This document shows, in pieces, positions 1 through 64,000 of a stretch of DNA of 64,000 bases; within the stretch, counting starts at the first letter, position 1; the number at the start of each line of letters is the position of its first letter. A program made the translations under genes and the position numbers. Source of the stretch: Microbacterium sp. A20 (GTDB lineage: Bacteria; Actinomycetota; Actinomycetes; Actinomycetales; Microbacteriaceae); contig NZ_SSDF01000090.1 in NCBI RefSeq assembly GCF_004794515.1, forward strand, positions 1-64,000. Reading direction: 5' to 3'. The notes beneath the pieces are model-generated. The model made no database searches. It saw nothing but the letters and a program-made list of their open reading frames with translations, and was not told where the DNA came from.

Positions 1-286
1 CCACACGTCCGCGGACCCGCCTGGTGGGACCCCACCCGACAATGGCGCACACCACGACCCCCGACGCGACGACCCACGGCGCGACGACCTGCGACGCGAC
101 CGACGACGACCCCACGACTGACGACGACCTCGTCGCGACACGACGGGCGCTCTTTTCCGTTGCGGGTGTGACGCCTCGGTGCCGGTATGAAGGGGGAGGA
201 CGAAGCGTCCTCGGATCGCGGCGAACGCCTAACCCACGGGAGGGTTGAAGTGACGGCCGTCGCCCTCCGACCCTTCGCAACGCGAT
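1..286. other. Gene-free left edge with CGACG-rich low-complexity DNA and hairpins
   Basis: I find no convincing gene here. Positions about 56-150 are a low-complexity run built from CGACG/CGACC units. An open frame through it would encode only a Thr/Asp/Ala-rich repeat without a domain. Between 190 and 250 there are two small hairpins: GAGGACG paired with CGTCCTC around 196-212, and AACCC paired with GGGTT around 231-246. They may be part of a structured RNA or the terminator of a gene left of the window. The next genes are on the minus strand, so nothing downstream would obviously be controlled from the plus strand. Confidence 0.4.
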
Positions 287-691
287 CTAGGGAACGAGAA
301 GTGACACCGCGACGATGGCGAGGGACACGAGACCGAAGCCAGTGGCGAGCATCGTGAAGGCGAGAAGCATCCCGCCTCCGGGCATCGCCGCGCCCGAGGG
401 ACCCGGCGGTGTCGAGCGTTCCGGGGGTGTCGAGGACTGCAGCGCGCCGGTCGTCTGCAGCTGTCGGCGTCGGGCGGCCACCCAGAAGGCGCACGCGGCG
501 CCGATACCGATCACACCCGGCGCGAACCCCCACGCTGCGGCGTCGGCGGGCAACAGGAGGGGGAAGATCCGCAGGGACACGACGGAGCCGATCGCGATCG
601 CGAGCGCAGTCCGCCGCCACGCGAGTTCGGTCCGTTCCGGCTGCAGTCCCGGATCGAACGGCCCCTGGGCGGTCTGCCCCTGATCGGTCAC
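287..691 (-). CDS. DUF202-family small membrane protein (second of a pair)
   Basis: This encodes about 134 residues with a short hydrophilic N-terminus, the RTELAWRRTALA signature of DUF202 proteins, and three hydrophobic helices. A low-complexity Pro/Ser/Gly linker lies before the last helix. A longer frame begins upstream, but a GTG at 691 overlaps the TGA of the preceding gene (GTGA). This gives a start just before the conserved region and implies translational coupling. DUF202 (YidH-like) proteins are inner-membrane proteins of unknown function. Its partner at 688-1044 belongs to the same superfamily, so the two may form a hetero-oligomer. That last point is inference. Confidence 0.8.
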   Translation of the reverse strand: MTDQGQTAQGPFDPGLQPERTELAWRRTALAIAIGSVVSLRIFPLLLPADAAAWGFAPGVIGIGAACAFWVAARRRQLQTTGALQSSTPPERSTPPGPSGAAMPGGGMLLAFTMLATGFGLVSLAIVAVSLLVP

Positions 692-1044
692 CGCCAGAGC
701 ACCCCGGCCAGCACAAGCAGACCCACGATCGTCACGACGACCGCCAGCACGATCGCCGACAACGCTCCGGGCAGCGGGCGCGACTCGCGCAATGCCCGCT
801 CGGCACGCATCCACTCCCACCAGGCGAGTGGAGCGACCGCCGTGCCTGCGAGCATGAGCAGAAGCGAGGCGGCGAGGCGGAACCCGGCATGCAGGTCGAG
901 CCCCAGGACTTCGAGAGCGACGCCACCCGCGATCAGCGCGAGCCCGGTGCGTGTCCAGGCCAGGAACGTCCGCTCGTTCGCCAGGGAGAAACGCGGATCG
1001 GGTTCTTCGCCGATGCCGTACACCGAGGCGGGGAAACGTCGCAT
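688..1044 (-). CDS. YidH/DUF202-family membrane protein (first of a pair)
   Basis: This encodes 118 residues. Near the N-terminus it carries the DUF202 core FSLANERTFLAWTRTGLAL, followed by three transmembrane helices (roughly residues 32-50, 57-76 and 93-116). It matches the usual length of YidH-type proteins. The start fits a leaderless transcript: a TACGAT hexamer lies exactly six bases before the ATG. The stop overlaps the next DUF202 gene by four bases. The function of the family is not established. Confidence 0.85.
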   Translation of the reverse strand: MRRFPASVYGIGEEPDPRFSLANERTFLAWTRTGLALIAGGVALEVLGLDLHAGFRLAASLLLMLAGTAVAPLAWWEWMRAERALRESRPLPGALSAIVLAVVVTIVGLLVLAGVLWR

Positions 1045-1092
1045 CGCCTCATCGTAGCGGCCGACGTGCGGCGGTCGAGGGAGGGATTCTCG

Positions 1093-1743
1093 TCAGGAGA
1101 TCGTGATCTCGAACCCGTTCGCGGTGGGGGCCACGGCCACCTGGGCGAGGTCCGTCACCAGGACCGTCGGGTTGTGCGCCGCGGCGTGCTTCCCGACCCC
1201 GACGACCCGCATGCCGGCTGCGAGACCCGCCTGGATCCCCGCGCCCGAGTCCTCGAACACGATGCAGTCGGCAGGGTCGATCCCCAGCAGACCCGCAGCG
1301 CGGACGAACCCCTCCGGATCGGGCTTGGAGGCGGACACGTCTTCCGCGGTCACGCGACGCTCGGGGACGGTGAGCCCAGCCGCCTGCATCCGCGCAGTCA
1401 TGAGAGCCACGTTGGCGGAGGTGACGATCGCGTGCGGGAACGGCTGCAGCGCCTCGAGCAGCGCTCGCGCACCCGGAATCTCGATCACCCCGTCGACGTC
1501 GCTGGCCTCGGTGGCGAGCATGATCTCGTTCTCGTGGAGATTGATGGCGTGGTCGCGGTCGGGCAGCATGATCGCCATGCTCTGGTGGCCCTGTCGGCCG
1601 TGCACGACACGGAGCACCGTCTCGGGATCGATGCCGTGCGGCTCCGCCCAGGCGAGCCAGAGCCGCTCCACGACGGCAGTCGAATCGACGAGGGTCCCAT
1701 CCATGTCGAGAAGGACGGCGCGGGCGGCGAGAGTCTGAGGCAC
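1093..1743 (-). CDS. HAD-superfamily sugar/polyol phosphatase
   Basis: This is a 216-residue cytosolic HAD hydrolase. The catalytic motif DMDGTLVDS has Asp13 as nucleophile and Asp15 as acid/base. Motif II lies at Thr108/Ser109, motif III is Lys140 (SKPDPEGF), and the magnesium-binding motif IV is Glu164-Asp165. An alpha-helical cap with HGRQGHQS at about residue 48 resembles sugar-phosphatase and glycerol-3-phosphatase members (YfbT/GPP type). Substrates are therefore probably small phosphorylated sugars or polyols; the exact one cannot be read from sequence. The GTG start at 1743 is preceded at six bases by TAGCCT, a leaderless arrangement. Confidence 0.85.
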   Translation of the reverse strand: MPQTLAARAVLLDMDGTLVDSTAVVERLWLAWAEPHGIDPETVLRVVHGRQGHQSMAIMLPDRDHAINLHENEIMLATEASDVDGVIEIPGARALLEALQPFPHAIVTSANVALMTARMQAAGLTVPERRVTAEDVSASKPDPEGFVRAAGLLGIDPADCIVFEDSGAGIQAGLAAGMRVVGVGKHAAAHNPTVLVTDLAQVAVAPTANGFEITIS

Positions 1744-1809
1744 CCATCCAGGCTAGTGCCGGCCGGTTGCGACACCGCCGACTTCTATGATGTGGACCGG
1801 GAGGCTCGG

Positions 1810-2976
1810 ATGATGAATGCGCTCGCGACGAGAGTCATGAGGGTGCTGCGGCAGGTGCGGGGTCCAGAGACGGCGGATGCCGTCTTCGAGGCGACCGCAT
1901 TGATCGTCGGCGCGGGCTTCCTCGTGATCGGCTTCGTCATCGCGCTCCCTGTGTTCTGGGGCCACGAGCTGGCGATCAGCGGCAGCGGTTCGATCGGTGT
2001 CTTCGCCGCGTTCGGCGGGGCGATCACCGCGGCCGTCTCCTTCGCGCTCGGGCGCATAGCGGTGCGGCCGGAACAGGTCGATCCGGGCGCCGTCCGCGAC
2101 GGCTTCAGCGTGCCGGGCGACCGACTGCGTTGGTACGACCTCGCCGCCATCGCCTTCGCGCACGCGGCGATCGCCTACCTCGGCTGGCTCGGCGTCGCTG
2201 AGCTGCTCGAGCGGAGTTTCACGGATGCGCCGGTGTTCCCCTTTCCCGGCGCGGTGCTGGTGGCGGTCGCCTCCGCCCTCACCGGCTACGTCTCCTTTCT
2301 CAGCGCTGTCGCCCTGACCCCGATGGTCCTCTCTCTGGTGCTCGCGGTCTTCCTGGTGGTCGGTGCATTCGCCAGCATGCTCGCCTCCAGCGACGTGCAC
2401 TGGTGGCGCGACAATCTGTCGGCGCTCGGGATGAGCAGCAACAGCTCGTCGGTCGCCTTCAACGCGACGCTGATCATCGCCGGTGTCATGGTGACGACCA
2501 TCGCCCGCTACGCGACAGCCGGACTCCCCGCAACCGACCCCGCCGACCGCCGTGGACGGTTCCTCGTGCGCGGAGGTCTGATCCTCTTGGGGATCTTCCT
2601 CGCCTGCGTCGGGCTGTTCCCCGTCGACGAGTTCTTCCTCCTGCACAACACCGTCGCCACGGGCATGACCGTCGTCTTCGGAGTGATCGTGGTGGGGCTG
2701 CCGTGGTTCCTGCCCAGCATCCCGCGCGTGTTCGTGGCCTTTGGCTGGATCTTCGTGCTGGTGATCATCCTGCTCGCCGCGTTCTTCGCGGTGGGCTACT
2801 ACAACCTCACGGCGGTCGAACTCATCGCCGCGGTGCTGATCTTCAGCTGGATCATCGTGTTCCTCCGCACGGCGGGCTCGATCGGAACATCGTCGCCCGA
2901 GTCGTCCTCGGCATCCGCGTCGACTCCGTCGGCCGGAGCGGTGTCGGCTGCTGCGCCCGCGTCCGCAGCGGACTGA
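1810..2976 (+). CDS. DUF998-family integral membrane protein
   Basis: This encodes about 388 residues with many hydrophobic helices spread over the whole length and a Ser/Ala-rich cytoplasmic tail. The segment NLSALG followed by NSSSVAFNATLIIAG is typical of DUF998 membrane proteins. Tandem ATG codons at 1810 and 1813 follow GGGAGG at a good distance, and TATGAT at 1786-1791 could be the -10 element. The open frame extends far upstream, but that part is antisense to the phosphatase and DUF202 genes and is not real coding. Function is unknown. Confidence 0.75.
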   Translation: MMNALATRVMRVLRQVRGPETADAVFEATALIVGAGFLVIGFVIALPVFWGHELAISGSGSIGVFAAFGGAITAAVSFALGRIAVRPEQVDPGAVRDGFSVPGDRLRWYDLAAIAFAHAAIAYLGWLGVAELLERSFTDAPVFPFPGAVLVAVASALTGYVSFLSAVALTPMVLSLVLAVFLVVGAFASMLASSDVHWWRDNLSALGMSSNSSSVAFNATLIIAGVMVTTIARYATAGLPATDPADRRGRFLVRGGLILLGIFLACVGLFPVDEFFLLHNTVATGMTVVFGVIVVGLPWFLPSIPRVFVAFGWIFVLVIILLAAFFAVGYYNLTAVELIAAVLIFSWIIVFLRTAGSIGTSSPESSSASASTPSAGAVSAAAPASAAD

Positions 2977-3003
2977 CGTACGCTTCGCAATCGCGCTGAG
3001 GCG

Positions 3004-3861
3004 TCAGTCGCGCAGCTCCTGCATCGCCTCGTGCGTGCGTCGCAGGGCATCGACGGTCTCGTGGAACCGCCGTTTGGCGACCCCGACGAAGAGACAGTCG
3101 ACGAGCGTGAGCTGTGCGATGCGACTCACCATCGCACCCGCGCGGAACGTCGACTCCCGCACCTCGGTGAACAGGGCGTGATCGGCTGCCCGGGCGAGCG
3201 GCGAGTCCTTCGCCGAGGTCACGGCGATCGTCGCCGCGCCGTGCCGGCGAGCGGTCTCGAGGAAGCGCACGGTCTCGATCGTCGCGCCGGAGTGCGAGAA
3301 GCCGATCGCGACCGTGGGTGCCGTCTGCAGAACCGTGGCGGCGACGGCCTCGTGGGGATCGGCGAGCACGTGGGCATTACGCCCGACGCGCAGGAGCTTG
3401 TGAGCGAGGTCTTCCGCGACGAACTGGCTGGCGCCGATCCCGTAGAGGAGGATGCGGTCGGCGCCGTCGATCGCGGTGATGGCGGCCTTGAGCACGCCGA
3501 AGTCGAGCCGGGCGACGGTCTCCTCGATCGCGAGCAGTTCGAGTGCGGCAAGCTTCGACACCGCCTCCTGAAGCGTGTCCTCATCGGAGATCTCGGACCC
3601 GAAGGCGCCCCGTGCGGAGAACTGGGCGGCCTCCTTGCCGAGTTCGGTCGCCAGGGCCATCCGCAACGCGGCGTAGCCGGCGAAACCGATCGCCCGGCAG
3701 AAGCGGACCACGGATGCCACGGACGTCCGGCACTCCTGGGCCAGCTCGTTGATGGTCATGTCGATCACGATCGACGGGTTCTCGCGGATCGCTGCCGCGA
3801 TGCGGGAGAGCGAAGGCGGCAGCGTCGAGGCAGCGGCTTCGATGGTCGATTGGATGCTCAC
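3004..3861 (-). CDS. RpiR/MurR-family transcriptional regulator with SIS domain
   Basis: This is a 285-residue regulator. Residues 1 to about 75 form the RpiR-type helix-turn-helix (NELAQECRTSVASVVRFCRAI), and residues from about 115 form a sugar-isomerase (SIS) domain that binds phosphorylated sugars. It is divergent from the kinase-murQ genes, so the likely effector is MurNAc-6-phosphate or a related amino-sugar phosphate, as for E. coli MurR. The GTG start at 3861 has GGAGGG just upstream. Repeated sites in the 3862-3990 gap are candidate operators for both directions. Confidence 0.85.
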   Translation of the reverse strand: MSIQSTIEAAASTLPPSLSRIAAAIRENPSIVIDMTINELAQECRTSVASVVRFCRAIGFAGYAALRMALATELGKEAAQFSARGAFGSEISDEDTLQEAVSKLAALELLAIEETVARLDFGVLKAAITAIDGADRILLYGIGASQFVAEDLAHKLLRVGRNAHVLADPHEAVAATVLQTAPTVAIGFSHSGATIETVRFLETARRHGAATIAVTSAKDSPLARAADHALFTEVRESTFRAGAMVSRIAQLTLVDCLFVGVAKRRFHETVDALRRTHEAMQELRD

Positions 3862-3913
3862 ACGGCCCTCCGGTCGTACGTTTTCCGAGATGTCTCGAGA
3901 GTGCGGCGGGGTG

Positions 3914-3957
3914 GTAAATTCTTTCCGGTGAGTCTACTTCGTATGTAGTCTCTTTCC
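3914..3957. promoter_or_regulatory. Candidate operator: direct repeat plus imperfect palindrome in murQ divergent promoter
   Basis: Two copies of GTAnnnTCTTTCC occur at 3914-3926 and 3945-3957. They start 31 bases apart, about three helical turns. Between and overlapping them lies the imperfect palindrome CTAC-TTCGTAT-GTAG at 3934-3948. The position between the RpiR-type regulator and the kinase/murQ genes makes this the likely binding region of that regulator. The repeat is seen directly; its use as operator is inference. Confidence 0.5.
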
Positions 3958-3990
3958 ATAGCTCTGCGACCGCGTCCGTGAGGAGAACCG

Positions 3991-4887
3991 ATGCCCGTCC
4001 ATCCGATCGCCTCCGTCGATCTCGGCAAATCCCGCTGCCGCATCACGATCACGGGCGACGGCGGACGGATCGAACGATCAGGCGTCGGATCACCCGGCCT
4101 CGCGGCGGCCGGCGGCGTCAGCGCAGCGCTCGGCGCGATCGTGCCGCTGCTCGACGGGTTGTCCGGTCTGGAACAGATCGGCGTCGGTGCCGCCGGGGCC
4201 TGGCTCGCGCCCGAAGCCGCCCGTGAGCTGGCCGAACGACTCGCCGTCGCGACCGGCGCCCGCATCGTCGTGGCCTCCGATGTGGTCACCGCCCATGTGG
4301 GAGCGCTCGACGGCGGGACGGGTGTGCTGCTCATCGCGGGAACCGGCGCCGCCGCGCTCGGCATCGACGACAACGGTGCACGACTCGTCGACGGCTGGGG
4401 ACCCGAACTGGGCGACCTCGGCAGCGGTTCCTGGCTCGGACGCGAGGCACTGCGTGCGGTGCTGCGCGCCGCTGACGGGCTCGCGGCGCAGACCGTCCTC
4501 ACCGACGCGATCAACGGTCCGGTCGGAGCTGTGTCGGACATCCAGGAGTGGATCGCCCGGAGTGAGCCGCTGCCGCGGCGGCTCGCGACGCTGGCCCCTC
4601 TCGTGCTCGACGCCGCGGAGGCCGGCGATCCCGTCGCCCATCAGATCGTGGCGGAAGCCGTGCGCCTGCTCACCGCCACGGCCGTCGCGGCCTCCGCACG
4701 GACGCGCGACGTGGCGCTGCACGGCGGCCTCACTGACCACGCCTGGTTCCGTGACTCCCTCGTCTCCTCCCTGCACGCTGCCGGCCGCCGGGTCGTCCCC
4801 GCCACCGGCGATGCTCTCGACGGTGCGCTGCTGCTTGCCCGCCGCACCGACCTCCCTCACGAAAGGTTCGTCCACCGTGCCGAATGA
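3991..4887 (+). CDS. BadF/BadG-type amino-sugar kinase (GlcNAc/MurNAc kinase)
   Basis: This encodes 298 residues of the ASKHA fold. The N-terminal phosphate-1 motif is SVDLGKSRCRI, the central glycine-rich motif is LLIAGTGAAALGI, and the signature GWGPELGDLGSGSWLG follows, as in N-acetylglucosamine kinases of the BadF/BadG/BcrA/BcrD family. Some members, such as clostridial MurK, phosphorylate both MurNAc and GlcNAc. Because murQ follows with an 11-base overlap, I infer that this kinase supplies MurNAc-6-phosphate from cell-wall turnover. No PTS or MurNAc transporter gene is nearby. A GAGGAGA ribosome site precedes the ATG. Confidence 0.8.
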   Translation: MPVHPIASVDLGKSRCRITITGDGGRIERSGVGSPGLAAAGGVSAALGAIVPLLDGLSGLEQIGVGAAGAWLAPEAARELAERLAVATGARIVVASDVVTAHVGALDGGTGVLLIAGTGAAALGIDDNGARLVDGWGPELGDLGSGSWLGREALRAVLRAADGLAAQTVLTDAINGPVGAVSDIQEWIARSEPLPRRLATLAPLVLDAAEAGDPVAHQIVAEAVRLLTATAVAASARTRDVALHGGLTDHAWFRDSLVSSLHAAGRRVVPATGDALDGALLLARRTDLPHERFVHRAE

Positions 4888-5809
4888 CTCGCGCCTCGCC
4901 TCCCTCCTCTCCGTGCTCGAGGGCCTCGGCACCGAGGCATCCACGACGGAGCGCGGAGATCTGGACCTGTTGGACACGGCCGAGCTCGTGCGTCGGATGA
5001 ACGCCGAGGACCGGCGGGTGCCCGAGGCCGTCGCCGAGCGCACGGACGAGATCGCCGCGGTGGTCGACGCCATCACCGAGCGATTCCGACGTGGCGGTCG
5101 ACTGATCTATATCGGTGCAGGCACAGCAGGCCGCATCGGCGTGCTGGATGCCAGCGAGTGCCCGCCCACCTTCGGCACGGATCCCTCGATGGTGGTCGGG
5201 CTGATCGCGGGCGGCGAGACCGCGATCCGCTCGGCCGTGGAGAACGCGGAGGACGATGAGGCCGCCGCAGGGGAGTCGCTGCGTGAGCTCGGACTCTCCG
5301 TCGACGACACGGTGGTCGGCATCTCGGCTTCCGGACGCACTCCGTACGTGGTCGGCGGCCTGAACTACGCCCGTAGCGTCGGCGCGTTCACGGCGGCGAT
5401 CGCCTCGAACGCGCACTCCGAGATCGGGGCGGTGGCCGACGTCGCCATCGAGGTCGTGACCGGGCCCGAGTTCATCTCCGGGTCCACGCGACTCAAGGCC
5501 GGCACCGCGCAGAAGCTCGTCGTGAACATGCTCACGACCCTGTCGATGATCAAGCTCGGCAAGACCTACCGCGGGGTGATGGTGGATCTGCTCGCCACGA
5601 ACGAGAAGCTCCACGCGCGCTCCATCCGCACCGTGTCGCAGCTCGCGGGTGTCGACATCGACGTCGCGGCCGCCGCGCTGCAGGGGGCCGACGGCTCGGT
5701 CAAGCGGGCCCTGCTGATGCTGGCGGTCGACGCCACCCCGCAGGAGGCGGCAGCTGCGCTCGACGAGGCCGACGGCGTGCTGCGCGACGCGATCGCCGCT
5801 CTCGCCTGA
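4877..5809 (+). CDS. murQ: N-acetylmuramic acid 6-phosphate etherase
   Basis: This 310-residue enzyme cleaves the lactyl ether of MurNAc-6-phosphate to GlcNAc-6-phosphate and D-lactate. Diagnostic blocks are visible: GAGTAGRIGVLDASECPPTF with the catalytic glutamate, SASGRTPYV of the SIS fold, and ISGSTRLKAGTAQKLVVN. The family signature KTYRGVMVDL and TNEKLHARS follow. The GTG at 4877, eleven bases inside the end of the kinase gene, gives the usual family length. A much longer frame upstream is only the shadow of the kinase gene. Together with the kinase and the RpiR regulator it forms a peptidoglycan-recycling unit. Confidence 0.95.
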   Translation: MPNDSRLASLLSVLEGLGTEASTTERGDLDLLDTAELVRRMNAEDRRVPEAVAERTDEIAAVVDAITERFRRGGRLIYIGAGTAGRIGVLDASECPPTFGTDPSMVVGLIAGGETAIRSAVENAEDDEAAAGESLRELGLSVDDTVVGISASGRTPYVVGGLNYARSVGAFTAAIASNAHSEIGAVADVAIEVVTGPEFISGSTRLKAGTAQKLVVNMLTTLSMIKLGKTYRGVMVDLLATNEKLHARSIRTVSQLAGVDIDVAAAALQGADGSVKRALLMLAVDATPQEAAAALDEADGVLRDAIAALA

Positions 5810-5896
5810 CTCGGTGCGATCGCGGCCGTCGTGGTGTGCCTCGGCACGTGAGCGAGCCCCGCTGACGCGCTGCCGGTGGTCCGATAGCGTGACGGG

Positions 5897-6562
5897 ATGC
5901 CCCTCGCTCTGATCACCGGCGCCGCCCGCGCGAACAGCATCGCCGCCGGCATCGTCCCCCGCTTGCGCGCAGCCGGCTGGACCGTCGTGACGAGCGACCT
6001 CCGCGACGCCGACCATCCCGCCGACCTGTCCACCCCGGAAGGGCCGGAAGCTCTGGTCGCCGAGGTCGTGGCCGCGCACGGCCCGATCTCCGCGCTCATC
6101 CTCAGCCATGCGCACGACGTGCAATCCGGCATCCTCGACACCACGGCCGAGAGCTTCGACCTGCACGTCGCCGTGAACGCACGGGCCAGCCTGCTGCTGA
6201 TCGCGGCCTTCGCGCGGCAGGTGAGCGAGGACGGGGGAGTGATCCTGGCCCTCACCAGCGATCACGTGACGGGAAACCTCCCGTACGGCGCATCGAAGGG
6301 CGCTCTCGACCGTCTGGTTATCTCGGCAGCCCGCGAGCTGGGTCCGCGCGGCATCTCGGCGAACGTGCTGAATCCCGGACCCATCGACACCGGGTGGATG
6401 GACGACGAGACGCGCACGAGCCTGGGCGGCATGACGCCGCTCGGACGGCTCGGACAGCCCGCCGACGTAGCCGCGGTGGTGGAGTTCCTCGTGTCGGACG
6501 AGGGCCGCTGGATCTCGGGACAGCTGCTGAAATCGGACGGGGCGTTCTCGGCGCAGTACTGA
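5897..6562 (+). CDS. SDR-family oxidoreductase (FabG/ketoreductase-like)
   Basis: This 221-residue short-chain dehydrogenase is slightly shorter than typical members. The N-terminal nucleotide-binding segment ITGAARANSIA is a variant of TGxxxGxG. The catalytic triad is Ser121, Tyr130 and Lys134 (YGASK). The usual NNAG is replaced by LSHAHD. The C-terminal LGRLGQPADVAAVVEFL block matches FabG-like enzymes. Substrate is unknown. TAGCGT at 5885-5890 lies six bases before the ATG, suggesting leaderless transcription. Confidence 0.85.
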   Translation: MPLALITGAARANSIAAGIVPRLRAAGWTVVTSDLRDADHPADLSTPEGPEALVAEVVAAHGPISALILSHAHDVQSGILDTTAESFDLHVAVNARASLLLIAAFARQVSEDGGVILALTSDHVTGNLPYGASKGALDRLVISAARELGPRGISANVLNPGPIDTGWMDDETRTSLGGMTPLGRLGQPADVAAVVEFLVSDEGRWISGQLLKSDGAFSAQY

Positions 6563-6712
6563 CCGAGCGCGCTCGGCACGCCTCGCGTCAACGCGCGCGC
6601 CGCCGATTCGGCTCGTCATCTCGCGGCTTGTACGCTGGTGGCATCCCCCGATCCACCCGGCACATTCGCGCGCCGGCGATCTCGGCGCGCGCTCACACAT
6701 GCAAGGATGCAG

Positions 6713-8161
6713 ATGAACGATTCCGCGGCACACCGCGACGACTGGGCTGAGAGCGAAGAGCTGGCGGAGCGGATGATCCCGCTCATCGGGGCGCTTCGAC
6801 GCGAACACGATGTGGTCACCTCGCTGCACGGGCACCGACTGCTCGGACTCTCGGCGACGGGATTGGTCGAGGTGCACGAGCGCGTCGCGCAGCTCGGACA
6901 CGAGCGCCTCCCCATCGAAGACACACTCGCCGTGCTGGAGGCGATCCACGCGCTCGCTCCCGGTGCCTCGTCCCTCGATGTCGCGCGCCTCGTCGCCGGG
7001 CACGCCGAGAGCGACCAGCCGCTGGATGCCTACCTCGCCGAGGAGCTCGCACCCGCCATGGGAGCCGTCGCCGCCGAGCCCACCGATGTGGTGCTGTACG
7101 GCTTCGGACGCATCGGGCGCCTCCTCGCCCGCATCCTCATCGCCCACACCGGTGGCGGCAGTGGACTGCGGCTGCGCGCCATCGTCGTCCGCCGTGGTGC
7201 GGAGAACGACCTCGCGAAGCGCGCCTCGCTGCTGCTGCGCGATTCGGTGCACGGCCGCTTCGCCGGCTCCGTCACCGTCGACGAGGAGGCCGAGCAGATC
7301 ATCGCGAACGGCACCCGCATCCAGGTGATCTACTCCGACGACCCGGCATCCATCGACTACACCGCCCACGGCATCCAGGATGCGATCGTGGTCGACAACA
7401 CCGGACGCTGGCGCGACGAAGAGGGCCTCTCGCAGCACCTGCGCTCGAGGGGCGTCGCCCGCGTGCTGCTCACCGCGCCGGGGAAGAGCCCGCTCAAGAA
7501 CATCGTGCACGGCATCAACGACGAGACGATCGCCGACTCCGACCGCATCCTCTCCGCGGCCTCCTGCACGACGAACGCCATCACCCCAGTGCTCGCCGCG
7601 ATCGACGAGGCGTACGGCGTGGTCAAGGGGCACGTCGAGACGGTGCACTCGTTCACGAACGACCAGAACCTGATCGACAACTTCCACAAGGGCGACCGCC
7701 GCGGCCGCTCGGCGGTGCTCAACATGGTCATCACCGAGACCGGAGCCGCGAAGGCCGTCGCGAAGGCGCTGCCGCAGCTGGAGGGCAAGCTCACCGGCAG
7801 CTCGATCCGCGTGCCCACCCCCGACGTGTCGCTCGCAGTGCTGCACCTGACCATCGAGCGCCCGGCGACGAAGGACCAGGTCAACGACTACCTGCGCCGG
7901 GTCTCGCTGCACTCGAAGCTGCGCCAGCAGATCGACTACGTCGAGAGCCCCGACGTCGTCTCCACCGACTTCGTCGGCTCGCACCGCGCCGGCATCGTCG
8001 ACGGCCTCGCCACGATCGCCGACGAGGACACCCTGATCCTCTACGTCTGGTACGACAACGAGTTCGGCTACTCGTGCCAGGTGATCCGCGTGCTCGAGGT
8101 CATGGCGGGGTCGCACCCGATCGTGCTGCCGGAGCGTCGTGAGGTGACGCTGCAGGGCTGA
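6713..8161 (+). CDS. gapB: Glyceraldehyde-3-phosphate dehydrogenase, long GapB/GapX type
   Basis: This is a 482-residue GAPDH, well above the usual 330 to 340. About 120 extra residues of helical sequence precede the Rossmann start VVLYGFGRIGRLLAR. The catalytic Cys285 sits in SCTTN, and the C-terminal WYDNEFGYS motif is intact. The length and N-terminal extension match the second GAPDH of Corynebacterium glutamicum (about 480 residues), which works in the gluconeogenic direction. The nearby pckG and ramB fit that role. ATG 6713 is chosen because GCAAGG is well spaced; ATG 6707 is also possible. The cofactor (NAD or NADP) cannot be decided by eye. Confidence 0.88.
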   Translation: MNDSAAHRDDWAESEELAERMIPLIGALRREHDVVTSLHGHRLLGLSATGLVEVHERVAQLGHERLPIEDTLAVLEAIHALAPGASSLDVARLVAGHAESDQPLDAYLAEELAPAMGAVAAEPTDVVLYGFGRIGRLLARILIAHTGGGSGLRLRAIVVRRGAENDLAKRASLLLRDSVHGRFAGSVTVDEEAEQIIANGTRIQVIYSDDPASIDYTAHGIQDAIVVDNTGRWRDEEGLSQHLRSRGVARVLLTAPGKSPLKNIVHGINDETIADSDRILSAASCTTNAITPVLAAIDEAYGVVKGHVETVHSFTNDQNLIDNFHKGDRRGRSAVLNMVITETGAAKAVAKALPQLEGKLTGSSIRVPTPDVSLAVLHLTIERPATKDQVNDYLRRVSLHSKLRQQIDYVESPDVVSTDFVGSHRAGIVDGLATIADEDTLILYVWYDNEFGYSCQVIRVLEVMAGSHPIVLPERREVTLQG

Positions 8162-8202
8162 GGCTCCTGCGCCGCGTCGGTGGCGCCCGGCATGATGGGG
8201 GC

Positions 8203-9249
8203 ATGAAGACCGCGCCCCTGCTCGCCGAGCGCCTCCGATCGCATCGTCTGAGCGCACCCACGCGCACGGTGACGGATGCGGCGCACCACATGCTCGCGGT
8301 GCAGAGTCAGGACTTCACCGCGGGCCGCTGGGCGCTCGCCGCGCGCACCCGAGGACAGGTGCGACTCCGGGATGTCGATCGCGCCTTCGATCGCGGCGAC
8401 CTGGTGCGGGGCTGGACGATGCGCGGAACACTGCACACCGTCCCGGCGCGTGACCTCGGCTGGATGCTCGAAGTCACCGCCGCCCGACAGCGGCAGCAGG
8501 CGGTCTCCCGTCACCGCCAGCTGGGCATCGATGACGATATGGTCGCGACGGCGGCGCGCGCGCTGACGCCGCAGCTGCGCGACGGCGGCCGCACGCGCGC
8601 CGAAGTGTTCGAGATCCTCGAGGGCGTCGGAATCGACCCCACGGGGCAGCGCGGCATCCACCTGCTCTTCACCCTCACGATCGACGGCCTCATCTGTCAG
8701 GGGCCCGTCGCGACGCGGTCGGGCATCACGAGGGACCAGCGGTTCGTGCTGGTCGAAGAGCACATCCGCGAGCACACGCGTCCGGCAGACCCGCTCGCCG
8801 AGCTGTTCGTGCGGTACATCGACGGACACGGACCGGCGGGTGTCACCGACTTCGCCTGGTGGTCCGGACTCACTCTCGGTCAGTCACGCGAGGCGGTCGA
8901 GCGCGCGGCGGGGCGGGTCGATGAGGTGGACGAGGGGCTGTTCGTGTCGCTCCAGCGCCCGCGGCGCGCGACAGGCGCCGCGACGGTCCACGCCCTCCCC
9001 GCGTTCGACGAGTACTACATCTCCTACGCCGACCGCACGACCGTGTGCGCACCCGAGCACCTCGCCATCGTCGGACCGGGCAAGAACGGCATGGTGCGGG
9101 CCACGATCGTCGAGAAGGGACGCGTCATCGGATGCTGGACGCACGCGAGCGCGACCCGCGACGCGCCACCGGAGCTGTTCGTGCAACCCGCAGATCCGGC
9201 AGCCGTGGAAGCTGCGCTGGCGCGATTCGCCCACTTCACCGGCGACTGA
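8203..9249 (+). CDS. Winged-helix DNA-binding protein, HTH_42 (AlkZ/YcaQ-like)
   Basis: This 348-residue protein belongs to the HTH_42 superfamily, which includes the AlkZ and YcaQ DNA glycosylases. Near the N-terminus Gln34-Ser35-Gln36 (AVQSQDF) sits where these enzymes carry their catalytic QxQ or QxD motif. WTMRGTLHTVPARDL and the C-terminal PAFDEYYISYADR are characteristic of the family. It may unhook or excise alkylated bases, but many members are uncharacterised and annotated only as winged-helix proteins. CATGAT six bases before the ATG suggests a leaderless mRNA. Confidence 0.78.
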   Translation: MKTAPLLAERLRSHRLSAPTRTVTDAAHHMLAVQSQDFTAGRWALAARTRGQVRLRDVDRAFDRGDLVRGWTMRGTLHTVPARDLGWMLEVTAARQRQQAVSRHRQLGIDDDMVATAARALTPQLRDGGRTRAEVFEILEGVGIDPTGQRGIHLLFTLTIDGLICQGPVATRSGITRDQRFVLVEEHIREHTRPADPLAELFVRYIDGHGPAGVTDFAWWSGLTLGQSREAVERAAGRVDEVDEGLFVSLQRPRRATGAATVHALPAFDEYYISYADRTTVCAPEHLAIVGPGKNGMVRATIVEKGRVIGCWTHASATRDAPPELFVQPADPAAVEAALARFAHFTGD

Positions 9250-9282
9250 GCGCGCCGCCGGCGACTGAGCGCGAGTCCGCGG

Positions 9283-10725
9283 CTACTCGCTCGCGTGCCG
9301 ACCGAGGAAGTTGTAGACCTCGTTGTCGTCGACGCCGGGGAACGCACCGCGGGGGAGCGGCGAGAACATGTGCGTGTGCACGCGAGCGCTCGGCCACGCC
9401 TTGCCGTTCCAGCGCTCGGTGAGTTCGGCCGAGGGTCGCCGGCAGCACGACTCGTCGGGGCAGGTCGACACGGCGCGATCGCTGGTCTCGCGGCCGCGCC
9501 ACCAGCGGGCGTCGTCGAACGGCACGCCGACCGTGATGGAGAACTCCCCCTCACTCGACGAGCCGGTCTGCGTCGAGCACCAGAACGTGCCGGAGGGCGT
9601 GTCGGTGTACTGGTGGTGCTCCGTGGTGCGGTTCTGCTGTGTGAACGCGGCACGCGCCTGGAATTTGCGGCACACCCGCTGTCCCTCCACCGCGCCGGTC
9701 ACGTCCATCGGCAGCGGCAGGCCGTCGTTCTCGTACACGCGGGTGATCGCGCCTGTGGCGTCCACGCGGAGAAAGTGCAGAGACATCCCGAGGTGCTGCG
9801 TGAGCAAGTTCGTCATGCGCATGCCCGCACCTTCGTGCGTCACGCCGAATGCGTCGCGGAAATCCTCGACCGCGAGGTTGCGATCCTTCTTTGCCTGCTG
9901 CAGGAACGCGACGGCGGCCGTCTCCGGCATCAGGCAGCACGCGGCGAAGTAGTTGATCTCGAGTCGCTGCTGGAGGAAATCGGCGTAGTCGGTCGGCGGT
10001 GTGTGCCCGAGGTAGCGGTGCGCCATGGCCTGCAGTGCCATCGAGCGCAGGCCGTGCCCGCCGGGGATAGACGCCGGCGGAAGGTAGATCCGCCCGTTCT
10101 CGAGGTCGGTGACCGATCGGGTGGAATGCGGCAGGTCGTTCACATAGATCAGCTCGAAGCCGAGCTTCTCGGCCATGATGCTCACCGTGCGGTGGGTGAG
10201 CGCACCCTGCACGTGACCGGCGGCCTTCAGGTGCTTCTCGGCGAGCTTCTCGATCTCGGGGAGGTAGTTGTTCTGCGCGCGCATGCGCAGCCGCATCTCG
10301 GTGTTCGCTCGCCGCGCCTCCTCCGGGGTGGCGATGGCTTCGCGCTCGCGGCGCTGCAGTTCGCGGTGCAGTCCGAGGACCGACTCGATCGTCTCGTCGC
10401 TCATGCCCTTGGTCACGCGCACCGGCGCGACGCCGAGCTGGCGGAAGACCGGGCTCTCCTGTGCGCGCTCGAGCTCGATCTCGAGGGCGGCGCGACGGTT
10501 CGGCGGCTCACCCGAGATGAGGTCGGTCACCTCGGTGCTCGTGGCGTGCGCGATCGCCTGCAGCAGCGACAGCTTGGGTTCGCGCTTGCCGTTCTCGATC
10601 AGGCTCAGCTGTGATCCGGCGACGCCGACCAGTGCGCCGAGCTCGTCGAGGGTGAACCCCTTCTCCAGCCGGTGGTGTCGGATGCGGTGGCCGAGAGTCG
10701 TGAGGTGAATGCCGGAGGACGCCAT
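9283..10725 (-). CDS. ramB: RamB-type regulator of acetate metabolism (XRE HTH + ImmA/IrrE-like)
   Basis: This encodes 480 residues. Residues about 11-66 are an XRE helix-turn-helix (FTLDELGALVGVAGSQLSLIE). A central IrrE/ImmA-like metallopeptidase fold carries AMAHRYLGH, a degenerate HExxH. A C-terminal DUF2083-like part has the cysteines CPDESCC. This layout and length match RamB of corynebacteria, which controls glyoxylate-cycle and acetate-activation genes. It is divergent from pckG, across 112 bases, so direct control of pckG is plausible. TACACT lies six bases before the ATG (leaderless pattern). Confidence 0.85.
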   Translation of the reverse strand: MASSGIHLTTLGHRIRHHRLEKGFTLDELGALVGVAGSQLSLIENGKREPKLSLLQAIAHATSTEVTDLISGEPPNRRAALEIELERAQESPVFRQLGVAPVRVTKGMSDETIESVLGLHRELQRREREAIATPEEARRANTEMRLRMRAQNNYLPEIEKLAEKHLKAAGHVQGALTHRTVSIMAEKLGFELIYVNDLPHSTRSVTDLENGRIYLPPASIPGGHGLRSMALQAMAHRYLGHTPPTDYADFLQQRLEINYFAACCLMPETAAVAFLQQAKKDRNLAVEDFRDAFGVTHEGAGMRMTNLLTQHLGMSLHFLRVDATGAITRVYENDGLPLPMDVTGAVEGQRVCRKFQARAAFTQQNRTTEHHQYTDTPSGTFWCSTQTGSSSEGEFSITVGVPFDDARWWRGRETSDRAVSTCPDESCCRRPSAELTERWNGKAWPSARVHTHMFSPLPRGAFPGVDDNEVYNFLGRHASE

Positions 10726-10837
10726 TCCTTGAGTGTAGCGAAAGAATCGTGGTTCTTATCGCCCGATTCGTCCGAAAGTCCGGCCGGAAGCGGAAGAAGA
10801 TAGGTGCAACGCCCCACAGTTCAAAGGAGCACACGTC

Positions 10838-12700
10838 ATGGCCTTCGCCGAAGTCTTCACCCCCCGCACGTCTCCCGTCGCACCGACGCGTACGTTCGGC
10901 GCGGCTCCGACGTATGACACCCCCGCCATGGCCGAGCTGGCCGCGTGGGTCGAGGAGATCCGCGCGCTCACCCAGCCCGACTCCGTGCACTGGGTCGACG
11001 GCTCCCGCGCCGAGAACGACTGGCTGCTGCGCGGCCTGGTCGACGAGGGCAAGCTCATCAAGCTCAATCCCGAGTGGCGTCCCGGTTCCTACCTCGCCCG
11101 TTCGCACCCCAGTGATGTGGCCCGCACCGAGGGGCGCACCTTCATCGCCTCCGAGCGCGAAGAGGATGCCGGCCCCACGAACAACTGGGCGGACCCCGCC
11201 GAGATGCACACCAAGATGGACGAGATCTTCGAGGGTTCGATGCGCGGGCGCACGATGTACGTCGTGCCGTTCTCGATGGGACGCGTCGGCGGCCCGCTCT
11301 CGCACATCGGCGTGCAGATCACCGACAGCGCCTACGCGGTCGCCTCGATCGGCATCATGACCCGCGTCGGCGACGCCGTCACGCGTCAGATCGCCGAGGG
11401 CGCGCCCTGGGTCAAGACGGTGCACACGGTCGGCGCCCCTCTCGGCCCGGGCGAGCAGGATGCCGAGTGGCCCTGCAACGACGACAAGTACATCGTGCAC
11501 TTCCCCGAGACGCTCGAGGTGTACTCCTACGGTTCGGGCTACGGCGGCAACGCGATCCTCGCCAAGAAGTGCTTCGCCTTGCGCATCGCCTCGGTCATCG
11601 CCCGTGACGAGGGCTGGCTCGCCGAGCACATGCTGCTCATCCGCGTGATCGACCCGCAGGGCAAGGCCTACCACGTCGCTGCGGCGTTCCCCTCGGCGTG
11701 CGGCAAGACGAACCTCGCCATGCTCAGCCCCACCATCCCCGGGTGGAAGGTCGAGACCCTCGGCGACGACATCGCCTGGATCCGTCCGGGCGAAGACGGT
11801 CGCCTGTGGGCGATCAACCCCGAGGCCGGCTTCTTCGGTGTCGCCCCCGGCACCGGCGAGTCGACCAACGTCACCGCGGTCGAGACGCTGTGGGGAAACA
11901 CGATCTTCACCAACGTCGCGCTCCGCCCCGACGGCGACGTGTGGTGGGAGGGTCTGACCGACGAGGCTCCCGCGAACCTGGTCGACTGGGAGGGCAACGA
12001 CTGGACGCCCGACTCCGGTCGTCCGGCCGCGCACCCCAACTCCCGCTTCACGGTGTCGGCGGCGCAGTGCCCGCAGATCTCCGACGACTGGGAAGAGGCC
12101 GTGCCGCTCGATGTCATCCTCTTCGGCGGGCGCCGCGCCAGCAACGTCCCGCTCGTCGTCGAGGCCACTGACTGGACGCACGGCGTCTTCCTCGGTTCGA
12201 ACATCTCGTCCGAGCGCACCGCTGCTGCCGAGGGCACGGTCGGTGAGCTCCGCCGCGACCCGTTCGCGATGCTCCCGTTCTGCGGCTACAACATGGCCGA
12301 CTACTTCGGTCACTGGCTGAAGGTCGGTCGTGGTCTGCGCTTCGACCGGGCGCCGCGCATCTTCCAGGTGAACTGGTTCCGCCGCGGTGACGACGGCCGG
12401 TTCCTGTGGCCCGGCTTCGGCGACAACTCGCGCGTCGTCGACTGGATCATCCGCCGCATCGCCGGCGACGTGCCCGCGGTCGACAGCCCGATCGGACGCC
12501 TGCCGCGCGTGGAAGACCTCAACCTCGACGGGCTCGACATCCCCGCCGCCGACCTCGACGAGCTGTTCGCCGTCGATGCCGAGGCGTGGCAGACCGAGGC
12601 CGACCTGACCGAGGAGTTCTACGACACCTTCGGCGACAAGGTTCCGGCGGCGCTGCGCGCCGAGCTGGCATCGCTGCGCTACCGCCTCGCGAAGGCGTAA
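10838..12700 (+). CDS. pckG: Phosphoenolpyruvate carboxykinase (GTP)
   Basis: This 620-residue cytosolic enzyme converts oxaloacetate and GTP to PEP, CO2 and GDP, the entry to gluconeogenesis. The P-loop FPSACGKTN begins at residue 284 with the reactive Cys288 typical of the GTP-dependent class. [12 protein letters not shown] and the C-terminal [18 protein letters not shown] block are also class-specific. Length is normal for the family. AAAGGAG precedes the ATG. It is divergent from ramB and downstream of the GapB-type GAPDH. A strong hairpin at 12711-12736 follows the stop. Confidence 0.96.
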
Positions 12701-12710
12701 CCCCCAGACC

Positions 12711-12736
12711 GGTGCCGGTTCGGGGGAGCCGGCACC
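12711..12736 (+). terminator. Hairpin after pckG
   Basis: GGTGCCGG at 12711-12718 pairs perfectly with CCGGCACC at 12729-12736, with a ten-base loop, eleven bases after the pckG stop. The following bases (TTCAGG) are not a U-tract, so termination may be partial and helped by the next inverted repeat. Confidence 0.6.
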
Positions 12737-12763
12737 TTCAGGGCCTCGTGCCCTGCAAACCCG

Positions 12764-12822
12764 CGAAGGCGGGACATCAGAGACGAACCCATGGCTGAGT
12801 GGTCTCCGACGTCCCGCCTTCG
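12764..12822. repeat. 12-bp perfect inverted repeat between convergent pckG and ABC exporter genes
   Basis: CGAAGGCGGGAC at 12764-12775 is the exact inverse of GTCCCGCCTTCG at 12811-12822, with a 35-base spacer. It lies between two convergent genes and could act as a bidirectional terminator or be a dispersed intergenic element. No open frame covers it. Confidence 0.5.
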
Positions 12823-12844
12823 TGTTGCGTGTGCTCCGCCCCAT

Positions 12845-12928
12845 CGCCGAGACCCCGCTCTGTCGCCGAGACCCCGTGTTGCTGCGGTGAGTAGGCCGGG
12901 GCGTCGGCGACAAAGCGGGGTCTCGGCG
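12845..12928. repeat. Palindromic intergenic repeat (CGCCGAGACCCCG units)
   Basis: CGCCGAGACCCCGCT at 12845-12859 has its exact 15-base inverse at 12914-12928. A second direct copy of CGCCGAGACCCCG lies in between at 12864-12876. The element ends 14 bases before the stop of the ABC exporter gene. It looks like a REP-type intergenic element rather than a simple terminator. Confidence 0.6.
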
Positions 12929-12941
12929 GGAACGGCGTGCG

Positions 12942-14828
12942 TCAGGTGAGCAACTGGTGCCGGGCGAGGTCGCGATAGAGCGGCGTCGTCTCGACGAGCT
13001 CGGCGTGCGTGCCCTGACCGACCACGACGCCGTCCTGCAGCACCACGATCAGATCGCTGTCGACGACGGTCGAAAGACGGTGCGCGATGACGATGAGCGT
13101 GCGGTCGGTGGAGACGGCATCGATGGCCTCGCGCATCCGCTGCTCGTTCACGCCGTCGAGCGATGACGTCGATTCGTCGAGCAGCAGGATCGGTGCGTCG
13201 GTGAGCAGGGCGCGCGCGATCGCGAGGCGCTGACGCTCACCGCCGGAGAGCATGACGCCGTCCTCGCCGACGGGTGCCTCGATGCCGAGCGGGTTGCGCT
13301 CGAGCACGTCGCCGAGGTTCACGGCACGCAGCACGCGCTCGCAGTCGGCGTCGGAGGCTTCGGGTGAGGCGAGACGCAGGTTCTCGGCGAGCGTGCCCGC
13401 GAGGGTCGGTGCATCCTGCTCGACGTATCCGAAATTGGCGCGGAGGTCGTCACGCGGGTAGGTGCGCGCATCGTGACCGTGCAGGCGGATCGATCCGCCG
13501 GTCGGGTCGTAGAAGCGCTCGATGAGCGAGAGGATCGTGCTCTTGCCGGCGCCGCTGGGGCCGACGAGGGCGACGCGGGAACCGTGCGGAACGGCGAACG
13601 AGACTCCGCGGAGCACCTCGTGGTCCTGTACGGTCGGCGCCGCGTCCTCGGCGGATTCCAGATGCGCGTCGGCCAGCAGGTTCCGTGCTTCCTTGGCCGC
13701 GGCCTGGCGGGCTGCCACGACGTTCGCGGGGTAGTGGAAGCGCACGTCGCGGAACTCGATGGCGGGCGCGCCGGGGGCTGCGTCTTCGTGAGGGAGTGCG
13801 GCGGCGATGGCCTCGTCGTCCTGGGACTCCGTCGGCAGGTCGAGCACCTCCTGGATGCGCCCGAGCGCGCCGAGTGCCTGGTTCACCGAGGTGATGGCGC
13901 CGAAGGTCGTGGCGAGCGGCATCACGAGCAGGAACAGGAACATGATGAACGAGATCAGCGAGGCGATGGTGATCGCGCCGGCGGCCACCCGGAACCCGCC
14001 GACGCCGAGCACCACCAGCAGCGACAGCTGCAGCGCGATGCCGGAGACGGGCACGACCATCGAGGAGATCTTGGCGATGCGCACGCCGATGCCGTACGCG
14101 TCGGAGGCGAGCTCCGACACCGCGGCCGTCTCACGCTCGGTGGCCCCCGAGGCGCGGATAGTGCGGATCGAGCCGACCGCGCGCTCCACACCGGAGGCGA
14201 GCTCGCCGACCTTCTCCTGCTGGGCGGTCGAGGCGGTGCGGATGCGGCCGCTGAGCAGCACGACGACCGTGACGGAGATGCCGATCACGACGACGATGAG
14301 CAGCAGCAGGATCGGGTCGATCACGAGCATCGCGATCAGCGCGCCGAGGAACAGTACGGCGCTGCCGACGGCATCCGCGAGCCCCTGCGTGAGCACGGCG
14401 TAGAGGAGGGTCGTGTCGGTGCCGACGCGCGAGACGAGATCGCCGGTGCGGCGGGCGTCGAACTCGGAGGTCGGGAGGTGCAGGATGCGGGCGATCAGTT
14501 TGCGGCGACTCGAGAACACGACCGCGGTGCCGGTGCGCTGGAGCAGATAGTGCTGGAAGCCGGAGATGACGGACGACACGATCACGAAGCCGACCAGCAG
14601 CCACACGAGGATTCCGATGCCGGTGTCGGACTGCACCGCCTCGATGACCTGGCCCACGAGCAACGGCTGCACCAGCGAGGTGGCGGCACCGACGACGCTG
14701 AGCACGGCGACCACGATGAGGGTGCGCTTGTGTTCGAAGAGGAAGGGGAGGAGCTGGCGGAAGGTGGCGCGCGGGCCTTCGGGCTGTGCGCCACGTCCGC
14801 GGCGGCGTGCTGTCGCCGAACCGGACAT
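12942..14828 (-). CDS. ABC exporter, fused permease and ATPase (multidrug type)
   Basis: This is a 628-residue half-transporter. Residues about 25-330 form the six-helix ABC exporter membrane domain. Residues about 370-620 are the ATPase with Walker A GPSGAGKST, signature LSGGERQRLAIARAL, Walker B ILLLDESTS and the H-loop IAHRLS. It probably acts as a homodimer because no partner half-transporter gene is adjacent. Substrate is unknown; resemblance to lipid/multidrug exporters (MsbA/BmrA-like) is general. An Ala-rich insert of some 35 residues lies just before the Walker A region. GAGG precedes the ATG. Confidence 0.88.
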   Translation of the reverse strand: MSGSATARRRGRGAQPEGPRATFRQLLPFLFEHKRTLIVVAVLSVVGAATSLVQPLLVGQVIEAVQSDTGIGILVWLLVGFVIVSSVISGFQHYLLQRTGTAVVFSSRRKLIARILHLPTSEFDARRTGDLVSRVGTDTTLLYAVLTQGLADAVGSAVLFLGALIAMLVIDPILLLLIVVVIGISVTVVVLLSGRIRTASTAQQEKVGELASGVERAVGSIRTIRASGATERETAAVSELASDAYGIGVRIAKISSMVVPVSGIALQLSLLVVLGVGGFRVAAGAITIASLISFIMFLFLLVMPLATTFGAITSVNQALGALGRIQEVLDLPTESQDDEAIAAALPHEDAAPGAPAIEFRDVRFHYPANVVAARQAAAKEARNLLADAHLESAEDAAPTVQDHEVLRGVSFAVPHGSRVALVGPSGAGKSTILSLIERFYDPTGGSIRLHGHDARTYPRDDLRANFGYVEQDAPTLAGTLAENLRLASPEASDADCERVLRAVNLGDVLERNPLGIEAPVGEDGVMLSGGERQRLAIARALLTDAPILLLDESTSSLDGVNEQRMREAIDAVSTDRTLIVIAHRLSTVVDSDLIVVLQDGVVVGQGTHAELVETTPLYRDLARHQLLT

Positions 14829-14924
14829 GCGGGACCTCGATCTGGAGATGGTACTTCGACCGTACTTCGTGCGCGGCCGAATCCTATGGGCGGGCTGTAA
14901 GGGGGCGCGGTGCCGGTGCGGGCG

Positions 14925-15131
14925 TCAGGAGCGCCCGAACCGCCGGTGCGCGGCCTGCTTGCTCACGCCGAGCGCGCTCGCGATCGCCTGCCAGGAGTAC
15001 CCCTGGTTCCTGGCGCGGCGCACGTTCGCCTCTTCGGCGCGGGCGATCTCCTTGCGCGTCTCTGCGAGCCTGTGCAGTGCGGCCAACGGCTCGCTGCCAT
15101 CGTCCTGTGCGATCGCGGTCGGTAGCTTCAT
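14925..15131 (-). CDS. Small helix-turn-helix protein (68 aa)
   Basis: This encodes 68 residues: a charged helix followed by a helix-turn-helix (GYSWQAIASALGVSKQAAHRRF) close to sigma-70 region 4 or AsnC-type HTHs. An AGGAGGT ribosome site precedes the ATG at good spacing, so I regard it as a real gene. Such stand-alone HTH proteins are common in actinobacteria and mostly uncharacterised. It is divergent from the broken LD-carboxypeptidase gene across about 75 bases and may control it or itself; this is inference. Confidence 0.75.
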   Translation of the reverse strand: MKLPTAIAQDDGSEPLAALHRLAETRKEIARAEEANVRRARNQGYSWQAIASALGVSKQAAHRRFGRS

Positions 15132-15205
15132 GATGGACCTCCTGCGTCAATACTTGTTGACTGCTGCAGAAATGTCAATGTCTGTTGACGTGTGAGACTT
15201 GAGGG

Positions 15206-16236
15206 ATGCTGACCGCTCCGAAGCTCGTTCCCGGCGATCGCGTCGCCATCCTCTCGCCCGCGTTCGCGGCGCCCGCCGTCGCGCCGGAACTCCACGCACA
15301 GGCTCTGCGCCGCCTCGAGAAGCACACCGGGCTGATTCCGGTGGAGTACCCAACCACGCGTGAGCTCGACGCGAGCCCGCAGGCACGCGCCGCCGACGTG
15401 AATGCGGCGTTCGCCGACCCGGGCATCCGGGCGATCCTCACCCGATCGGCGGCGATGACCAGATCCTCGTCGTCCCGCACCTCGACCCGACGCTCCCGGT
15501 GGTCGATCCGAAGCCCTTCGTGGGCTACAGCGACAACACGAACATCCTCAACTGGCTCTGGGGTCTCGGCGTCCAGGGTTACTACGGCGGATCGACAGCC
15601 GTGCACCTCGGGCCCGGACCGCAGGTGGACAGCATCCACCTGCGGTCGCTGCGCGCGCTGCTGCTGGACGGCGGCGCGCTGGAGATCACCGAACCGGGGG
15701 AGTCGGAGGATGTCGGTCGGAGGTGGGCGGACCCGCGAGCGCTCGTGGAGTTCGGTGACCGCATCCCGACCGAGTCGTGGACCTGGGCCGGGCCCGCCGT
15801 GCGCGTCGAGGGCACGACCTGGGGCGGATGTCTCGAGGTGATCGATGGTCTCGCATTCGTCGACCGGCTTCCGGCGGCGGCGCAGCTCGAAGGGGCGATT
15901 CTGCTGCTGGAGACGAGCGAGGAGCGTCCGCCGGCCGGTTGGGTCTCACGGTGGCTGCGTGGTCTCGGGGAGCGGGGGATCCTCAGCGCGGTCTCTGCGG
16001 TCGTGGTCGCGCGTCCGCCGGTGAGCGACTTCGAATTCCACCCCGGTCCTGCGGAGGCTGCGGCGCTCCGCGCGGCGCAGCGGGACGCGGTCGTCGACGT
16101 CGTGACCCGGTACAACTCCGAGGCGGTCATCTGCGTCGGTCCACCGTTCGGGCACACGCGCCCGCAGTGGGTTCTGCCATATGGCGGCACGATGGTCGTC
16201 GACGGCGCCACGCGGACGATCGTCGCCGAGTACTGA
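15206..16236 (+). pseudogene. LD-carboxypeptidase (S66, LdcA/MccF family), frameshifted
   Basis: Two overlapping frames together make one S66 peptidase of about 343 residues. The first gives the N-terminus (PGDRVAILSPA, FADPGIRAIL). The second resumes with IGGDDQ and carries the nucleophile motif GYSDNT, the LLETSEE glutamate and the GHTRPQWVLPYGG histidine region. The switch occurs at 15440-15445, where one base appears to be missing between the codons for ILT and IGGDD. The rest of both frames is undamaged, so this is a very recent inactivation or a sequencing error. Intact members cleave L,D-peptide bonds in murein peptides or inactivate microcin C-like compounds. Confidence 0.85.
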
Positions 16237-16256
16237 TCGGAGCTAGACGGCGCGAC

Positions 16257-16265
16257 TTATCCACA
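16257..16265 (+). other. Single DnaA-box-like nonamer
   Basis: TTATCCACA is identical to the DnaA-box consensus. It stands alone between the LD-carboxypeptidase and antitoxin genes, without further boxes or an AT-rich stretch, so it is not an origin. It may be chance or a DnaA titration/regulatory site. Confidence 0.3.
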
Positions 16266-16317
16266 GATCCCTCTTTCGCGCATGTGCAGCGCATGCGATC
16301 TTGGAACGGTGGGTCGG

Positions 16318-16569
16318 ATGCTGCAGGTACGAAATCTCCCGGACGACGTTCACTCACGCCTAAAAGAACGCGCCGCCGCGGAGCGAATGTCGCTGTCCGA
16401 CTATGTCGCCCGCGAACTCGCGGACCTCGTGCAATACCGGACGAACGCGGAGATCATGGCGGCTGCGCGCGAGCGGTCGGCGAAGCAGGGAAGCGCGCTC
16501 ACGCGAGACCAGATCCTCGCGGCGCGTGACGCGGCTCGTGCCGACAGGGACGACGAGATCGCTCCGTGA
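16318..16569 (+). CDS. FitA/VapB-type ribbon-helix-helix antitoxin
   Basis: This encodes 83 residues. The N-terminus MLQVRNLPDDVHSRLKERA then MSLSDYVAREL is the ribbon-helix-helix DNA-binding fold of FitA-like antitoxins. The C-terminal part is charged, as expected for the toxin-binding tail. Four-base overlap (GTGA) with the PIN toxin gene confirms the pair. ATG 16318 starts at the conserved domain; GTG 16309 would add three residues. By analogy the antitoxin probably autorepresses from the AT-richer stretch at about 16250-16310. Confidence 0.85.
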   Translation: MLQVRNLPDDVHSRLKERAAAERMSLSDYVARELADLVQYRTNAEIMAAARERSAKQGSALTRDQILAARDAARADRDDEIAP

Positions 16570-16943
16570 GCACCGCGGTCGTGCTCGATGCCTCCGCGGC
16601 GATCGATGCCCTGTTGGGCGCAAGTGACTGGGTGCACGGTGACGACTTCCACGCGCACGCCGGACTCGACATCGAGGTGCTGTCGGTGCTGCGGCGGCAG
16701 ACGCTCTACGACGGTCTGCCCGCCCACCGTGCACGGGAGGCGCTCGACCTCTTCGGTGAGCTGCAGATCACGCGGCATCCGCTGCGCTGGCTGATACCGC
16801 GGATCTGGATGCTGCGAGACGATCTCACCGCCTACGACGCCGGGTATGTCGCGCTTGCCGAGGCCCTCGGCATTCCGCTGCTCACGCTCGACCGGAAGCT
16901 CGCGAAGACGGCGGCGCGCTACTGCGAGGTCATCGTCCTCTGA
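16566..16943 (+). CDS. VapC-type PIN-domain toxin
   Basis: This is a 125-residue PIN nuclease. Expected acidic residues are present: Asp9 in VLDASAAIDALL, the glutamate in DIEVLSVLRR, and the aspartates in TAYDAGYVALAEALG and LLTLDRKLAK. Such proteins cut tRNA or rRNA in a magnesium-dependent way and are held inactive by the upstream antitoxin. The GTG start overlaps the antitoxin stop. All key residues look intact, so the toxin should be active unless bound. Confidence 0.88.
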   Translation: MSTAVVLDASAAIDALLGASDWVHGDDFHAHAGLDIEVLSVLRRQTLYDGLPAHRAREALDLFGELQITRHPLRWLIPRIWMLRDDLTAYDAGYVALAEALGIPLLTLDRKLAKTAARYCEVIVL

Positions 16944-16980
16944 CGGGCGTCACGCCCGCGTGCTGATCTGAGTCCTGCGG

Positions 16981-17019
16981 GAGCGGCAGCCCCGACGCCG
17001 ACGCCGGCGGCTGCCGCTC
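16981..17019. terminator. Strong hairpin between convergent toxin and MFS genes
   Basis: GAGCGGCAGCC at 16981-16991 pairs perfectly with GGCTGCCGCTC at 17009-17019 around a 17-base loop. It lies between the vapC-like stop (16943) and the MFS stop (17027), so it probably serves both strands. Confidence 0.7.
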
Positions 17020-17026
17020 TCCGTGA

Positions 17027-18487
17027 TCAGAGCTCGACGGCGGCGGCGACCCCGAGGTCGTCGTCGTAGTCGTGGTCCTTCGTCTCCGGGGAGAGGAGCA
17101 GTGCGATGAAGGTCAGCACACCCATCGCGGATAGGTAGAGGCCCACCAGCCACGGCGCGCCGTCGCCGAGCGCCCACAGCCAGAGCGCGATCAGCGGTGC
17201 CACGGCCGCGCCGAGGATCGACGACACGTTGTAGGCGATCGCCGACCCCGTGTACCGCACGTTCGTCGGGAACAGTTCGGGGAGCAGGGCGCCCATCGGT
17301 CCGAATGTCGCGCCCATCAGCATGAAACCGAACACGAGGAACGCCTGGGCGAGTGCACCGGTGAACTTCGGGTCGACGGCGGGGAGGAGGAAGGTGTTGA
17401 ACGTGAAGCCGAACACGATGATGGCGCCGGTGACCCAGAGCAGCAGCTTCCGGCGTCCGACCGCGTCGGCGATCGGGCCGGAGAGCAGCGTGAAGATGCC
17501 GAAGAACACCACGCCGATGATCTGCATCAGCACGAAGTCGGTGTAGCCGAAGCCGAGGCCGGGATAGAACTGCGCGGCGAACTTGGTCGGGTCGAACGGG
17601 GCACCCGTAGCTTCGGCTGCGGCTTTCGCGGCGGCCGACGCGGTCTCGAGCGACGCGGGCTTGGTGCCGTAGGCGAGCGTGAAGTTCGTCATGAGATAGA
17701 ACAGCACGTACGTCGCCAGCATGATGAACGTGCCGAGGATGAGCTGCTTCCAGTGGTGACGGAACACGGTCGCGAGCGGGAGCTTGCGGATCACGCCCTT
17801 CGTCTCCGCCTTCTTGAACGTGTCGGACTCGACGAGCTTCAGTCGCACCCACAGGCCGATGATCACCATGACGGCCGAGAACAGGAACGGGATGCGCCAG
17901 CCCCAGGAGAGGAACGCCTCGGACTTGAGCGCCGGGTTCTCGGAGTGCGGCAGCAGCCAGTTGATCGAGAGGAAGAGGAAGTTGGCGATGATGAAGCCGA
18001 GCGGTGCGCCTAGCTGCGGGAAGGTGCCGTACCAGGCGCGCTTGCCCTTCGGGGCGTTCTCGGTGGCCACCAGAGCCGCCCCCGACCACTCGCCACCGAG
18101 CGCGAAGCCTTGGGCGAGACGCAGGATCAGCAGCAGGAGCGCCGCCCACCAGCCGATGTCCTGGTAGGTGGGGAGCAGACCGATCACGAAGGTCGCGATA
18201 CCCATCGTCAGCAGCGATGCCACCAGGGTTGCTTTGCGACCGAACTTGTCGCCGAAGTGACCGAACACGACGGCGCCGATGGGACGAGCGACCATCGCGG
18301 CGCCGAAGACCGCGAACGACGAGAGGAGCGAGGTGGTGTCGTCCCCGGTCGGGAAGAACAGCACCGGGAAGACGAGCACGGCTGCTGTCGCATACGCGTA
18401 GAAGTCGTAGAACTCGATCGTGGTCCCGACCAGGCTCGCCGTGATGACGCGCGAGCGCGGGTTCGCGGGCGCAGTGGCAGTACTCAT
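17027..18487 (-). CDS. MFS transporter, metabolite:H+ symporter (MHS) family
   Basis: This is a 486-residue, twelve-helix carrier. It has the MHS signatures GTTIEFYDFYAYATAA in helix 1, GHFGDKFGRKATL in the 2-3 loop, and RLAQGFALGGEWSGAALVATEN around helix 4. The long 6-7 loop contains an Ala-rich stretch (ASAAAKAAAEATGA). MHS members (ShiA, KgtP, ProP) take up organic acids, shikimate or compatible solutes with protons. No metabolic gene next to it points to a substrate. A GGAGGAG site precedes the ATG. Confidence 0.88.
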   Translation of the reverse strand: MSTATAPANPRSRVITASLVGTTIEFYDFYAYATAAVLVFPVLFFPTGDDTTSLLSSFAVFGAAMVARPIGAVVFGHFGDKFGRKATLVASLLTMGIATFVIGLLPTYQDIGWWAALLLLILRLAQGFALGGEWSGAALVATENAPKGKRAWYGTFPQLGAPLGFIIANFLFLSINWLLPHSENPALKSEAFLSWGWRIPFLFSAVMVIIGLWVRLKLVESDTFKKAETKGVIRKLPLATVFRHHWKQLILGTFIMLATYVLFYLMTNFTLAYGTKPASLETASAAAKAAAEATGAPFDPTKFAAQFYPGLGFGYTDFVLMQIIGVVFFGIFTLLSGPIADAVGRRKLLLWVTGAIIVFGFTFNTFLLPAVDPKFTGALAQAFLVFGFMLMGATFGPMGALLPELFPTNVRYTGSAIAYNVSSILGAAVAPLIALWLWALGDGAPWLVGLYLSAMGVLTFIALLLSPETKDHDYDDDLGVAAAVEL

Positions 18488-18631
18488 GAGGCTCCTCCGT
18501 TCAGCCCCTTGGTATACCGGGGACTCGGTGAGTTTACGCCTCCCTGAGTGTTGGCTGTGTACGCGTTTCGCGTGTCATCCGGCGAGCGATGCCGTTGCAT
18601 AGAGTCGGAGGCGGCGAAAGGCGGGGGAACG

Positions 18632-19126
18632 ATGACGACGAAGATGCTGCTTCTGGCCGACACGCACGTGCCGAAACGGGCCCGGCGTCTGCCCGACGCG
18701 GTGCTGCAGGCGGTCGACGAGGCCGACGTGGTCGTGCACGCAGGCGACTGGGCCGACGAGGCCACGCTCGATCTGCTCGAGGCGCGGTCGCGGGTGCTGC
18801 ACGGCGTGTACGGCAACAATGACGGGCCCGAGCTGCGCGCGCGGCTGCCCGAGGTCGCCCGGTTCATGGTCGAGGGTGTCGACATCGCCGTCGTGCACGA
18901 GACGGGGGAGTCCCGCAAGCGCGAGGAGCGGATGGACCAGGCATACTCCGGCGTCGATCTCCTGGTCTTCGGGCACTCGCACATCCCGTGGGACACCGTG
19001 TCGCCCTCGGGCATGCGGCTGCTCAACCCCGGGTCGCCCACGGACCGCCGTCGGCAGCCGGCGTGCACCATGATGTGGGTCACGATCGACGGCACCTCCG
19101 GGGCCGCGATGCGGGTGGCCTTGTGA
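18632..19126 (+). CDS. YfcE/MJ0936-type metallophosphoesterase
   Basis: This is a 164-residue calcineurin-like phosphodiesterase. Metal-binding motifs are in order: LADTHV, HAGDWAD, GNNDG, HETG and FGHSHIP, followed by LLNPGSP. Length is normal for the YfcE/MJ0936 group, whose members hydrolyse phosphodiesters, often with manganese. The physiological substrate is unknown. ATG 18632 follows a G-rich ribosome site (GGCGGGGGAAC). Its stop overlaps the GTG of the next gene by four bases. Confidence 0.88.
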   Translation: MTTKMLLLADTHVPKRARRLPDAVLQAVDEADVVVHAGDWADEATLDLLEARSRVLHGVYGNNDGPELRARLPEVARFMVEGVDIAVVHETGESRKREERMDQAYSGVDLLVFGHSHIPWDTVSPSGMRLLNPGSPTDRRRQPACTMMWVTIDGTSGAAMRVAL

Positions 19127-19632
19127 ATCATCCGCCTGTCTACCGCGCTCCGATGCGCTCGCGGGACGACCGGGTCCCCGACGGGCCCGCCGTGGAGCGC
19201 GCGCTCGCGGTCGGCGTCTGCGGCGTGGGCGGTGTGCTGGACGCACCGCCCGCCTCCTTCGCGGACGCACTCGTCTCGGTCGATTCCGCCTACGGCGAGC
19301 GGATGGCTCGACGCCTCGAGCGATTCGCGGCGGCACCGGATGGGGCGTTCGTCTGGACACGTGACGACGAGGGGCTCGTGTGGCTGGGCATGCTCGACGG
19401 GCCGTGGCGCTACGACACCGCCCCGGCAGCGCGAGACGTCGACCTCGTGCACGTCAGGTCGTGCCGATGGCTCGATGCACCGACGCCACCCGCCGACGTC
19501 CCCTCCGCCGTGCGTGCGACCTTTGCCAGGGGAGGGCGCAACTGGCAGCGGATCAACGATGCCGATGTCGGGAGAGAATCGATCGGGCTCTGGTCGCGCA
19601 CCGGAGGTCGCTCCCGGGTCACTCCTCCGTGA
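19123..19632 (+). CDS. Hypothetical protein coupled to the phosphoesterase
   Basis: This encodes 169 residues with no signal peptide or membrane helix. I do not recognise the family. Visible features are a Trp-rich middle (WTRDDEGLVWLGMLDGPW), VHVRSCRWLD, and a conserved-looking C-terminus RATFARGGRNWQRIND. The GTG start overlaps the phosphoesterase stop (GTGA), so the two proteins are probably made together. The last 14 bases overlap the convergent beta-galactosidase gene. Confidence 0.65.
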   Translation: MNHPPVYRAPMRSRDDRVPDGPAVERALAVGVCGVGGVLDAPPASFADALVSVDSAYGERMARRLERFAAAPDGAFVWTRDDEGLVWLGMLDGPWRYDTAPAARDVDLVHVRSCRWLDAPTPPADVPSAVRATFARGGRNWQRINDADVGRESIGLWSRTGGRSRVTPP

Positions 19633-21367
19633 CGCCGAGTGCCGGTGCGTCGACGAAATAGGCGGTGGGCGTCAGGATCTGCTCGAGCTCCAGCACCACG
19701 AGCCGGTTGCCGCCGGGGCGCGTCGCAGGAGCGGGCACGTAGAGCGTGCGCTGCGGCCCGTTGCGCCAGTAGCGGCCGAGGAAGAAGCCGTTGACGAATG
19801 CGTATCCCTTGCTCCATGACGCGGTGTCGAGGAAGAGGTCGCTCGCGGTGTCCAGGTCGAACTCGGCGCTCCAGGCGGTGGGGCCACCGGGCAGCTCGCC
19901 GCGCGCGGAATCCGAGGTGAGCAGGTCGGCGATGGCGTCGGCGATGGCGGTGACGTCGAGCGGTGTCGAGCGCCACCCGGTCACGGCAACGCCGTCGAGA
20001 GTGATCTCGCCGATCAGTCCCTTCTCCTCGCCGAGCCGGTGGTCGTAATTCACCCGGCCCTGGTCCTCGACCAGGAAGCTGAGGGTGCGGCCGGCAGGAA
20101 TCCGGAGCGCACGGTCGTTTCGTGTACGGGAGAGCGTGCCGACGGCCACACCGTCGACGCTGACCCAGGCGAGGTCGCGCACCTCGTCGATGAGGAGGAG
20201 ACCGCCGTTCCTGTCCGGAAGGTCTACGTCGTACCGCACCAGGGCGCTCAGATGTCCGAGGGCGTCGAAGGTCTGCGGCTGGGCCGCGACCGCACCGGAT
20301 CCGGCGGCATCCGTCCACGCCCCGGCGGGGGAGAGCGGGACGTCGAAGGCGGGTGCGGTGCTCGCGGGTGCCGGCAGGTCGTCCGGCACTGGGGCGTACT
20401 TCGCGATCACCTCTCGGAAGGCGAAGAACTTCTCCGTGGGGTTGCCGGCCTCGTCGAGCGGCGCGTCGTAGTCGTAGGACGTCACGAGCGGCAGGTAGCG
20501 GCCCTTGTCGTTCGCGCCGTTGCTGAGACCGAAGTTCGTTCCGCCGTGGAACATGTAGATGTTGACCGAGGCTCCGGCCGCGAGGAGGGCATCGAGATCG
20601 GCTGCCGCAGCGGCGACATCGGTCGTGTGGTGTACTCCACCCCACCAGTCGAACCAGCCGTCCCAGAACTCCGAGCACATCAGGGGCCCGGTCGGCTGAT
20701 GGCGGCGCAGGGTGGCGAGTCGTTCCGCGCTGCGGGATCCGAAGGAGCCGGTCTTGTGGAGTTCGGGAAGGCTGCCGTCGCTCAGCATCTGATCGACGGG
20801 TTGATCCACGGTCGTCAGAGGCACCGTGATGCCGGCGTCCCGTGTGACGGCGACCAGAGCTTCGAGGTAGGCCCTGTCCGAGCCGTACGCGCCGTACTCG
20901 TTCTCGATCTGCACGAGCACGACGGGCCCGCCCCGGTCGATCTGGCGCGGCGCGACGATGTCGTACACGCGGCGCAGGTAGGCGCTCACCTCGACGAGGA
21001 AGTCGGGCGCGGACGACCGCAGATCATCCATGCTCCCGGTCAGCCACACCGGCAGCCCGCCGTTGTGCCACTCGGCGCAGATGTAAGGACCGGGGCGCAC
21101 GATCGCATCCAGGCCTTCGGCATGAACGAGGTCGAGGAAGCGTCCGAGGTCGTTCCATCCGGTCGCGTCCCACTCGCCGCGCCGGGGCTCATGCGCGTTC
21201 CAGGCGACATACGTCTCGATCGTGTTCAGGCCCATCAGCCGTGCCTTGCGGATGCGGTCCTGCCACAGGTCCGGGTGCACACGGAAGTAGTGGATGGCGC
21301 CGGAGATCACCTGGTGCGGCTGACCGTCGCGGAGGAAGTCGGTGTCGCCGAGAGAGAACGTGGTCAC
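19619..21367 (-). CDS. Beta-galactosidase, glycoside hydrolase family 35
   Basis: This 582-residue enzyme has no obvious signal peptide, so it is probably cytoplasmic. The N-terminal barrel has SGAIHYFRVHPDLW and NTIETYVAWNAHEP. Acid/base Glu157 lies in IENEYG and nucleophile Glu233 in SEFWDGWFDWWG. The C-terminal half holds jelly-roll domains ending in a GRYWRNGPQRTLYVP segment typical of GH35. It is last in the LacI-controlled ABC operon, so it likely hydrolyses an imported galactoside. The GTG start lacks a clear ribosome site, and a 12-bp hairpin separates it from the binding-protein gene. Confidence 0.93.
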   Translation of the reverse strand: MTTFSLGDTDFLRDGQPHQVISGAIHYFRVHPDLWQDRIRKARLMGLNTIETYVAWNAHEPRRGEWDATGWNDLGRFLDLVHAEGLDAIVRPGPYICAEWHNGGLPVWLTGSMDDLRSSAPDFLVEVSAYLRRVYDIVAPRQIDRGGPVVLVQIENEYGAYGSDRAYLEALVAVTRDAGITVPLTTVDQPVDQMLSDGSLPELHKTGSFGSRSAERLATLRRHQPTGPLMCSEFWDGWFDWWGGVHHTTDVAAAAADLDALLAAGASVNIYMFHGGTNFGLSNGANDKGRYLPLVTSYDYDAPLDEAGNPTEKFFAFREVIAKYAPVPDDLPAPASTAPAFDVPLSPAGAWTDAAGSGAVAAQPQTFDALGHLSALVRYDVDLPDRNGGLLLIDEVRDLAWVSVDGVAVGTLSRTRNDRALRIPAGRTLSFLVEDQGRVNYDHRLGEEKGLIGEITLDGVAVTGWRSTPLDVTAIADAIADLLTSDSARGELPGGPTAWSAEFDLDTASDLFLDTASWSKGYAFVNGFFLGRYWRNGPQRTLYVPAPATRPGGNRLVVLELEQILTPTAYFVDAPALGVTEE

Positions 21368-21391
21368 GTGTCGGAGTGCTTTCGATCGAGG

Positions 21392-21425
21392 GGCTGAGCC
21401 GGCCCCGCCCGGAGCCGGCTCAGCC
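21392..21425 (-). terminator. Intra-operon hairpin between binding-protein and beta-galactosidase genes
   Basis: GGCTGAGCCGGC at 21392-21403 pairs perfectly with GCCGGCTCAGCC at 21414-21425 around ten bases, directly after the binding-protein stop. No U-tract follows. It is best read as a partial terminator or 3'-end stabiliser that keeps binding-protein mRNA above beta-galactosidase mRNA. Confidence 0.6.
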
Positions 21426-21432
21426 GCGGGTG

Positions 21433-22794
21433 TTACTTGTTGACGGTGAAGCCCTGCGCGTTGCCGTACTCGACCAGCGCGTCCTGCCAGGCTGTGAGGC
21501 CCTCGTTCAGGTCGGTGCCGTTCTGGTACGACTGGCCCACGGTGTCGCCGAAGATGCTGTTCGCGTACACCTGGTAGGGCAGGTAGCTCCAGTCCTCGAC
21601 CACCTCGTCGGCTGCGGCCGCGAGGACCTCATTGATCTTCTGTCCGCCGAAGTACTCGGGTGCATCGGCGAGGAACTCCTCGCTGGAGAGCTCGGCGGTC
21701 GTCGACGGGAAGCCGCCGGACTCGAGGAAGATCGAGATGCTCTCCTCCGAGTTGTTCAGCCACCACAGGAAGCCGGCTGCGAGTTCCGGGTTCTTGCTCT
21801 GCGACGTGACGGCCTGACCGCCACCGCCGTTCTCGGCGCTGGCCGGGGTGCCGTCGTAGGTCGGCATCGGCGCGACTCGCCAGTCACCGGCCCCGTCGGG
21901 GGCGCCGGTGATGAGGTTGCCGGGCATCCAGGCGCCGATCACGAGGGTCGCGAGGCTGCCGTCACCGAGGCCGCGGAACCACTCGTCGCTCCAGCTGCCG
22001 TAGGGCGCGACCAGATCCTCCTCGACGAGGCGGTTCCAGTTCTCCGTCCACTTCTTCGATCCCTCGTCCTGCAGGTCGATCGTGACGTCGGTGCCCGAGG
22101 TCTCGAACGGCTTGCCTCCGGCCTGCCAGATCATGGAGGTCGCGAAGCCGGCGTCGCCGGTGTCGTTGGTGATGTAGGCGTCCGGGTTCGCGGCGTGGAT
22201 CTTCTTCGCCGCCTCGTAGTACTCGTCCCAGGTGGTCGGCACCTCGACGCCCGCGGCGTCGAACACGGTCTTGTTGTAGAACAGCGCCATGGGGCCGGAG
22301 TCCTGCGGCAGGCCGTAGATGGCGTCGCCGCTGGTGACCGAGTTCCAGGTGGACGCGGTGTAGTCGTCCTCGAAGTCGGCGAAGCCGTACTTCGACAGGT
22401 CGGCGAACGCATCGGTCAGCGCGAACTGCGGGAAGGCGTAGTACTCCACCTGCACGACGTCGGGGGCGCCGGAGCCCGCCTTGATCGCGTTCTGCAGCTT
22501 GGTGTACTCCTCGTTGTTGGTCCCGGCGTTCACCAGGTTGACCTTGACGTTCGGGTACTCCTTCTGGAACGCCTCGACCTGGGCCTCGGCAGAGGGGGTC
22601 CACGACCAGTACGTGATCTCGCCGCCCTTCTCGAGTGCGGCCTCGACGGAGTCGAAGGAGCCGGAACCGCCGTCGGAGCCGGAGCCGCTGCCGGCGTCGC
22701 TGCCGGTGCTGCAGCCGGTCAGCGTCAGTGCTGCCACGGTTCCTGCGGCGAGCACCGCGAGGGCGCGCCGTGTCGGTGAGGGAAGGTGCTTCAT
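21433..22794 (-). CDS. Extracellular sugar-binding lipoprotein of ABC transporter (family 1)
   Basis: This encodes 453 residues. A lipoprotein signal ends in LTGC with Cys28 as the lipidated residue, followed by a Gly/Ser linker. The mature part is a periplasmic-binding fold of the CUT1 type (ITYWSWTPSAEAQVEAF near the start). ATG 22794 follows GAAAGGA. It is third in the operon after two permease genes and presumably captures an oligosaccharide or galactoside for import. Confidence 0.92.
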   Translation of the reverse strand: MKHLPSPTRRALAVLAAGTVAALTLTGCSTGSDAGSGSGSDGGSGSFDSVEAALEKGGEITYWSWTPSAEAQVEAFQKEYPNVKVNLVNAGTNNEEYTKLQNAIKAGSGAPDVVQVEYYAFPQFALTDAFADLSKYGFADFEDDYTASTWNSVTSGDAIYGLPQDSGPMALFYNKTVFDAAGVEVPTTWDEYYEAAKKIHAANPDAYITNDTGDAGFATSMIWQAGGKPFETSGTDVTIDLQDEGSKKWTENWNRLVEEDLVAPYGSWSDEWFRGLGDGSLATLVIGAWMPGNLITGAPDGAGDWRVAPMPTYDGTPASAENGGGGQAVTSQSKNPELAAGFLWWLNNSEESISIFLESGGFPSTTAELSSEEFLADAPEYFGGQKINEVLAAAADEVVEDWSYLPYQVYANSIFGDTVGQSYQNGTDLNEGLTAWQDALVEYGNAQGFTVNK

Positions 22795-22815
22795 TGCTGT
22801 GTCCTTTCGGGAGGT

Positions 22816-22835
22816 GCGATCCAGCATCGGATCGC
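22816..22835 (-). other. Small intra-operon hairpin before the binding-protein gene
   Basis: GCGATCC at 22816-22822 pairs with GGATCGC at 22829-22835 around a six-base loop, just upstream of the binding-protein ribosome site. It could stabilise a processed 5' end and raise binding-protein yield relative to the permeases. Confidence 0.4.
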
Positions 22836-22860
22836 GAGGGGGTGAGGAAGGAGTGCGGGG

Positions 22861-23751
22861 CTACTGCTTGACGCTTCCCGCGGTGAGACCTGACTGCCAG
22901 AAGCGCTGCAGCAGCAGGAAGGCGATGACGATCGGGATGATCGTGAGGAGCGAGCCCATGATCACGAGGTTGTAGATCGGCTGCGAGCCCGCGCCGATGG
23001 CCTGCGCGCTCCACTGGTTCAGGCCGACCGTGAGCGGGTACCACGCCGGATCCGAGAGCATGATCAGGGGCAGGAAGTAGTTGTTCCAGGTCGCCACGAC
23101 CGTGAACAGCGCGACCGTCACGATGCCTGGTGCGAGCAGACGCATCGAGATCGTGAAGAAGGTGCGGAACTCTCCTGCGCCATCGATGCGCGCGGCCTCC
23201 AACAGCTCGGTCGGCACGGACTCGGTGGCGAACACCCAGATCAGGTACAGCCCGAAGGGGCTGATGAGTGAGGGGATGATCACGGCCCAGGGGGTGTTGG
23301 TCAGGCCCAGCTCACTGAACAGCAGGAACGTCGGGACGGCGAGTGCCGTGCCGGGCACGGCCACCGCGCCGAGAACGACGGCGAAGACCGCGCGCCTGCC
23401 GAGGAAGCGGAACTTCGCGAGACCGTATCCGGCCATGGTGGCGAGCAGCGTCGCACCGCCCGCGCCGACCACGACGTACAGGAGTGTGTTGCCGAGCCAG
23501 CGGAGGAAGATGCCGTCGCGGTACGAGAACGTGGCGACGAGATTGTCGAAGAACGCGAAGTCGTCGGCGAACCAGAGGCCGAAGGAGCTGAAGAGCCCGG
23601 CCTGGGTCTTGGTGGAGCTGAACAGCAGCCAGACCAGCGGGACGAGCGTGTACAGCGCGTAGACGATCATGACGATCAGCAGCGTGTTGGACTTGCGCGG
23701 ATTCATCGGATCGTGGCGTCGGCGGGAGGGTCGGGCGAGGGGGAGAGCCAT
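22861..23751 (-). CDS. Sugar ABC transporter permease (MalG-type)
   Basis: This is a 296-residue inner-membrane protein with six helices. The cytoplasmic EAA loop EAARIDGAGEFRTFFTI, which docks the ATPase, is intact. The sequence NNYFLPLIML is typical of MalG-like CUT1 permeases. Its ATG lies one base after the stop of the other permease gene, with GGAGGT inside that gene's end. No ATPase gene is in the operon, so a shared MsmK/MsiK-type ATPase encoded elsewhere is likely. Confidence 0.92.
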   Translation of the reverse strand: MALPLARPSRRRHDPMNPRKSNTLLIVMIVYALYTLVPLVWLLFSSTKTQAGLFSSFGLWFADDFAFFDNLVATFSYRDGIFLRWLGNTLLYVVVGAGGATLLATMAGYGLAKFRFLGRRAVFAVVLGAVAVPGTALAVPTFLLFSELGLTNTPWAVIIPSLISPFGLYLIWVFATESVPTELLEAARIDGAGEFRTFFTISMRLLAPGIVTVALFTVVATWNNYFLPLIMLSDPAWYPLTVGLNQWSAQAIGAGSQPIYNLVIMGSLLTIIPIVIAFLLLQRFWQSGLTAGSVKQ

Positions 23752-23752
23752 G

Positions 23753-24670
23753 TCAGCGCACCTCCGACTTCGAGCCGCGCAGCTGCACGACGTAGGCGAT
23801 GACCGCGGTGATGATGCCCATGATGATGGCGATCGTGGCGGCGTAGTTGAACTGCTGTCCGGCGAACGACAGGTTGTAGGCGTACATGTTCGGCGTGAAG
23901 AACGTGGTGATCACGTTCGGAGCCAGGGGACGCAGGATGTTCGGCTCGTTGAAGAGCTGGAAGCTGCCGATGATCGAGAAGATCGTCGCGATCACGAGCG
24001 CGCCGCGCACGGAGGGGATCTTGATGGAGAAGATCGTGCGCCATGCCCCCGCGCCGTCGAGGGAGGCGGCCTCGTACATGTCGGTCGGGATGGTCTTGAG
24101 TGACGAGTAGAAGATCAGCATGTTGTAGCCGACGAACTCCCACGTGACGATGTTGCCGATCGAGAGCAGCATCCATTCCTTCGCGAACGGCGTGATGGCG
24201 TCGACGCCGAGGAAGTCGTTGATGTTGCTCGTGAGGCCGAACTGATCGCCGTAGATGTAGCCCCACATCAGCACCGCCACGACGGCGGGCACGGCGTAGG
24301 GCAGGAAGATCAGGATGCGGAAGAACGATGCACCGCGCAGACGGGCGCTGTCGAGGGCGAGTGCGGCGCCGAGCGCGAGGAGCAGCATGATCGGCACCTG
24401 CACCACGAGGAAGATCAGCACGCGGCCGAACGCCTCCCAGAACTGCGGGTCGGTGAGCGCACGGACGTAGTTGTCCAGCCCGACGAACGCGTTGCCGCCG
24501 ATGAGCTTCTCCTGGAAGAAGCTCAGGTACAGCGCGTAGGCGAGCGGTGTCAGGAACACCAGGGCGAAGACGACCATGAACGGGCCGACGAAGGCCCAGC
24601 CCTTCCAGTCGCGCTTGTCGCGGCGCCGGACGCCGGGGGCGCCCAGGGCTACGGGGGTTTCAGTCGTCAT
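23753..24670 (-). CDS. Sugar ABC transporter permease (MalF-type)
   Basis: This 305-residue permease has six predicted helices and the EAA loop YEAASLDGAGAWRTIFSI. It is the first gene of the operon and faces the LacI-family regulator across a promoter region that carries two identical 20-base sites. The N-terminal FVGPFMVVFALVFLTPLAYALYLS helix is typical of MalF/UgpA-like proteins. AAGGA precedes the ATG. Confidence 0.92.
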   Translation of the reverse strand: MTTETPVALGAPGVRRRDKRDWKGWAFVGPFMVVFALVFLTPLAYALYLSFFQEKLIGGNAFVGLDNYVRALTDPQFWEAFGRVLIFLVVQVPIMLLLALGAALALDSARLRGASFFRILIFLPYAVPAVVAVLMWGYIYGDQFGLTSNINDFLGVDAITPFAKEWMLLSIGNIVTWEFVGYNMLIFYSSLKTIPTDMYEAASLDGAGAWRTIFSIKIPSVRGALVIATIFSIIGSFQLFNEPNILRPLAPNVITTFFTPNMYAYNLSFAGQQFNYAATIAIIMGIITAVIAYVVQLRGSKSEVR

Positions 24671-24708
24671 CGACGATTCCTTCTTACGTTCCGGGCGCAG
24701 CGTGCGCC

Positions 24709-24762
24709 GTGTGTCAACGTCAACATATTCGATGCGCTGCTAGTGTGTCAACGTCAACATAT
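24709..24762. promoter_or_regulatory. Twin LacI-type operators in the ABC/regulator divergent promoter
   Basis: The 20-mer GTGTGTCAACGTCAACATAT occurs twice, at 24709-24728 and 24743-24762, 34 bases apart. Its core TGTCAACGTCAACA is partly palindromic with a central CG, as in LacI-family sites. TAGTGT at 24741-24746 could be the -10 of the regulator gene and would be covered by the second copy, implying autorepression. The first copy lies 40 bases upstream of the permease start. The repeat is seen; the protein-DNA link is inference. Confidence 0.75.
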
Positions 24763-24778
24763 GAGGGGATGGGTGATC

Positions 24779-25816
24779 GTGATCCCAGCGCAACCGACGG
24801 AGACGTCGACACGTCGTCGTGAGCCCTCGATGGAAGACGTCGCCCGTGAGGCAGGTGTCTCCGGCCAGACGGTCTCGCGCGTCGTGAACGCCAGGGGCTA
24901 CGTCGGTGCCGCCACCCGCGAGCGCGTCGAAGCCGCGATGCACAGCCTCGGCTATCGGCCCAACAGCGCCGCTCGCGCGCTGAGATCAGGGCGGTTCCGC
25001 ACCATCGGCGTCGTGATGTTCTCGTTCAGCTCCTACGGCAACCAGCGCACGCTCGACGCCATCGCCGTGCGCGCCGCGCAACTCGGCTATGCCCTGACCC
25101 TCATCCCCGTGGAGTCGAGTGCCGGCGAGACCGTGGCCGGAGCATTCCGGCGACTGGAGGAGCACGCGGTCGACGGCATCATCATCGTGATCGAGGCGCA
25201 CCAGCTCGACGAGGCCGACATCGAGATTCCTGAGGCGCTGCCCGTGGTGTTCGTCGACTCGAACCGCGGTGAGACGCATCCGTTCGTCGACACCGACCAG
25301 GCTCAGGGGGCGCGACTGGCCACCGAGCATCTGCTCGAACTCGGCCACGACACGGTGTGGCATGTCACCGGCCCCTCGCGGTCGTACTCGGCGGAGCGAC
25401 GTCGTGAGGCCTGGCAGGAGACCCTCGAGCAGCACGGACGACCCGTGCCCGAGCCGCTGCAGGGCGACTGGTCGGCGGCCTCGGGCTATGCGGCGGGGCT
25501 CGCACTCCGGGAGATCGACGGCGTCACTGCGGTGTTCGCGGCGAACGACCAGATGGCGATCGGCGTGCTCCGCGCATTCCGTGAGGCCGGACGCGACGTG
25601 CCGGGCGATGTCAGCCTCGTCGGATTCGACGGATTGCCGGACGCGGCGCAGCTGTGGCCGCCCCTCACGACCGTGCAGCAGCACCCGGAACGGGTCGGCG
25701 CACTCGCGGTGGACGCGCTGCTCGCCGAGCTCGACGGCACCGGGCGACAGCAGACGCCGCTGGTGAGCACCGAACTCGTCGTCCGGGAGAGCACGGCGGC
25801 GCCGCGGAAGCGCTGA
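24779..25816 (+). CDS. LacI-family transcriptional regulator
   Basis: This encodes about 345 residues. The N-terminal LacI helix-turn-helix reads MEDVAREAGVSGQTVSRVVN with the hinge YRPNSAARALRSGR. It is followed by a periplasmic-binding-type effector domain ending in LVGFDGLPDA and the TTVQQHP motif. The start is uncertain. GTG 24779 is chosen because AGGGGA lies nine bases upstream; ATG 24761 overlaps the second operator, and ATG 24830 begins right at the helix-turn-helix. It probably represses the divergent galactoside uptake operon and itself. Confidence 0.88.
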   Translation: MIPAQPTETSTRRREPSMEDVAREAGVSGQTVSRVVNARGYVGAATRERVEAAMHSLGYRPNSAARALRSGRFRTIGVVMFSFSSYGNQRTLDAIAVRAAQLGYALTLIPVESSAGETVAGAFRRLEEHAVDGIIIVIEAHQLDEADIEIPEALPVVFVDSNRGETHPFVDTDQAQGARLATEHLLELGHDTVWHVTGPSRSYSAERRREAWQETLEQHGRPVPEPLQGDWSAASGYAAGLALREIDGVTAVFAANDQMAIGVLRAFREAGRDVPGDVSLVGFDGLPDAAQLWPPLTTVQQHPERVGALAVDALLAELDGTGRQQTPLVSTELVVRESTAAPRKR

Positions 25817-25875
25817 GACTCAGCGGACTCGGGAGGCCTCGGCAGAGGCGCGGACGTTCAGCGGAAGCGGGAGGC

Positions 25876-26229
25876 TCAGCGCCAGATGACGGCGAGGCCC
25901 GCGTTCAGGAGCGCCAGGATGCCGATCAGCCAGAACACGGCGGGCGGCACGGTCGCGCCGCGCTTCTGACGTGCGGAGCCGATGCCCAGCAGGGCGCCGA
26001 TGATGAGCAGCACGACGAGCTTCACGCCGATCTTGACGTAGTTGAGGTCGTACTCGATGCCCCACGGAGCAGCCAGCGCGAGGCCCGCGGCACCGGCGAT
26101 GGCCAGGCCGTAGTCCATGATCTTGGTGATCTGGCGCTTGCCGCCGAACGCCTGAGCCGCCCACGCTCCGAAGAGCACGGCGAAGCCGATGAGATGGACG
26201 AACAGCACGATGTGGCGCAGAGTCTCCAT
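25876..26229 (-). CDS. Small four-helix membrane protein
   Basis: This is a 117-residue integral membrane protein with four hydrophobic helices (about residues 5-25, 40-55, 65-85 and 95-115) and a conserved-looking N-terminal HIVLFVHLIGFAVLFG. Such helices with histidines resemble CopD/SirB-like families, but I cannot assign a function. TACGGT six bases before the ATG suggests a leaderless mRNA. It is followed, 59 bases on, by the convergent end of the LacI gene. Confidence 0.65.
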   Translation of the reverse strand: METLRHIVLFVHLIGFAVLFGAWAAQAFGGKRQITKIMDYGLAIAGAAGLALAAPWGIEYDLNYVKIGVKLVVLLIIGALLGIGSARQKRGATVPPAVFWLIGILALLNAGLAVIWR

Positions 26230-26310
26230 GCCCTCACCGTAGGAGGTGTCGGTCGGTCTGCGCTAGCAAGGTCAGGCTGACCTGCGCCGGTGTGCGGCGG
26301 GCTCGCCTGG

Positions 26311-26394
26311 GTCCACCTGTCGGGAGATTGCACGGATGTCGGACGGAAACGCCGATTTCGCCCCTACGCCCGGTCATTCTCCCGACAGGTGTAC
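26311..26394. repeat. Dispersed palindromic repeat, copy 1
   Basis: CACCTGTCGGGAGA at 26314-26327 has its exact inverse at 26378-26391. The 17-mer GTCCACCTGTCGGGAGA at 26311 recurs at 43535, and the inner segment GCACGG-TGTCGG is also shared with copy 2. It sits between a leaderless membrane-protein gene and the 3' end of ribH, and it may double as the riboflavin-operon terminator. Confidence 0.75.
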
Positions 26395-26401
26395 GGCCGA
26401 C

Positions 26402-26875
26402 TCAGCCGCGCAGCTCCCGGACCACGAGCGCGGTGCGCAGTGCGGCGTCGGCCGCCTCGGCACCCTTGTCTTCCTTGGAACCCTCGAGCCCGGCCCGGTC
26501 GAGACCCTGCTGCTCGTCGTCGAGGGTCAGCACGCCGAAACCGACCGGCTTGCCGGCGTCGAGCGCGACACGGGTGAGGCCGTCGGTGGTCGCGGCCGAC
26601 ACGTACTCGAAGTGCGGTGTGCCGCCGCGGATGATGACGCCGAGCGCGACGACCGCATCGGCGCCGCCGGCGAACGCGGCTTGCGCGGCGAGAGCGAGCT
26701 CGAAGGACCCGGGCACCCGCACGAGGCGGTGCGTGGCCTGAGCGTCGTTCAGCACGCGCTCCGCACCCGCGATCAGGCCGTTCGAGATCGTCTCATGCCA
26801 GGTGCCGGCGACGATCACGACGTTCAGACCGCGTCCATCGATGTTGCCGGTCTCGGGTGCTCCTGCGCCGCTCAT
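26402..26875 (-). CDS. ribH: 6,7-dimethyl-8-ribityllumazine synthase
   Basis: This 157-residue enzyme condenses 5-amino-6-ribitylamino-uracil with dihydroxybutanone phosphate. The catalytic His88 lies in IIRGGTPHFEYV, and the phosphate-binding GSFELALAAQ block is present. It is last in the ribD-ribE-ribBA-ribH operon, with its ATG overlapping the ribBA stop by four bases. Lumazine synthases usually assemble as pentamers or 60-mer capsids. Confidence 0.96.
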   Translation of the reverse strand: MSGAGAPETGNIDGRGLNVVIVAGTWHETISNGLIAGAERVLNDAQATHRLVRVPGSFELALAAQAAFAGGADAVVALGVIIRGGTPHFEYVSAATTDGLTRVALDAGKPVGFGVLTLDDEQQGLDRAGLEGSKEDKGAEAADAALRTALVVRELRG

Positions 26876-28140
26876 TTCTGGTCCTTCCCGTGGGCGAGCG
26901 CCTCTGCGAGTTCCGCTTCGCCGATGATGTGACCCATCCGGTCACGCTTGGTCTCCAGGTACTGGTGGTTGTTCGGTCCGACGCCCACGATCAGGGGCAC
27001 CTGCTCGATGACGTCGAGCCCGAGCTCGCGCAGCTGCTCCACCTTGTCGGTGTTGTTGGTCAGCAGCCGCACCTTCGACACGCCCAGGTCGGCGAGAATG
27101 CCCGCCGCCGCGGCGTAGTCGCGCGCATCGGCCGGCAGCCCGAGGGCGAGGTTCGCGTCGACCGTGTCGAGCCCCTCCTCCTGCAGGCTGTACGCCCGCA
27201 GCTTGTTGATGAGGCCGATGCCGCGCCCCTCGTGACCGCGCATGTATATGACGACGCCGCCCTGCTTCTCGATCGCATCCAGCGCCGAATCCAGCTGCGG
27301 TCCGCACTCGCACTTCAGCGAGCCGAACGCCTCGCCGGTCAGGCACTCCGAGTGCACCCGCACGAGAGCCGTCTCGCCCAGCTCACCCGAGACGACGGCG
27401 ATGTGGTCGGTGCCCGTGACCCGGTCCTTGTAGGCGAGGAAACGGAAGCTCCCGTGGGTGGTGGGGACCGTGGCGTCGGCGCGCAGACTCACACGGCGCC
27501 CGCGGTGCGCCGAGGGGGTGGCGCCTTCGGGGTCGATCTCGTTGAGGTGCGCGATGAGCTGCTCGATCGTGATGACCGGCACCCCGTCGCGAGCGCCCAA
27601 GTCGATCAGGCCGGGCAGGCGCATCATGCTGCCGTCTTCGGCGACCACCTCGGCGATCGCGCCGACCGGCCGCAGGCCCGCGAGCTTCATCAGCTCGACG
27701 GCGGCCTCGGTGTGCCCGCTGCGCTCCCGCACGCCGCCGTCGACCGCGCGCAGCGGCAGCACATGGCCCGGACGGATGATGCTGGTCGCCGTCGAGCCCG
27801 GGTTCGCCAGCACGTTCAGCGTGTGCGCGCGGTCGTGGGCGCTGATGCCGGTCGTGACGCCCTCGGCGGCGTCCACGCTCACGGTGTAGGCGGTGGAGCG
27901 GGCGTCTTCGCTGGCGGCCACCATCGGCGGCAGGTTCAGGTGATCGGCGAGATCGGTCGGCATCGGGGCGCAGATGAAGCCGGACGACCAGCGCACCGTC
28001 CACGCCACCCACTCGGGCGTGGCGAGTTCGGCCGACAGGATCACGTCGCCCTCGTTCTCGCGGTTCTCGTCGTCGGCGACGAGCACGGGGCGCCCGGCGC
28101 GCAGCGCCTCCAGGGCCTCGGCGATGGTGGAAAGGCTCAT
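26872..28140 (-). CDS. ribBA: Bifunctional 3,4-dihydroxy-2-butanone-4-phosphate synthase / GTP cyclohydrolase II
   Basis: This is a 422-residue fusion. Residues 1 to about 205 are the butanone-phosphate synthase (VLVADDENRENEGD, GHTEAAVELMKLAG). Residues about 210-422 are GTP cyclohydrolase II with the zinc cysteines in SECLTGEAFGSLKCECG and the RGHEGRGIGL motif. It makes both early precursors of riboflavin. ATG 28140 follows GGAGG and overlaps ribE by four bases. Longer upstream frames are the shadow of ribE. Confidence 0.95.
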   Translation of the reverse strand: MSLSTIAEALEALRAGRPVLVADDENRENEGDVILSAELATPEWVAWTVRWSSGFICAPMPTDLADHLNLPPMVAASEDARSTAYTVSVDAAEGVTTGISAHDRAHTLNVLANPGSTATSIIRPGHVLPLRAVDGGVRERSGHTEAAVELMKLAGLRPVGAIAEVVAEDGSMMRLPGLIDLGARDGVPVITIEQLIAHLNEIDPEGATPSAHRGRRVSLRADATVPTTHGSFRFLAYKDRVTGTDHIAVVSGELGETALVRVHSECLTGEAFGSLKCECGPQLDSALDAIEKQGGVVIYMRGHEGRGIGLINKLRAYSLQEEGLDTVDANLALGLPADARDYAAAAGILADLGVSKVRLLTNNTDKVEQLRELGLDVIEQVPLIVGVGPNNHQYLETKRDRMGHIIGEAELAEALAHGKDQK

Positions 28141-28766
28141 CGCGAGCCTCCTTCCGGTGCGGCACGGAACGCGAGCAGGCGCTCGACGTGGCGGGCGAGG
28201 ATGTCGGTCTCGAGGTTGACGCGGTCGCGGACCGCGCGACTGCCCAGAGTGGTCGCGGCGAGGGTTTCCGGGATGAGCGAGACCTCGAACCAGGGGGAGG
28301 GGTCGGCGGGCTCGCTGACGGCACTCACGGTCAGCGATGTCCCATCGACCGAGATGGAGCCCTTGTCGACCACGAGCGGGGCGAGGTCGGACGGCAGGCT
28401 GATGCGCAGGACGCTCCACTGGGCGCCGGGTCGCACCTCGAGCACCTCGCCGACTCCGTCGACGTGCCCCTGCACGATGTGTCCGCCCAGTCGCGCGCCG
28501 ACCGGCATGGCCTTCTCGATGTTGACGCGCGTGCCGATCGTCGCCGACCCGATCGCGGCGACGTCGAGCGTCTGCTTCATCACGTCGGTGTCGAAGGTGT
28601 CTGCGGTGGAGCCGACGACCGTGAGGCACACGCCCGAGACGGCGATCGACTCACCGTGCACGGCGTCCGCTGCCGCGCGGGGGGCGCGCACGGTCAGGCG
28701 CCAGCCGTCGCCGGCGGGCGCGATCGCGGTGATCTCGCCGATCTCCTCGATGATTCCGGTGAACAT
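28137..28766 (-). CDS. ribE: Riboflavin synthase alpha chain
   Basis: This 209-residue enzyme dismutates two lumazines into riboflavin and the pyrimidine precursor. It contains the two tandem lumazine-binding repeats. The first starts at MFTGIIEEIGEI with VCLTVV, and the second has GHIVQGHVDGVGEV with SISVDGTSLTV. The ATG shares its A with the ribD stop (TGATG), and the stop overlaps ribBA. The chosen start gives the conserved MFTGI N-terminus. Confidence 0.95.
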   Translation of the reverse strand: MFTGIIEEIGEITAIAPAGDGWRLTVRAPRAAADAVHGESIAVSGVCLTVVGSTADTFDTDVMKQTLDVAAIGSATIGTRVNIEKAMPVGARLGGHIVQGHVDGVGEVLEVRPGAQWSVLRISLPSDLAPLVVDKGSISVDGTSLTVSAVSEPADPSPWFEVSLIPETLAATTLGSRAVRDRVNLETDILARHVERLLAFRAAPEGGSR

Positions 28767-29809
28767 CAGGCGGCTCCTTCGTTCTGAGGGTCTGTCGGTG
28801 CTGCGGGGTGTGCGATCGCGAGCAGATCGGACCCGAGGGGTACCCACTCGTCGATCGTGAGGCGGCGCGCCTGGTCGATCGACGCGACGCCGATGTCGCG
28901 AAGGGCGAGCATGTCACCGCCGAGCAGCACCGGCGCGATGTAGGCGAGCACCCGGTCGGCCAGACCCGCCTCGATGAACGCGCTGGCCAGGGTCGGCCCG
29001 CCCTCGACGAAGACGCTCTGGATGCCGCGCGCGTGCAGATCGGCGGTCACCGTCTGCAGATCACGGGTCTCGTAGAAGAGGGGGGAGTGCGGATGCCGGT
29101 GCACGGCGGCGTCCGTCGGCGTCGGGCGCGCACCGATGACCACCGGGATGGGCTGGTGCGGCAGCAGCTCGTCGCCGTCGCGGGCGGTGAGCGCGGGGTC
29201 GTCGGAGAGCACGGTGCCGGTGCCGACGACGATCGCGTCGGCCTCCGCGCGGCGGCGGTGCACGTCGGCGCGGGCGGCCGGCCCGGTGATCCACTGGCTC
29301 GAACCGTCGGCAGCAGCAGCGCGGCCGTCGAGGCTCTGCGCCCACTTGACCGTGATGTGCGGGCGTCCCAGCCGCTGCGTCGTGAGCCAGCCGTCGATGA
29401 GCGCGTGCGCGGCATCCGCCTGCTCACCCGATTCGACGTCGACGCCGGCGGCGCGCAGGCGTTCCGCCCCGCCTCCCGATTCGGCGCCGGGATCGTCGAG
29501 GGCGTACACGACCCTGGTGACCCCCGCCTCGATCAGGGCGACGGCACAGGGACCGGTGCGGCCGGTGTGGTTGCAGGGCTCGAGCGTCACGACGGCCGTG
29601 GCGCCGCGGGCATCGCCGGGCGCGAGCTTGGACAGCGCGTCGACCTCGGCGTGCGGGGTGCCGGCTCCGTGATGCCAGCCCTCGGCGAGGACGGTGCCGT
29701 CGGGGGAGAGGATGACCGCTCCGACCTGCGGGTTCGCCCCGCGGGGTCCGCGCGTGGCGAGCTGGAGCGCGCGATCCATCGCGCTGCGCTCTGCCGCGTT
29801 GACTGCCAT
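28766..29809 (-). CDS. ribD: Bifunctional diaminohydroxyphosphoribosylaminopyrimidine deaminase / uracil reductase
   Basis: This encodes 347 residues. The N-terminal deaminase has zinc ligands in HAEVDAL and in PCNHTGRTGPC. The C-terminal reductase has TVKWAQSLDGRAA and FVEGGPTLASAFIEAGLADR. It carries out the second and third steps after GTP cyclohydrolase II. It is the first gene of the operon, with GAGGAGG as ribosome site. The upstream FMN riboswitch should shut the whole operon when FMN is plentiful. Confidence 0.95.
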   Translation of the reverse strand: MAVNAAERSAMDRALQLATRGPRGANPQVGAVILSPDGTVLAEGWHHGAGTPHAEVDALSKLAPGDARGATAVVTLEPCNHTGRTGPCAVALIEAGVTRVVYALDDPGAESGGGAERLRAAGVDVESGEQADAAHALIDGWLTTQRLGRPHITVKWAQSLDGRAAAADGSSQWITGPAARADVHRRRAEADAIVVGTGTVLSDDPALTARDGDELLPHQPIPVVIGARPTPTDAAVHRHPHSPLFYETRDLQTVTADLHARGIQSVFVEGGPTLASAFIEAGLADRVLAYIAPVLLGGDMLALRDIGVASIDQARRLTIDEWVPLGSDLLAIAHPAAPTDPQNEGAA

Positions 29810-29915
29810 CCCTCGTCCTCCTCTGAGGCTTCGGGGTCAGACAGGGATGGCGGAACGGACGCACGGATGCGTCTCGTGCTGCCTCCCTTCCGGACTAGCG
29901 AGGTCTCCCTCGCAT

Positions 29916-30014
29916 CACCGTCGGTCCCGGAATTCCACCGGATCGGCATCCCGATCTCTCGAGACGCTCGCGGACTGTCACCGCCGGTTCGGATTCCCAC
30001 CGACCCCGGAGCAC
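29916..30014 (-). ncRNA. FMN riboswitch (RFN element) ahead of ribD
   Basis: Read on the minus strand, the conserved RFN blocks are present in order: GCTCCGGGGTCGGTG near 30013-29999, then ACCGGCGGTGACAGTCCGCG, then GATCCGGTGGAATTCCGG, closing with ACCGACGGTG near 29916. The outer and inner helices pair as in the family. Downstream, before ribD, lie a GCGAGG/CCTCGC hairpin and a GGACGCAC/GTGCGTCC-like hairpin (about 29850-29915), which could sequester expression signals. A transcriptional or translational switch cannot be decided by eye. Confidence 0.93.
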
Positions 30015-30085
30015 GTTGTTGCTCTGAGTGTACTCAACGCATCTGCGCACATTTCATTCCAAGACATGGACCGGCAGGGGCGCGA

Positions 30086-30949
30086 TCACTTCAGCAGTCG
30101 AGAGAGTCGCCGATCGGCGAGCACCTTGCCGCCGGTCTGGCAGGTGGGGCAGTACTCCAGCGAGCGGTCGGCGAAGAACACGCTGCGGACCGTGTCACCG
30201 CACACGGGGCAGGGCTCGCCGCGGCGCGCGTGCACCTGCATCCCGCGGCGCTTGGCGTCTTTGAGGTCGGCCGGAGGTTTGCCCGATGCTTCGGCGACCG
30301 CCTCGGTGAGCGTCTCGCGCATCGCCCCGTACAGGCGGTCGATCTCCGTATCGTCGAGCTTTCCGGCGATCGCGTACGGCGACATCCGGGCGGCATGCAG
30401 GATCTCGTCGGAGTAGGCGTTGCCGATCCCCGCGAGCACCGCCTGGTCACGCAGCAGCCCCTTGATCTGCATCCGCCGATCCTCCAGCAGCGCGGCGAAC
30501 GCGTCACGGGTGAACGAGTCGTCGAGCGGATCGGGGCCGAGCCGTGCGATGCCGGGAACCTCGTGCGGATCACGGACGACGTACACGGCCAACGACTTCT
30601 TCGTTCCGGCCTCGGTCAGATCGAACCCGCTGCCGTCGTCGAGCGCGATCCGCAGGGCGATCGGCGACTTGCCGGGTTTGATGAGCGTTGTCGGGAGTAC
30701 CTCGTACCAGCGCAGCCACCCGGCCTTCGCGAGGTGGAACACGAGGTGCAGCTCGTCGCCGCAGGACAGCACGACGAACTTGCCGAGCCGAGCGGATGCC
30801 GTGATGGTGGCGCCCTGCAACGCGGTGATCGGGGGATCGTACGTCTTCAACGCGGCGATCGCCGACACGGTCGCGCGGGTGATGGTGCGCCCCACGGCAC
30901 GGTCGGCGAGGAACGTGGTCAGGCCCTGGACTTCCGGCATCTCCGGCAT
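30086..30949 (-). CDS. Fpg/Nei-family DNA glycosylase
   Basis: This 287-residue base-excision enzyme begins MPEMPEV, giving the catalytic Pro2 and Glu3. The central helix-two-turn-helix region has LAGIGNAYSDEILHAAR. The C-terminal zinc finger is intact (CPVCG, then YCPTCQ). It removes oxidised bases and cleaves the AP site. Detailed features resemble the actinobacterial Nei2/Fpg-like group more than classical MutM, but that assignment is tentative. CAGGAT six bases before the ATG suggests a leaderless mRNA. Confidence 0.9.
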   Translation of the reverse strand: MPEMPEVQGLTTFLADRAVGRTITRATVSAIAALKTYDPPITALQGATITASARLGKFVVLSCGDELHLVFHLAKAGWLRWYEVLPTTLIKPGKSPIALRIALDDGSGFDLTEAGTKKSLAVYVVRDPHEVPGIARLGPDPLDDSFTRDAFAALLEDRRMQIKGLLRDQAVLAGIGNAYSDEILHAARMSPYAIAGKLDDTEIDRLYGAMRETLTEAVAEASGKPPADLKDAKRRGMQVHARRGEPCPVCGDTVRSVFFADRSLEYCPTCQTGGKVLADRRLSRLLK

Positions 30950-31019
30950 GCGTTCATCCTGTCATCGGCCGCCGACACTGTCACCTGGCGCCGACGCTCC
31001 GGGTCGCGGCGATCGCGCC

Positions 31020-31583
31020 TCAGAGGATCGGCCAGTCCACCGGTGCGCGGTCGTCATCGTGCAGCAGGCCGGCGATCCAGCCGTCGTCGCGACCGCGCGG
31101 GCTCGTGAGTGCTTGCCGTTGCAGGCCCTCGTAGCGGAAGCCGAGCGCGCGGGCGGCACGCGCCGAGGGGACGTTCCCGGCGACGGCCCGCCAGCGGATG
31201 CGGACCAGCCCGAGGTCGGCGAAGCCCCAGTCGATCACGGCGCCGGCCGCTTCGGAGAGATGACCCTTGCCCCGGGCAGCCGGGGTCACCCAGTACCCGA
31301 GCTCGGCGGATGCGCCCGTGAAGTGGGCGGCGATGCCGTGCAGACCGATCATGCCCACGAGCTCGTCGTCAGCGTACATGCCCCAGACGGCCTCTGAGCC
31401 GTCGGCCCACGATCCCGCGACGAGACGCACGAAGTGCTCGGCATCCTCGCGGTTGTAGGGGCTCGGAACCGTCGTCCAGCGCGCGATCTCCGGGTCCTGG
31501 CACGCCTCCGTGATCGCATCGATGTCCGCCTCCGTCGGTGCATGCAGGACGAGGCGTTCGGTGGTCAGGGTGACGGATTCCAT
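31020..31583 (-). CDS. GNAT-family N-acetyltransferase (RimJ/RimL-like)
   Basis: This is a 187-residue acetyltransferase of the RimJ/RimL type (Acetyltransf_3). ELGYWVTPAARGKGHLSEAA carries the acetyl-CoA pyrophosphate-binding motif. The N-terminal TERLVLHAPTEADIDAI and the SARAARALGFRYEGLQR end are typical. Substrate could be a protein N-terminus or a small amine. TAGGCT lies six bases before the ATG (leaderless pattern). Confidence 0.88.
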   Translation of the reverse strand: MESVTLTTERLVLHAPTEADIDAITEACQDPEIARWTTVPSPYNREDAEHFVRLVAGSWADGSEAVWGMYADDELVGMIGLHGIAAHFTGASAELGYWVTPAARGKGHLSEAAGAVIDWGFADLGLVRIRWRAVAGNVPSARAARALGFRYEGLQRQALTSPRGRDDGWIAGLLHDDDRAPVDWPIL

Positions 31584-31659
31584 CCCGACAGCCTATTGAG
31601 ATCGGCGCCTCGGAACGGGGCGCAGCCGGAGTGTCCGTGGGCGCGACTAGTCTTATCCG

Positions 31660-34600
31660 GTGACTGTTCCGGGGATTCTGCGCGCCTTGGAAGAGGCGTC
31701 TCTGTACCGTGACGCCCTGCAGTGGGCGCACACCGATGCCGACCTCGGGCTGGTCGACGGGCTCGATGCACCGGCGCTCGCGGGCCTGCTCGGCAAGCGC
31801 GCGGCGGCCGGGCACCCCCCGGCGCTCCTCGCCGTCGTCCCCACGGGGCGCCGTGCCGAGAGCCTGGCGCTGGCGATGCACGCCTACCTGCCCGATGCCG
31901 ACATCCTGACGTTCCCGGCCTGGGAGACGCTGCCGCACGAGCGCCTGAGCCCCAGCGTCGACACGGTCGGCCAGCGCCTGCAGACGCTGCGCCGCGTCGC
32001 CGAGTGGTCGGGCGACCACCCGCTCGTGATCGTCGCCTCGGTGCGCGCGGCGCTGCAGCCGATCGCGGGCAACCTCGGGGAGGTCGCGCCGCTCGAGCTC
32101 TCCGTCGGCAGCAGGGGCAACGAGCTCGACCGCGTGGTCGAGCAGCTCGTGGAGCGCGCCTATTCCCGCGTCGACATGGTGTCCCGCCGTGGTGAGTTCG
32201 CCGTGCGCGGCGGCATCCTCGACGTCTTCCCTCCCGTCTCGGAGCACCCGTTCCGCGTCGAGTTCTTCGGCGACGAGATCGACCAGATTCGCGCCTTCTC
32301 CGTCGCCGACCAGCGCTCGCTCCCGGGCGACGTGCCCGGCGTCGACCTTCCGCCCAGCCGCGAACTGCTGCTGACCGCCGACGTCCGCGACCGAGCACGC
32401 GGTCTGATCGAGGGTTTCCCGGCGATCAGGGGCATGCTCGAGAAGATGGCCGAGGGCATCCCGGTCGAGGGCATGGAATCGCTCCTGCCCGCGGTCGCAG
32501 GCCCGCTGAAGTCCCTCGCCGAGTACCTGCCGGCAGGTGCGGCGACGGCCGTCGTCGACCCCGACCGTTCCACCGCGCGCGCGATCACTCTGGGTGACAC
32601 GAACCGCGAGTTCCTCGATGCCGCCTGGAGCGCGGCCACCTCCGGTGCCTCGGCGCCCATCGACCTCGGTGCCGGCGACTTCCTCACGATCGCCGAACTG
32701 CGCGAGGTCGTGCGCGACCGGGGTGGTGTCTGGTGGCAGCTGAGCCCCTTCGGCATCAGCGTCGGCGACGGCGATGCGGCCTCCGATGCGGATGCCGCCA
32801 CCCTCGGCGCCGCCATCATCCCGTCGTTCCACGGCAACGTCGACGGGGCGATCTCGTTCGTCGAGGCCAAGGTCACCGACGGCTGGCGCGTGGTGGTGAT
32901 CGCCGCCGGCAGCGGCCTTGTCGACCGTGCGCGCGACGTGCTGTCCGACCGCGGCCTCGCGGCCCGCGTCGTCGAGAGCCTCACGGAGGCGCCGGAGGCG
33001 GGTGTCGCGACCCTGGTCACGGGGTCCGTCGAGGCCGGATTCCAGGTGCCGGAGGCGAAGCTCGCCGTCCTCACCGACAACGAGTTCTACGGGCGGACGA
33101 TCGGTGGCGACCAGCGTGTCGTCAAGAAGCTCGCCTCACGGCGGAAGAACGTCGTCGACCCGCTGCAGCTGAAGCAGGGCGACTTCGTGGTGCATGCCAC
33201 CCACGGCATCGGGCGGTTCGTCGAGATGACGCAGCGCGAGGTGTCCACCGGCGGCCGCAACGCCACCAAGTCCGTGCGCGACTACCTCATCCTCGAATAC
33301 GCGCCGTCCAAGCGCGGTTACCCGGGCGACAAGCTGTACGTCCCCACGGATCAGCTCGACTCCCTCTCGAAGTACGTCGGCGGTGAGGCCCCGACCCTCT
33401 CGAAGATGGGCGGCAGCGACTGGTCACAGGCCAAGGGCAAGGCCCGCAAGGCCGTGCGCGACATCGCCGTCGAGCTCGTCAAGCTGTACTCGGCGCGCAT
33501 GAGCGCCAAGGGTCACGCATTCGGCCCGGACACGCCCTGGCAGCGCGAGCTCGAAGAGGCGTTCCCGTTCGCCGAGACGCAGGACCAGCTGCAGACGATC
33601 GACGAGATCAAGGCCGACATGGAGCGGCCGATCCCGATGGACCGACTGCTCTCCGGCGACGTCGGCTTCGGCAAGACCGAGGTCGCCGTGCGCGCGGCGT
33701 TCAAGGCGATCCAGGACGGCAAGCAGGTCGCGATGCTCGTGCCGACCACGCTCCTGGTCAAGCAGCACATGGAGACCTTCACCGAGCGCTTCGCCGGCTT
33801 CCCGGTGAAGGTGCGTGCGCTGTCGCGGTTCCAGACCGACAAAGAGGTCCGCCTCACCCTCCAGGGGCTGCTGGAAGGCTCTGTCGACATGATCATCGGC
33901 ACCCACCGCATCCTGACGGAGGGGGTCATCTTCAAGGACCTCGGGCTGATGATCATCGACGAGGAGCAGCGGTTCGGCGTCGAGCACAAGGACGCGCTGA
34001 AGAAGCTGAAGACCAACGTCGACATCCTCGCCATGAGCGCCACCCCGATCCCGCGCACGCTGGAGATGGCGGTCACGGGTATCCGCGAGATGTCCACGCT
34101 CGCGACGCCGCCCGAGGACCGGCATCCGATCCTCTCGTTCGTCGGACCCCGCAGCGACAAGCAGATCGCCGCGGCCATCCGGCGGGAGATCCTGCGCGAG
34201 GGTCAGGTCTTCTTCGTGCACAACCGCGTGCAGTCGATCCAGCGCGTCGCGGCGCAGCTGGCGGAACTCGTGCCGGAGGCGCGCATCGCCGTCGCGCACG
34301 GGCAGCTGGGCGAGCATCAGCTCGAGCAGGTCGTCGACGACTTCTGGGAGCGCAAGTTCGACGTGCTCGTCTCGACCACCATCATCGAGACCGGCCTCGA
34401 CATCTCGAACGCGAACACCATCATCATCGACCGTGCCGACAAGTACGGGCTCAGCCAGTTGCACCAGCTCCGCGGTCGGGTCGGGCGAGGGCGTGAGCGG
34501 GCGTACGCGTACTTCCTGTACGACGAGATGAAGCCGCTCTCCGAGACCGCGGCCGACCGTCTGCAGACCATCGCGGTCAACAACGAGCTCGGTTCGGGCA

Positions 34601-35247
34601 TGCAGGTCGCGCTGAAGGACCTCGAGCTCCGCGGCGCGGGCAACATGCTCGGCGCCGAGCAGGCCGGGCACATCGCCGGCGTCGGCTTCGACCTCTACCT
34701 GCGCATGATCGGCGAGGCCGTGGCGACGTTCCGCGGCGACGAGGTCGAGACGGGGCAGGAGCTGCGCCTCGAGCTGCCGCTGGACGCGCGCATCCCCGAG
34801 TACTACATCGACAGCGAGCGGCTGCGTCTCGAGGCCTACCAGAAACTGTCGGCGGCCTCGGCGGCCACGGCGAAGGACGGCGCCATCGACCTCGTGATCG
34901 AAGAGCTCGTCGACCGCTACGGCACGCCGCCGGAAGAGGTCGAGGGACTGCTGGCGATCTCGCGGTTGCGTCGTCGGGCCGCGCGGGCCGGACTGACGGA
35001 CGTGGTGGTCATGGGCTCGAACCTGCGCATCGCGCCGGCGCGGCTCGAGGACTCGATCAAGGTGCGACTGCAGCGGCTGTATCCGAAGGCGAAGCTCGTG
35101 GCCGGGGGAGAGGCGCTGGTCGTGCCGATGCCGACCGTGCCCGCCGCTGTCGGGGTCGGGCTCGAGCCGCTGCCCGACACGCAGCTCCTCGAATGGGTCG
35201 AGCAGCTTTTCACCGCGATCTTCCCGGAGCCGGTCAAAGCCGAGTAG
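31660..35247 (+). CDS. mfd: Transcription-repair coupling factor
   Basis: This 1195-residue protein removes RNA polymerase stalled at lesions and recruits UvrA. Domain order is visible. An N-terminal UvrB-like module comes first. A CarD-type polymerase-interaction domain follows (LKQGDFVVHATHGIGRF, near residue 510). The helicase motor then carries LLSGDVGFGKTEVA, DEEQRFG, SATPIPRTL and QLRGRVGRGRERAYAYF, and the C-terminal TRCF domain completes it. The GTG start follows TAGTCT by six bases, so it is probably leaderless. Mfd, MazG and enolase are usually close together in actinobacteria. Confidence 0.97.
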   Translation: MTVPGILRALEEASLYRDALQWAHTDADLGLVDGLDAPALAGLLGKRAAAGHPPALLAVVPTGRRAESLALAMHAYLPDADILTFPAWETLPHERLSPSVDTVGQRLQTLRRVAEWSGDHPLVIVASVRAALQPIAGNLGEVAPLELSVGSRGNELDRVVEQLVERAYSRVDMVSRRGEFAVRGGILDVFPPVSEHPFRVEFFGDEIDQIRAFSVADQRSLPGDVPGVDLPPSRELLLTADVRDRARGLIEGFPAIRGMLEKMAEGIPVEGMESLLPAVAGPLKSLAEYLPAGAATAVVDPDRSTARAITLGDTNREFLDAAWSAATSGASAPIDLGAGDFLTIAELREVVRDRGGVWWQLSPFGISVGDGDAASDADAATLGAAIIPSFHGNVDGAISFVEAKVTDGWRVVVIAAGSGLVDRARDVLSDRGLAARVVESLTEAPEAGVATLVTGSVEAGFQVPEAKLAVLTDNEFYGRTIGGDQRVVKKLASRRKNVVDPLQLKQGDFVVHATHGIGRFVEMTQREVSTGGRNATKSVRDYLILEYAPSKRGYPGDKLYVPTDQLDSLSKYVGGEAPTLSKMGGSDWSQAKGKARKAVRDIAVELVKLYSARMSAKGHAFGPDTPWQRELEEAFPFAETQDQLQTIDEIKADMERPIPMDRLLSGDVGFGKTEVAVRAAFKAIQDGKQVAMLVPTTLLVKQHMETFTERFAGFPVKVRALSRFQTDKEVRLTLQGLLEGSVDMIIGTHRILTEGVIFKDLGLMIIDEEQRFGVEHKDALKKLKTNVDILAMSATPIPRTLEMAVTGIREMSTLATPPEDRHPILSFVGPRSDKQIAAAIRREILREGQVFFVHNRVQSIQRVAAQLAELVPEARIAVAHGQLGEHQLEQVVDDFWERKFDVLVSTTIIETGLDISNANTIIIDRADKYGLSQLHQLRGRVGRGRERAYAYFLYDEMKPLSETAADRLQTIAVNNELGSGMQVALKDLELRGAGNMLGAEQAGHIAGVGFDLYLRMIGEAVATFRGDEVETGQELRLELPLDARIPEYYIDSERLRLEAYQKLSAASAATAKDGAIDLVIEELVDRYGTPPEEVEGLLAISRLRRRAARAGLTDVVVMGSNLRIAPARLEDSIKVRLQRLYPKAKLVAGGEALVVPMPTVPAAVGVGLEPLPDTQLLEWVEQLFTAIFPEPVKAE

Positions 35248-35293
35248 CGTGCGGCGGCTGCTTTCGCGGCTGTGGCGGGACTAGTCTGGCCGC

Positions 35294-35896
35294 ATGTTGT
35301 ACGAGCACCTCGGGGCTCGCCCCCGCATCCATGACACCGCCGTCATCGCCCCCACCGCCGTCATCTCCGGCGATGTGGAGGTGGGGCCGGGCTGCCAGGT
35401 GTTGCACGGCGCCGTGATCACGGCCGAGGGCGGACCGATCACCCTCGGCGAGAACGTGATCGTGATGGAGAACGCGCTGATCCGCGCCACCGCGGCCAAT
35501 GCGGTCCATATCGGCGCGCACACGCTGATCGGCACGCTGGCGAGCATCGCCGGGGCGACGGTGGGCGAGGAGGTCTTCTTCGCGTCCGGCGCCCGTGTCT
35601 TCAACGGCGCCCTCGTGGGGGCCCGCTGCGAGGTGCGGGTCAACGCGATCGTGCATCGTCGCGCCGTGCTCCCCGAGGGAACAGTGGTCCCGATCGGGTG
35701 GGTGGCAGTCGGCGACCCCGTGCAGCTGCTCTCGCCCGACCGGGATCAGGAGATCGCGGCGGCGCAGCCCGAGCTCGACTTCCCCGGTCACGTGTTCGGC
35801 GTCGACCGCGACACCCCCGACCTGATGGTGCAGCTCACCGAGCGCTACGGGAGTTCCCTCGCCCGGCATGCCCACGACCGCGAGGTCACCGGCTGA
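35294..35896 (+). CDS. Gamma-carbonic-anhydrase-like hexapeptide-repeat protein
   Basis: This 200-residue protein is a left-handed beta-helix built from hexapeptide repeats (VISGDVEVGPGCQVLHGAVI, NVIVMENALIR), followed by a helical tail. It resembles YrdA/CaiE-type gamma carbonic anhydrases, trimers with metal sites between subunits. Histidines are present at several places (VHIGAHTLIG, VHRRAV), but the classical triad is not clear, so catalytic activity is uncertain. TAGTCT six bases before the ATG marks a leaderless start. Confidence 0.82.
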   Translation: MLYEHLGARPRIHDTAVIAPTAVISGDVEVGPGCQVLHGAVITAEGGPITLGENVIVMENALIRATAANAVHIGAHTLIGTLASIAGATVGEEVFFASGARVFNGALVGARCEVRVNAIVHRRAVLPEGTVVPIGWVAVGDPVQLLSPDRDQEIAAAQPELDFPGHVFGVDRDTPDLMVQLTERYGSSLARHAHDREVTG

Positions 35897-35911
35897 GCCA
35901 CTCCGGATACG

Positions 35912-35947
35912 ACGAGGCCGGGCACCCCTGCGGATGCCCGGCCTCGT
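35912..35947. terminator. Bidirectional terminator between hexapeptide protein and gdhA
   Basis: ACGAGGCCGGGCA at 35912-35924 pairs perfectly with TGCCCGGCCTCGT at 35935-35947 around a ten-base loop. It lies between two convergent stop codons (35896 and 35958) and should serve both. Confidence 0.85.
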
Positions 35948-35957
35948 GTCGTGCGGA

Positions 35958-37406
<1,449 letters not shown>

Positions 37407-37461
37407 TCACTCTAGCGGCCGGCCGAATGCGGATCGCGCACCCGGCCAGACGGCATATCGG

Positions 37462-40173
37462 TCACCCGGTGTTCTGCAGGCCGGCGGCGACACCGCTGAC
37501 CGAGAGCAGAAGCAGGCGCTGCTGTTCGGCATCGGCGCCGGACCCGGTGGGCTCCTCGGCCGAGCGCAGCGCGCGCAGGGCACGCAGCTGCAGCAGCGAG
37601 AGAGCGTCGACGTACGGGCTACGCAGCTGCACGGCACGCTGGAGAACCGGCTTGTTCTCCAGCAGGCGCTCGCCGCCGGTGAGACGGATCACCCAGCGTC
37701 GCGTGATGGCGAGCTCGTCGAGGACGAGCTGTGCCAGGTCATCGCGGTCGCCCAGTGCCAGGTACTGGCGGGCGATGCGCTCGTCGGTCTTGGCGAGGCT
37801 CATCGCGACGTTGTCGATCATGGTGCGAAGCAGCGGCCACTCGCGGTACGCCTCGATGAGCAGCTCCTCATCGCCGACGGCGTCCAGGGCGGTGCCGAGA
37901 CCGAACCAGCCGGCGAGGTTGATGCGCGCCTGCGTCCACGCGAACACCCACGGGATCGCCCGCAGATCCTCGAGGGACTCGACCGACAGTCCGCGACGAG
38001 CGGGACGCGAGCCGAGCGCGAGCAGGCCGATCTCCTCCATCGGGGTGACCGTGGCGAACCAGGGCGCGAACCCCTCGGCCTTCACGAGCGAGAAGAAGCG
38101 CTCGCGGGAGGCGGCATCCATGGTCGAGGCGACCTCGGCGTAGCGCTCGGCCGCGCGGCTGGTGCGCTGCTCCTCAGTGGGCGACGACGCGAGCAGAGTC
38201 GCGGCGGCGACCTGGTCGATGTGCCGCATCGCGATGGCCGGCTCGCCGTAACGCGCGAAGATAACCTCACCCTGCTCGGTGAGCTTGAACCGGCCGTCGA
38301 CCGAATGCGGCGGCTGGGCGAGGATCGCGGAGTTGGCGGGGCCGCCGCCGCGTCCGAGGGCGCCGCCGCGACCGTGGAAGAGCGTCAGCTCGATCTCGGA
38401 CTCCTGCGCCCAACGTGCGATCTTCTCCTGCGCCTCGTACAGCGCGAGGTTCGCGGCGACGGGACCGACATCCTTCGACGAGTCCGAGTACCCGAGCATG
38501 ACCTCGAGGCGGTTGCCGGTGGCGGCCATGCGCTCGCGGAACTCCGGGAACGTCACGGCCTCAGCCAGGATCCCGGGCGCCGCCTGGAGGTCGGCGAACG
38601 TCTCGAACAGCGGCACCACGTCGAGCACCGGCGCATCATCGCCGAGCGCGTACCGGGCGAGACGGTGGACGTTCGCCAGATCCGAGGCGGCCTGGGTGAA
38701 CGAGACGACGTAGCGTCCGGCCGCCCGCAGGCCGCGGTCGCGCTGGATGTCCGCGATCGCGCGGAAGACCTCCAGCACCTCTTCGGTCTGGGCGCTGATG
38801 GCCTCACCCGCGTCGAGCTCGGCCAGGGCCTTCGCGTGCACCTGCGAGTGCTGACGCACCTCGAGCTCGGTGAGGTGGAAGCCGTACGTCTCGACCTGCC
38901 AGATCAGATGCTGCACGCCGCCGAACGCATGACGCTTCGCGCCGGCGGCAGCGAGCGAGGACTGCACGGTCCGCAGGTCTTCGAGCAGCTCCTCGGGGCG
39001 GGCGTAGCCCTGCGTGGAATCTCCGTGGCGGGTCGCGGCGACGCGGCGGGAGAGGACGAGCAGCACGCGGCGGTGGGGCTCGTCCGGGGAGCGGGTCGCG
39101 AGTTCGGCAGCGAGCTCCGGCTCGGCCGACGCGAATCGCTCCCAGAGTGCAGTGACCTCGGCGCTCGGCGGGGTGTCGTCCGCGGAGAGAGTGAGGGTCC
39201 GGCCGATGCGGTCGAGCGCACGCTCGAGCCCGCGGAGGACGTGGTCGGCCGCGATCTGCGAGGCCTCGCGTGTGACGGATGCCGTGACGAACGGGTTACC
39301 GTCGCGGTCGCCGCCGACCCAGGAGCCGATGCGCACGAAGGCGGGCACCACCGGGGCGCTGGCTCCGGAATCCTCGCCGCGGAGGGCGTCGTCGATGCGG
39401 CGGTACACGTGGGGCACCGTCGTGAACAGAGTCTCGTCGAACACGCCCATCACGGTGCGGACCTCGTCCGTCGGGGAGGGCTTCTGCGACCGCAGTGGTG
39501 CGGTGCGCCAGAGCGTGTCGATCTCCTCCAGCATCCGGCGGCGGGCGCGGTGCTCCTCGGACCCTCCGGCGCTCGCCGCGTCGTGCTGGGTCAGCAGCTC
39601 GGACAGGCGGCGGATGCTCGAGGACACGGCACGGCGGCGGGCCTCGGTCGGGTGCGCGGTGAACACCGGGTGGAAGCGGAGGCCGTCCAGGCGGCGGCGG
39701 GCTTCGTCATCACCGACCTCGCTGCGCAGCCGAGCGTAGGCGGTAGCGACGGTGTCGGCCGTCTGACCCTGGGTCCCTGAGCCCGTCGAAGGGACCGGCT
39801 GACCGGCGCGCTCGCGCAGCACTCGCACGCGCTGATGCTCCTCGGCCAGGTTCACCAGGTGGAAGTAGCAGGTGAAGGCGCGGGCGACCTCGTCGGCCCT
39901 GGCGATCGTGAACGATTCGGCGATCGCCGCGGCGCGCTCGAACGCGTCGGGCGTCTCCTCGTCGTACGCCTGGATCGTCGCGAGTCGCAGACGCTCGACG
40001 TCCTCGAAGAGTCCGTCGCCACCGGCTTCGCGCAGGACCTGCCCGAGCAGCTGCCCGAGCATCCTGACGTCGGTGCGCATCGCGTCCGGCGTGCCGCGAC
40101 CGGCTTCGAATCGGCCGATCACGCGGATCGCCTCGGTGTTCGTGGGCTCGGAGAAAGAGTGTGCGGGGGTCAC
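37462..40173 (-). CDS. ppc: Phosphoenolpyruvate carboxylase
   Basis: This 903-residue enzyme carboxylates PEP to oxaloacetate. Conserved blocks include VFTAHPTEARRRAV with the catalytic histidine, GYSDSSKDVG, and FHGRGGALGRGGGP. GTG 40173 is supported by TACTCT six bases upstream (leaderless pattern). A segment near residues 126-135 (VPSTGSGTQGQ) is encoded by a short palindromic repeat inserted in frame, see 39772-39796. The C-terminus ends in QNTG, as usual for the family. Confidence 0.96.
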   Translation of the reverse strand: MTPAHSFSEPTNTEAIRVIGRFEAGRGTPDAMRTDVRMLGQLLGQVLREAGGDGLFEDVERLRLATIQAYDEETPDAFERAAAIAESFTIARADEVARAFTCYFHLVNLAEEHQRVRVLRERAGQPVPSTGSGTQGQTADTVATAYARLRSEVGDDEARRRLDGLRFHPVFTAHPTEARRRAVSSSIRRLSELLTQHDAASAGGSEEHRARRRMLEEIDTLWRTAPLRSQKPSPTDEVRTVMGVFDETLFTTVPHVYRRIDDALRGEDSGASAPVVPAFVRIGSWVGGDRDGNPFVTASVTREASQIAADHVLRGLERALDRIGRTLTLSADDTPPSAEVTALWERFASAEPELAAELATRSPDEPHRRVLLVLSRRVAATRHGDSTQGYARPEELLEDLRTVQSSLAAAGAKRHAFGGVQHLIWQVETYGFHLTELEVRQHSQVHAKALAELDAGEAISAQTEEVLEVFRAIADIQRDRGLRAAGRYVVSFTQAASDLANVHRLARYALGDDAPVLDVVPLFETFADLQAAPGILAEAVTFPEFRERMAATGNRLEVMLGYSDSSKDVGPVAANLALYEAQEKIARWAQESEIELTLFHGRGGALGRGGGPANSAILAQPPHSVDGRFKLTEQGEVIFARYGEPAIAMRHIDQVAAATLLASSPTEEQRTSRAAERYAEVASTMDAASRERFFSLVKAEGFAPWFATVTPMEEIGLLALGSRPARRGLSVESLEDLRAIPWVFAWTQARINLAGWFGLGTALDAVGDEELLIEAYREWPLLRTMIDNVAMSLAKTDERIARQYLALGDRDDLAQLVLDELAITRRWVIRLTGGERLLENKPVLQRAVQLRSPYVDALSLLQLRALRALRSAEEPTGSGADAEQQRLLLLSVSGVAAGLQNTG
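39772..39796. repeat. Short palindromic repeat inserted in frame inside ppc
   Basis: GGTCCCT (39772-39778) and AGGGACC (39790-39796) flank GAGCCCGTCGA. This matches the widespread intergenic palindrome of the CCCTGAGCCTGTCGAAGGG type. Here it lies inside the ppc reading frame without breaking it, adding a flexible Ser/Gly/Thr stretch. The frame continues cleanly on both sides. Confidence 0.7.
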
Positions 40174-40286
40174 CCTTCGAGAGTATCCCGGGCGATGGGG
40201 GTGTCCTGCACGCATGACGCCCGGCGCGGGCGGGACGCCGCGAGACCGCAAGCGCGGCGATATCGCGGCGACCTACGATGGAGGGG

Positions 40287-41456
<1,170 letters not shown>

Positions 41457-41493
41457 ACGCGGCGCGGAGCCCGGACCGATCGAAGGAGGACGC

Positions 41494-42168
41494 GTGAACG
41501 CGCAGCCCGAGCCTGAGTCCCGTGCACAGGGGGCTGACCCGCTCCGCGCGGCCGCCGACACCATGCACGCGGTCCGAGACCGCTGCGTGTGGTCGCAGCA
41601 GATCACGCACCGCGACCTCGTGCCGTATCTGATCGAGGAGTCGCACGAGGTGATCGATGCGGTCGAGTCGGGCACCCGCGACGACCTCCGTGAAGAGCTC
41701 GGCGACCTGCTCTGGCAGGTGCTGTTCCACGCGGCGATCGCGGCGCAGGACCCGGAAGACCCGTTCGACATCGACGACGTGGCCCGCACCCTGACCGAGA
41801 AGATGGTGCGCCGGCATCCGCACGTCTTCGCGGGAGAGGTGGCCGAGACGCCCGAGCAGGTGCTGGTGCACTGGAACGCCGCGAAGGCCGCCGAGAAGCG
41901 CACGCGTCGCAGCGTGCTCGACGGGGTGCCGCGGGGGATGCCGGCACTCGCACTCGCGCAGAAGCTCTCCGGGCGCGCGGCCGGTGTCGGTGCGACGGTC
42001 GCGCCGGTTCCGACCGCCGTGCCCCCGGCATCCGAAGCCGAGCTCGGCAATGCGCTGCTCGCGCTCGTGGCGACAGCCCGCGCCGAGGGGTGGGACGCGG
42101 AACGCGCCCTGCGCGAACGGCTCCGCGTGCTCGAAGACGAGGTGCGGGCGGCCGAAGCCGGCTCCTGA
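41494..42168 (+). CDS. mazG: MazG-family nucleoside triphosphate pyrophosphohydrolase
   Basis: This 224-residue protein hydrolyses (d)NTPs to monophosphates and cleans the pool. The metal-binding motif is visible as LIEESHEVIDAV followed by EELGDLLWQVLFHA. The C-terminal third is a shorter, divergent repeat. The strong AGGAGG site fixes the GTG start at 41494, 37 bases after nhaA. Actinobacterial mazG usually lies between mfd and eno; here hisS and about 11 kb of accessory DNA separate it from eno. Confidence 0.9.
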   Translation: MNAQPEPESRAQGADPLRAAADTMHAVRDRCVWSQQITHRDLVPYLIEESHEVIDAVESGTRDDLREELGDLLWQVLFHAAIAAQDPEDPFDIDDVARTLTEKMVRRHPHVFAGEVAETPEQVLVHWNAAKAAEKRTRRSVLDGVPRGMPALALAQKLSGRAAGVGATVAPVPTAVPPASEAELGNALLALVATARAEGWDAERALRERLRVLEDEVRAAEAGS

Positions 42169-42213
42169 GGCGCGGGCGCACGGACGAGCTGGGCGACCTG
42201 GGAAGATGGAGTC

Positions 42214-43491
42214 GTGGCTACTGTGAACCCGCCGCGCGGCATGCGCGACATCCTCCCCGCCGACAAGGCCCGCCGTGAGCGTGTGCTCTCCGTCATCCGC
42301 GACCGCTACCTCGCGCACGGATTCGACGAGATCGAGACGCCCGTCGTCGAGGACTACGACCGCCTGCATGCCGGGATCGGCGGCGACAACGAGAAGCTCT
42401 CGTACAACATCCTGCGCCGCGGCCTCGACGCCGACGCGATCCGCGCGGCCGCCGACGACCCGGCTGCACTCTCGGACCTCGGCCTCCGCTACGACCTCAC
42501 CGTGCCGCTCGCGCGTTTCTACGCGAGCAACCGCGGACAGCTGCCCACCGTCTTCCGCTCGATCCAGATCGGTCCGGTCTGGCGTGCGGAGCGTCCGCAG
42601 AAGGGCCGCTACCGGCAGTTCGTCCAGTGCGACATCGACATCATGGGCGACGACTCCGCGCGGGCCGAGGCCGAGCTGATGGTCGCGTCGCTCGACGCGG
42701 TGGACGCGCTGGGCCTCGAGGGCGCGACGGTGCGCATCAACGATCGCCGCGTGCTGGACTGGATGCTGGACAGCTTCGGTTTCACGGCAGAGGAGCGCCC
42801 GGGGGTGCTCATCACGATCGACAAGCTCGACAAGATCGGCCCCGAGGGCGTGGCGACCGAGCTGCGTGAGCGCAGTGCGTCGACTGCGGCCGCCGACGCG
42901 TTCGACGCATTCCTGCGTCGCCCGCAGACGATGGAGTACAACCCGTTCGGCGAGCGCCAGATCCGCAAGGCGCTGCCCGATGGTGCGCCGGCCGAACTCG
43001 TCGAGCACCTGGTCGGCATCGGCGAGGCGGTGGCTGCGGGGCGTGGTCAGTCCGACATCCCGCTCGTCTTCGACCCGTTCCTCGTGCGCGGCATGGGCTA
43101 CTACACGGGCACGATCTTCGAGCTCGCGCACCCCTCCGTCGGGTACTCGCTCGGCGGGGGCGGGCGCTATGACGGCATGATCGGGCGTTTCCTCGGGCAG
43201 CAGGTTCCGGCGGTGGGCTTCTCGCTCGGCTTCGAGCGTCTGGTCGACCTGATCGCCGATGTGGACGACGCCGCCGCGCAGGCGGTCGTGCTGATCCACG
43301 ACGCCGACGTGCCGGTGCACGAGCTCGTCCGCCACAAGGCAGCGCTCATCGCGGGCGGTGCCCGGGTTCGGCTCGAGCGACGCACGAAGAACGTCAAGGC
43401 GCTGCTCGAGCGCTCGGCGGCCGACGGGTACACGGCGTTCGCGACCGTGTCCGCGGGCGCCGGCGAGCTGGAGCTCAAGCCGCTCTCCTGA
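42214..43491 (+). CDS. hisS: Histidyl-tRNA synthetase
   Basis: This 425-residue class II synthetase has the N-terminal PPRGMRDILP block of motif 1 and YDLTVPLARFYA. Motif 2 is around FRSIQIGPVWRAERPQKGRYRQFVQ. The histidine-specific GRYDGMIGRF region and motif 3 SLGFERLV follow, then the anticodon-binding domain. The GTG start is probably leaderless, with GAAGAT six bases upstream. The longer-insert sequence resembles the actinobacterial/eukaryote-like HisRS branch; that detail is tentative. Confidence 0.95.
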   Translation: MATVNPPRGMRDILPADKARRERVLSVIRDRYLAHGFDEIETPVVEDYDRLHAGIGGDNEKLSYNILRRGLDADAIRAAADDPAALSDLGLRYDLTVPLARFYASNRGQLPTVFRSIQIGPVWRAERPQKGRYRQFVQCDIDIMGDDSARAEAELMVASLDAVDALGLEGATVRINDRRVLDWMLDSFGFTAEERPGVLITIDKLDKIGPEGVATELRERSASTAAADAFDAFLRRPQTMEYNPFGERQIRKALPDGAPAELVEHLVGIGEAVAAGRGQSDIPLVFDPFLVRGMGYYTGTIFELAHPSVGYSLGGGGRYDGMIGRFLGQQVPAVGFSLGFERLVDLIADVDDAAAQAVVLIHDADVPVHELVRHKAALIAGGARVRLERRTKNVKALLERSAADGYTAFATVSAGAGELELKPLS

Positions 43492-43534
43492 CGCGAGCCT
43501 GTCGCGCCCGCTCCGGTGCAACCCGGTCCACCCG

Positions 43535-43612
43535 GTCCACCTGTCGGGAGAATGCACGGTTGTCGGGAGAATCGCCGAGGTTTCGTCCGACATCCGTGCG
43601 ATCTCCCGACGA
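43535..43612. repeat. Dispersed palindromic repeat, copy 2
   Basis: The arm at 43543-43566 (GTCGGGAGAATGCACGG and onward) pairs with 43587-43610 over 24 positions with three mismatches, around a 20-base loop. The first 17 bases match copy 1 at 26311 exactly. The reverse complement of this element aligns with copy 1 over its full length. It sits between hisS and the SGNH hydrolase gene. Confidence 0.78.
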
Positions 43613-43684
43613 ATGAACACGGACGGACGGAAAGCCCCCGGACGCGTTCACGGCGCGTTCACTCCGGCGGGGTGGAATCGGGGC

Positions 43685-44491
43685 GTGAGCCGCATCCGCA
43701 TCATCGCCCTCGTGACGCTCGTCCTCGCGGCCGTGCTCGGCGGAACTCGTTTCGCCCTGATGCAGCAGGCCGCCATCGCGCGGAAGCGGATCGGGAAGCC
43801 GCTGGGGGAGGAGTCGCTCGATGCCGACCGCGTCTGGCGGCGCGCACTCGACGGTGAGCCCCTCGATCTGCTCATGCTCGGCGACTCCATCGCGGCCGGC
43901 CTCGGCGCGGAGCACCGCAAAGAGACGCTCGGCGGTCGTCTGGCGAAGGCGACGGGACGTCGGATGCACCGTCCCGTCCGGCTGCGCACCGCCGCGGTCG
44001 TGGGGTCGGAGTCGCCCGACCTTCCCGCGCAGCTCGATGCGCTCCCCGCCGACTATCGCCCGCACGTGGCCGTGATCGTCGTGGGTGGGAACGATGTCAC
44101 GCACCGGCTGCCCGTGGCGCTGTCGGCACAGCATCTGCACGAGGCGATCCGGCGACTGCGGGAGACCGGTACCGAGGTCGTCGTCGGCACCTGCCCCGAC
44201 CTCGGTGCTCTCCGCGCCGTTCCGCAGCCGCTCCGCCGGATCGCGTCGAGCCTGTCACGCCGTCTCGCCGAGATTCAGGACGAGACGGCGCGACGGGCGG
44301 GCGCCGAGCCGGTCGATCTGCGCCGCGCGGTGGGGCCGATGTTCTTCGACGAGCCGGAGGCGATGTTCAGCCTCGACCGCTTCCACCCGAGTGCTCTCGG
44401 CTACCGGCGCACCGCCGATGCCCTGCTTCCCGCCGTGTGCCGTGCGGCGGAGGCGTCGCTCAGCTCGCGCCGTCGGCGGGCGGCGCGCTGA
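43685..44491 (+). CDS. SGNH/GDSL-family hydrolase with N-terminal membrane anchor
   Basis: This encodes about 268 residues. A hydrophobic segment (IIALVTLVLAAVLGG) forms a signal anchor at residues 5-20. The catalytic blocks of the SGNH fold follow: MLGDSIAAGLGA (Ser), VGGNDVTH, and DRFHPSALGY (Asp and His). It likely faces the cell exterior and hydrolyses an ester. The GTG at 43685 is preceded at six bases by TGGAAT, and an ATG at 43613 would start inside the palindromic repeat. Its 3' end overlaps the convergent VOC gene by 32 bases. Confidence 0.8.
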   Translation: MSRIRIIALVTLVLAAVLGGTRFALMQQAAIARKRIGKPLGEESLDADRVWRRALDGEPLDLLMLGDSIAAGLGAEHRKETLGGRLAKATGRRMHRPVRLRTAAVVGSESPDLPAQLDALPADYRPHVAVIVVGGNDVTHRLPVALSAQHLHEAIRRLRETGTEVVVGTCPDLGALRAVPQPLRRIASSLSRRLAEIQDETARRAGAEPVDLRRAVGPMFFDEPEAMFSLDRFHPSALGYRRTADALLPAVCRAAEASLSSRRRRAAR

Positions 44492-45002
44492 ACGAGGCGG
44501 CCCATTCGGCCACCCGTCGGCTGCTCTCCTCTTCGGAGATGTCCTCGACACGGGTCATCACCGACCAGCGCACGCCGAAGGGGTCGCGGATGCTCGCGAA
44601 CCGGTCGCCAGAGACGAACGGCGCCGGTGCCTCGCGCACGGTGGCTCCGGCGGCGACGGCCTTCGCCACGACCGCATCGACGTCGGGCACGTACAGGCCC
44701 ATCGAGTAGCAGTCGTCATCGCCTTCGGGGGAGCGGACGAGGTGGTACTCGGGGTTCGGTTCGCCGAGCTGGAGGATGCCGAGCCCGAAGTCGAGGTCTG
44801 CGTGTGCGACCACGCCGCCGAACTCGGTCAGGTCGATGACCCTGGCGCCGAACACGTCGCGGTAGAACTCGATCGCCTGTTTCGCATCGGGGATCGCCAG
44901 GAACGGCGTGAGCGAGGTCGCGCTGTTCGGGCGCCCGTCGGTCGTGTACGTCCCGGTCGCGCCGGTCATGGGGGTATCTGTCAGGGGGGTGTCGTTGCTC
45001 AT
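44460..45002 (-). CDS. VOC-family protein (glyoxalase/PhnB-like)
   Basis: This 180-residue protein has the vicinal-oxygen-chelate fold. FLAIPDAKQAIEFYRDVFGA opens the first half and DPFGVRWSVMTRVEDI closes the second, a PhnB-like ending. Function (isomerase, dioxygenase or resistance protein) cannot be assigned. TAACGT six bases before the ATG suggests leaderless transcription. It is divergent from the AraC-type regulator across 87 bases. Confidence 0.85.
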   Translation of the reverse strand: MSNDTPLTDTPMTGATGTYTTDGRPNSATSLTPFLAIPDAKQAIEFYRDVFGARVIDLTEFGGVVAHADLDFGLGILQLGEPNPEYHLVRSPEGDDDCYSMGLYVPDVDAVVAKAVAAGATVREAPAPFVSGDRFASIRDPFGVRWSVMTRVEDISEEESSRRVAEWAASFSAPPADGAS

Positions 45003-45089
45003 GTCGCCACGTTAGGCCGGGGGGAGCACCCGCGACTTGAACATCCGCGACAACCTCTCGACGTCGGTGCCGGAGCCTACGCTGGGCGC

Positions 45090-45884
45090 ATGGTGAACCC
45101 GACCCGTGGCGTGCTCTACCCCGCCCGCCTGCCCGAGTTCCACCGCCTTCCGGCACCGGCCGCAGTGGCGGATCTGGTGGCCTGGTTCTGGATCCCGGAG
45201 TGGGACATCGAGCCCGGCCGATCGTCGCGCCAAGAGGTCGTCGCCTATCCGGCGCTCAATCTCGTCGTCGACGCCGAGGCCGTGACATTGTCGGGGGCGA
45301 CGACCCGCCTGTCGCACCGCGACCTGCGCGGAGAAGGTTGGGCCGTGGGGGCCCTGTTGCGCCCCGCCGCTGTCGCTGCCCTGATCGATGACCCCACCGC
45401 GCTGGTCGACGGCGGGCGAGCCCTGGAGCCCCGGGCCGGCGATGTCGCCGAACTGCAGGCCGCCGTGGTGGTCGCGATGGGTTCCGGAGACGGGTATCGC
45501 GAACGGGCGGTCGAGATCTTCGCCCGGTGGCTCGCGGCGCGGGTCGGTCCGGTCGGGGAGCCGGCCGGCCAGGCCAACGCGCTCATGGAGGTCCTGATGG
45601 GGGACGGGGCCGCGCTCACACCGGAGGAGGCGGCCGCGCGCCTCGCGGTGTCGGTTCGCACTCTTCAGCGGATGACCCACCGCCACGTCGGCCTCTCCCC
45701 GGGCGCGATGATCCGACGACGGCGACTGCAGGAGGCGGCCGTGCGCGTGCGGGAGCAGCCGGACGTCGACCTCGCGTCGATCGCCGCTGATCTCGGGTAC
45801 GCGGATCACGCCCATCTCACGCGCGACTTCCAGGCGGTCCTCGGGCTCGCTCCTCGCACGTACCGTTCGGAGTCGAGCCGCTGA
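45090..45884 (+). CDS. AraC-family transcriptional regulator
   Basis: This is a 264-residue regulator. A DUF6597-like N-terminal sensing domain (FHRLPAPAAVADLVAWFWIPEW) is followed by a C-terminal AraC double helix-turn-helix, residues about 175-262. The latter has AAARLAVSVRTLQRMTHRHV and ASIAADLGYADHAHLTRDFQ. It is divergent from the VOC gene and may control it. TACGCT six bases before the ATG marks a leaderless start. Confidence 0.88.
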   Translation: MVNPTRGVLYPARLPEFHRLPAPAAVADLVAWFWIPEWDIEPGRSSRQEVVAYPALNLVVDAEAVTLSGATTRLSHRDLRGEGWAVGALLRPAAVAALIDDPTALVDGGRALEPRAGDVAELQAAVVVAMGSGDGYRERAVEIFARWLAARVGPVGEPAGQANALMEVLMGDGAALTPEEAAARLAVSVRTLQRMTHRHVGLSPGAMIRRRRLQEAAVRVREQPDVDLASIAADLGYADHAHLTRDFQAVLGLAPRTYRSESSR

Positions 45885-45886
45885 CC

Positions 45887-47116
45887 TCAGACGCGCGCGC
45901 GTCGCAGCCGCAGCATCCGGTATCCCACGCCGAGCACGACCACCCCTGCTCCGATCGCGGAGGCCAGCACGGGGAGGGTTGCGACCAGCACGAGGCACCC
46001 GAGCGCGCCGACGACCTGCAGCGCGCGGGGGTAGCGGCGTGCCGATCCCCGCTGCCGGAAGGCCGACGCGTTGGCGATGAGGTAGTACAGCAGCACTCCG
46101 AACGACGAGAAGCCGATCGCGCCGCGAAGGTCGGCGAGCAGCACGATGACGATCACGATGACGGCGATCGCGATCTCGGCGCGCTGCGGCACGTGATGGC
46201 GCTCATCGATCTTCGCAAGGAACCTCGGGAGGTCGCCCTCCCTGGCCATCGCCAGCGTCGTGCGCCCGATGCCGGTCAGAAGTGCCAGCAGCGCACCCAG
46301 TGAGGCGGCGGCCGCCGCCACGCGGATGACCGGGGCCCACGCCGAGGCGTCGACCGCATCGAGCAGGTCGACCAGCGGCGCCGTCGATCCGATCGCATCG
46401 GCGCCGAGGACCAGGACGACCGCGACGCAGACCAGGGTGTAGACGACGACGGCTCCGCCGAGGGCGAGGATGATTGCGCGCGGGATGGTCTTCGCCGGGT
46501 CGACCACCTCCTCGCCCATGGTCGCGATGCGCGCATATCCGGCGAATGCGAAGAACAGCAGCCCGGCCCCCTGCAGCACGCCGTAGACGGTGGCGTCGGG
46601 CAGCGGGCCGGGAGTGGCTGAGGGTGCGGCGCCGAGCCCGAATCCGACCGCGACGGCGATCCCGAGCAGCGAGCAGACGACCAGGATGCGCGTGAGCAGC
46701 GCGGTCCGGGTCACGCCGAAGCAGTTCACGACCGCCAGTGCCGCGACGGCGATGACGGCAACGGGCACCTGCCATCCTTCGGGTGCGGCGTAGGCGGCGA
46801 AGGTCATCGCCATGGCGGCGCAGCTCGCGATCTTGCCGATCACGAAGCTCCAGCCGGCGACGAATCCCCACCACGGGCCGATCTCGGCGCGGGCGTACGC
46901 ATACGTGCCACCCGCGACGGGATGCACCGCGGCGAGCTGCGCCGATGCGGTCGCGTTGCAGTAGGCGACGACGGCGGCGATCGCGAGTGCGATGAGGATG
47001 CCGCTGCCGGCGGCCCCGATCGCCGGAGCCCACACGGCGAACACACCGGCGCCGATCATGGATCCGAGGCCGATGGCGACGGCGTCTCCGAGCGTCAGTC
47101 GGCGAGCGAGGGGCAT
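45887..47116 (-). CDS. APC-family amino acid permease
   Basis: This is a 409-residue, about twelve-helix transporter. The N-terminal DAVAIGLGSMIGAGVFAVWAPA is the unwound helix-1 motif of APC carriers. AGYARIATMGEEVVDPAKTIPRA in the middle matches the family. The substrate is an amino acid or amine, not identifiable by eye. ATG 47116 is chosen because the conserved part begins there; the frame continues 75 bases upstream without ribosome site. The stop is three bases from the convergent AraC stop. Confidence 0.87.
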   Translation of the reverse strand: MPLARRLTLGDAVAIGLGSMIGAGVFAVWAPAIGAAGSGILIALAIAAVVAYCNATASAQLAAVHPVAGGTYAYARAEIGPWWGFVAGWSFVIGKIASCAAMAMTFAAYAAPEGWQVPVAVIAVAALAVVNCFGVTRTALLTRILVVCSLLGIAVAVGFGLGAAPSATPGPLPDATVYGVLQGAGLLFFAFAGYARIATMGEEVVDPAKTIPRAIILALGGAVVVYTLVCVAVVLVLGADAIGSTAPLVDLLDAVDASAWAPVIRVAAAAASLGALLALLTGIGRTTLAMAREGDLPRFLAKIDERHHVPQRAEIAIAVIVIVIVLLADLRGAIGFSSFGVLLYYLIANASAFRQRGSARRYPRALQVVGALGCLVLVATLPVLASAIGAGVVVLGVGYRMLRLRRARV

Positions 47117-47176
47117 CCGTCCATGGTGACAGTCCGCGGTGAACGGCGGGTGACGGACGCACCGCGGCCGGTCGCT

Positions 47177-47214
47177 TATGCTGGCTTCCACGTCCTCCCT
47201 CGGGCGGGGAAGCC
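47177..47214 (+). promoter_or_regulatory. Promoter and leader hairpin of the ESX-like/hydrolase locus
   Basis: TATGCT at 47177-47182 is a good -10 candidate. It is followed directly by a leader hairpin GGCTTCC (47183-47189) with GGAAGCC (47208-47214). The leader then runs to the GGGGGG ribosome site of the gene at 47257. No clear -35 is seen. The upstream APC gene is divergent. Confidence 0.4.
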
Positions 47215-47256
47215 ATGGGGGAAGGTGATTTTGGATGGATACCGGGGGGTGTCTTC

Positions 47257-47547
47257 ATGTCGGAAGTACAGGTGTTCTATGACGAATTGCGGGCGACGGC
47301 TTTCGATCTCGCCGACGCTGTGTTCGTCTTGCAGGCGGACGCTTCGAACCTGGCGGGTGATACCGGCGTCGACGCACCGCTCGGCCGCTATTCGCTGAAG
47401 TCTGCGTTCGACAGGCAAGTAGACGCACTCCGTGAGGCGACGCTTGCACATCAAGACGCGAGTGAGGCCCTGAGGACGACTCTTATGAACATCACCGACC
47501 GGTACTCCGACCTCGACGTCGAGCTCACCGGTCAGGAACAGCCATGA
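47257..47547 (+). CDS. ESX/WXG100-like small helical protein
   Basis: This encodes 96 residues, predicted all-helical with two long amphipathic helices (residues about 3-30 and 45-80). It has no signal peptide and no cysteine. Size and layout resemble WXG100/ESAT-6-like proteins, but the WxG turn itself is absent. Its start follows a G-rich ribosome site, and its stop overlaps the 552-residue hydrolase gene by four bases. I infer that it is a chaperone-like partner or co-secreted helper of that protein. No T7SS ATPase (EccC) is in the window. Confidence 0.65.
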   Translation: MSEVQVFYDELRATAFDLADAVFVLQADASNLAGDTGVDAPLGRYSLKSAFDRQVDALREATLAHQDASEALRTTLMNITDRYSDLDVELTGQEQP

Positions 47548-49202
47548 GTCTTGGTTCGCCGAACCGTGGATACCCGCTCGAGAAGATCGCGGGCGATGTG
47601 GGCACGATGTCTCGGTGGGTCGATCAGTTCGAGGTCGTCGCCGAGCACCTCAGCGCCCTTCGCGGGGCGGCGGCGCGGACGACGGGGTGTGCCGGCGTGG
47701 GAAAGGCCGTCTCCGGCGCCCGCGAGGACGCTGCGGCGATCCTGTCGGTGATCGGCCCGGACGTCGCGCTCGCTCAGACGCTCGCCGAGGCCCTGACGGC
47801 GTATGCGAAGGCGCACGACGCGCACGCCCCGAAGGCGAACGCGCTGATCGAGGAGATCGAGAATGCGCACGCCCAGCATGAAACGCTGGGAAGGGCCGCT
47901 GACAGTGCCGGGCGCGGTGCGGTGGCCGCGTCGAGGCTCGACGACCCCGCGGCCCTGGAAAAGGCGGAAGATGAGGCGACGGAGCAGATCGGAGCACGCG
48001 ATCGAGCCGAGGAGGAGTTGAACGAGCTCTGGGTCGAGTACGAACGACACTTCGGGGCCTGGGAAGAGGCGTACGACGCTGCCGTGCGGGCACTGGTCCC
48101 GTCAGAGAGCGTGCCGGTCACCCTCGAGGCGAGGGACTTCCTCGACGCGCTCCTCTCCGCCGACACGCCGGAGGAGGTGCTGCGCCTGTGGCTGTCCCGG
48201 CCGGAACTGCAGGACGAGGTGATCAACGCGCATTCGGAGATCGTGGGCGCGATGGACGGGATTCCCGCGCTCGTCCGCGTGGCCGCCAACCGCCTCAACG
48301 CGCCCGGCTGGATCGCGGAGGCCGAGGCGGATCTCGCCGTCGAAGGGATCTCGGACGAGCGCGCGGCTTTCCTGCGCAGCGAGATCGCCTATCTGAAACA
48401 GGTGATGAGCGATGATGCTCCCGTACAGCTCTACCTCTACGATCGCGATTCCTCGCGGATCGTCGAGATGATCGGAACACCCTCGCCCGAGACGGAGAAG
48501 GTGATCACGTACGTGCCGGGAACCTTCACGAGTCTTAGGGATTTCTACCGGGGTGGCGCGCAGCAGATCGCTGGATACCTCGCTGGCCAGGTGCCGGGCA
48601 CCGTCGCGTTCGTCTATAAGGATGGACCATTCCCGGGGGAGAACACCGACGCCGGCGGCATCGACATGTTCCGCATCAGCGAGGCGAACGATGCGGACCG
48701 CGCGCTCGCGGCAGGGCGGCAGCTTGCGCGGTTCGAGGCGGGGATGCGTGCGGATCCGCTCCTGGTGGCGGCGGAGCAGGATGCTCTCGGACACAGCTGG
48801 GGGCTGTCGAACGTCACGAGCTCCGAGGTCGCTGGGGCAGACTACGACAAGGTGATCTCGCTCTCCGGGGCCGGGATGCCCGAAGCGTGGAAACCTGGGC
48901 AGGACACGACGTACACCGACCTCTCCTACAACGACATCCTGCAATCCGGGCAGGGACTTGGGATCGTGTGGGACGGGAACAATCCACGTGAACACCCGGC
49001 TTTCGAGCACGGCGAATACTACGAAGGGCCGCATGATGACGAACTGGCAGAGTCGGCAGCTGTGCCATCCAGCGGATATCCATCGGTGTATGTGCCGCTC
49101 GATGACATCGGGGTGCTGATGGACAATCACAACCTGATCGCGACGAACAGTGACGCCAATGATGAGGCCTTGAAGTATCTGAAGAAGCTGGTGGCCAGAT
49201 GA
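47544..49202 (+). CDS. Large protein: N-terminal helical region + DUF1023-like alpha/beta hydrolase
   Basis: This encodes 552 residues. Residues 1 to about 200 are charged, coiled-coil-like helices resembling ESX/LXG-type secretion regions, followed by an acidic helical linker. From about residue 290 an alpha/beta-hydrolase fold of the DUF1023 type begins, with nucleophile elbow GHSWG (Ser418) and LSGAGMPEAW. A C-terminal YVPLDDIGVLMDNHN may supply the catalytic histidine. There is no classical signal peptide. The last bases overlap a lipoprotein gene (ATGA). I infer an exported enzyme or toxin partnered by that lipoprotein; the substrate is unknown. The C-terminal coding is visibly less GC-rich than its surroundings. 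Confidence 0.75.
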   Translation: MSLGSPNRGYPLEKIAGDVGTMSRWVDQFEVVAEHLSALRGAAARTTGCAGVGKAVSGAREDAAAILSVIGPDVALAQTLAEALTAYAKAHDAHAPKANALIEEIENAHAQHETLGRAADSAGRGAVAASRLDDPAALEKAEDEATEQIGARDRAEEELNELWVEYERHFGAWEEAYDAAVRALVPSESVPVTLEARDFLDALLSADTPEEVLRLWLSRPELQDEVINAHSEIVGAMDGIPALVRVAANRLNAPGWIAEAEADLAVEGISDERAAFLRSEIAYLKQVMSDDAPVQLYLYDRDSSRIVEMIGTPSPETEKVITYVPGTFTSLRDFYRGGAQQIAGYLAGQVPGTVAFVYKDGPFPGENTDAGGIDMFRISEANDADRALAAGRQLARFEAGMRADPLLVAAEQDALGHSWGLSNVTSSEVAGADYDKVISLSGAGMPEAWKPGQDTTYTDLSYNDILQSGQGLGIVWDGNNPREHPAFEHGEYYEGPHDDELAESAAVPSSGYPSVYVPLDDIGVLMDNHNLIATNSDANDEALKYLKKLVAR

Positions 49203-49711
49203 GAGGCAGCGGGTGGCGGGCTGTTGCCGTCGCGTTGCTTTGCGCGACGGTGCTCTCAGGTTGTGCGCCCGCCGCTCAAACGCCTGCTGACGATGGGAGT
49301 CCCGTGACGTTGGAAGAAGCGAAATCTGAGGCGCAGGCGATGGAGCTTGAGATTGCGGCGTTGATTCCTGCGGATGTTGTGGCAAATTTCGTCCAGAAGC
49401 CAGAAGGAACGCTGTTCGCTTGCGACGATGCGCAACACCGGTGGAAAGGTCTCACAACGGTTGCTCTGGTGCCAGGCACGGACGTCAAAATGGTCGTCAA
49501 GGGCGTTGAGGCTCAAATGGCAGACGACGACCGCTTCGAGATGAGGAGCTGGGTCGACCCTGCCGGCGAGTACACCGTGCAGCTGACGTCCCCCGAGACC
49601 GCTGCGAACTTCATCTTCGGTGAAGGTATTGAAGAGGGGACTATCGACATCGATTCAGGTTCCAAGTGCTTCACGCTGCCGGAAGGCGTGTATCCCGGAG
49701 GGACGTTCTGA
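49199..49711 (+). CDS. Putative lipoprotein, cassette member 1
   Basis: This 170-residue protein has a lipoprotein signal (VAVALLCATVLSGC, Cys22). The mature domain is about 145 residues and carries EAKSEAQAMELEIAALIP and the ending TLPEGVYPGGTF. A close relative lies at 49872. It is translationally coupled to the hydrolase gene, and its base composition is less GC-rich than the neighbours. The family is unknown to me. Location and coupling suggest a surface-anchored immunity or accessory protein for the hydrolase; this is inference. Confidence 0.78.
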   Translation: MRGSGWRAVAVALLCATVLSGCAPAAQTPADDGSPVTLEEAKSEAQAMELEIAALIPADVVANFVQKPEGTLFACDDAQHRWKGLTTVALVPGTDVKMVVKGVEAQMADDDRFEMRSWVDPAGEYTVQLTSPETAANFIFGEGIEEGTIDIDSGSKCFTLPEGVYPGGTF

Positions 49712-49741
49712 TGTCCGTCTCACATCCATGACCTGAGATCG

Positions 49742-49875
49742 CTCCGAGTCGGCGGCCTTCTCGCGCTGTCCGGGTCGGGGATGCCGAGGCGATGTACGTG
49801 CCGCTCGATGACATCGGGATGCTGATGGATAACGACAAAGCCCTGAAGTACATGGAAGAGCTGGTGCGCGGATGA
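49742..49875 (+). pseudogene. Decayed remnant of a second hydrolase 3' end
   Basis: An ATG at 49792 opens a 27-codon frame (MYVPLDDIGMLMDN, then KALKYMEELVRG) that aligns with the end of the 552-residue hydrolase, lacking about 13 residues after MDN. Just upstream, about 49742-49790, CTGTCCGGGTCGGGGATGCC matches the LSGAGMPEAW coding of the same gene, but with deletions and a frame shift. The stop overlaps the next lipoprotein ATG (ATGA), exactly as in the intact pair. It is therefore a collapsed duplicate of the hydrolase. Confidence 0.8.
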
Positions 49876-50378
49876 GAGCGTCGTGGTGGCAGGCCATTGG
49901 CGTCGTTGCGGTGTGCTCGGCGATCTTGGGTGGATGCGCTTTCCTGGCGGAGCGACCCGGACAGGAGAGCAAAGAGACGGCAGATAAGGCAAAGGCCGAC
50001 GCGCAGGCGATGGAGTTGGAGATCGCGTCGTTGATTCCTGATGACGTCGTCGCCAGCGTCGATCAGAAGCCGGACGGAACGCTGTTCTCCTGTGACGAAG
50101 CGCGGCACCATTGGGCAGGATCTACGACCGTGGTGCTCGTCTCCGAGGCTGATGCGACTGAGGTGGTGAAGCAGTTGGAATCAGATGTGCGAGATGAAGG
50201 TCGGTTCTCCGTCGAGTCTTGGGTCGATGTCACTGACACGTACAGCGTGCAACTGACGCTGCCTGGTTCGGTGGAGAACTACATCTTCAGCGAGGGAGAG
50301 CCGCACACGATCCGCATCGCTTCGGGTTCGGAGTACTTCACGCTGCCGGAGGGCGTCTACCAGGGCGGCACGTTCTGA
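49872..50378 (+). CDS. Putative lipoprotein, cassette member 2
   Basis: This 168-residue paralogue of the protein at 49199 has signal IGVVAVCSAILGGC (Cys22), then KADAQAMELEIASLIPDDVV and the same ending TLPEGVYQGGTF. Conserved pairs such as GTLFSCDEARHHW match GTLFACDDAQHRW in the first copy, including a shared cysteine. The mature domains have diverged clearly. The partner hydrolase survives only as a remnant, so this looks like an orphan immunity-type gene that has been retained. Confidence 0.78.
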   Translation: MRASWWQAIGVVAVCSAILGGCAFLAERPGQESKETADKAKADAQAMELEIASLIPDDVVASVDQKPDGTLFSCDEARHHWAGSTTVVLVSEADATEVVKQLESDVRDEGRFSVESWVDVTDTYSVQLTLPGSVENYIFSEGEPHTIRIASGSEYFTLPEGVYQGGTF

Positions 50379-50409
50379 CGGCCGACCCGCCGGCGCCTCC
50401 ACGCCCCGG

Positions 50410-50883
50410 TCAGCCCCGGGACGACGCGGTGACCCGCTTCTTCTCCCGGATGTACACCTCGCGGCGGACCTTCGCGACCACGTCGCCCTCGCGGTCCGTG
50501 ATCACCGTCTCGAACCACTCGAGCACCTTCGCGCCGCCGCGCGCGCGCTCACGGATCTCCTCGGCCTTCTCCTTCGACACCTCGAACTCGGCCGTGAGCA
50601 CCCCGCGTCCGGGCTTGATGAACTCGATCTCGCCGCGGGTGTCCCACACCACATGGTCGCGCCCGAGCTGATGCATGACGAGCATGAAGAAGTACGGGTC
50701 GGTCATGGCCGACATCGAACCGCCGAACGCGGTCTTGACGTAGTTGCGGGTGAAGACGTTCACATGCAGCTCGACGGTGGCGTGGGTCCAGTCCTCGCTG
50801 AAGCGGCGGATGCGGATACCGCTGAAGAGGTTCGGGATCCAGAGGCTCATACCGAGGGCGAGGCGGCGGGGCGTGATGCGCAT
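50410..50883 (-). CDS. DUF4442 hotdog-fold (thioesterase-like) protein
   Basis: This 157-residue protein has the DUF4442 hotdog fold related to PaaI thioesterases. NYVKTAFGGSMSAMTDPYFFMLV is the central hotdog helix, and GEIEFIKPGRGVLTAEF follows. The catalytic details of the family are unproven. CACACT six bases before the ATG suggests leaderless transcription. It is divergent from the GntR-type operon. Confidence 0.85.
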   Translation of the reverse strand: MRITPRRLALGMSLWIPNLFSGIRIRRFSEDWTHATVELHVNVFTRNYVKTAFGGSMSAMTDPYFFMLVMHQLGRDHVVWDTRGEIEFIKPGRGVLTAEFEVSKEKAEEIRERARGGAKVLEWFETVITDREGDVVAKVRREVYIREKKRVTASSRG

Positions 50884-50939
50884 CCCGCCAGTGTGGGGGA
50901 GACAGGGCCGGGGGACGAAGACGTCTGGAGGGTAGCTAC

Positions 50940-50966
50940 AGTTGTTCTAGTTCGTATAGAATAACT
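50940..50966. promoter_or_regulatory. Inverted-repeat operator/promoter of the GntR operon
   Basis: AGTTGTTCTA (50940-50949) and TAGAATAACT (50957-50966) form a near-perfect inverted repeat (one mismatch) with a seven-base spacer, in an AT-rich island. A TATAGA-type -10 lies inside it (TATAGAAT). It stands 26 bases before the GntR start, so autorepression by that YtrA-type protein is likely. The repeat is seen; the binding is inferred. Confidence 0.7.
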
Positions 50967-50991
50967 AGCGATACCGGAGAAGGAGAGTCGG

Positions 50992-51390
50992 ATGCTGATC
51001 CGCGTCGATCCCGACAGCCCCCGCGCGCTGTACGACCAGGTGGCGGCGTCCGTGCGCTCGGACATCCTCGCCGGAGTGCTCGCGCCCGGAGACCGCCTTC
51101 CCGCGGCGCGAGATGTCGCCGAGGCGCTGGAGATCAACCAGCACACCGTTCTGCACGCCTATCAAAGGCTGCGCGACGAAGGTCTCGTCGATCTGCGTCG
51201 AGGCAGGGGGGCCGTCATCGCGACCTCGGCTGCGCCGCTCGCCGAGCTCGCGCACGACATCGATGAGCTGGTGCGTCGGGCCGCAGCTCTCGGGGTGTCT
51301 GCCGACACGCTCGCCGGCATCGTCCAGGCGCATCGCCAAGCCCGCACCGTCATGAACCCGATCGAGAACCCCGAGGAGGATTCGCCATGA
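50992..51390 (+). CDS. GntR-family regulator, YtrA type
   Basis: This 132-residue protein has an N-terminal winged helix (SPRALYDQVAASVRSDILAG, LEINQHTVLHAYQRLRDEGL) and a short C-terminal dimerisation helix. This matches the YtrA subfamily, which usually controls small membrane-transporter operons. GGAGAAGGAGAG precedes the ATG. The next gene overlaps by four bases (ATGA), so all three genes form an operon behind the 50940-50966 palindrome. Confidence 0.88.
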   Translation: MLIRVDPDSPRALYDQVAASVRSDILAGVLAPGDRLPAARDVAEALEINQHTVLHAYQRLRDEGLVDLRRGRGAVIATSAAPLAELAHDIDELVRRAAALGVSADTLAGIVQAHRQARTVMNPIENPEEDSP

Positions 51391-52445
51391 CCGCCCACGA
51401 CCTCACCCGCACGCCGCCTCCGCTGCTGCGACGTGCACGGCTGACCTTCTTCGTCGTCGCGGTGATCGCGCCGATCACGATCACTGCGATCGCCGTCGTG
51501 GTCATGCTCACGTGGCTGCCCACGATGCCGGAGCAGGTCGCGACTCACTGGGGCGTCGGCGGTGCCGACGGCTTCGGGGCTCCGTCCACCTATCTCTGGC
51601 TCCTCGTCGGGATCGGACTCGGGCTGCCGTTGCTGATGGCGATCACCACCCTCGCCTCGGTCGGCGCGCACTGGGGCGGCGCGGGACGCCTGATGGGTGC
51701 TCTGGCGGCGGGCATGTCACTCTTCGCCGCGATCATGAGCCTCGGCTCGCTCGCGATCCAGCGTGATCTCACCGATATCGCGGACGCGCCGGGCATCGGC
51801 GGGATCATGGCGCTGGCGTTCGGGGGGCTCATCGCGGCTGGGGGCATCGCCTGGGCCGTGCAACCCCGCGTGAGAGCGGAGCAGGGACGCACGCTGGAGC
51901 CCCGGCACGCCGTCCGTATCGCGAACGGTGAACGCGTCGTGTGGGTCGCCACGACGACCATGCCCCGCGGAGCGCTGGCCTTCCTCTTCATCGTGCTTCT
52001 CGGCCTCGTCGCGCTCGCCGCGTACATGCTGGGCACCGGCGTCGCGGGCGGCTGGATCGTGGCCGTGGTCGTGCTCGTCGTGGGCCTCGCACTGGCAGCG
52101 ACCGCATCCTTCCGCGTCAAGGTCACTCCGGAGGGCTTCGCCGCGCGGGCTCTGTTGGGCTGGCCGCGCATCCGCATTCCGCTCGACGAGATCGAGTCCG
52201 CTCGTGCGGTGGAGATCTCGCCGTTCGGTGAGTTCGGCGGTTGGGGCTGGCGTATCTCGGTCGACGGGCGGACCGGCATCGTCATGCGGCAGGGATCCGC
52301 GATCGAGGTCAGCCGTCGGGGTCGGCGGCCCTTCATCGTCACCATCGACGGAGCCGAAGAGGCTGCAGCACTGCTCCAGGCCTATGTGGACCGTACTCGA
52401 ACGCCGGGCGTGACGCCCGCAGAACCCGGAAAGGCCGACTCATGA
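51387..52445 (+). CDS. DUF1648-domain membrane protein
   Basis: This is a 352-residue membrane protein. Near the N-terminus a DUF1648 segment reads LPTMPEQVATHWGVGGADGFG, between hydrophobic helices. About six helices are visible in all, and a cytoplasmic PH-like beta-rich tail begins around residue 235 (ASFRVKVTPEGFAARALLG). DUF1648 proteins often accompany GntR/YtrA regulators. Function is unknown. Its stop overlaps the CPBP protease gene by four bases. Confidence 0.82.
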   Translation: MTAHDLTRTPPPLLRRARLTFFVVAVIAPITITAIAVVVMLTWLPTMPEQVATHWGVGGADGFGAPSTYLWLLVGIGLGLPLLMAITTLASVGAHWGGAGRLMGALAAGMSLFAAIMSLGSLAIQRDLTDIADAPGIGGIMALAFGGLIAAGGIAWAVQPRVRAEQGRTLEPRHAVRIANGERVVWVATTTMPRGALAFLFIVLLGLVALAAYMLGTGVAGGWIVAVVVLVVGLALAATASFRVKVTPEGFAARALLGWPRIRIPLDEIESARAVEISPFGEFGGWGWRISVDGRTGIVMRQGSAIEVSRRGRRPFIVTIDGAEEAAALLQAYVDRTRTPGVTPAEPGKADS

Positions 52446-53392
52446 CCGAATCGACTCCACACCCCCGCGCCGTGCACTGGCCCGCCGTCATCGTCTTCGT
52501 GGTCGTCGCCTGCGCGCTGGCGTGGCTGGTGGCGCTGCCCCTCTGGCTGGGGGCCGGTCTCGCCGAGCCGATGTCCGTGTTCCTCCTGCCGATCATGATG
52601 TTCACTCCTGCCATCGCGGTGCTGGTCGTGACCTTCGCGATGGGGGTGCCCGCCCGGGGCCAGCGTGCACGCTTCCTCGGACTCTGGCCGCTGCGGCCCG
52701 CGAAGCGCGTGGTCTGGCTCATGGTCGCGGCCTGGCTCGTCCCACCGGTGCTGGTCGGGCTCACGATCGTCGTGTCCGCGGCGCTCGGGTTCGTGCAGCT
52801 TGATCTGACCTTCGCCGGTTTCGCGGCGGAGCTCGCGAAGGCACTGCCCGCCGGTGCCCCCGTGCCCCCGGCCGAGGTCGTGGTGTTCGCCCAGATCGCG
52901 ATGGTTCCGCTCGGGGCGCTGTTCAACAGCATCTTCGCTTTCGGGGAGGAGATCGGATGGCGAGGCTGGCTGCTTCCGGCGCTGCGACCGCTCGGCACCT
53001 GGCCCGCCCTGATCCTCAGCGGCGCGATCTGGGGCCTGTGGCACAGCCCGATCATCCTGCTCGGCTACAACTTCGGGCGCACCGACATCACGGGCGTCCT
53101 GTTCATGGTGGGCGGCTGCGTCGCCTGGGGTGTCCTGCTCGGCTGGCTCCGACTGCGCTCCGCATCCGTCTGGCCGGCGGTGATCGCGCACGGATCGCTG
53201 AACGCCGCGGCCGGGCTCATCGTCCTGTTCGCGGCCTCGCAGCCCGATCTCGCTCTCGCCGGGCCGCTCGGCGTAGCGGCGTGGATCGTGGTCGCGGCGG
53301 TGGTCCTGGTGCTCGTGCTGACCGGCCAGTTCCGGAAGCAGCCCGAGCTCGCCGACGCCCCCGGTCGTCTGCTCTCGCCGCCGCGGGGCTGA
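52442..53392 (+). CDS. CPBP-family intramembrane metalloprotease
   Basis: This is a 316-residue membrane protein with about eight helices. The CPBP (Abi/CAAX-protease) motifs are intact: FGEEIGWRGWLLP with the paired glutamates and arginine, GLWHSPIILLGY with the histidine, and the distal VIAHGSLNAAA. Such proteins cleave or process membrane peptides, often in bacteriocin self-immunity. It is third in the YtrA-type operon. ATG 52442 overlaps the previous stop. Confidence 0.88.
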   Translation: MTESTPHPRAVHWPAVIVFVVVACALAWLVALPLWLGAGLAEPMSVFLLPIMMFTPAIAVLVVTFAMGVPARGQRARFLGLWPLRPAKRVVWLMVAAWLVPPVLVGLTIVVSAALGFVQLDLTFAGFAAELAKALPAGAPVPPAEVVVFAQIAMVPLGALFNSIFAFGEEIGWRGWLLPALRPLGTWPALILSGAIWGLWHSPIILLGYNFGRTDITGVLFMVGGCVAWGVLLGWLRLRSASVWPAVIAHGSLNAAAGLIVLFAASQPDLALAGPLGVAAWIVVAAVVLVLVLTGQFRKQPELADAPGRLLSPPRG

Positions 53393-53438
53393 TGCCGCGG
53401 GGGTTGACGGCGATCCGAGGCGGCGGTTGGCTGAGGTC

Positions 53439-54098
53439 ATGGACTCCACCCCCGCCGCCTGGTCGCAGGCCGATTCGTATCTCGCCGACACGCTCGTCGG
53501 GCCCGACGCCGACCTGGAGTCGGCTCTCGTCGCACAGCGCGAGGCGGGGCTGCCCGAGATCGAGGTCGCGCCCGTCGCGGGCAAGCTGCTGAACCTGCTC
53601 GTCCGCATCAGCGGCGCGAGGCGGGTGCTCGAGATCGGCACCCTCGGCGGGTATTCGACGATCTGGCTCGCCCGGGCCGTCGGACCGGAGGGCCGCGTCG
53701 TGACGATCGAGGCGGAGGCCGAGAACGCCGCCGTCGCCCGGGCCAGCATCGACGCCGCCGGAGTCGGCGACCGCGTCGACATCCGCATCGGCAGGGGTGC
53801 CGACGTGCTGCCGACGCTGGTCGGCGGGTTCGATCTGGTGTTCATCGACGCCGACAAGGAGTCCAACACCGTCTATCTCGACTGGGCCGCGAGGCTCGGT
53901 CACGCGGGCACGGTCGTCGTGCTGGACAACATCGGGCGCGAAGGCGAGATCGTCCGTGACGACAGCAGCGACCCGAAGGTGATCGGCACCCGCGATGGCC
54001 TCCGGATGCTGGGGGAGGATCCGCGCTTCGACGCCACGGCTCTGCAGACGGTCGGGGCGAAGGGTTGGGACGGCTTCGCGATCGCCGTCGTGGTCTGA
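53439..54098 (+). CDS. O-methyltransferase (class I, SAM-dependent, CCoAOMT-like)
   Basis: This is a 219-residue methyltransferase. The SAM-binding glycine motif RVLEIGTLGGYSTIWLA is followed by the acidic VVTIEAEAENAAVA. The metal-binding region FDLVFIDADKESN is typical of cation-dependent catechol or caffeoyl-CoA O-methyltransferases. Substrate in bacteria is unclear. ATG 53439 has GAGG just upstream; a TTG four codons earlier is less likely. Confidence 0.88.
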   Translation: MDSTPAAWSQADSYLADTLVGPDADLESALVAQREAGLPEIEVAPVAGKLLNLLVRISGARRVLEIGTLGGYSTIWLARAVGPEGRVVTIEAEAENAAVARASIDAAGVGDRVDIRIGRGADVLPTLVGGFDLVFIDADKESNTVYLDWAARLGHAGTVVVLDNIGREGEIVRDDSSDPKVIGTRDGLRMLGEDPRFDATALQTVGAKGWDGFAIAVVV

Positions 54099-54153
54099 GC
54101 CCGCTCCATGCGGAATGCCCGGACGCGTCCCTGGTCCGGTCGCACGGCCGGGC

Positions 54154-54159
54154 TAGACT
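54154..54159 (+). promoter_or_regulatory. Candidate -10 box of the eno promoter
   Basis: TAGACT lies 58 bases before the eno start, in a gene-free stretch, preceded by CTGGTCC some 20 bases upstream. It would give a leader of about 50 bases with a normal AAGGAG site, unlike the many leaderless genes nearby. Confidence 0.35.
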
Positions 54160-54201
54160 GGGCGCGGATCGACGACGCTCCACACCACGTTTTCCCCCTG
54201 A

Positions 54202-55497
<1,296 letters not shown>

Positions 55498-55595
55498 GCG
55501 CGGCTGACACACGAAGAAGCCGCGGAAGCGGCGGCTGAGACGGCCGTCATCCGCGGAGCAGGACGCCGCTGAAGCGGCACGACGAAGGAGGGGCC

Positions 55596-56162
55596 GTGGC
55601 ACGACGACCGGCTCCTCCTTCGTCGGTTCCGGCCGCGAAGGCGGCCGGAAAGGGCGCCGGCAGATCGAGGGCGTCATCCGTGACCGCCCCCGCGCCCCGA
55701 GCCTCGCGCAGGAACCGCGGTGATGCACCGCGCGTCGATGTCCGCGAGTGGGCCTCCGGCATCCGTCTCTCGGCGTTCTCGGTGATCATGTTGTCGCTGG
55801 TGGTGTTGGGTGCCTGGGTCCTCGTGCCCACGCTCGGCACGTTCATCGACCAGCGTCAGAAGATCGCGGCGCTGGAGGCATCGGTCCAGGTGAGCGAAGA
55901 CGAGATCGACGCGCTGATCGCCGAGCGCGAGCGGTGGAACGACCCCGCATACATCACGACTCAGGCGCGCGAGCGCCTCTACTACGTCAAGCCCGGCGAG
56001 GTCGTGTATCTGATCGACAACGACCTCGATCCATCGGCGCTCCCGCGCGAGCAGGCACCGGTGAGCGACACGCTCGAGGAGAAGCCGTCGGACTGGATGC
56101 CGCAACTCCTGCGCACCCTGGTCGCGACAGGACTCAGCGACACGGCAGTGACCGCTCCCTGA
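55596..56162 (+). CDS. ftsB: FtsB/DivIC-type septum formation initiator
   Basis: This 188-residue protein has a basic, Ala/Pro-rich cytoplasmic N-terminus (residues 1-55) and one membrane helix (SAFSVIMLSLVVLGAWVLVP). An extracytoplasmic coiled coil (QRQKIAALEASVQVSEDEIDAL) follows, then the ERWNDPAYITTQARERL segment of the family. FtsB links FtsL/FtsQ to septal peptidoglycan synthesis. Context (eno upstream, DUF501 downstream) supports the call. The GTG start follows GGAGGGGCC. Confidence 0.9.
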   Translation: MARRPAPPSSVPAAKAAGKGAGRSRASSVTAPAPRASRRNRGDAPRVDVREWASGIRLSAFSVIMLSLVVLGAWVLVPTLGTFIDQRQKIAALEASVQVSEDEIDALIAERERWNDPAYITTQARERLYYVKPGEVVYLIDNDLDPSALPREQAPVSDTLEEKPSDWMPQLLRTLVATGLSDTAVTAP

Positions 56163-56209
56163 GCGCTCCCTCCGAGCATCCTCTCGGGCGGCTCCCCTAC
56201 GCTGGAGGG

Positions 56210-56752
56210 GTGACCACGCCGCCGTTCCCTGCCCCCACGTCCGCCGAGCTCGCCGTCGTCTCGGCCCAGCTCGGCCGTCCCGCCCGTGGTGTGGTGGGTA
56301 TCGCGGCTCGCTGCGCGTGCGGCAACCCCACGGTCGTCGCCACGACGCCGCGCCTTCCGGACGGCACGCCGTTCCCCACGTTCTACTACCTGACGCACCC
56401 GGCGGCCACGGCGGCGATGTCGACCCTCGAGGCCACGCAGGTGATGCCCGAACTCGCGGCGCTCCTGGCCGATGATGAGGAGACCGCTGCCGCCTACCTC
56501 GCCGCGCACGAGGCGTACCTCGCCGACCGGACGCAGTTCGGGGAGGTCCCCGAGATCGACGGGATCTCCGCCGGAGGCATGCCCACGCGCGTGAAGTGCC
56601 TGCACGCGCTCGCGGGACACGCCCTCGCTGCCGGTCCCGGCGTGAACCCGATCGGCGATGCCGCGCTGGCGCGGTCGTCCTGGTCGCCCGAGGTGTGCCG
56701 GTGCGAAGACCCCGGCGCCGCACTGCGAGAAGCGGCGGCGTCACCCGAATGA
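56210..56752 (+). CDS. DUF501-family protein
   Basis: This is a 180-residue cytosolic protein. The DUF501 core shows CACGNPTVVATTPRLPDGTPF, TFYYLTHPAATAAMSTLEA, the RVKCLHALAGHALAAG block, and a C-terminal PEVCRC. Conserved cysteines and histidine suggest a metal site. Function is unknown although the gene is near-universal beside eno and ftsB in actinobacteria. TACGCT six bases before the GTG suggests a leaderless mRNA within the cluster. It overlaps the next gene by four bases. Confidence 0.9.
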   Translation: MTTPPFPAPTSAELAVVSAQLGRPARGVVGIAARCACGNPTVVATTPRLPDGTPFPTFYYLTHPAATAAMSTLEATQVMPELAALLADDEETAAAYLAAHEAYLADRTQFGEVPEIDGISAGGMPTRVKCLHALAGHALAAGPGVNPIGDAALARSSWSPEVCRCEDPGAALREAAASPE

Positions 56753-58056
56753 CAGCCCGCCGGACGCTGCGCAGCGCTGCCGCCATGCTGGTGGTCGCGG
56801 CGTCTGTGCTGCTCCTCGGCGCCACGGCGACGCCGCCGCCGATCCCTGACGATCCATCCGATCCGACCCGCGCGTCGGAGTATTGGCTCGACGGCGCGAG
56901 GATCCGCGAGGCGTGGCAGACGACCCGCGGCAAGGGCGTGACGATCGCCGTGATCGACACGGGCATCGGCAAGGTGCCCGAGGTGTTCGGCGACGCGGTG
57001 GTCGGCGGCACGGATGTGTCCGGTGCCGGCACCCCGGATGGACGGACGCCGCTGGGCGCGATCGACGGGAATCACGGCTCGTGGGTGGCGTCGCTCGCGG
57101 CCGGACGCGGTGCCCCCGACGGGACCGGCATGATCGGGGTCGCGCCGGAGGCCAACCTCCTCTCCATCTCGGTCGGCTTCGGCGCAGCCGCCGCCGTGCC
57201 GTTCACAGAGCAGGTCGCGAAGGGCATGCGCTGGGCGGTCGACAACGGCGCCGACATCATCAACCTCTCCTTCACCACGAACACGCTCGACTGGGATGAG
57301 AGCTGGGACGACGCGTTCCTCTATGCGTTCGAGCACGACGTGGTGGTCGTCGTCGCCGCGGGCAACCGGGGGAGCGGCACGAACATCATCGGTGCTCCTG
57401 CGACGATCCCCGGCGTGCTCACCGTGGGTGGCGTGGACCAGACGGGAACCGCGAGCGTCGAGGCTTCCACCCAGGGCATCACGATCGGGATCTCGGCACC
57501 CAGCGAGGGACTGATCGGTGTCTCCGCCGACGGCAAGGTCGAGCACTGGCGTGGGACGAGCGGCGCGGCGCCCATCGTCGCGGGAGTCGCCGCACTGATC
57601 CGCTCCGCGCATCCCGACATCAAGGCGATCGACGTCATCAACCGCATCATCAAGACGGCGATACCGGTCCCGGACGCCACCAAGCCGCAGGATCCGCTCT
57701 ACGGCTACGGGCTGGTGGACGCCGCCGCGGCGATCTCCGCAGACATCGCGCCGGTGAGCGCGAACCCCATGGGCGACTTGGCGGAATGGGTGCGCTACTT
57801 CCGTCGCGCGGAGTCGGAACCGCAGCCCGTTCCCTCGATGACACCGGTCGCCGTGCCGCCGCTGCCCGCGGCCGATGCGCCGAGCGAGGCCGCTTCACCG
57901 TTGCTTCCCAGCGCCGATTCACTGCGCTACGGTACCCTGCCGCTCATTGCGCTCACCGTGCCTGGTATCCTGGTAGCGCTTGGCGTCACCGCAGCTGCCC
58001 GGCGCATCCGATCGGCGCGCGTTTCCGTACGCCAAATCCCCGACTCCGAGGAGTAG
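56749..58056 (+). CDS. Membrane-anchored subtilase (S8 serine protease)
   Basis: This 435-residue protein has a signal peptide (AAAMLVVAASVLLLGATA) and a subtilisin domain with Asp in AVIDTGIG, His in GNHGSWVASLAAG and Ser in RGTSGAAPIVAG. A Pro/Ala-rich linker and a C-terminal membrane helix (PLIALTVPGILVALGVTAAA) with a basic tail follow. This layout matches mycosins and other surface-anchored actinobacterial subtilases. It overlaps DUF501 by four bases, in the position where other actinobacteria often carry ppx/gppA. No ESX genes adjoin it, so a mycosin role is not shown. Confidence 0.9.
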   Translation: MTARRTLRSAAAMLVVAASVLLLGATATPPPIPDDPSDPTRASEYWLDGARIREAWQTTRGKGVTIAVIDTGIGKVPEVFGDAVVGGTDVSGAGTPDGRTPLGAIDGNHGSWVASLAAGRGAPDGTGMIGVAPEANLLSISVGFGAAAAVPFTEQVAKGMRWAVDNGADIINLSFTTNTLDWDESWDDAFLYAFEHDVVVVVAAGNRGSGTNIIGAPATIPGVLTVGGVDQTGTASVEASTQGITIGISAPSEGLIGVSADGKVEHWRGTSGAAPIVAGVAALIRSAHPDIKAIDVINRIIKTAIPVPDATKPQDPLYGYGLVDAAAAISADIAPVSANPMGDLAEWVRYFRRAESEPQPVPSMTPVAVPPLPAADAPSEAASPLLPSADSLRYGTLPLIALTVPGILVALGVTAAARRIRSARVSVRQIPDSEE

Positions 58057-58063
58057 TTCTTCT

Positions 58064-59593
58064 GTGCCTCAGAACAGCACTGTGCCCAAGATTCTGATCG
58101 TCGGCGGAGGGTACGCAGGTTTCTACACCGCGTGGAAGCTCGAGAAGCACCTCCGCAAGGGTGAGGCCGACGTGACCATGGTCGACCCGCTGCCGTACAT
58201 GACGTACCAGCCGTTCCTGCCCGAGGTGGCCGCCGGCTCCATCGAGGCGCGCCACTCGGTCGTCGCGCACCGTCGTCACCTCAAGCGCACCCACGTCCTC
58301 ACCGCCAAGGTGACGAACATCAACCACGCGCAGAAGGTCGCGACGATCACGCCGCCCGTCGGCGAGCCGTACGAGTTCGCGTACGACCAGATCGTCGTCA
58401 CCGCGGGAGCCGTCTCCCGCACCTTCCCGATCCCCGGCATCGCCGACAACGCGATCGGGCTGAAGACGATCGAGGAAGCCGTCGCTATCCGCGACAAGGT
58501 CATGTCCAACTTCGACAAGGCCGCGGCTCTTCCCGCCGGTCCCGAGCGCGACCGTCTGCTGTCGGTCGTCGTCGTCGGTGGCGGTTTCGCGGGTATCGAG
58601 GTCTTCGCCGAGCTGCGCTCGCTCGCCTCGTCGCTCGTCGGCAAGTACCCGCAGCTCAGCTTCGAGGACACGCATTTCCACCTCATCGAGGCCATGGGGC
58701 GCATCATGCCCGAGGTCTCGCTGAAGACCAGCGAGTGGGTGCTGAAGGATCTCGCTAAGCGCGGTGCCAACGTTCACCTCGACACCCAGGTCACCGGCGC
58801 CATCGACGGTAACGTCGAGCTCTCCACGGGCGAGGTCATCCCGACCGATGTCATCGTCTGGACCGCGGGTGTCATGGCGAACCCGACCGTGGTTCGTGGC
58901 GGAGACCTCCCGGTCGAGGAGCGCGGTCGCATCCAGACCCGTGCCGACCTGCGCGTCGGCACGCCTGAGGCCTTCGTCGAGGGCGCCTGGGCTGCGGGTG
59001 ACGTGTCCGCCGTTCCCGACCTTTCGGGCGGCGGCGTCGGCGGCTTCTGCGTGCCGAACGCCCAGCACGCTGTCCGTCAGGCCAAGCTCCTCGCGAAGAA
59101 CCTGGTCGCCGTGCTCCGTGGGGAGAACCCGAAGGAGTACTTCCACAAGAACCTCGGTGCCGTCGCGGGTCTCGGCCTGTACAACGGCGTCTTCCAGTCC
59201 GGCAAGATCGCACTCAAGGGCTTCGTGGCCTGGGTCGCGCACCGCGGCTACCACGGCCTCGCGATGCCCACGTGGGAGCGCAAGTTCCGTGTGATCTGGG
59301 GCTGGTGGAACAACCTGTGGCTCGGCCGCGACCTGGTGAACCTCGAGACGGTGCAGAACCCGCGTTACGTCTTCGAGGAGTTCGCCGCCCGTCCGCGTCC
59401 GGCAGCTCCCGCGGCGCCTGTCGCGGACGCCGCTCCTGCCGCGAAGGCTGCTCCGGCGGCATCGGCTGAGGCACCGGAGGCGACTGCCGCCGCGAAGAAG
59501 CCCGCGGCCAAGAAGCCGGCCGCGAAGAAGCCTGCGGCGAAGAAGCCTGCCGCCGAGAAGGCTCCTGAGCCGGCCGAGGCTGCAGCCAAGTAG
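58064..59593 (+). CDS. ndh: Type II NADH dehydrogenase with Lys/Ala-rich C-terminal tail
   Basis: This 509-residue membrane-associated flavoprotein transfers electrons from NADH to quinone without proton pumping. The FAD-binding GGGYAGFYTAWKLEK is at residues 14-28, and the NADH-binding VVVVGGGFAGIEVFAELR near residue 170. AAGDVSAVPD and an amphipathic membrane-binding C-terminal domain (WERKFRVIWGWWNNLWLGRD) follow. Beyond it, about 65 residues are Ala/Pro/Lys-rich with repeated AAKKP units, unusual for the family. GAGGAG precedes the GTG. Confidence 0.94.
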   Translation: MPQNSTVPKILIVGGGYAGFYTAWKLEKHLRKGEADVTMVDPLPYMTYQPFLPEVAAGSIEARHSVVAHRRHLKRTHVLTAKVTNINHAQKVATITPPVGEPYEFAYDQIVVTAGAVSRTFPIPGIADNAIGLKTIEEAVAIRDKVMSNFDKAAALPAGPERDRLLSVVVVGGGFAGIEVFAELRSLASSLVGKYPQLSFEDTHFHLIEAMGRIMPEVSLKTSEWVLKDLAKRGANVHLDTQVTGAIDGNVELSTGEVIPTDVIVWTAGVMANPTVVRGGDLPVEERGRIQTRADLRVGTPEAFVEGAWAAGDVSAVPDLSGGGVGGFCVPNAQHAVRQAKLLAKNLVAVLRGENPKEYFHKNLGAVAGLGLYNGVFQSGKIALKGFVAWVAHRGYHGLAMPTWERKFRVIWGWWNNLWLGRDLVNLETVQNPRYVFEEFAARPRPAAPAAPVADAAPAAKAAPAASAEAPEATAAAKKPAAKKPAAKKPAAKKPAAEKAPEPAEAAAK

Positions 59594-59611
59594 CTGACTC
59601 TCGAACCGATG

Positions 59612-59645
59612 GATCGGCCCCGCGCGCTCTGCGCCGGGGCCGATC
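59612..59645 (+). terminator. Rho-independent terminator after ndh
   Basis: GATCGGCCCC at 59612-59621 pairs perfectly with GGGGCCGATC at 59636-59645 around a 14-base loop, followed by TTCGTTTCTT. It is the clearest intrinsic terminator in the window. Confidence 0.88.
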
Positions 59646-59883
59646 TTCGTTTCTTCGGGCCGGCTCCGAGGCGAAGCACAGGTGCAGCCGCTAGCGTGGA
59701 GGCAGCAAGGGGAGTACTCCCGTCTGCAGCGTCGTCGTCATTACGAGCATGAGATCGTGCTCCGGCCCGCTGGCCCGCGAGGGTGGAGGAGACCTTGGCA
59801 CCCGCATCGCGGGGTGCCGAGAAACCCCTGCCGTCGCTTCGACCTGGGAATCCCCGGTGGCCCGCACCACGAAAGGGACACCC

Positions 59884-60789
59884 ATGGGAAAGCTCTCCCG
59901 CCTGATCGGACTCGCCACGGACGCGCTCGACAAGAGTGCCGGGTCCGGACGCAACGACCATTCGGCGGGCGGATCCCGCTCGACGGACTGGGGCGGCATG
60001 CTCCGCGGAGCCGTGGACGCGGTCCGAGGCCCGGCCGACGGCGGCCCGCGAGTCGAGCAGAGCGCACCGCCCGCGGCTGCAGACCCGTATGCACCGCCGG
60101 CGTCCGGCGCTCGGAGCGGTGCGGCCGGTTCCCCTCGTCCGAGGGATGCATACGCACCCCCGGCTGCGCCGGCGTCCCGTTCCTCGAACGTGGCGTCCGA
60201 CGCCGACCGGGCAGCGATCGCCCGGTATGACTATCTGCTGCAGACGGCCGACCCGCAGCGTGTCGAGCAGATCCACCGGGAGGCATTCGCCCGTCTGACG
60301 CCCGAGCAGCGCACGCTCGTCGAGGCACGGATGCGGCAGGAGCTCGAGCCGGGGGAGCGTCCGAGGTCTTCGTCGCCGGACGACCTCGCCCGCGCTGCCG
60401 GACGCGCCGAGGCCATGAAGCCGGGGCGGATGCGCGGACTCCTGTCGCGGGTGCGTGGTGCCGGCGCCGGTGGTGCTGCGGTCGCCGCAGGCGGCGCGGC
60501 GGTGGGACTCCTCGGCGTGGTCGCCGGGGGTGCGGTGCTCAGCACGGTGGCCGGTCCGCTTCTCGAGCAGGCCGCGAACATCGGCGTCGACTTCGGTGCT
60601 CTGGCGGAGGGCATCGACGTCGAGTCGCTCGCCGCCGGAATCGACGTCGAGTCGATCGCCGGCGGGGCAGGCGACCTGATGGGTTCCGCGGGGGAGGCGG
60701 CGTCCGGACTCGGCGAGGCGGCCACCGGGTGGGGAGAACGACTCGGAGACCTGGGCATCCCGGGCATCGGCGATCTCTTCGGACGCTGA
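59884..60789 (+). CDS. Hypothetical Ala/Gly-rich protein
   Basis: This encodes 301 residues. The N-terminal half is hydrophilic and Pro/Ala/Ser-rich. A conserved-looking helical block (ARYDYLLQTADPQRVEQIHR, AFARLTPEQRTLVEARM) lies at about residues 117-160. A glycine/alanine-rich hydrophobic stretch at about 200-230 could enter a membrane. Near the end a short tandem repeat GIDVESLAA/GIDVESIAG occurs. Related actinobacterial proteins are sometimes labelled cation-transporting ATPase without support. No ATPase motifs are present. AAGGGA precedes the ATG; the 290-base gap upstream holds only the ndh terminator and no gene I can support. Confidence 0.65.
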   Translation: MGKLSRLIGLATDALDKSAGSGRNDHSAGGSRSTDWGGMLRGAVDAVRGPADGGPRVEQSAPPAAADPYAPPASGARSGAAGSPRPRDAYAPPAAPASRSSNVASDADRAAIARYDYLLQTADPQRVEQIHREAFARLTPEQRTLVEARMRQELEPGERPRSSSPDDLARAAGRAEAMKPGRMRGLLSRVRGAGAGGAAVAAGGAAVGLLGVVAGGAVLSTVAGPLLEQAANIGVDFGALAEGIDVESLAAGIDVESIAGGAGDLMGSAGEAASGLGEAATGWGERLGDLGIPGIGDLFGR

Positions 60790-60795
60790 GCGCGG

Positions 60796-61461
60796 ATGTT
60801 CTTCGCAACCGACGCTCAGCACGGCTTCAGCGGCCTCACCGGGTTCGCGGCCGATGTGCTCACCTCCCTCGGCGACGTCGGGGTCGGTGTGCTCGTCTTC
60901 CTCGAGGTGCTGATCCCGCCGATCCCGAGCGAGGTGATCCTGCCGTTCGCGGGCTACCTCAGCCAGAGCGGAGAGCTGAATCTGGGCTGGCTCATCTTCT
61001 GGAGCACCCTTGCCTCCTGGTTGGGAGCACTGTTGCTCTACGGGCTCGGCGCGGCGATCGGCATGCAGCGCGCAGTGCGACTGCTGGCGTCGACCCGACT
61101 GGTGAGCCGCTCGGATCTGGAGCGCGGAGCGGACTGGTTCACGCGCAGCGGGGGCTGGACTGTGCTCGTGGGGCGGATGGTCCCGGGCGTGCGCAGCCTC
61201 ATCTCGATCCCGGCCGGGGCATCGCGCATGAATCTCGTCACCTTCAGCGTCTACACGGTCGTCGGCAGCGGCGCCTGGAACACTCTGCTCCTCGGCGTCG
61301 GTGCGGCGCTCGGCACGCAGCACGAGCAGCTGGAGCAGTACCTCGGATACCTCGACTACGCCGTCTACACGGCGATCGCGGTCGCCCTCGTGGTGCTGGT
61401 CGCTCGCCGGGTGCGAGAAGCGGCGGGAGAGCGGAGAGCTGTTGCGGACGGCGAGGAGTGA
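60796..61461 (+). CDS. DedA-family membrane protein
   Basis: This is a 221-residue protein with about five to six helices. DedA/SNARE-associated motifs are present: the reentrant loop FLEVLIPPIPSEVILPFAGYL and the second conserved block VGRMVPGVRSLISIPAGASRM with the essential Arg and Gly residues. DedA proteins act as lipid flippases or scramblases and support membrane potential. It starts six bases after the preceding gene and is probably cotranscribed. Confidence 0.9.
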   Translation: MFFATDAQHGFSGLTGFAADVLTSLGDVGVGVLVFLEVLIPPIPSEVILPFAGYLSQSGELNLGWLIFWSTLASWLGALLLYGLGAAIGMQRAVRLLASTRLVSRSDLERGADWFTRSGGWTVLVGRMVPGVRSLISIPAGASRMNLVTFSVYTVVGSGAWNTLLLGVGAALGTQHEQLEQYLGYLDYAVYTAIAVALVVLVARRVREAAGERRAVADGEE

Positions 61462-61471
61462 GAAGCCGAAG

Positions 61472-61544
61472 TGCCCCCGCTGGGACTCGAACCCAGACTG
61501 AAGCGATTTTAAGTCGCCTGCCTCTGCCATTGGGCTACGGGGGC
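61472..61544 (-). tRNA. tRNA with UAA anticodon (Leu codon UUA), short variable loop
   Basis: A full cloverleaf of 73 bases can be folded: acceptor GCCCCCG/CGGGGGC, D-arm with GG in the loop, anticodon stem GGCGA/TCGCT with loop CTTAAAA, variable loop of only five bases (TCAGT), T-arm CTGGG-TTCGAGT-CCCAG, and discriminator A; CCA is not encoded. The anticodon is TAA at 61511-61509, reading UUA. Ordinary tRNA-Leu has a long variable arm, so a class I structure with this anticodon is atypical. One D-stem pair (C13-A22) is mismatched. Confidence 0.85.
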
Positions 61545-61631
61545 CGCGTCGTCAGCCTATCGCCGCGCGGCGGCTGCGACCGGGTGCCGCGGGGGATGAT
61601 CCGGAGTATGGGGAGGCCTTAGGGTGGGGGA

Positions 61632-62879
61632 GTGCTCGACCTCATCGACGAACTGAGCCCCGTTCAGGGTGCGCCCGCGATCGCCCCGGAGTGGGAGGAT
61701 CCGGCCCGTTACTGGCCACGCCTCTCCGCCGCGACCGGACACCTGCCGGCGCCAGTCGGGGTGATCGACCGAGACGCGCTCCGCTACAACGCGATGGACC
61801 TGCTGGTGCGCGCAGGCGGACTCCCCATCCGTGTCGCCTCCAAGTCGGTGCGCGTGCGGGCCGTGCTCGACGCAGTGCTGAAACTCCCCGGATTCCGTGG
61901 CATCCTCGCGTTCACGCTCGAGGAGGCGCTGTGGCTGGCCGAGACGCACGACGACATCATGCTCGGCTATCCGACGGTGGATCGCGCGGGTCTGGAGCGG
62001 CTCTTCGCCGACGAGCAGGCGGCGCAGCGCATCACGCTGATGGTCGACGATCTCGTCCACCTCGACCTGATCGACAGTGTCGCCGGTCCCGCAGCCCGCC
62101 CCGAGATCCGGGTCGCGATCGACGTCGACGCGTCCTGGCGATCCTCGATCCTCGGCCACATCGGAGTCCGACGATCGGCGCTCTTCACCGCCGGCGAGGT
62201 CGCCGGCTTCGCCCGCAAGGTCGTCGCTCGGCCCGGGTTCCGGCTCGTCGGACTGCAGATGTACGACGCGCAGATCGCGGGTCAGGGCGACGATGCCGGG
62301 CCCGACGCGCCACTGATCCGCATGGTGCAGGCGCGCTCGAGGAACGAATTGCGGGAGCGTCGGGCGGCCATCGTCGCCGCCGTGGGGGCGATCGCTCCGC
62401 TGGAGATCCTCAACGGCGGCGGCACCGGCTCGCTCGAGTTCACGGGCAGCGACGAATCACTCACCGAGGCGAGCGCGGGGAGCGGGCTGCTCGGCGGCCA
62501 TCTGTTCGACGGATACCGGTCGTTCCGCCCCGCCCCGGCCTCGGCCTTCGCGTTCGATGTGGTGCGCCGGCCGGCCGACGACATCGCCACGGTGCTGGGC
62601 GGAGGGTGGATCGCCTCCGGCCCTGCTCTCGCCTCCCGTCAGCCGCGCCCGGTGTGGCCCGAGGGACTCCGCACGCTCGGGCGTGAGGCCGCCGGCGAGG
62701 TGCAGACGCCGCTGCAGGGGCCTGCCGCGACGTCGCTGGGAGTGGGGGATCGCGTCTGGTTCCGGCATGCGAAGAGCGGAGAGCCCGCGGAGCGCATCGA
62801 GCGCTATCACCTGGTGTCGGGGGAGCAGGTCATCGACGAGCTTCCCACCTACCGCGGCGAGGGAAAGGCGTTCCTGTGA
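61632..62879 (+). CDS. D-threonine-aldolase/alanine-racemase-fold PLP enzyme
   Basis: This 415-residue protein has the N-terminal alanine-racemase barrel of D-threonine aldolase-like enzymes. The PLP lysine is in VASKSVRVR (about residue 71), the phosphate-binding segment is LNGGGTGSLE, and a C-terminal beta domain with RVWFRHAKSGEPAERI follows. Actinobacterial members are annotated amino acid deaminase/aldolase. The natural substrate is unknown. TAGGGT lies six bases before the GTG (leaderless). It overlaps the downstream oxidase gene by four bases. Confidence 0.85.
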   Translation: MLDLIDELSPVQGAPAIAPEWEDPARYWPRLSAATGHLPAPVGVIDRDALRYNAMDLLVRAGGLPIRVASKSVRVRAVLDAVLKLPGFRGILAFTLEEALWLAETHDDIMLGYPTVDRAGLERLFADEQAAQRITLMVDDLVHLDLIDSVAGPAARPEIRVAIDVDASWRSSILGHIGVRRSALFTAGEVAGFARKVVARPGFRLVGLQMYDAQIAGQGDDAGPDAPLIRMVQARSRNELRERRAAIVAAVGAIAPLEILNGGGTGSLEFTGSDESLTEASAGSGLLGGHLFDGYRSFRPAPASAFAFDVVRRPADDIATVLGGGWIASGPALASRQPRPVWPEGLRTLGREAAGEVQTPLQGPAATSLGVGDRVWFRHAKSGEPAERIERYHLVSGEQVIDELPTYRGEGKAFL

Positions 62880-64000
62880 CGAGAATCGGCGGCTCCTGGC
62901 AGAACTGGGGCCGGTCGGCCTCGGTGCGTCCCGTGCGCGTGGAGCGTCCGCGCAGTCCCGAGGGTGTGCAGCGCGCGGTGATCGCGGCGGTGAAGCACGG
63001 TCTCAGCGTGAAGGCCGTGGGCGCGGGGCACAGCTTCACCGGCATCGCCGTCGCGCCCGGCGTCCTGTTGGAACTCGACGACCTGCAGGGTCTCGTCTCG
63101 GCGGATGCGGCCAGCGGACGGGTCACCCTTCTCGCGGGTACGAGGCTGCATCGCATCCCCGGCCTGCTCGCCCCCTACGGGCTGGCCATGGAGAACCTCG
63201 GTGACATCGACCGTCAGTCCATCTCCGGGGCGATCTCCACCGGAACCCATGGCACCGGCGCGCAGTTCGGCGGCCTGGCGACACAGGTCGTCGGCATCAC
63301 CATGGTCACGGCCGAAGGAGAACTCCTCCGCATCGACGACGAGCACGAGAGCGAACTGCTGCCGGCCGTCGCGCTCGGGCTCGGTGCGCTCGGCATCATC
63401 GTCGAGGTCACGCTGCAGTGCGTCCCGGCTTTCGTCATGCACGCCATCGATGAGCCCGCCCCTCTCGACGACGTGCTCGCCACGCTCGATGAGCGCGTGG
63501 CCGCCTCGGATCACTTCGAGTTCTACTGGTTCCCGCACACCGACGTCGCGCTGACGAAGCGTCAGACACGGCTGCCGGAGTCGACGGTGCGCAAACCGCT
63601 CCCCGTGGTCGGCAGATGGATCGACGAGACGCTCCTCTCCAACGGCGTCTACCGGGTTGTGTGCGCCGCGGGGCAGGTCGTTCCGGCGATGACGCCGCCG
63701 TTCAGCAGACTGGCCGTGAAGCTCACCGGAGACCGTGAGTACACCGAGCTGTCGCATCGGGTGCTCATCCAGAGCCGGACCGTGCGGTTCCGTGAGATGG
63801 AGTATGCGCTGCCGGCCGAGAATGTCGTGCCGGCGTTCCAGGCGGTCCGCGCCCTGATCGCTCAGCGCGGGTGGCGCATCGAGTTCCCGATCGAAGTGCG
63901 CTTCGCGGCGGAGGACGACCGGTGGCTGTCGACGGCGCATGGGCGCTCGAGCGCCTACATCGCGGTGCACCGGTATTGGCGCGCCGACCCGTCGGAATAC
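62876..64000 (+). CDS. FAD-linked D-arabinono-1,4-lactone oxidase (3' end outside window)
   Basis: The first 375 codons of a vanillyl-alcohol-oxidase-type flavoprotein are visible. The FAD-binding N-terminal domain has AVGAGHSFTGIAVAPGVLLEL and the pyrophosphate-binding SISGAISTGTHGTG. The start of the ALO cap domain follows (WFPHTD, REMEYALP). Actinobacterial relatives oxidise sugar-1,4-lactones such as gulono- or arabinono-lactone. The GTG overlaps the preceding stop (GTGA), so the two enzymes are probably cotranslated. The gene continues past base 64000. Confidence 0.88.
   Translation, partial: MTRIGGSWQNWGRSASVRPVRVERPRSPEGVQRAVIAAVKHGLSVKAVGAGHSFTGIAVAPGVLLELDDLQGLVSADAASGRVTLLAGTRLHRIPGLLAPYGLAMENLGDIDRQSISGAISTGTHGTGAQFGGLATQVVGITMVTAEGELLRIDDEHESELLPAVALGLGALGIIVEVTLQCVPAFVMHAIDEPAPLDDVLATLDERVAASDHFEFYWFPHTDVALTKRQTRLPESTVRKPLPVVGRWIDETLLSNGVYRVVCAAGQVVPAMTPPFSRLAVKLTGDREYTELSHRVLIQSRTVRFREMEYALPAENVVPAFQAVRALIAQRGWRIEFPIEVRFAAEDDRWLSTAHGRSSAYIAVHRYWRADPSEY

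What the first reader, a model, noticed from the sequence alone, without database searches (positions are those of the whole stretch)
47177..50378. Hydrolase/lipoprotein cassette array with an ESX-like partner and a collapsed second cassette
An ESX-sized helical protein (47257), a 552-residue protein with helical N-terminus and DUF1023-like hydrolase (47544), and a lipoprotein (49199) are chained by four-base overlaps. A decayed 3' end of a second hydrolase and a second related lipoprotein (49872) follow with the same ATGA junction. This is the arrangement expected of an effector plus surface-anchored immunity protein that was duplicated and then lost its second effector. The lower GC content and diverged lipoprotein pair support recent exchange. 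I know of no described system with this exact make-up.
Basis: partly seen in the sequence, partly recalled or inferred. Interest (0 to 1): 0.85.

Follow-up and report, generated by a model that had tools for sequence, protein, structure and literature searches.

The report
Actinobacterial secreted hydrolase and immunity-lipoprotein cassette
A Microbacterium-type bacterium appears to carry a weapon gene for a probable fat-splitting enzyme next to genes for surface proteins that would protect it from its own and related weapons; the same pairing turns up in related bacteria and could give a job to protein families that have none.

Summary
In detail: ESX-like partner (47257), 552-aa helical-N/serine-hydrolase (47544), lipoprotein (49199), decayed hydrolase 3' end (49761-49875) and second lipoprotein (49872), joined by ATGA overlaps. 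The pairing is strict: 33 of 33 close relatives of the catalytic domain in fetched loci overlap a related lipoprotein gene by 4 nt; 18 of 20 lipoprotein-seeded loci in other Microbacteriaceae genera have the hydrolase or a piece directly upstream. Type VII secretion is indicated by context: a paralogous triplet with the same N-domain sits near an EssC-type ATPase, partners carry Y/FxxxD/E (29 of 36), and relatives put the same catalytic domain on recognised T7SS/WXG100 domains. The window's own N-domain matches no solved structure. In G117 an orphan [hydrolase tip + lipoprotein] module is 90% identical to the intact effector end of G238, so such modules are displaced as units, as in Rhs toxins. 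Best reading: T7SS-exported hydrolase toxin with surface immunity lipoproteins, analogous to but not a member of TslA/TilA. Further out, LppA-family lipoproteins sit directly behind PF06259 hydrolases in 12 of 14 regions. No activity was tested.

The parts
47257..47547 (+). small helical ESX-like partner, 96 aa, C-terminal YSDLD (Y/FxxxD/E type)
   Evidence: the same kind of gene in the T7SS-locus triplets of relatives
47544..49202 (+). effector: helical N-terminal domain (about 1-200) plus serine-hydrolase domain (about 205-552), proposed triad S418, D464, H529
   Evidence: only residues about 91-170 modelled with pLDDT above 70, catalytic domain not modelled
47544..47547 (+). ATGA overlap partner/effector
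48789..48803 (+). GHSWG nucleophile elbow (S418 invariant in 26 aligned relatives)
49199..49711 (+). lipoprotein 1 (170 aa, lipobox LSGC, Cys75 and Cys157), proposed cognate immunity
   Evidence: model pLDDT 72
49199..49202 (+). ATGA overlap effector/lipoprotein 1, kept as NTGA in 33 of 33 clade-A hydrolases
49761..49875 (+). decayed 3' end of a second hydrolase, stop codon still overlapping lipoprotein 2
49872..50378 (+). lipoprotein 2 (168 aa, lipobox LGGC; Tyr where relatives have the second Cys), orthologue of the single lipoprotein of strain MYb54, dN/dS 0.27-0.35

Best explanation
A type VII secretion (T7SS) antibacterial effector-immunity locus. The small ESX-like partner and the helical N-domain of the 552-aa protein form the export signal for the cell's EssC/EccC-type ATPase (inferred from homology and gene context). 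The C-terminal alpha/beta-hydrolase, most likely a membrane-lipid esterase or phospholipase using S418/D464/H529 (inferred), acts outside the cytoplasm on neighbouring cells. The lipoprotein, anchored on the outer face of the membrane, binds and blocks the hydrolase (inferred), so sister cells are spared. Extra lipoproteins behind decayed hydrolase tips are older or foreign immunity genes kept after recombination replaced the [hydrolase tip + lipoprotein] unit (displacement shown by sequence in G117/G238; consistent in the window against MYb54).
For: Strict pairing: 33/33 clade-A hydrolases overlap a related lipoprotein gene by NTGA. Outside the genus, 18/20 lipoprotein-seeded loci have the hydrolase or a fragment directly upstream, 16 with 4-nt overlap. 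Copy-number expansion and orphans: up to 4 lipoproteins per locus; 10 of 46 lipoprotein-positive genus genomes had no effector match in the paired search, although two of the ten carry fragments (L101, L102). Decayed hydrolase tips before extra copies in the window, L063, L065 (two), L094, L102 and L178, with broken or fragmentary hydrolases in L100 and L101; the tip profile finds 0 of 355 control regions. Displacement: the G117 orphan tip+lipoprotein is 90.1% identical over 839 bp to G238's intact effector end plus adjacent lipoprotein, against 72% to G117's own. T7SS link: the window's N-domain and partner recur in a triplet near an FHA-EssC-type ATPase in relatives; the ATPase is in the own genome and in all 8 genomes with this effector type (183 of 295 genus genomes overall match it); Y/FxxxD/E in 29/36 partners, 5.1 expected. 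Relatives with other N-domains: profile of 26 effectors matches EsxA E 7.2e-5 and EsxB, T7SS_signal PF21725 in 2/26 members, adjacent WXG100 genes in L091 and L093. Co-divergence of hydrolase and adjacent lipoprotein, 43 pairs, Mantel r 0.83, 0/2000 permutations. dN/dS of lipoprotein 2 against MYb54's copy 0.27-0.35.
Against: No experiment: secretion, toxicity, enzyme activity and binding are all inferred. The N-domain of the window's own type matches no solved structure when tested alone, so the EsxA match belongs to relatives with other N-domains. The catalytic domain was not modelled (pLDDT about 22-39); the fold rests on profile similarity to PF06259 proteins and the motif. Co-divergence is confounded by shared ancestry and is not concentrated in the hydrolase tip (core r 0.81, tip 0.76). 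By tip profile only 4 of 27 further copies have a remnant before them (the window's own remnant was missed by it). One divergent relative with a hydrophobic N-terminus has no lipoprotein (L098). In the sister strain MYb54 the partner and effector N-terminus are damaged.
Confidence: 0.75

Rival explanations
1. A T7SS-exported housekeeping envelope esterase with its dedicated surface chaperone, tether or regulator (lipoprotein); tandem copies are ordinary paralogues.
For: The T7SS-locus paralogue looks like a stable core gene and is followed by a lipoprotein of another sequence family in 14 of 15 loci displayed, two copies in L110 and L113. Low dN/dS of hydrolase and lipoprotein 2.
Against: Patchy distribution (lipoprotein in 46 of 295 genus genomes), lipoproteins without an intact hydrolase, arrays of diverged copies and displaced tip+lipoprotein modules are expected of immunity genes, not of a chaperone.
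Confidence: 0.14
2. The lipoprotein is an export or maturation factor (foldase) needed by the hydrolase outside the membrane, as lipase chaperones are, and not an inhibitor.
For: Strict gene coupling and co-divergence would also follow from an obligate folding partner.
Against: Lipoproteins without an intact hydrolase in front (window lipoprotein 2, L099, L191, L193), lipoprotein 2 with dN/dS 0.27-0.35, have no obvious use as foldases.
Confidence: 0.07
3. A decaying genomic island with no present function; the junctions are left-overs.
For: Damaged partner and N-terminus in MYb54, decayed remnant in the window.
Against: dN/dS of the hydrolase 0.07-0.09 (residues 70-500) and of lipoprotein 2 0.27-0.35 against MYb54; intact catalytic residues; conserved NTGA junctions.
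Confidence: 0.04

Closest known systems
TslA/TlaA1/TlaA2/TilA, T7SSb lipase toxin and immunity lipoprotein of Staphylococcus aureus (PMC10730906)
   Same: Serine-hydrolase toxin, small helical partners, immunity lipoprotein next to the toxin-domain end of the gene, variable numbers of extra lipoprotein copies, polymorphic toxin domain.
   Different: Here the helical domain comes first, one partner gene overlaps the effector instead of two, the lipoproteins give no DUF576 match, the catalytic domain is DUF1023-like, and the host is an actinobacterium.
TspA/TsaI and EsaD/EsaG of S. aureus, TelC/TipC of streptococci (PMC9484751)
   Same: Strings of non-identical immunity genes; TipC has a probable lipoprotein signal; a fragment of tspA inside the tsaI cluster, homologous to the 3' part of tspA, parallels the hydrolase tips found here.
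   Different: Different toxins and immunity families (by what the paper says of them; no sequence comparison was made here); here several tips end in a stop codon that still overlaps the start of the next lipoprotein.
Rhs/CDI orphan toxin-tip/immunity modules (Rhs partial copies in PMC9484751; CDI recalled)
   Same: Displaced C-terminal tip plus immunity gene downstream of the intact locus (G117 against G238).
   Different: Not an Rhs or two-partner system; T7SS-type context instead.
Abhydrolase_8 / DUF1023 (PF06259) proteins
   Same: Remote homology of the catalytic domain, hhalign probability 99.2%, aligned Ser.
   Different: The window protein is not detected by PF06259 and has GHSWG where the locus paralogues have HSYG.
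LppA-family lipoproteins (PF16708; solved structure 2v7s)
   Same: Best structural match of the lipoprotein model (Z 9.1, rmsd 4.9, 121 residues) and the same position behind DUF1023 hydrolases.
   Different: No direct profile hit; mature-part hhalign probability only 21%.

Membership tests
T7SS effector with ESX-type partner | ESX/WXG/LXG-like helical N-terminal targeting domain | tested here: inconclusive
   Helical N-domain in the model. The window's own N-domain type has no Pfam match and no solved relative, but recurs in the T7SS-locus hydrolase. Relatives with other N-domains match EsxA 2vrz E 7.2e-5 and PF21725 E 1.3e-25 in 2 of 26.
T7SS effector with ESX-type partner | small co-encoded helical partner with C-terminal Y/FxxxD/E | tested here: met
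   Window YSDLD; 29 of 36 partners, 5.1 expected by shuffling; 36 of 53 hydrolases had such a neighbour.
T7SS effector with ESX-type partner | T7SS ATPase in the same genome | tested here: met
   FHA-EssC-like 1499-aa ATPase on G000:C13, TIGR03928 E 2e-163 but below its curated cut-off. All 8 genus genomes with this effector type match it.
T7SS effector with ESX-type partner | export depends on the T7SS | not testable with these tools
   needs a secretion assay
Toxin-immunity pair | exported domain is toxic and the adjacent protein neutralises it | not testable with these tools
   needs expression and binding assays
TslA/TilA | reverse domain order (catalytic domain first) | tested here: not met
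   helical domain is N-terminal
TslA/TilA | DUF576-family immunity lipoprotein | tested here: not met
   no DUF576 match in any of 30 lipoproteins at E up to 0.1
PF06259 Abhydrolase_8 (DUF1023) | score above Pfam's gathering cut-off | tested here: not met
   no PF06259 hit at E up to 1 for the window protein or in 26 relatives at E up to 0.01
PF06259 Abhydrolase_8 (DUF1023) | homology of the catalytic domain | tested here: met
   hhalign against the T7SS-locus paralogues, probability 99.2% over 317 columns; two of those paralogues match PF06259 above its cut-off
PF16708 LppA | score above Pfam's gathering cut-off | tested here: not met
   no hit in 30 members at E up to 0.1; none in the own genome
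PF16708 LppA | same fold | tested here: inconclusive
   top VIA match LppA Z 9.1, next rows 7.8-7.9; mature-part hhalign score above 60 of 60 shuffles but probability 21%
Rhs/CDI-like displaced tip/immunity modules | orphan toxin tip plus immunity gene orthologous to an intact effector end elsewhere | tested here: met
   G117 orphan against G238 intact, 90.1% over 839 bp

The most novel reading that the evidence does not exclude
Across Actinomycetes, DUF1023-type serine hydrolases carrying ESX/Esp-type N-domains form one large class of T7SS antibacterial toxins, and the surface lipoproteins behind them, including the LppA family (PF16708) of unknown function, are their immunity proteins. The recombination and positive selection already reported for lppA/lppB in the tuberculosis bacterium (PMC4770551, passages read) would then be signs of an immunity-gene arms race rather than of host antigen variation.
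Probability: 0.5. Interest if true: 0.9.

Novelty: new variant of a known kind. Interest (0 to 1): 0.73.

Why it matters
The T7SS toxin-immunity systems in the papers read are from Bacillota (mycobacterial exceptions such as CpnT are recalled). This points to a hydrolase-toxin/immunity-lipoprotein class in Actinobacteria with a forward domain order, a toxin domain and an immunity family that bear no functional name. It gives testable functions to DUF1023 hydrolases and to LppA-type lipoproteins, and offers displacement of [tip + lipoprotein] units as a way these loci diversify.

Tried and rejected
Rejected: a direct DUF1023 label for the window protein (no PF06259 hit); any known family for the lipoproteins; membership in TslA/TilA (reverse order and DUF576 not met); a PADLOC defence family (no hits). 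The AlphaFold model of the effector failed in the catalytic domain (mean pLDDT 43, two sequences) and was not searched. PDB sequence searches found no solved relative of the catalytic domain, of the lipoprotein or of the window's own N-domain type. Foldseek gave no lipoprotein match below E 0.001. The idea that the lipoprotein co-varies mainly with the hydrolase tip was tested and not borne out. Which state is older, window or MYb54, was not settled: the remnant is 88% like the window's own tail and 80% like MYb54's over about 50 nt. The low GC was not pursued. Literature: ten searches of the held library listed no paper whose title or abstract start describes DUF1023 hydrolases as T7SS toxins or LppA-type proteins as immunity proteins; four papers were opened, all in part (PMC10730906, PMC9484751, PMC10327511, PMC4770551); the seven listed papers that mention DUF1023 or PF06259 were not opened, and most subscription journals are missing.
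Full report
What is there. The window lies in a Microbacterium-type genome (the only named relative found is Microbacterium sp. MYb54, L002). Five features follow one another on the + strand: a 96-aa ESX-sized protein (47257-47547), a 552-aa protein (47544-49202), a lipoprotein (49199-49711), a decayed stretch ending at 49875, and a second lipoprotein (49872-50378). The three junctions are ATGA overlaps. The decayed stretch is a hydrolase 3' end: 49790-49838 matches the intact tail 49084-49132 at 88% (E 2.5e-11), 49840-49878 matches 49167-49205 at 77%, and 49761-49791 matches another genome's hydrolase at 91%; internal parts are deleted. None of the four proteins has a significant Pfam, NCBIfam or PADLOC match.

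Relatives and gene order. In 295 genomes of the genus, the effector finds relatives in 96 and the lipoprotein in 46. Ten of those 46 had no effector match; that search scored at most four candidates per genome, and two of the ten (G198, G259) carry fragments (L101, L102). The effector is modular: residues 1-255 and about 205-552 find different sets of proteins. Sixty neighbourhoods were fetched from these hits: 40 for the catalytic domain or lipoprotein, 20 for the N-domain; further hits were left. Among the 40, L002 and the window, 33 hydrolases score above 350 bits with an iterated catalytic profile, and all 33 overlap an in-frame lipoprotein of the family by NTGA. Below that cut-off, L093 (308 bits) also has one directly behind; L098 (271 bits, hydrophobic N-terminus) has none; L066, L096, L097 and L100 are split or fragmentary. 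Lipoproteins occur in up to four copies per locus.

Outside the genus. The lipoprotein profile finds 43 of 349 Microbacteriaceae genomes, 19 of 85 genera, at E 1e-5. I fetched 20 regions from other genera, mostly the higher-scoring rows. Eighteen have the hydrolase or a fragment directly upstream (L179 only by a weak 15-bit match), 16 of them with a 4-nt overlap; L191 and L193 have none. In a class-wide sample the catalytic profile reaches 23 of 394 genomes at E 1e-10, but only two Microbacterium genomes and one other Microbacteriaceae genome score above 300 bits. Of eight more distant relatives looked at (L161-L168), three (L161, L162, L163) are followed by lipoproteins, in tandem in L162 and L163; five showed none directly downstream in that filtered listing.

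Extra copies and displaced modules. Hydrolase 3' fragments lie before further lipoprotein copies in the window, L063, L065 (two), L094, L102 and, in another genus, L178; broken or fragmentary hydrolases lie in L100 and L101. By tail profile alone, 4 of 27 further copies have one and 0 of 355 control regions do; the profile missed the window's own remnant. In G117 (L063) the orphan module, hydrolase tip plus lipoprotein, is 90.1% identical over 839 bp to the end of the intact hydrolase and adjacent lipoprotein of G238 (L064), while G117's own intact end with its adjacent lipoprotein is 72%. The G117 tip is fused to a truncated lipoprotein half. In G695 (L178) the whole module is tandemly repeated at 89%. 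The window fits: lipoprotein 2 groups with MYb54's only lipoprotein at support 1.00, and MYb54 lacks about 670 nt, the distance between the two lipoprotein starts. dN/dS against MYb54 is 0.27-0.35 for lipoprotein 2 and 0.07-0.09 for hydrolase residues 70-500 (no significance test). MYb54's partner gene and effector N-terminus carry deletions.

Targeting by type VII secretion. The own genome has one FHA-fused EssC/EccC-like ATPase of 1499 aa (TIGR03928 E 2e-163, below its curated cut-off). An ATPase matching it at E 1e-80 or better is in 183 of 295 genus genomes, some of them probably other EccC types, and in all 8 genomes whose effector has the window's N-domain with this catalytic domain. In relatives such as G117, a triplet of ESX partner, hydrolase and lipoprotein with the same N-domain lies about 8 kb after this ATPase, with a WXG100 gene (PF06013 above cut-off) between. 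PF06259 was confirmed by Pfam for the hydrolases of L103 and of the own genome. The triplet's lipoprotein (~230 aa, another sequence family) was seen in 14 of 15 such loci displayed. The own genome has this triplet at the end of contig C39. Of 53 hydrolases, 36 have a small 5' neighbour with a 4-nt overlap, and 29 of these 36 carry Y/FxxxD/E in the last 32 residues (5.1 expected; the sequences are related, so not independent). That this motif is a T7SS signal is stated in PMC10730906.

A mended point. A profile of 26 effectors matches S. aureus EsxA (E 7.2e-5) and EsxB over its first 95 positions; generic coiled coils follow from E 0.005. Only 7 of these 26 have the window's N-domain type. A profile of that type alone (14 sequences) matches nothing solved below E 0.16. 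The EsxA match therefore belongs to relatives with other N-domains. Among them two carry T7SS_signal PF21725 (best E 1.3e-25) and L075 a WXG100 match below cut-off; WXG100 genes above cut-off lie next to the effectors of L091 and L093. For the window itself the T7SS link rests on the T7SS-locus paralogue, the partner motif and the ATPase. Of 25 genomes tested with TIGR03925, mostly ones whose effectors have other N-domains, 20 have an EccC above the cut-off.

Catalytic domain and lipoprotein. S418, D464 and H529 are invariant in 26 catalytic domains; their role as a triad is my inference. The domain is homologous to that of the T7SS-locus paralogues (hhalign probability 99.2%). AlphaFold gave a fair model of lipoprotein 1 (pLDDT 72) but not of the catalytic domain. 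Foldseek found no match below E 0.001 for the lipoprotein. In the second look, LppA (2v7s) ranks first at Z 9.1, rmsd 4.9, 121 residues; the next rows, some plainly unrelated, stand at 7.8-7.9. Profile comparisons of this lipoprotein family with LppA-type and with T7SS-locus lipoproteins give probabilities of 92% and 95% with signal peptides but only 21% and 25% on mature parts, where the real scores still beat 60 of 60 column shuffles. I take this as suggestive only.

LppA-type lipoproteins. PF16708 occurs in 17 of 325 class genomes at E 0.001, 13 above cut-off. I fetched 14 regions from 11 of the 17. In 12 of the 14 a hydrolase lies directly upstream, and all 12 match PF06259 above its cut-off (eight, four). 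Nine have a 4-nt NTGA overlap with the lipoprotein frame (L211, L212, L213, L214, L219, L222, L223, L224; L218), L216 and L217 overlap by about 10 nt. L215 has no hydrolase next to it, and in L220 the order is lipoprotein, small partner, hydrolase. The N-terminal parts match Hydro_N_hd in three and EspA_EspE in two; the L220 partner is an EspC-family match. L211 has three LppA-type genes in a row behind a hydrolase and L212 has two, plus a second hydrolase with one. For M. tuberculosis, PMC4770551 (passages read) reports high diversity, recombination and sites under positive selection in lppA/lppB. That lppA/lppB lie next to a DUF1023 gene there is recalled, not tested.

How it most likely works. 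Partner and effector leave the cell together through the EssC-type machine. The hydrolase acts on an envelope lipid of a neighbouring cell, and the lipoprotein on the outer membrane face of the producer binds it. Recombination within the hydrolase gene brings in a new tip with its lipoprotein, and the old tip and lipoprotein stay behind; the tip decays and the lipoprotein is kept as extra immunity. Shown: gene order, coupling, homology and context with T7SS parts, displacement. Inferred: export, toxicity, substrate, inhibition. Co-divergence of hydrolase and adjacent lipoprotein is strong (Mantel r 0.83, 0 of 2000 permutations, 43 pairs) but is not concentrated in the tip (partial r 0.30 for the tip, 0.50 for the core) and is confounded by shared descent.

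Comparison with what is known. The nearest described system is TslA/TilA (PMC10730906; abstract, sections 6, 9 and 12 and passages read): a phospholipase A toxin with reverse domain order, two small partners and an immunity lipoprotein in variable copy number. The present system should work like it but fails two of its features, reverse order and DUF576. Fragments of tspA inside the tsaI array, and Rhs partial copies, are published parallels for the remnant tips (PMC9484751, passages and Discussion read). PMC10327511 was seen only in passages. I therefore call it a new variant of a known kind.

Noticed in passing
L002 5882-6221 (Microbacterium sp. MYb54): The partner gene and the effector N-terminus are damaged by deletions while the catalytic domain and lipoprotein stay open.
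   Followed up: partly
window 49872-50378: Lipoprotein 2 has Tyr in place of the second conserved Cys, while its MYb54 orthologue keeps Cys.
   Followed up: no
L063 7914-8444 (G117): An ORF that fuses the first part of a lipoprotein to the last ~110 residues of a hydrolase.
   Followed up: partly
L195-L197: A GHSAG variant of the hydrolase in other genera, also followed by a related lipoprotein.
   Followed up: no
L220 1-2070 (- strand): Reversed order: LppA-type lipoprotein, EspC-family partner, then hydrolase.
   Followed up: no
L098 4792-6477: A relative of the catalytic domain behind a hydrophobic N-terminus, without partner or lipoprotein in the listings.
   Followed up: no
window upstream of about 47200: Alignment with MYb54 breaks down just upstream of the partner gene; the window has a permease-like ORF there (45887-47191 -), MYb54 a LacI-like regulator ORF (names by eye).
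   Followed up: no
G000:C50 3068-4045: A third FtsK/SpoIIIE-type ATPase (open frame 935 aa) besides the FtsK-like one on C91 and the EssC-type one.
   Followed up: no
L120 6613-10758: A 1381-aa open frame with the catalytic domain and a lipoprotein right behind it.
   Followed up: no
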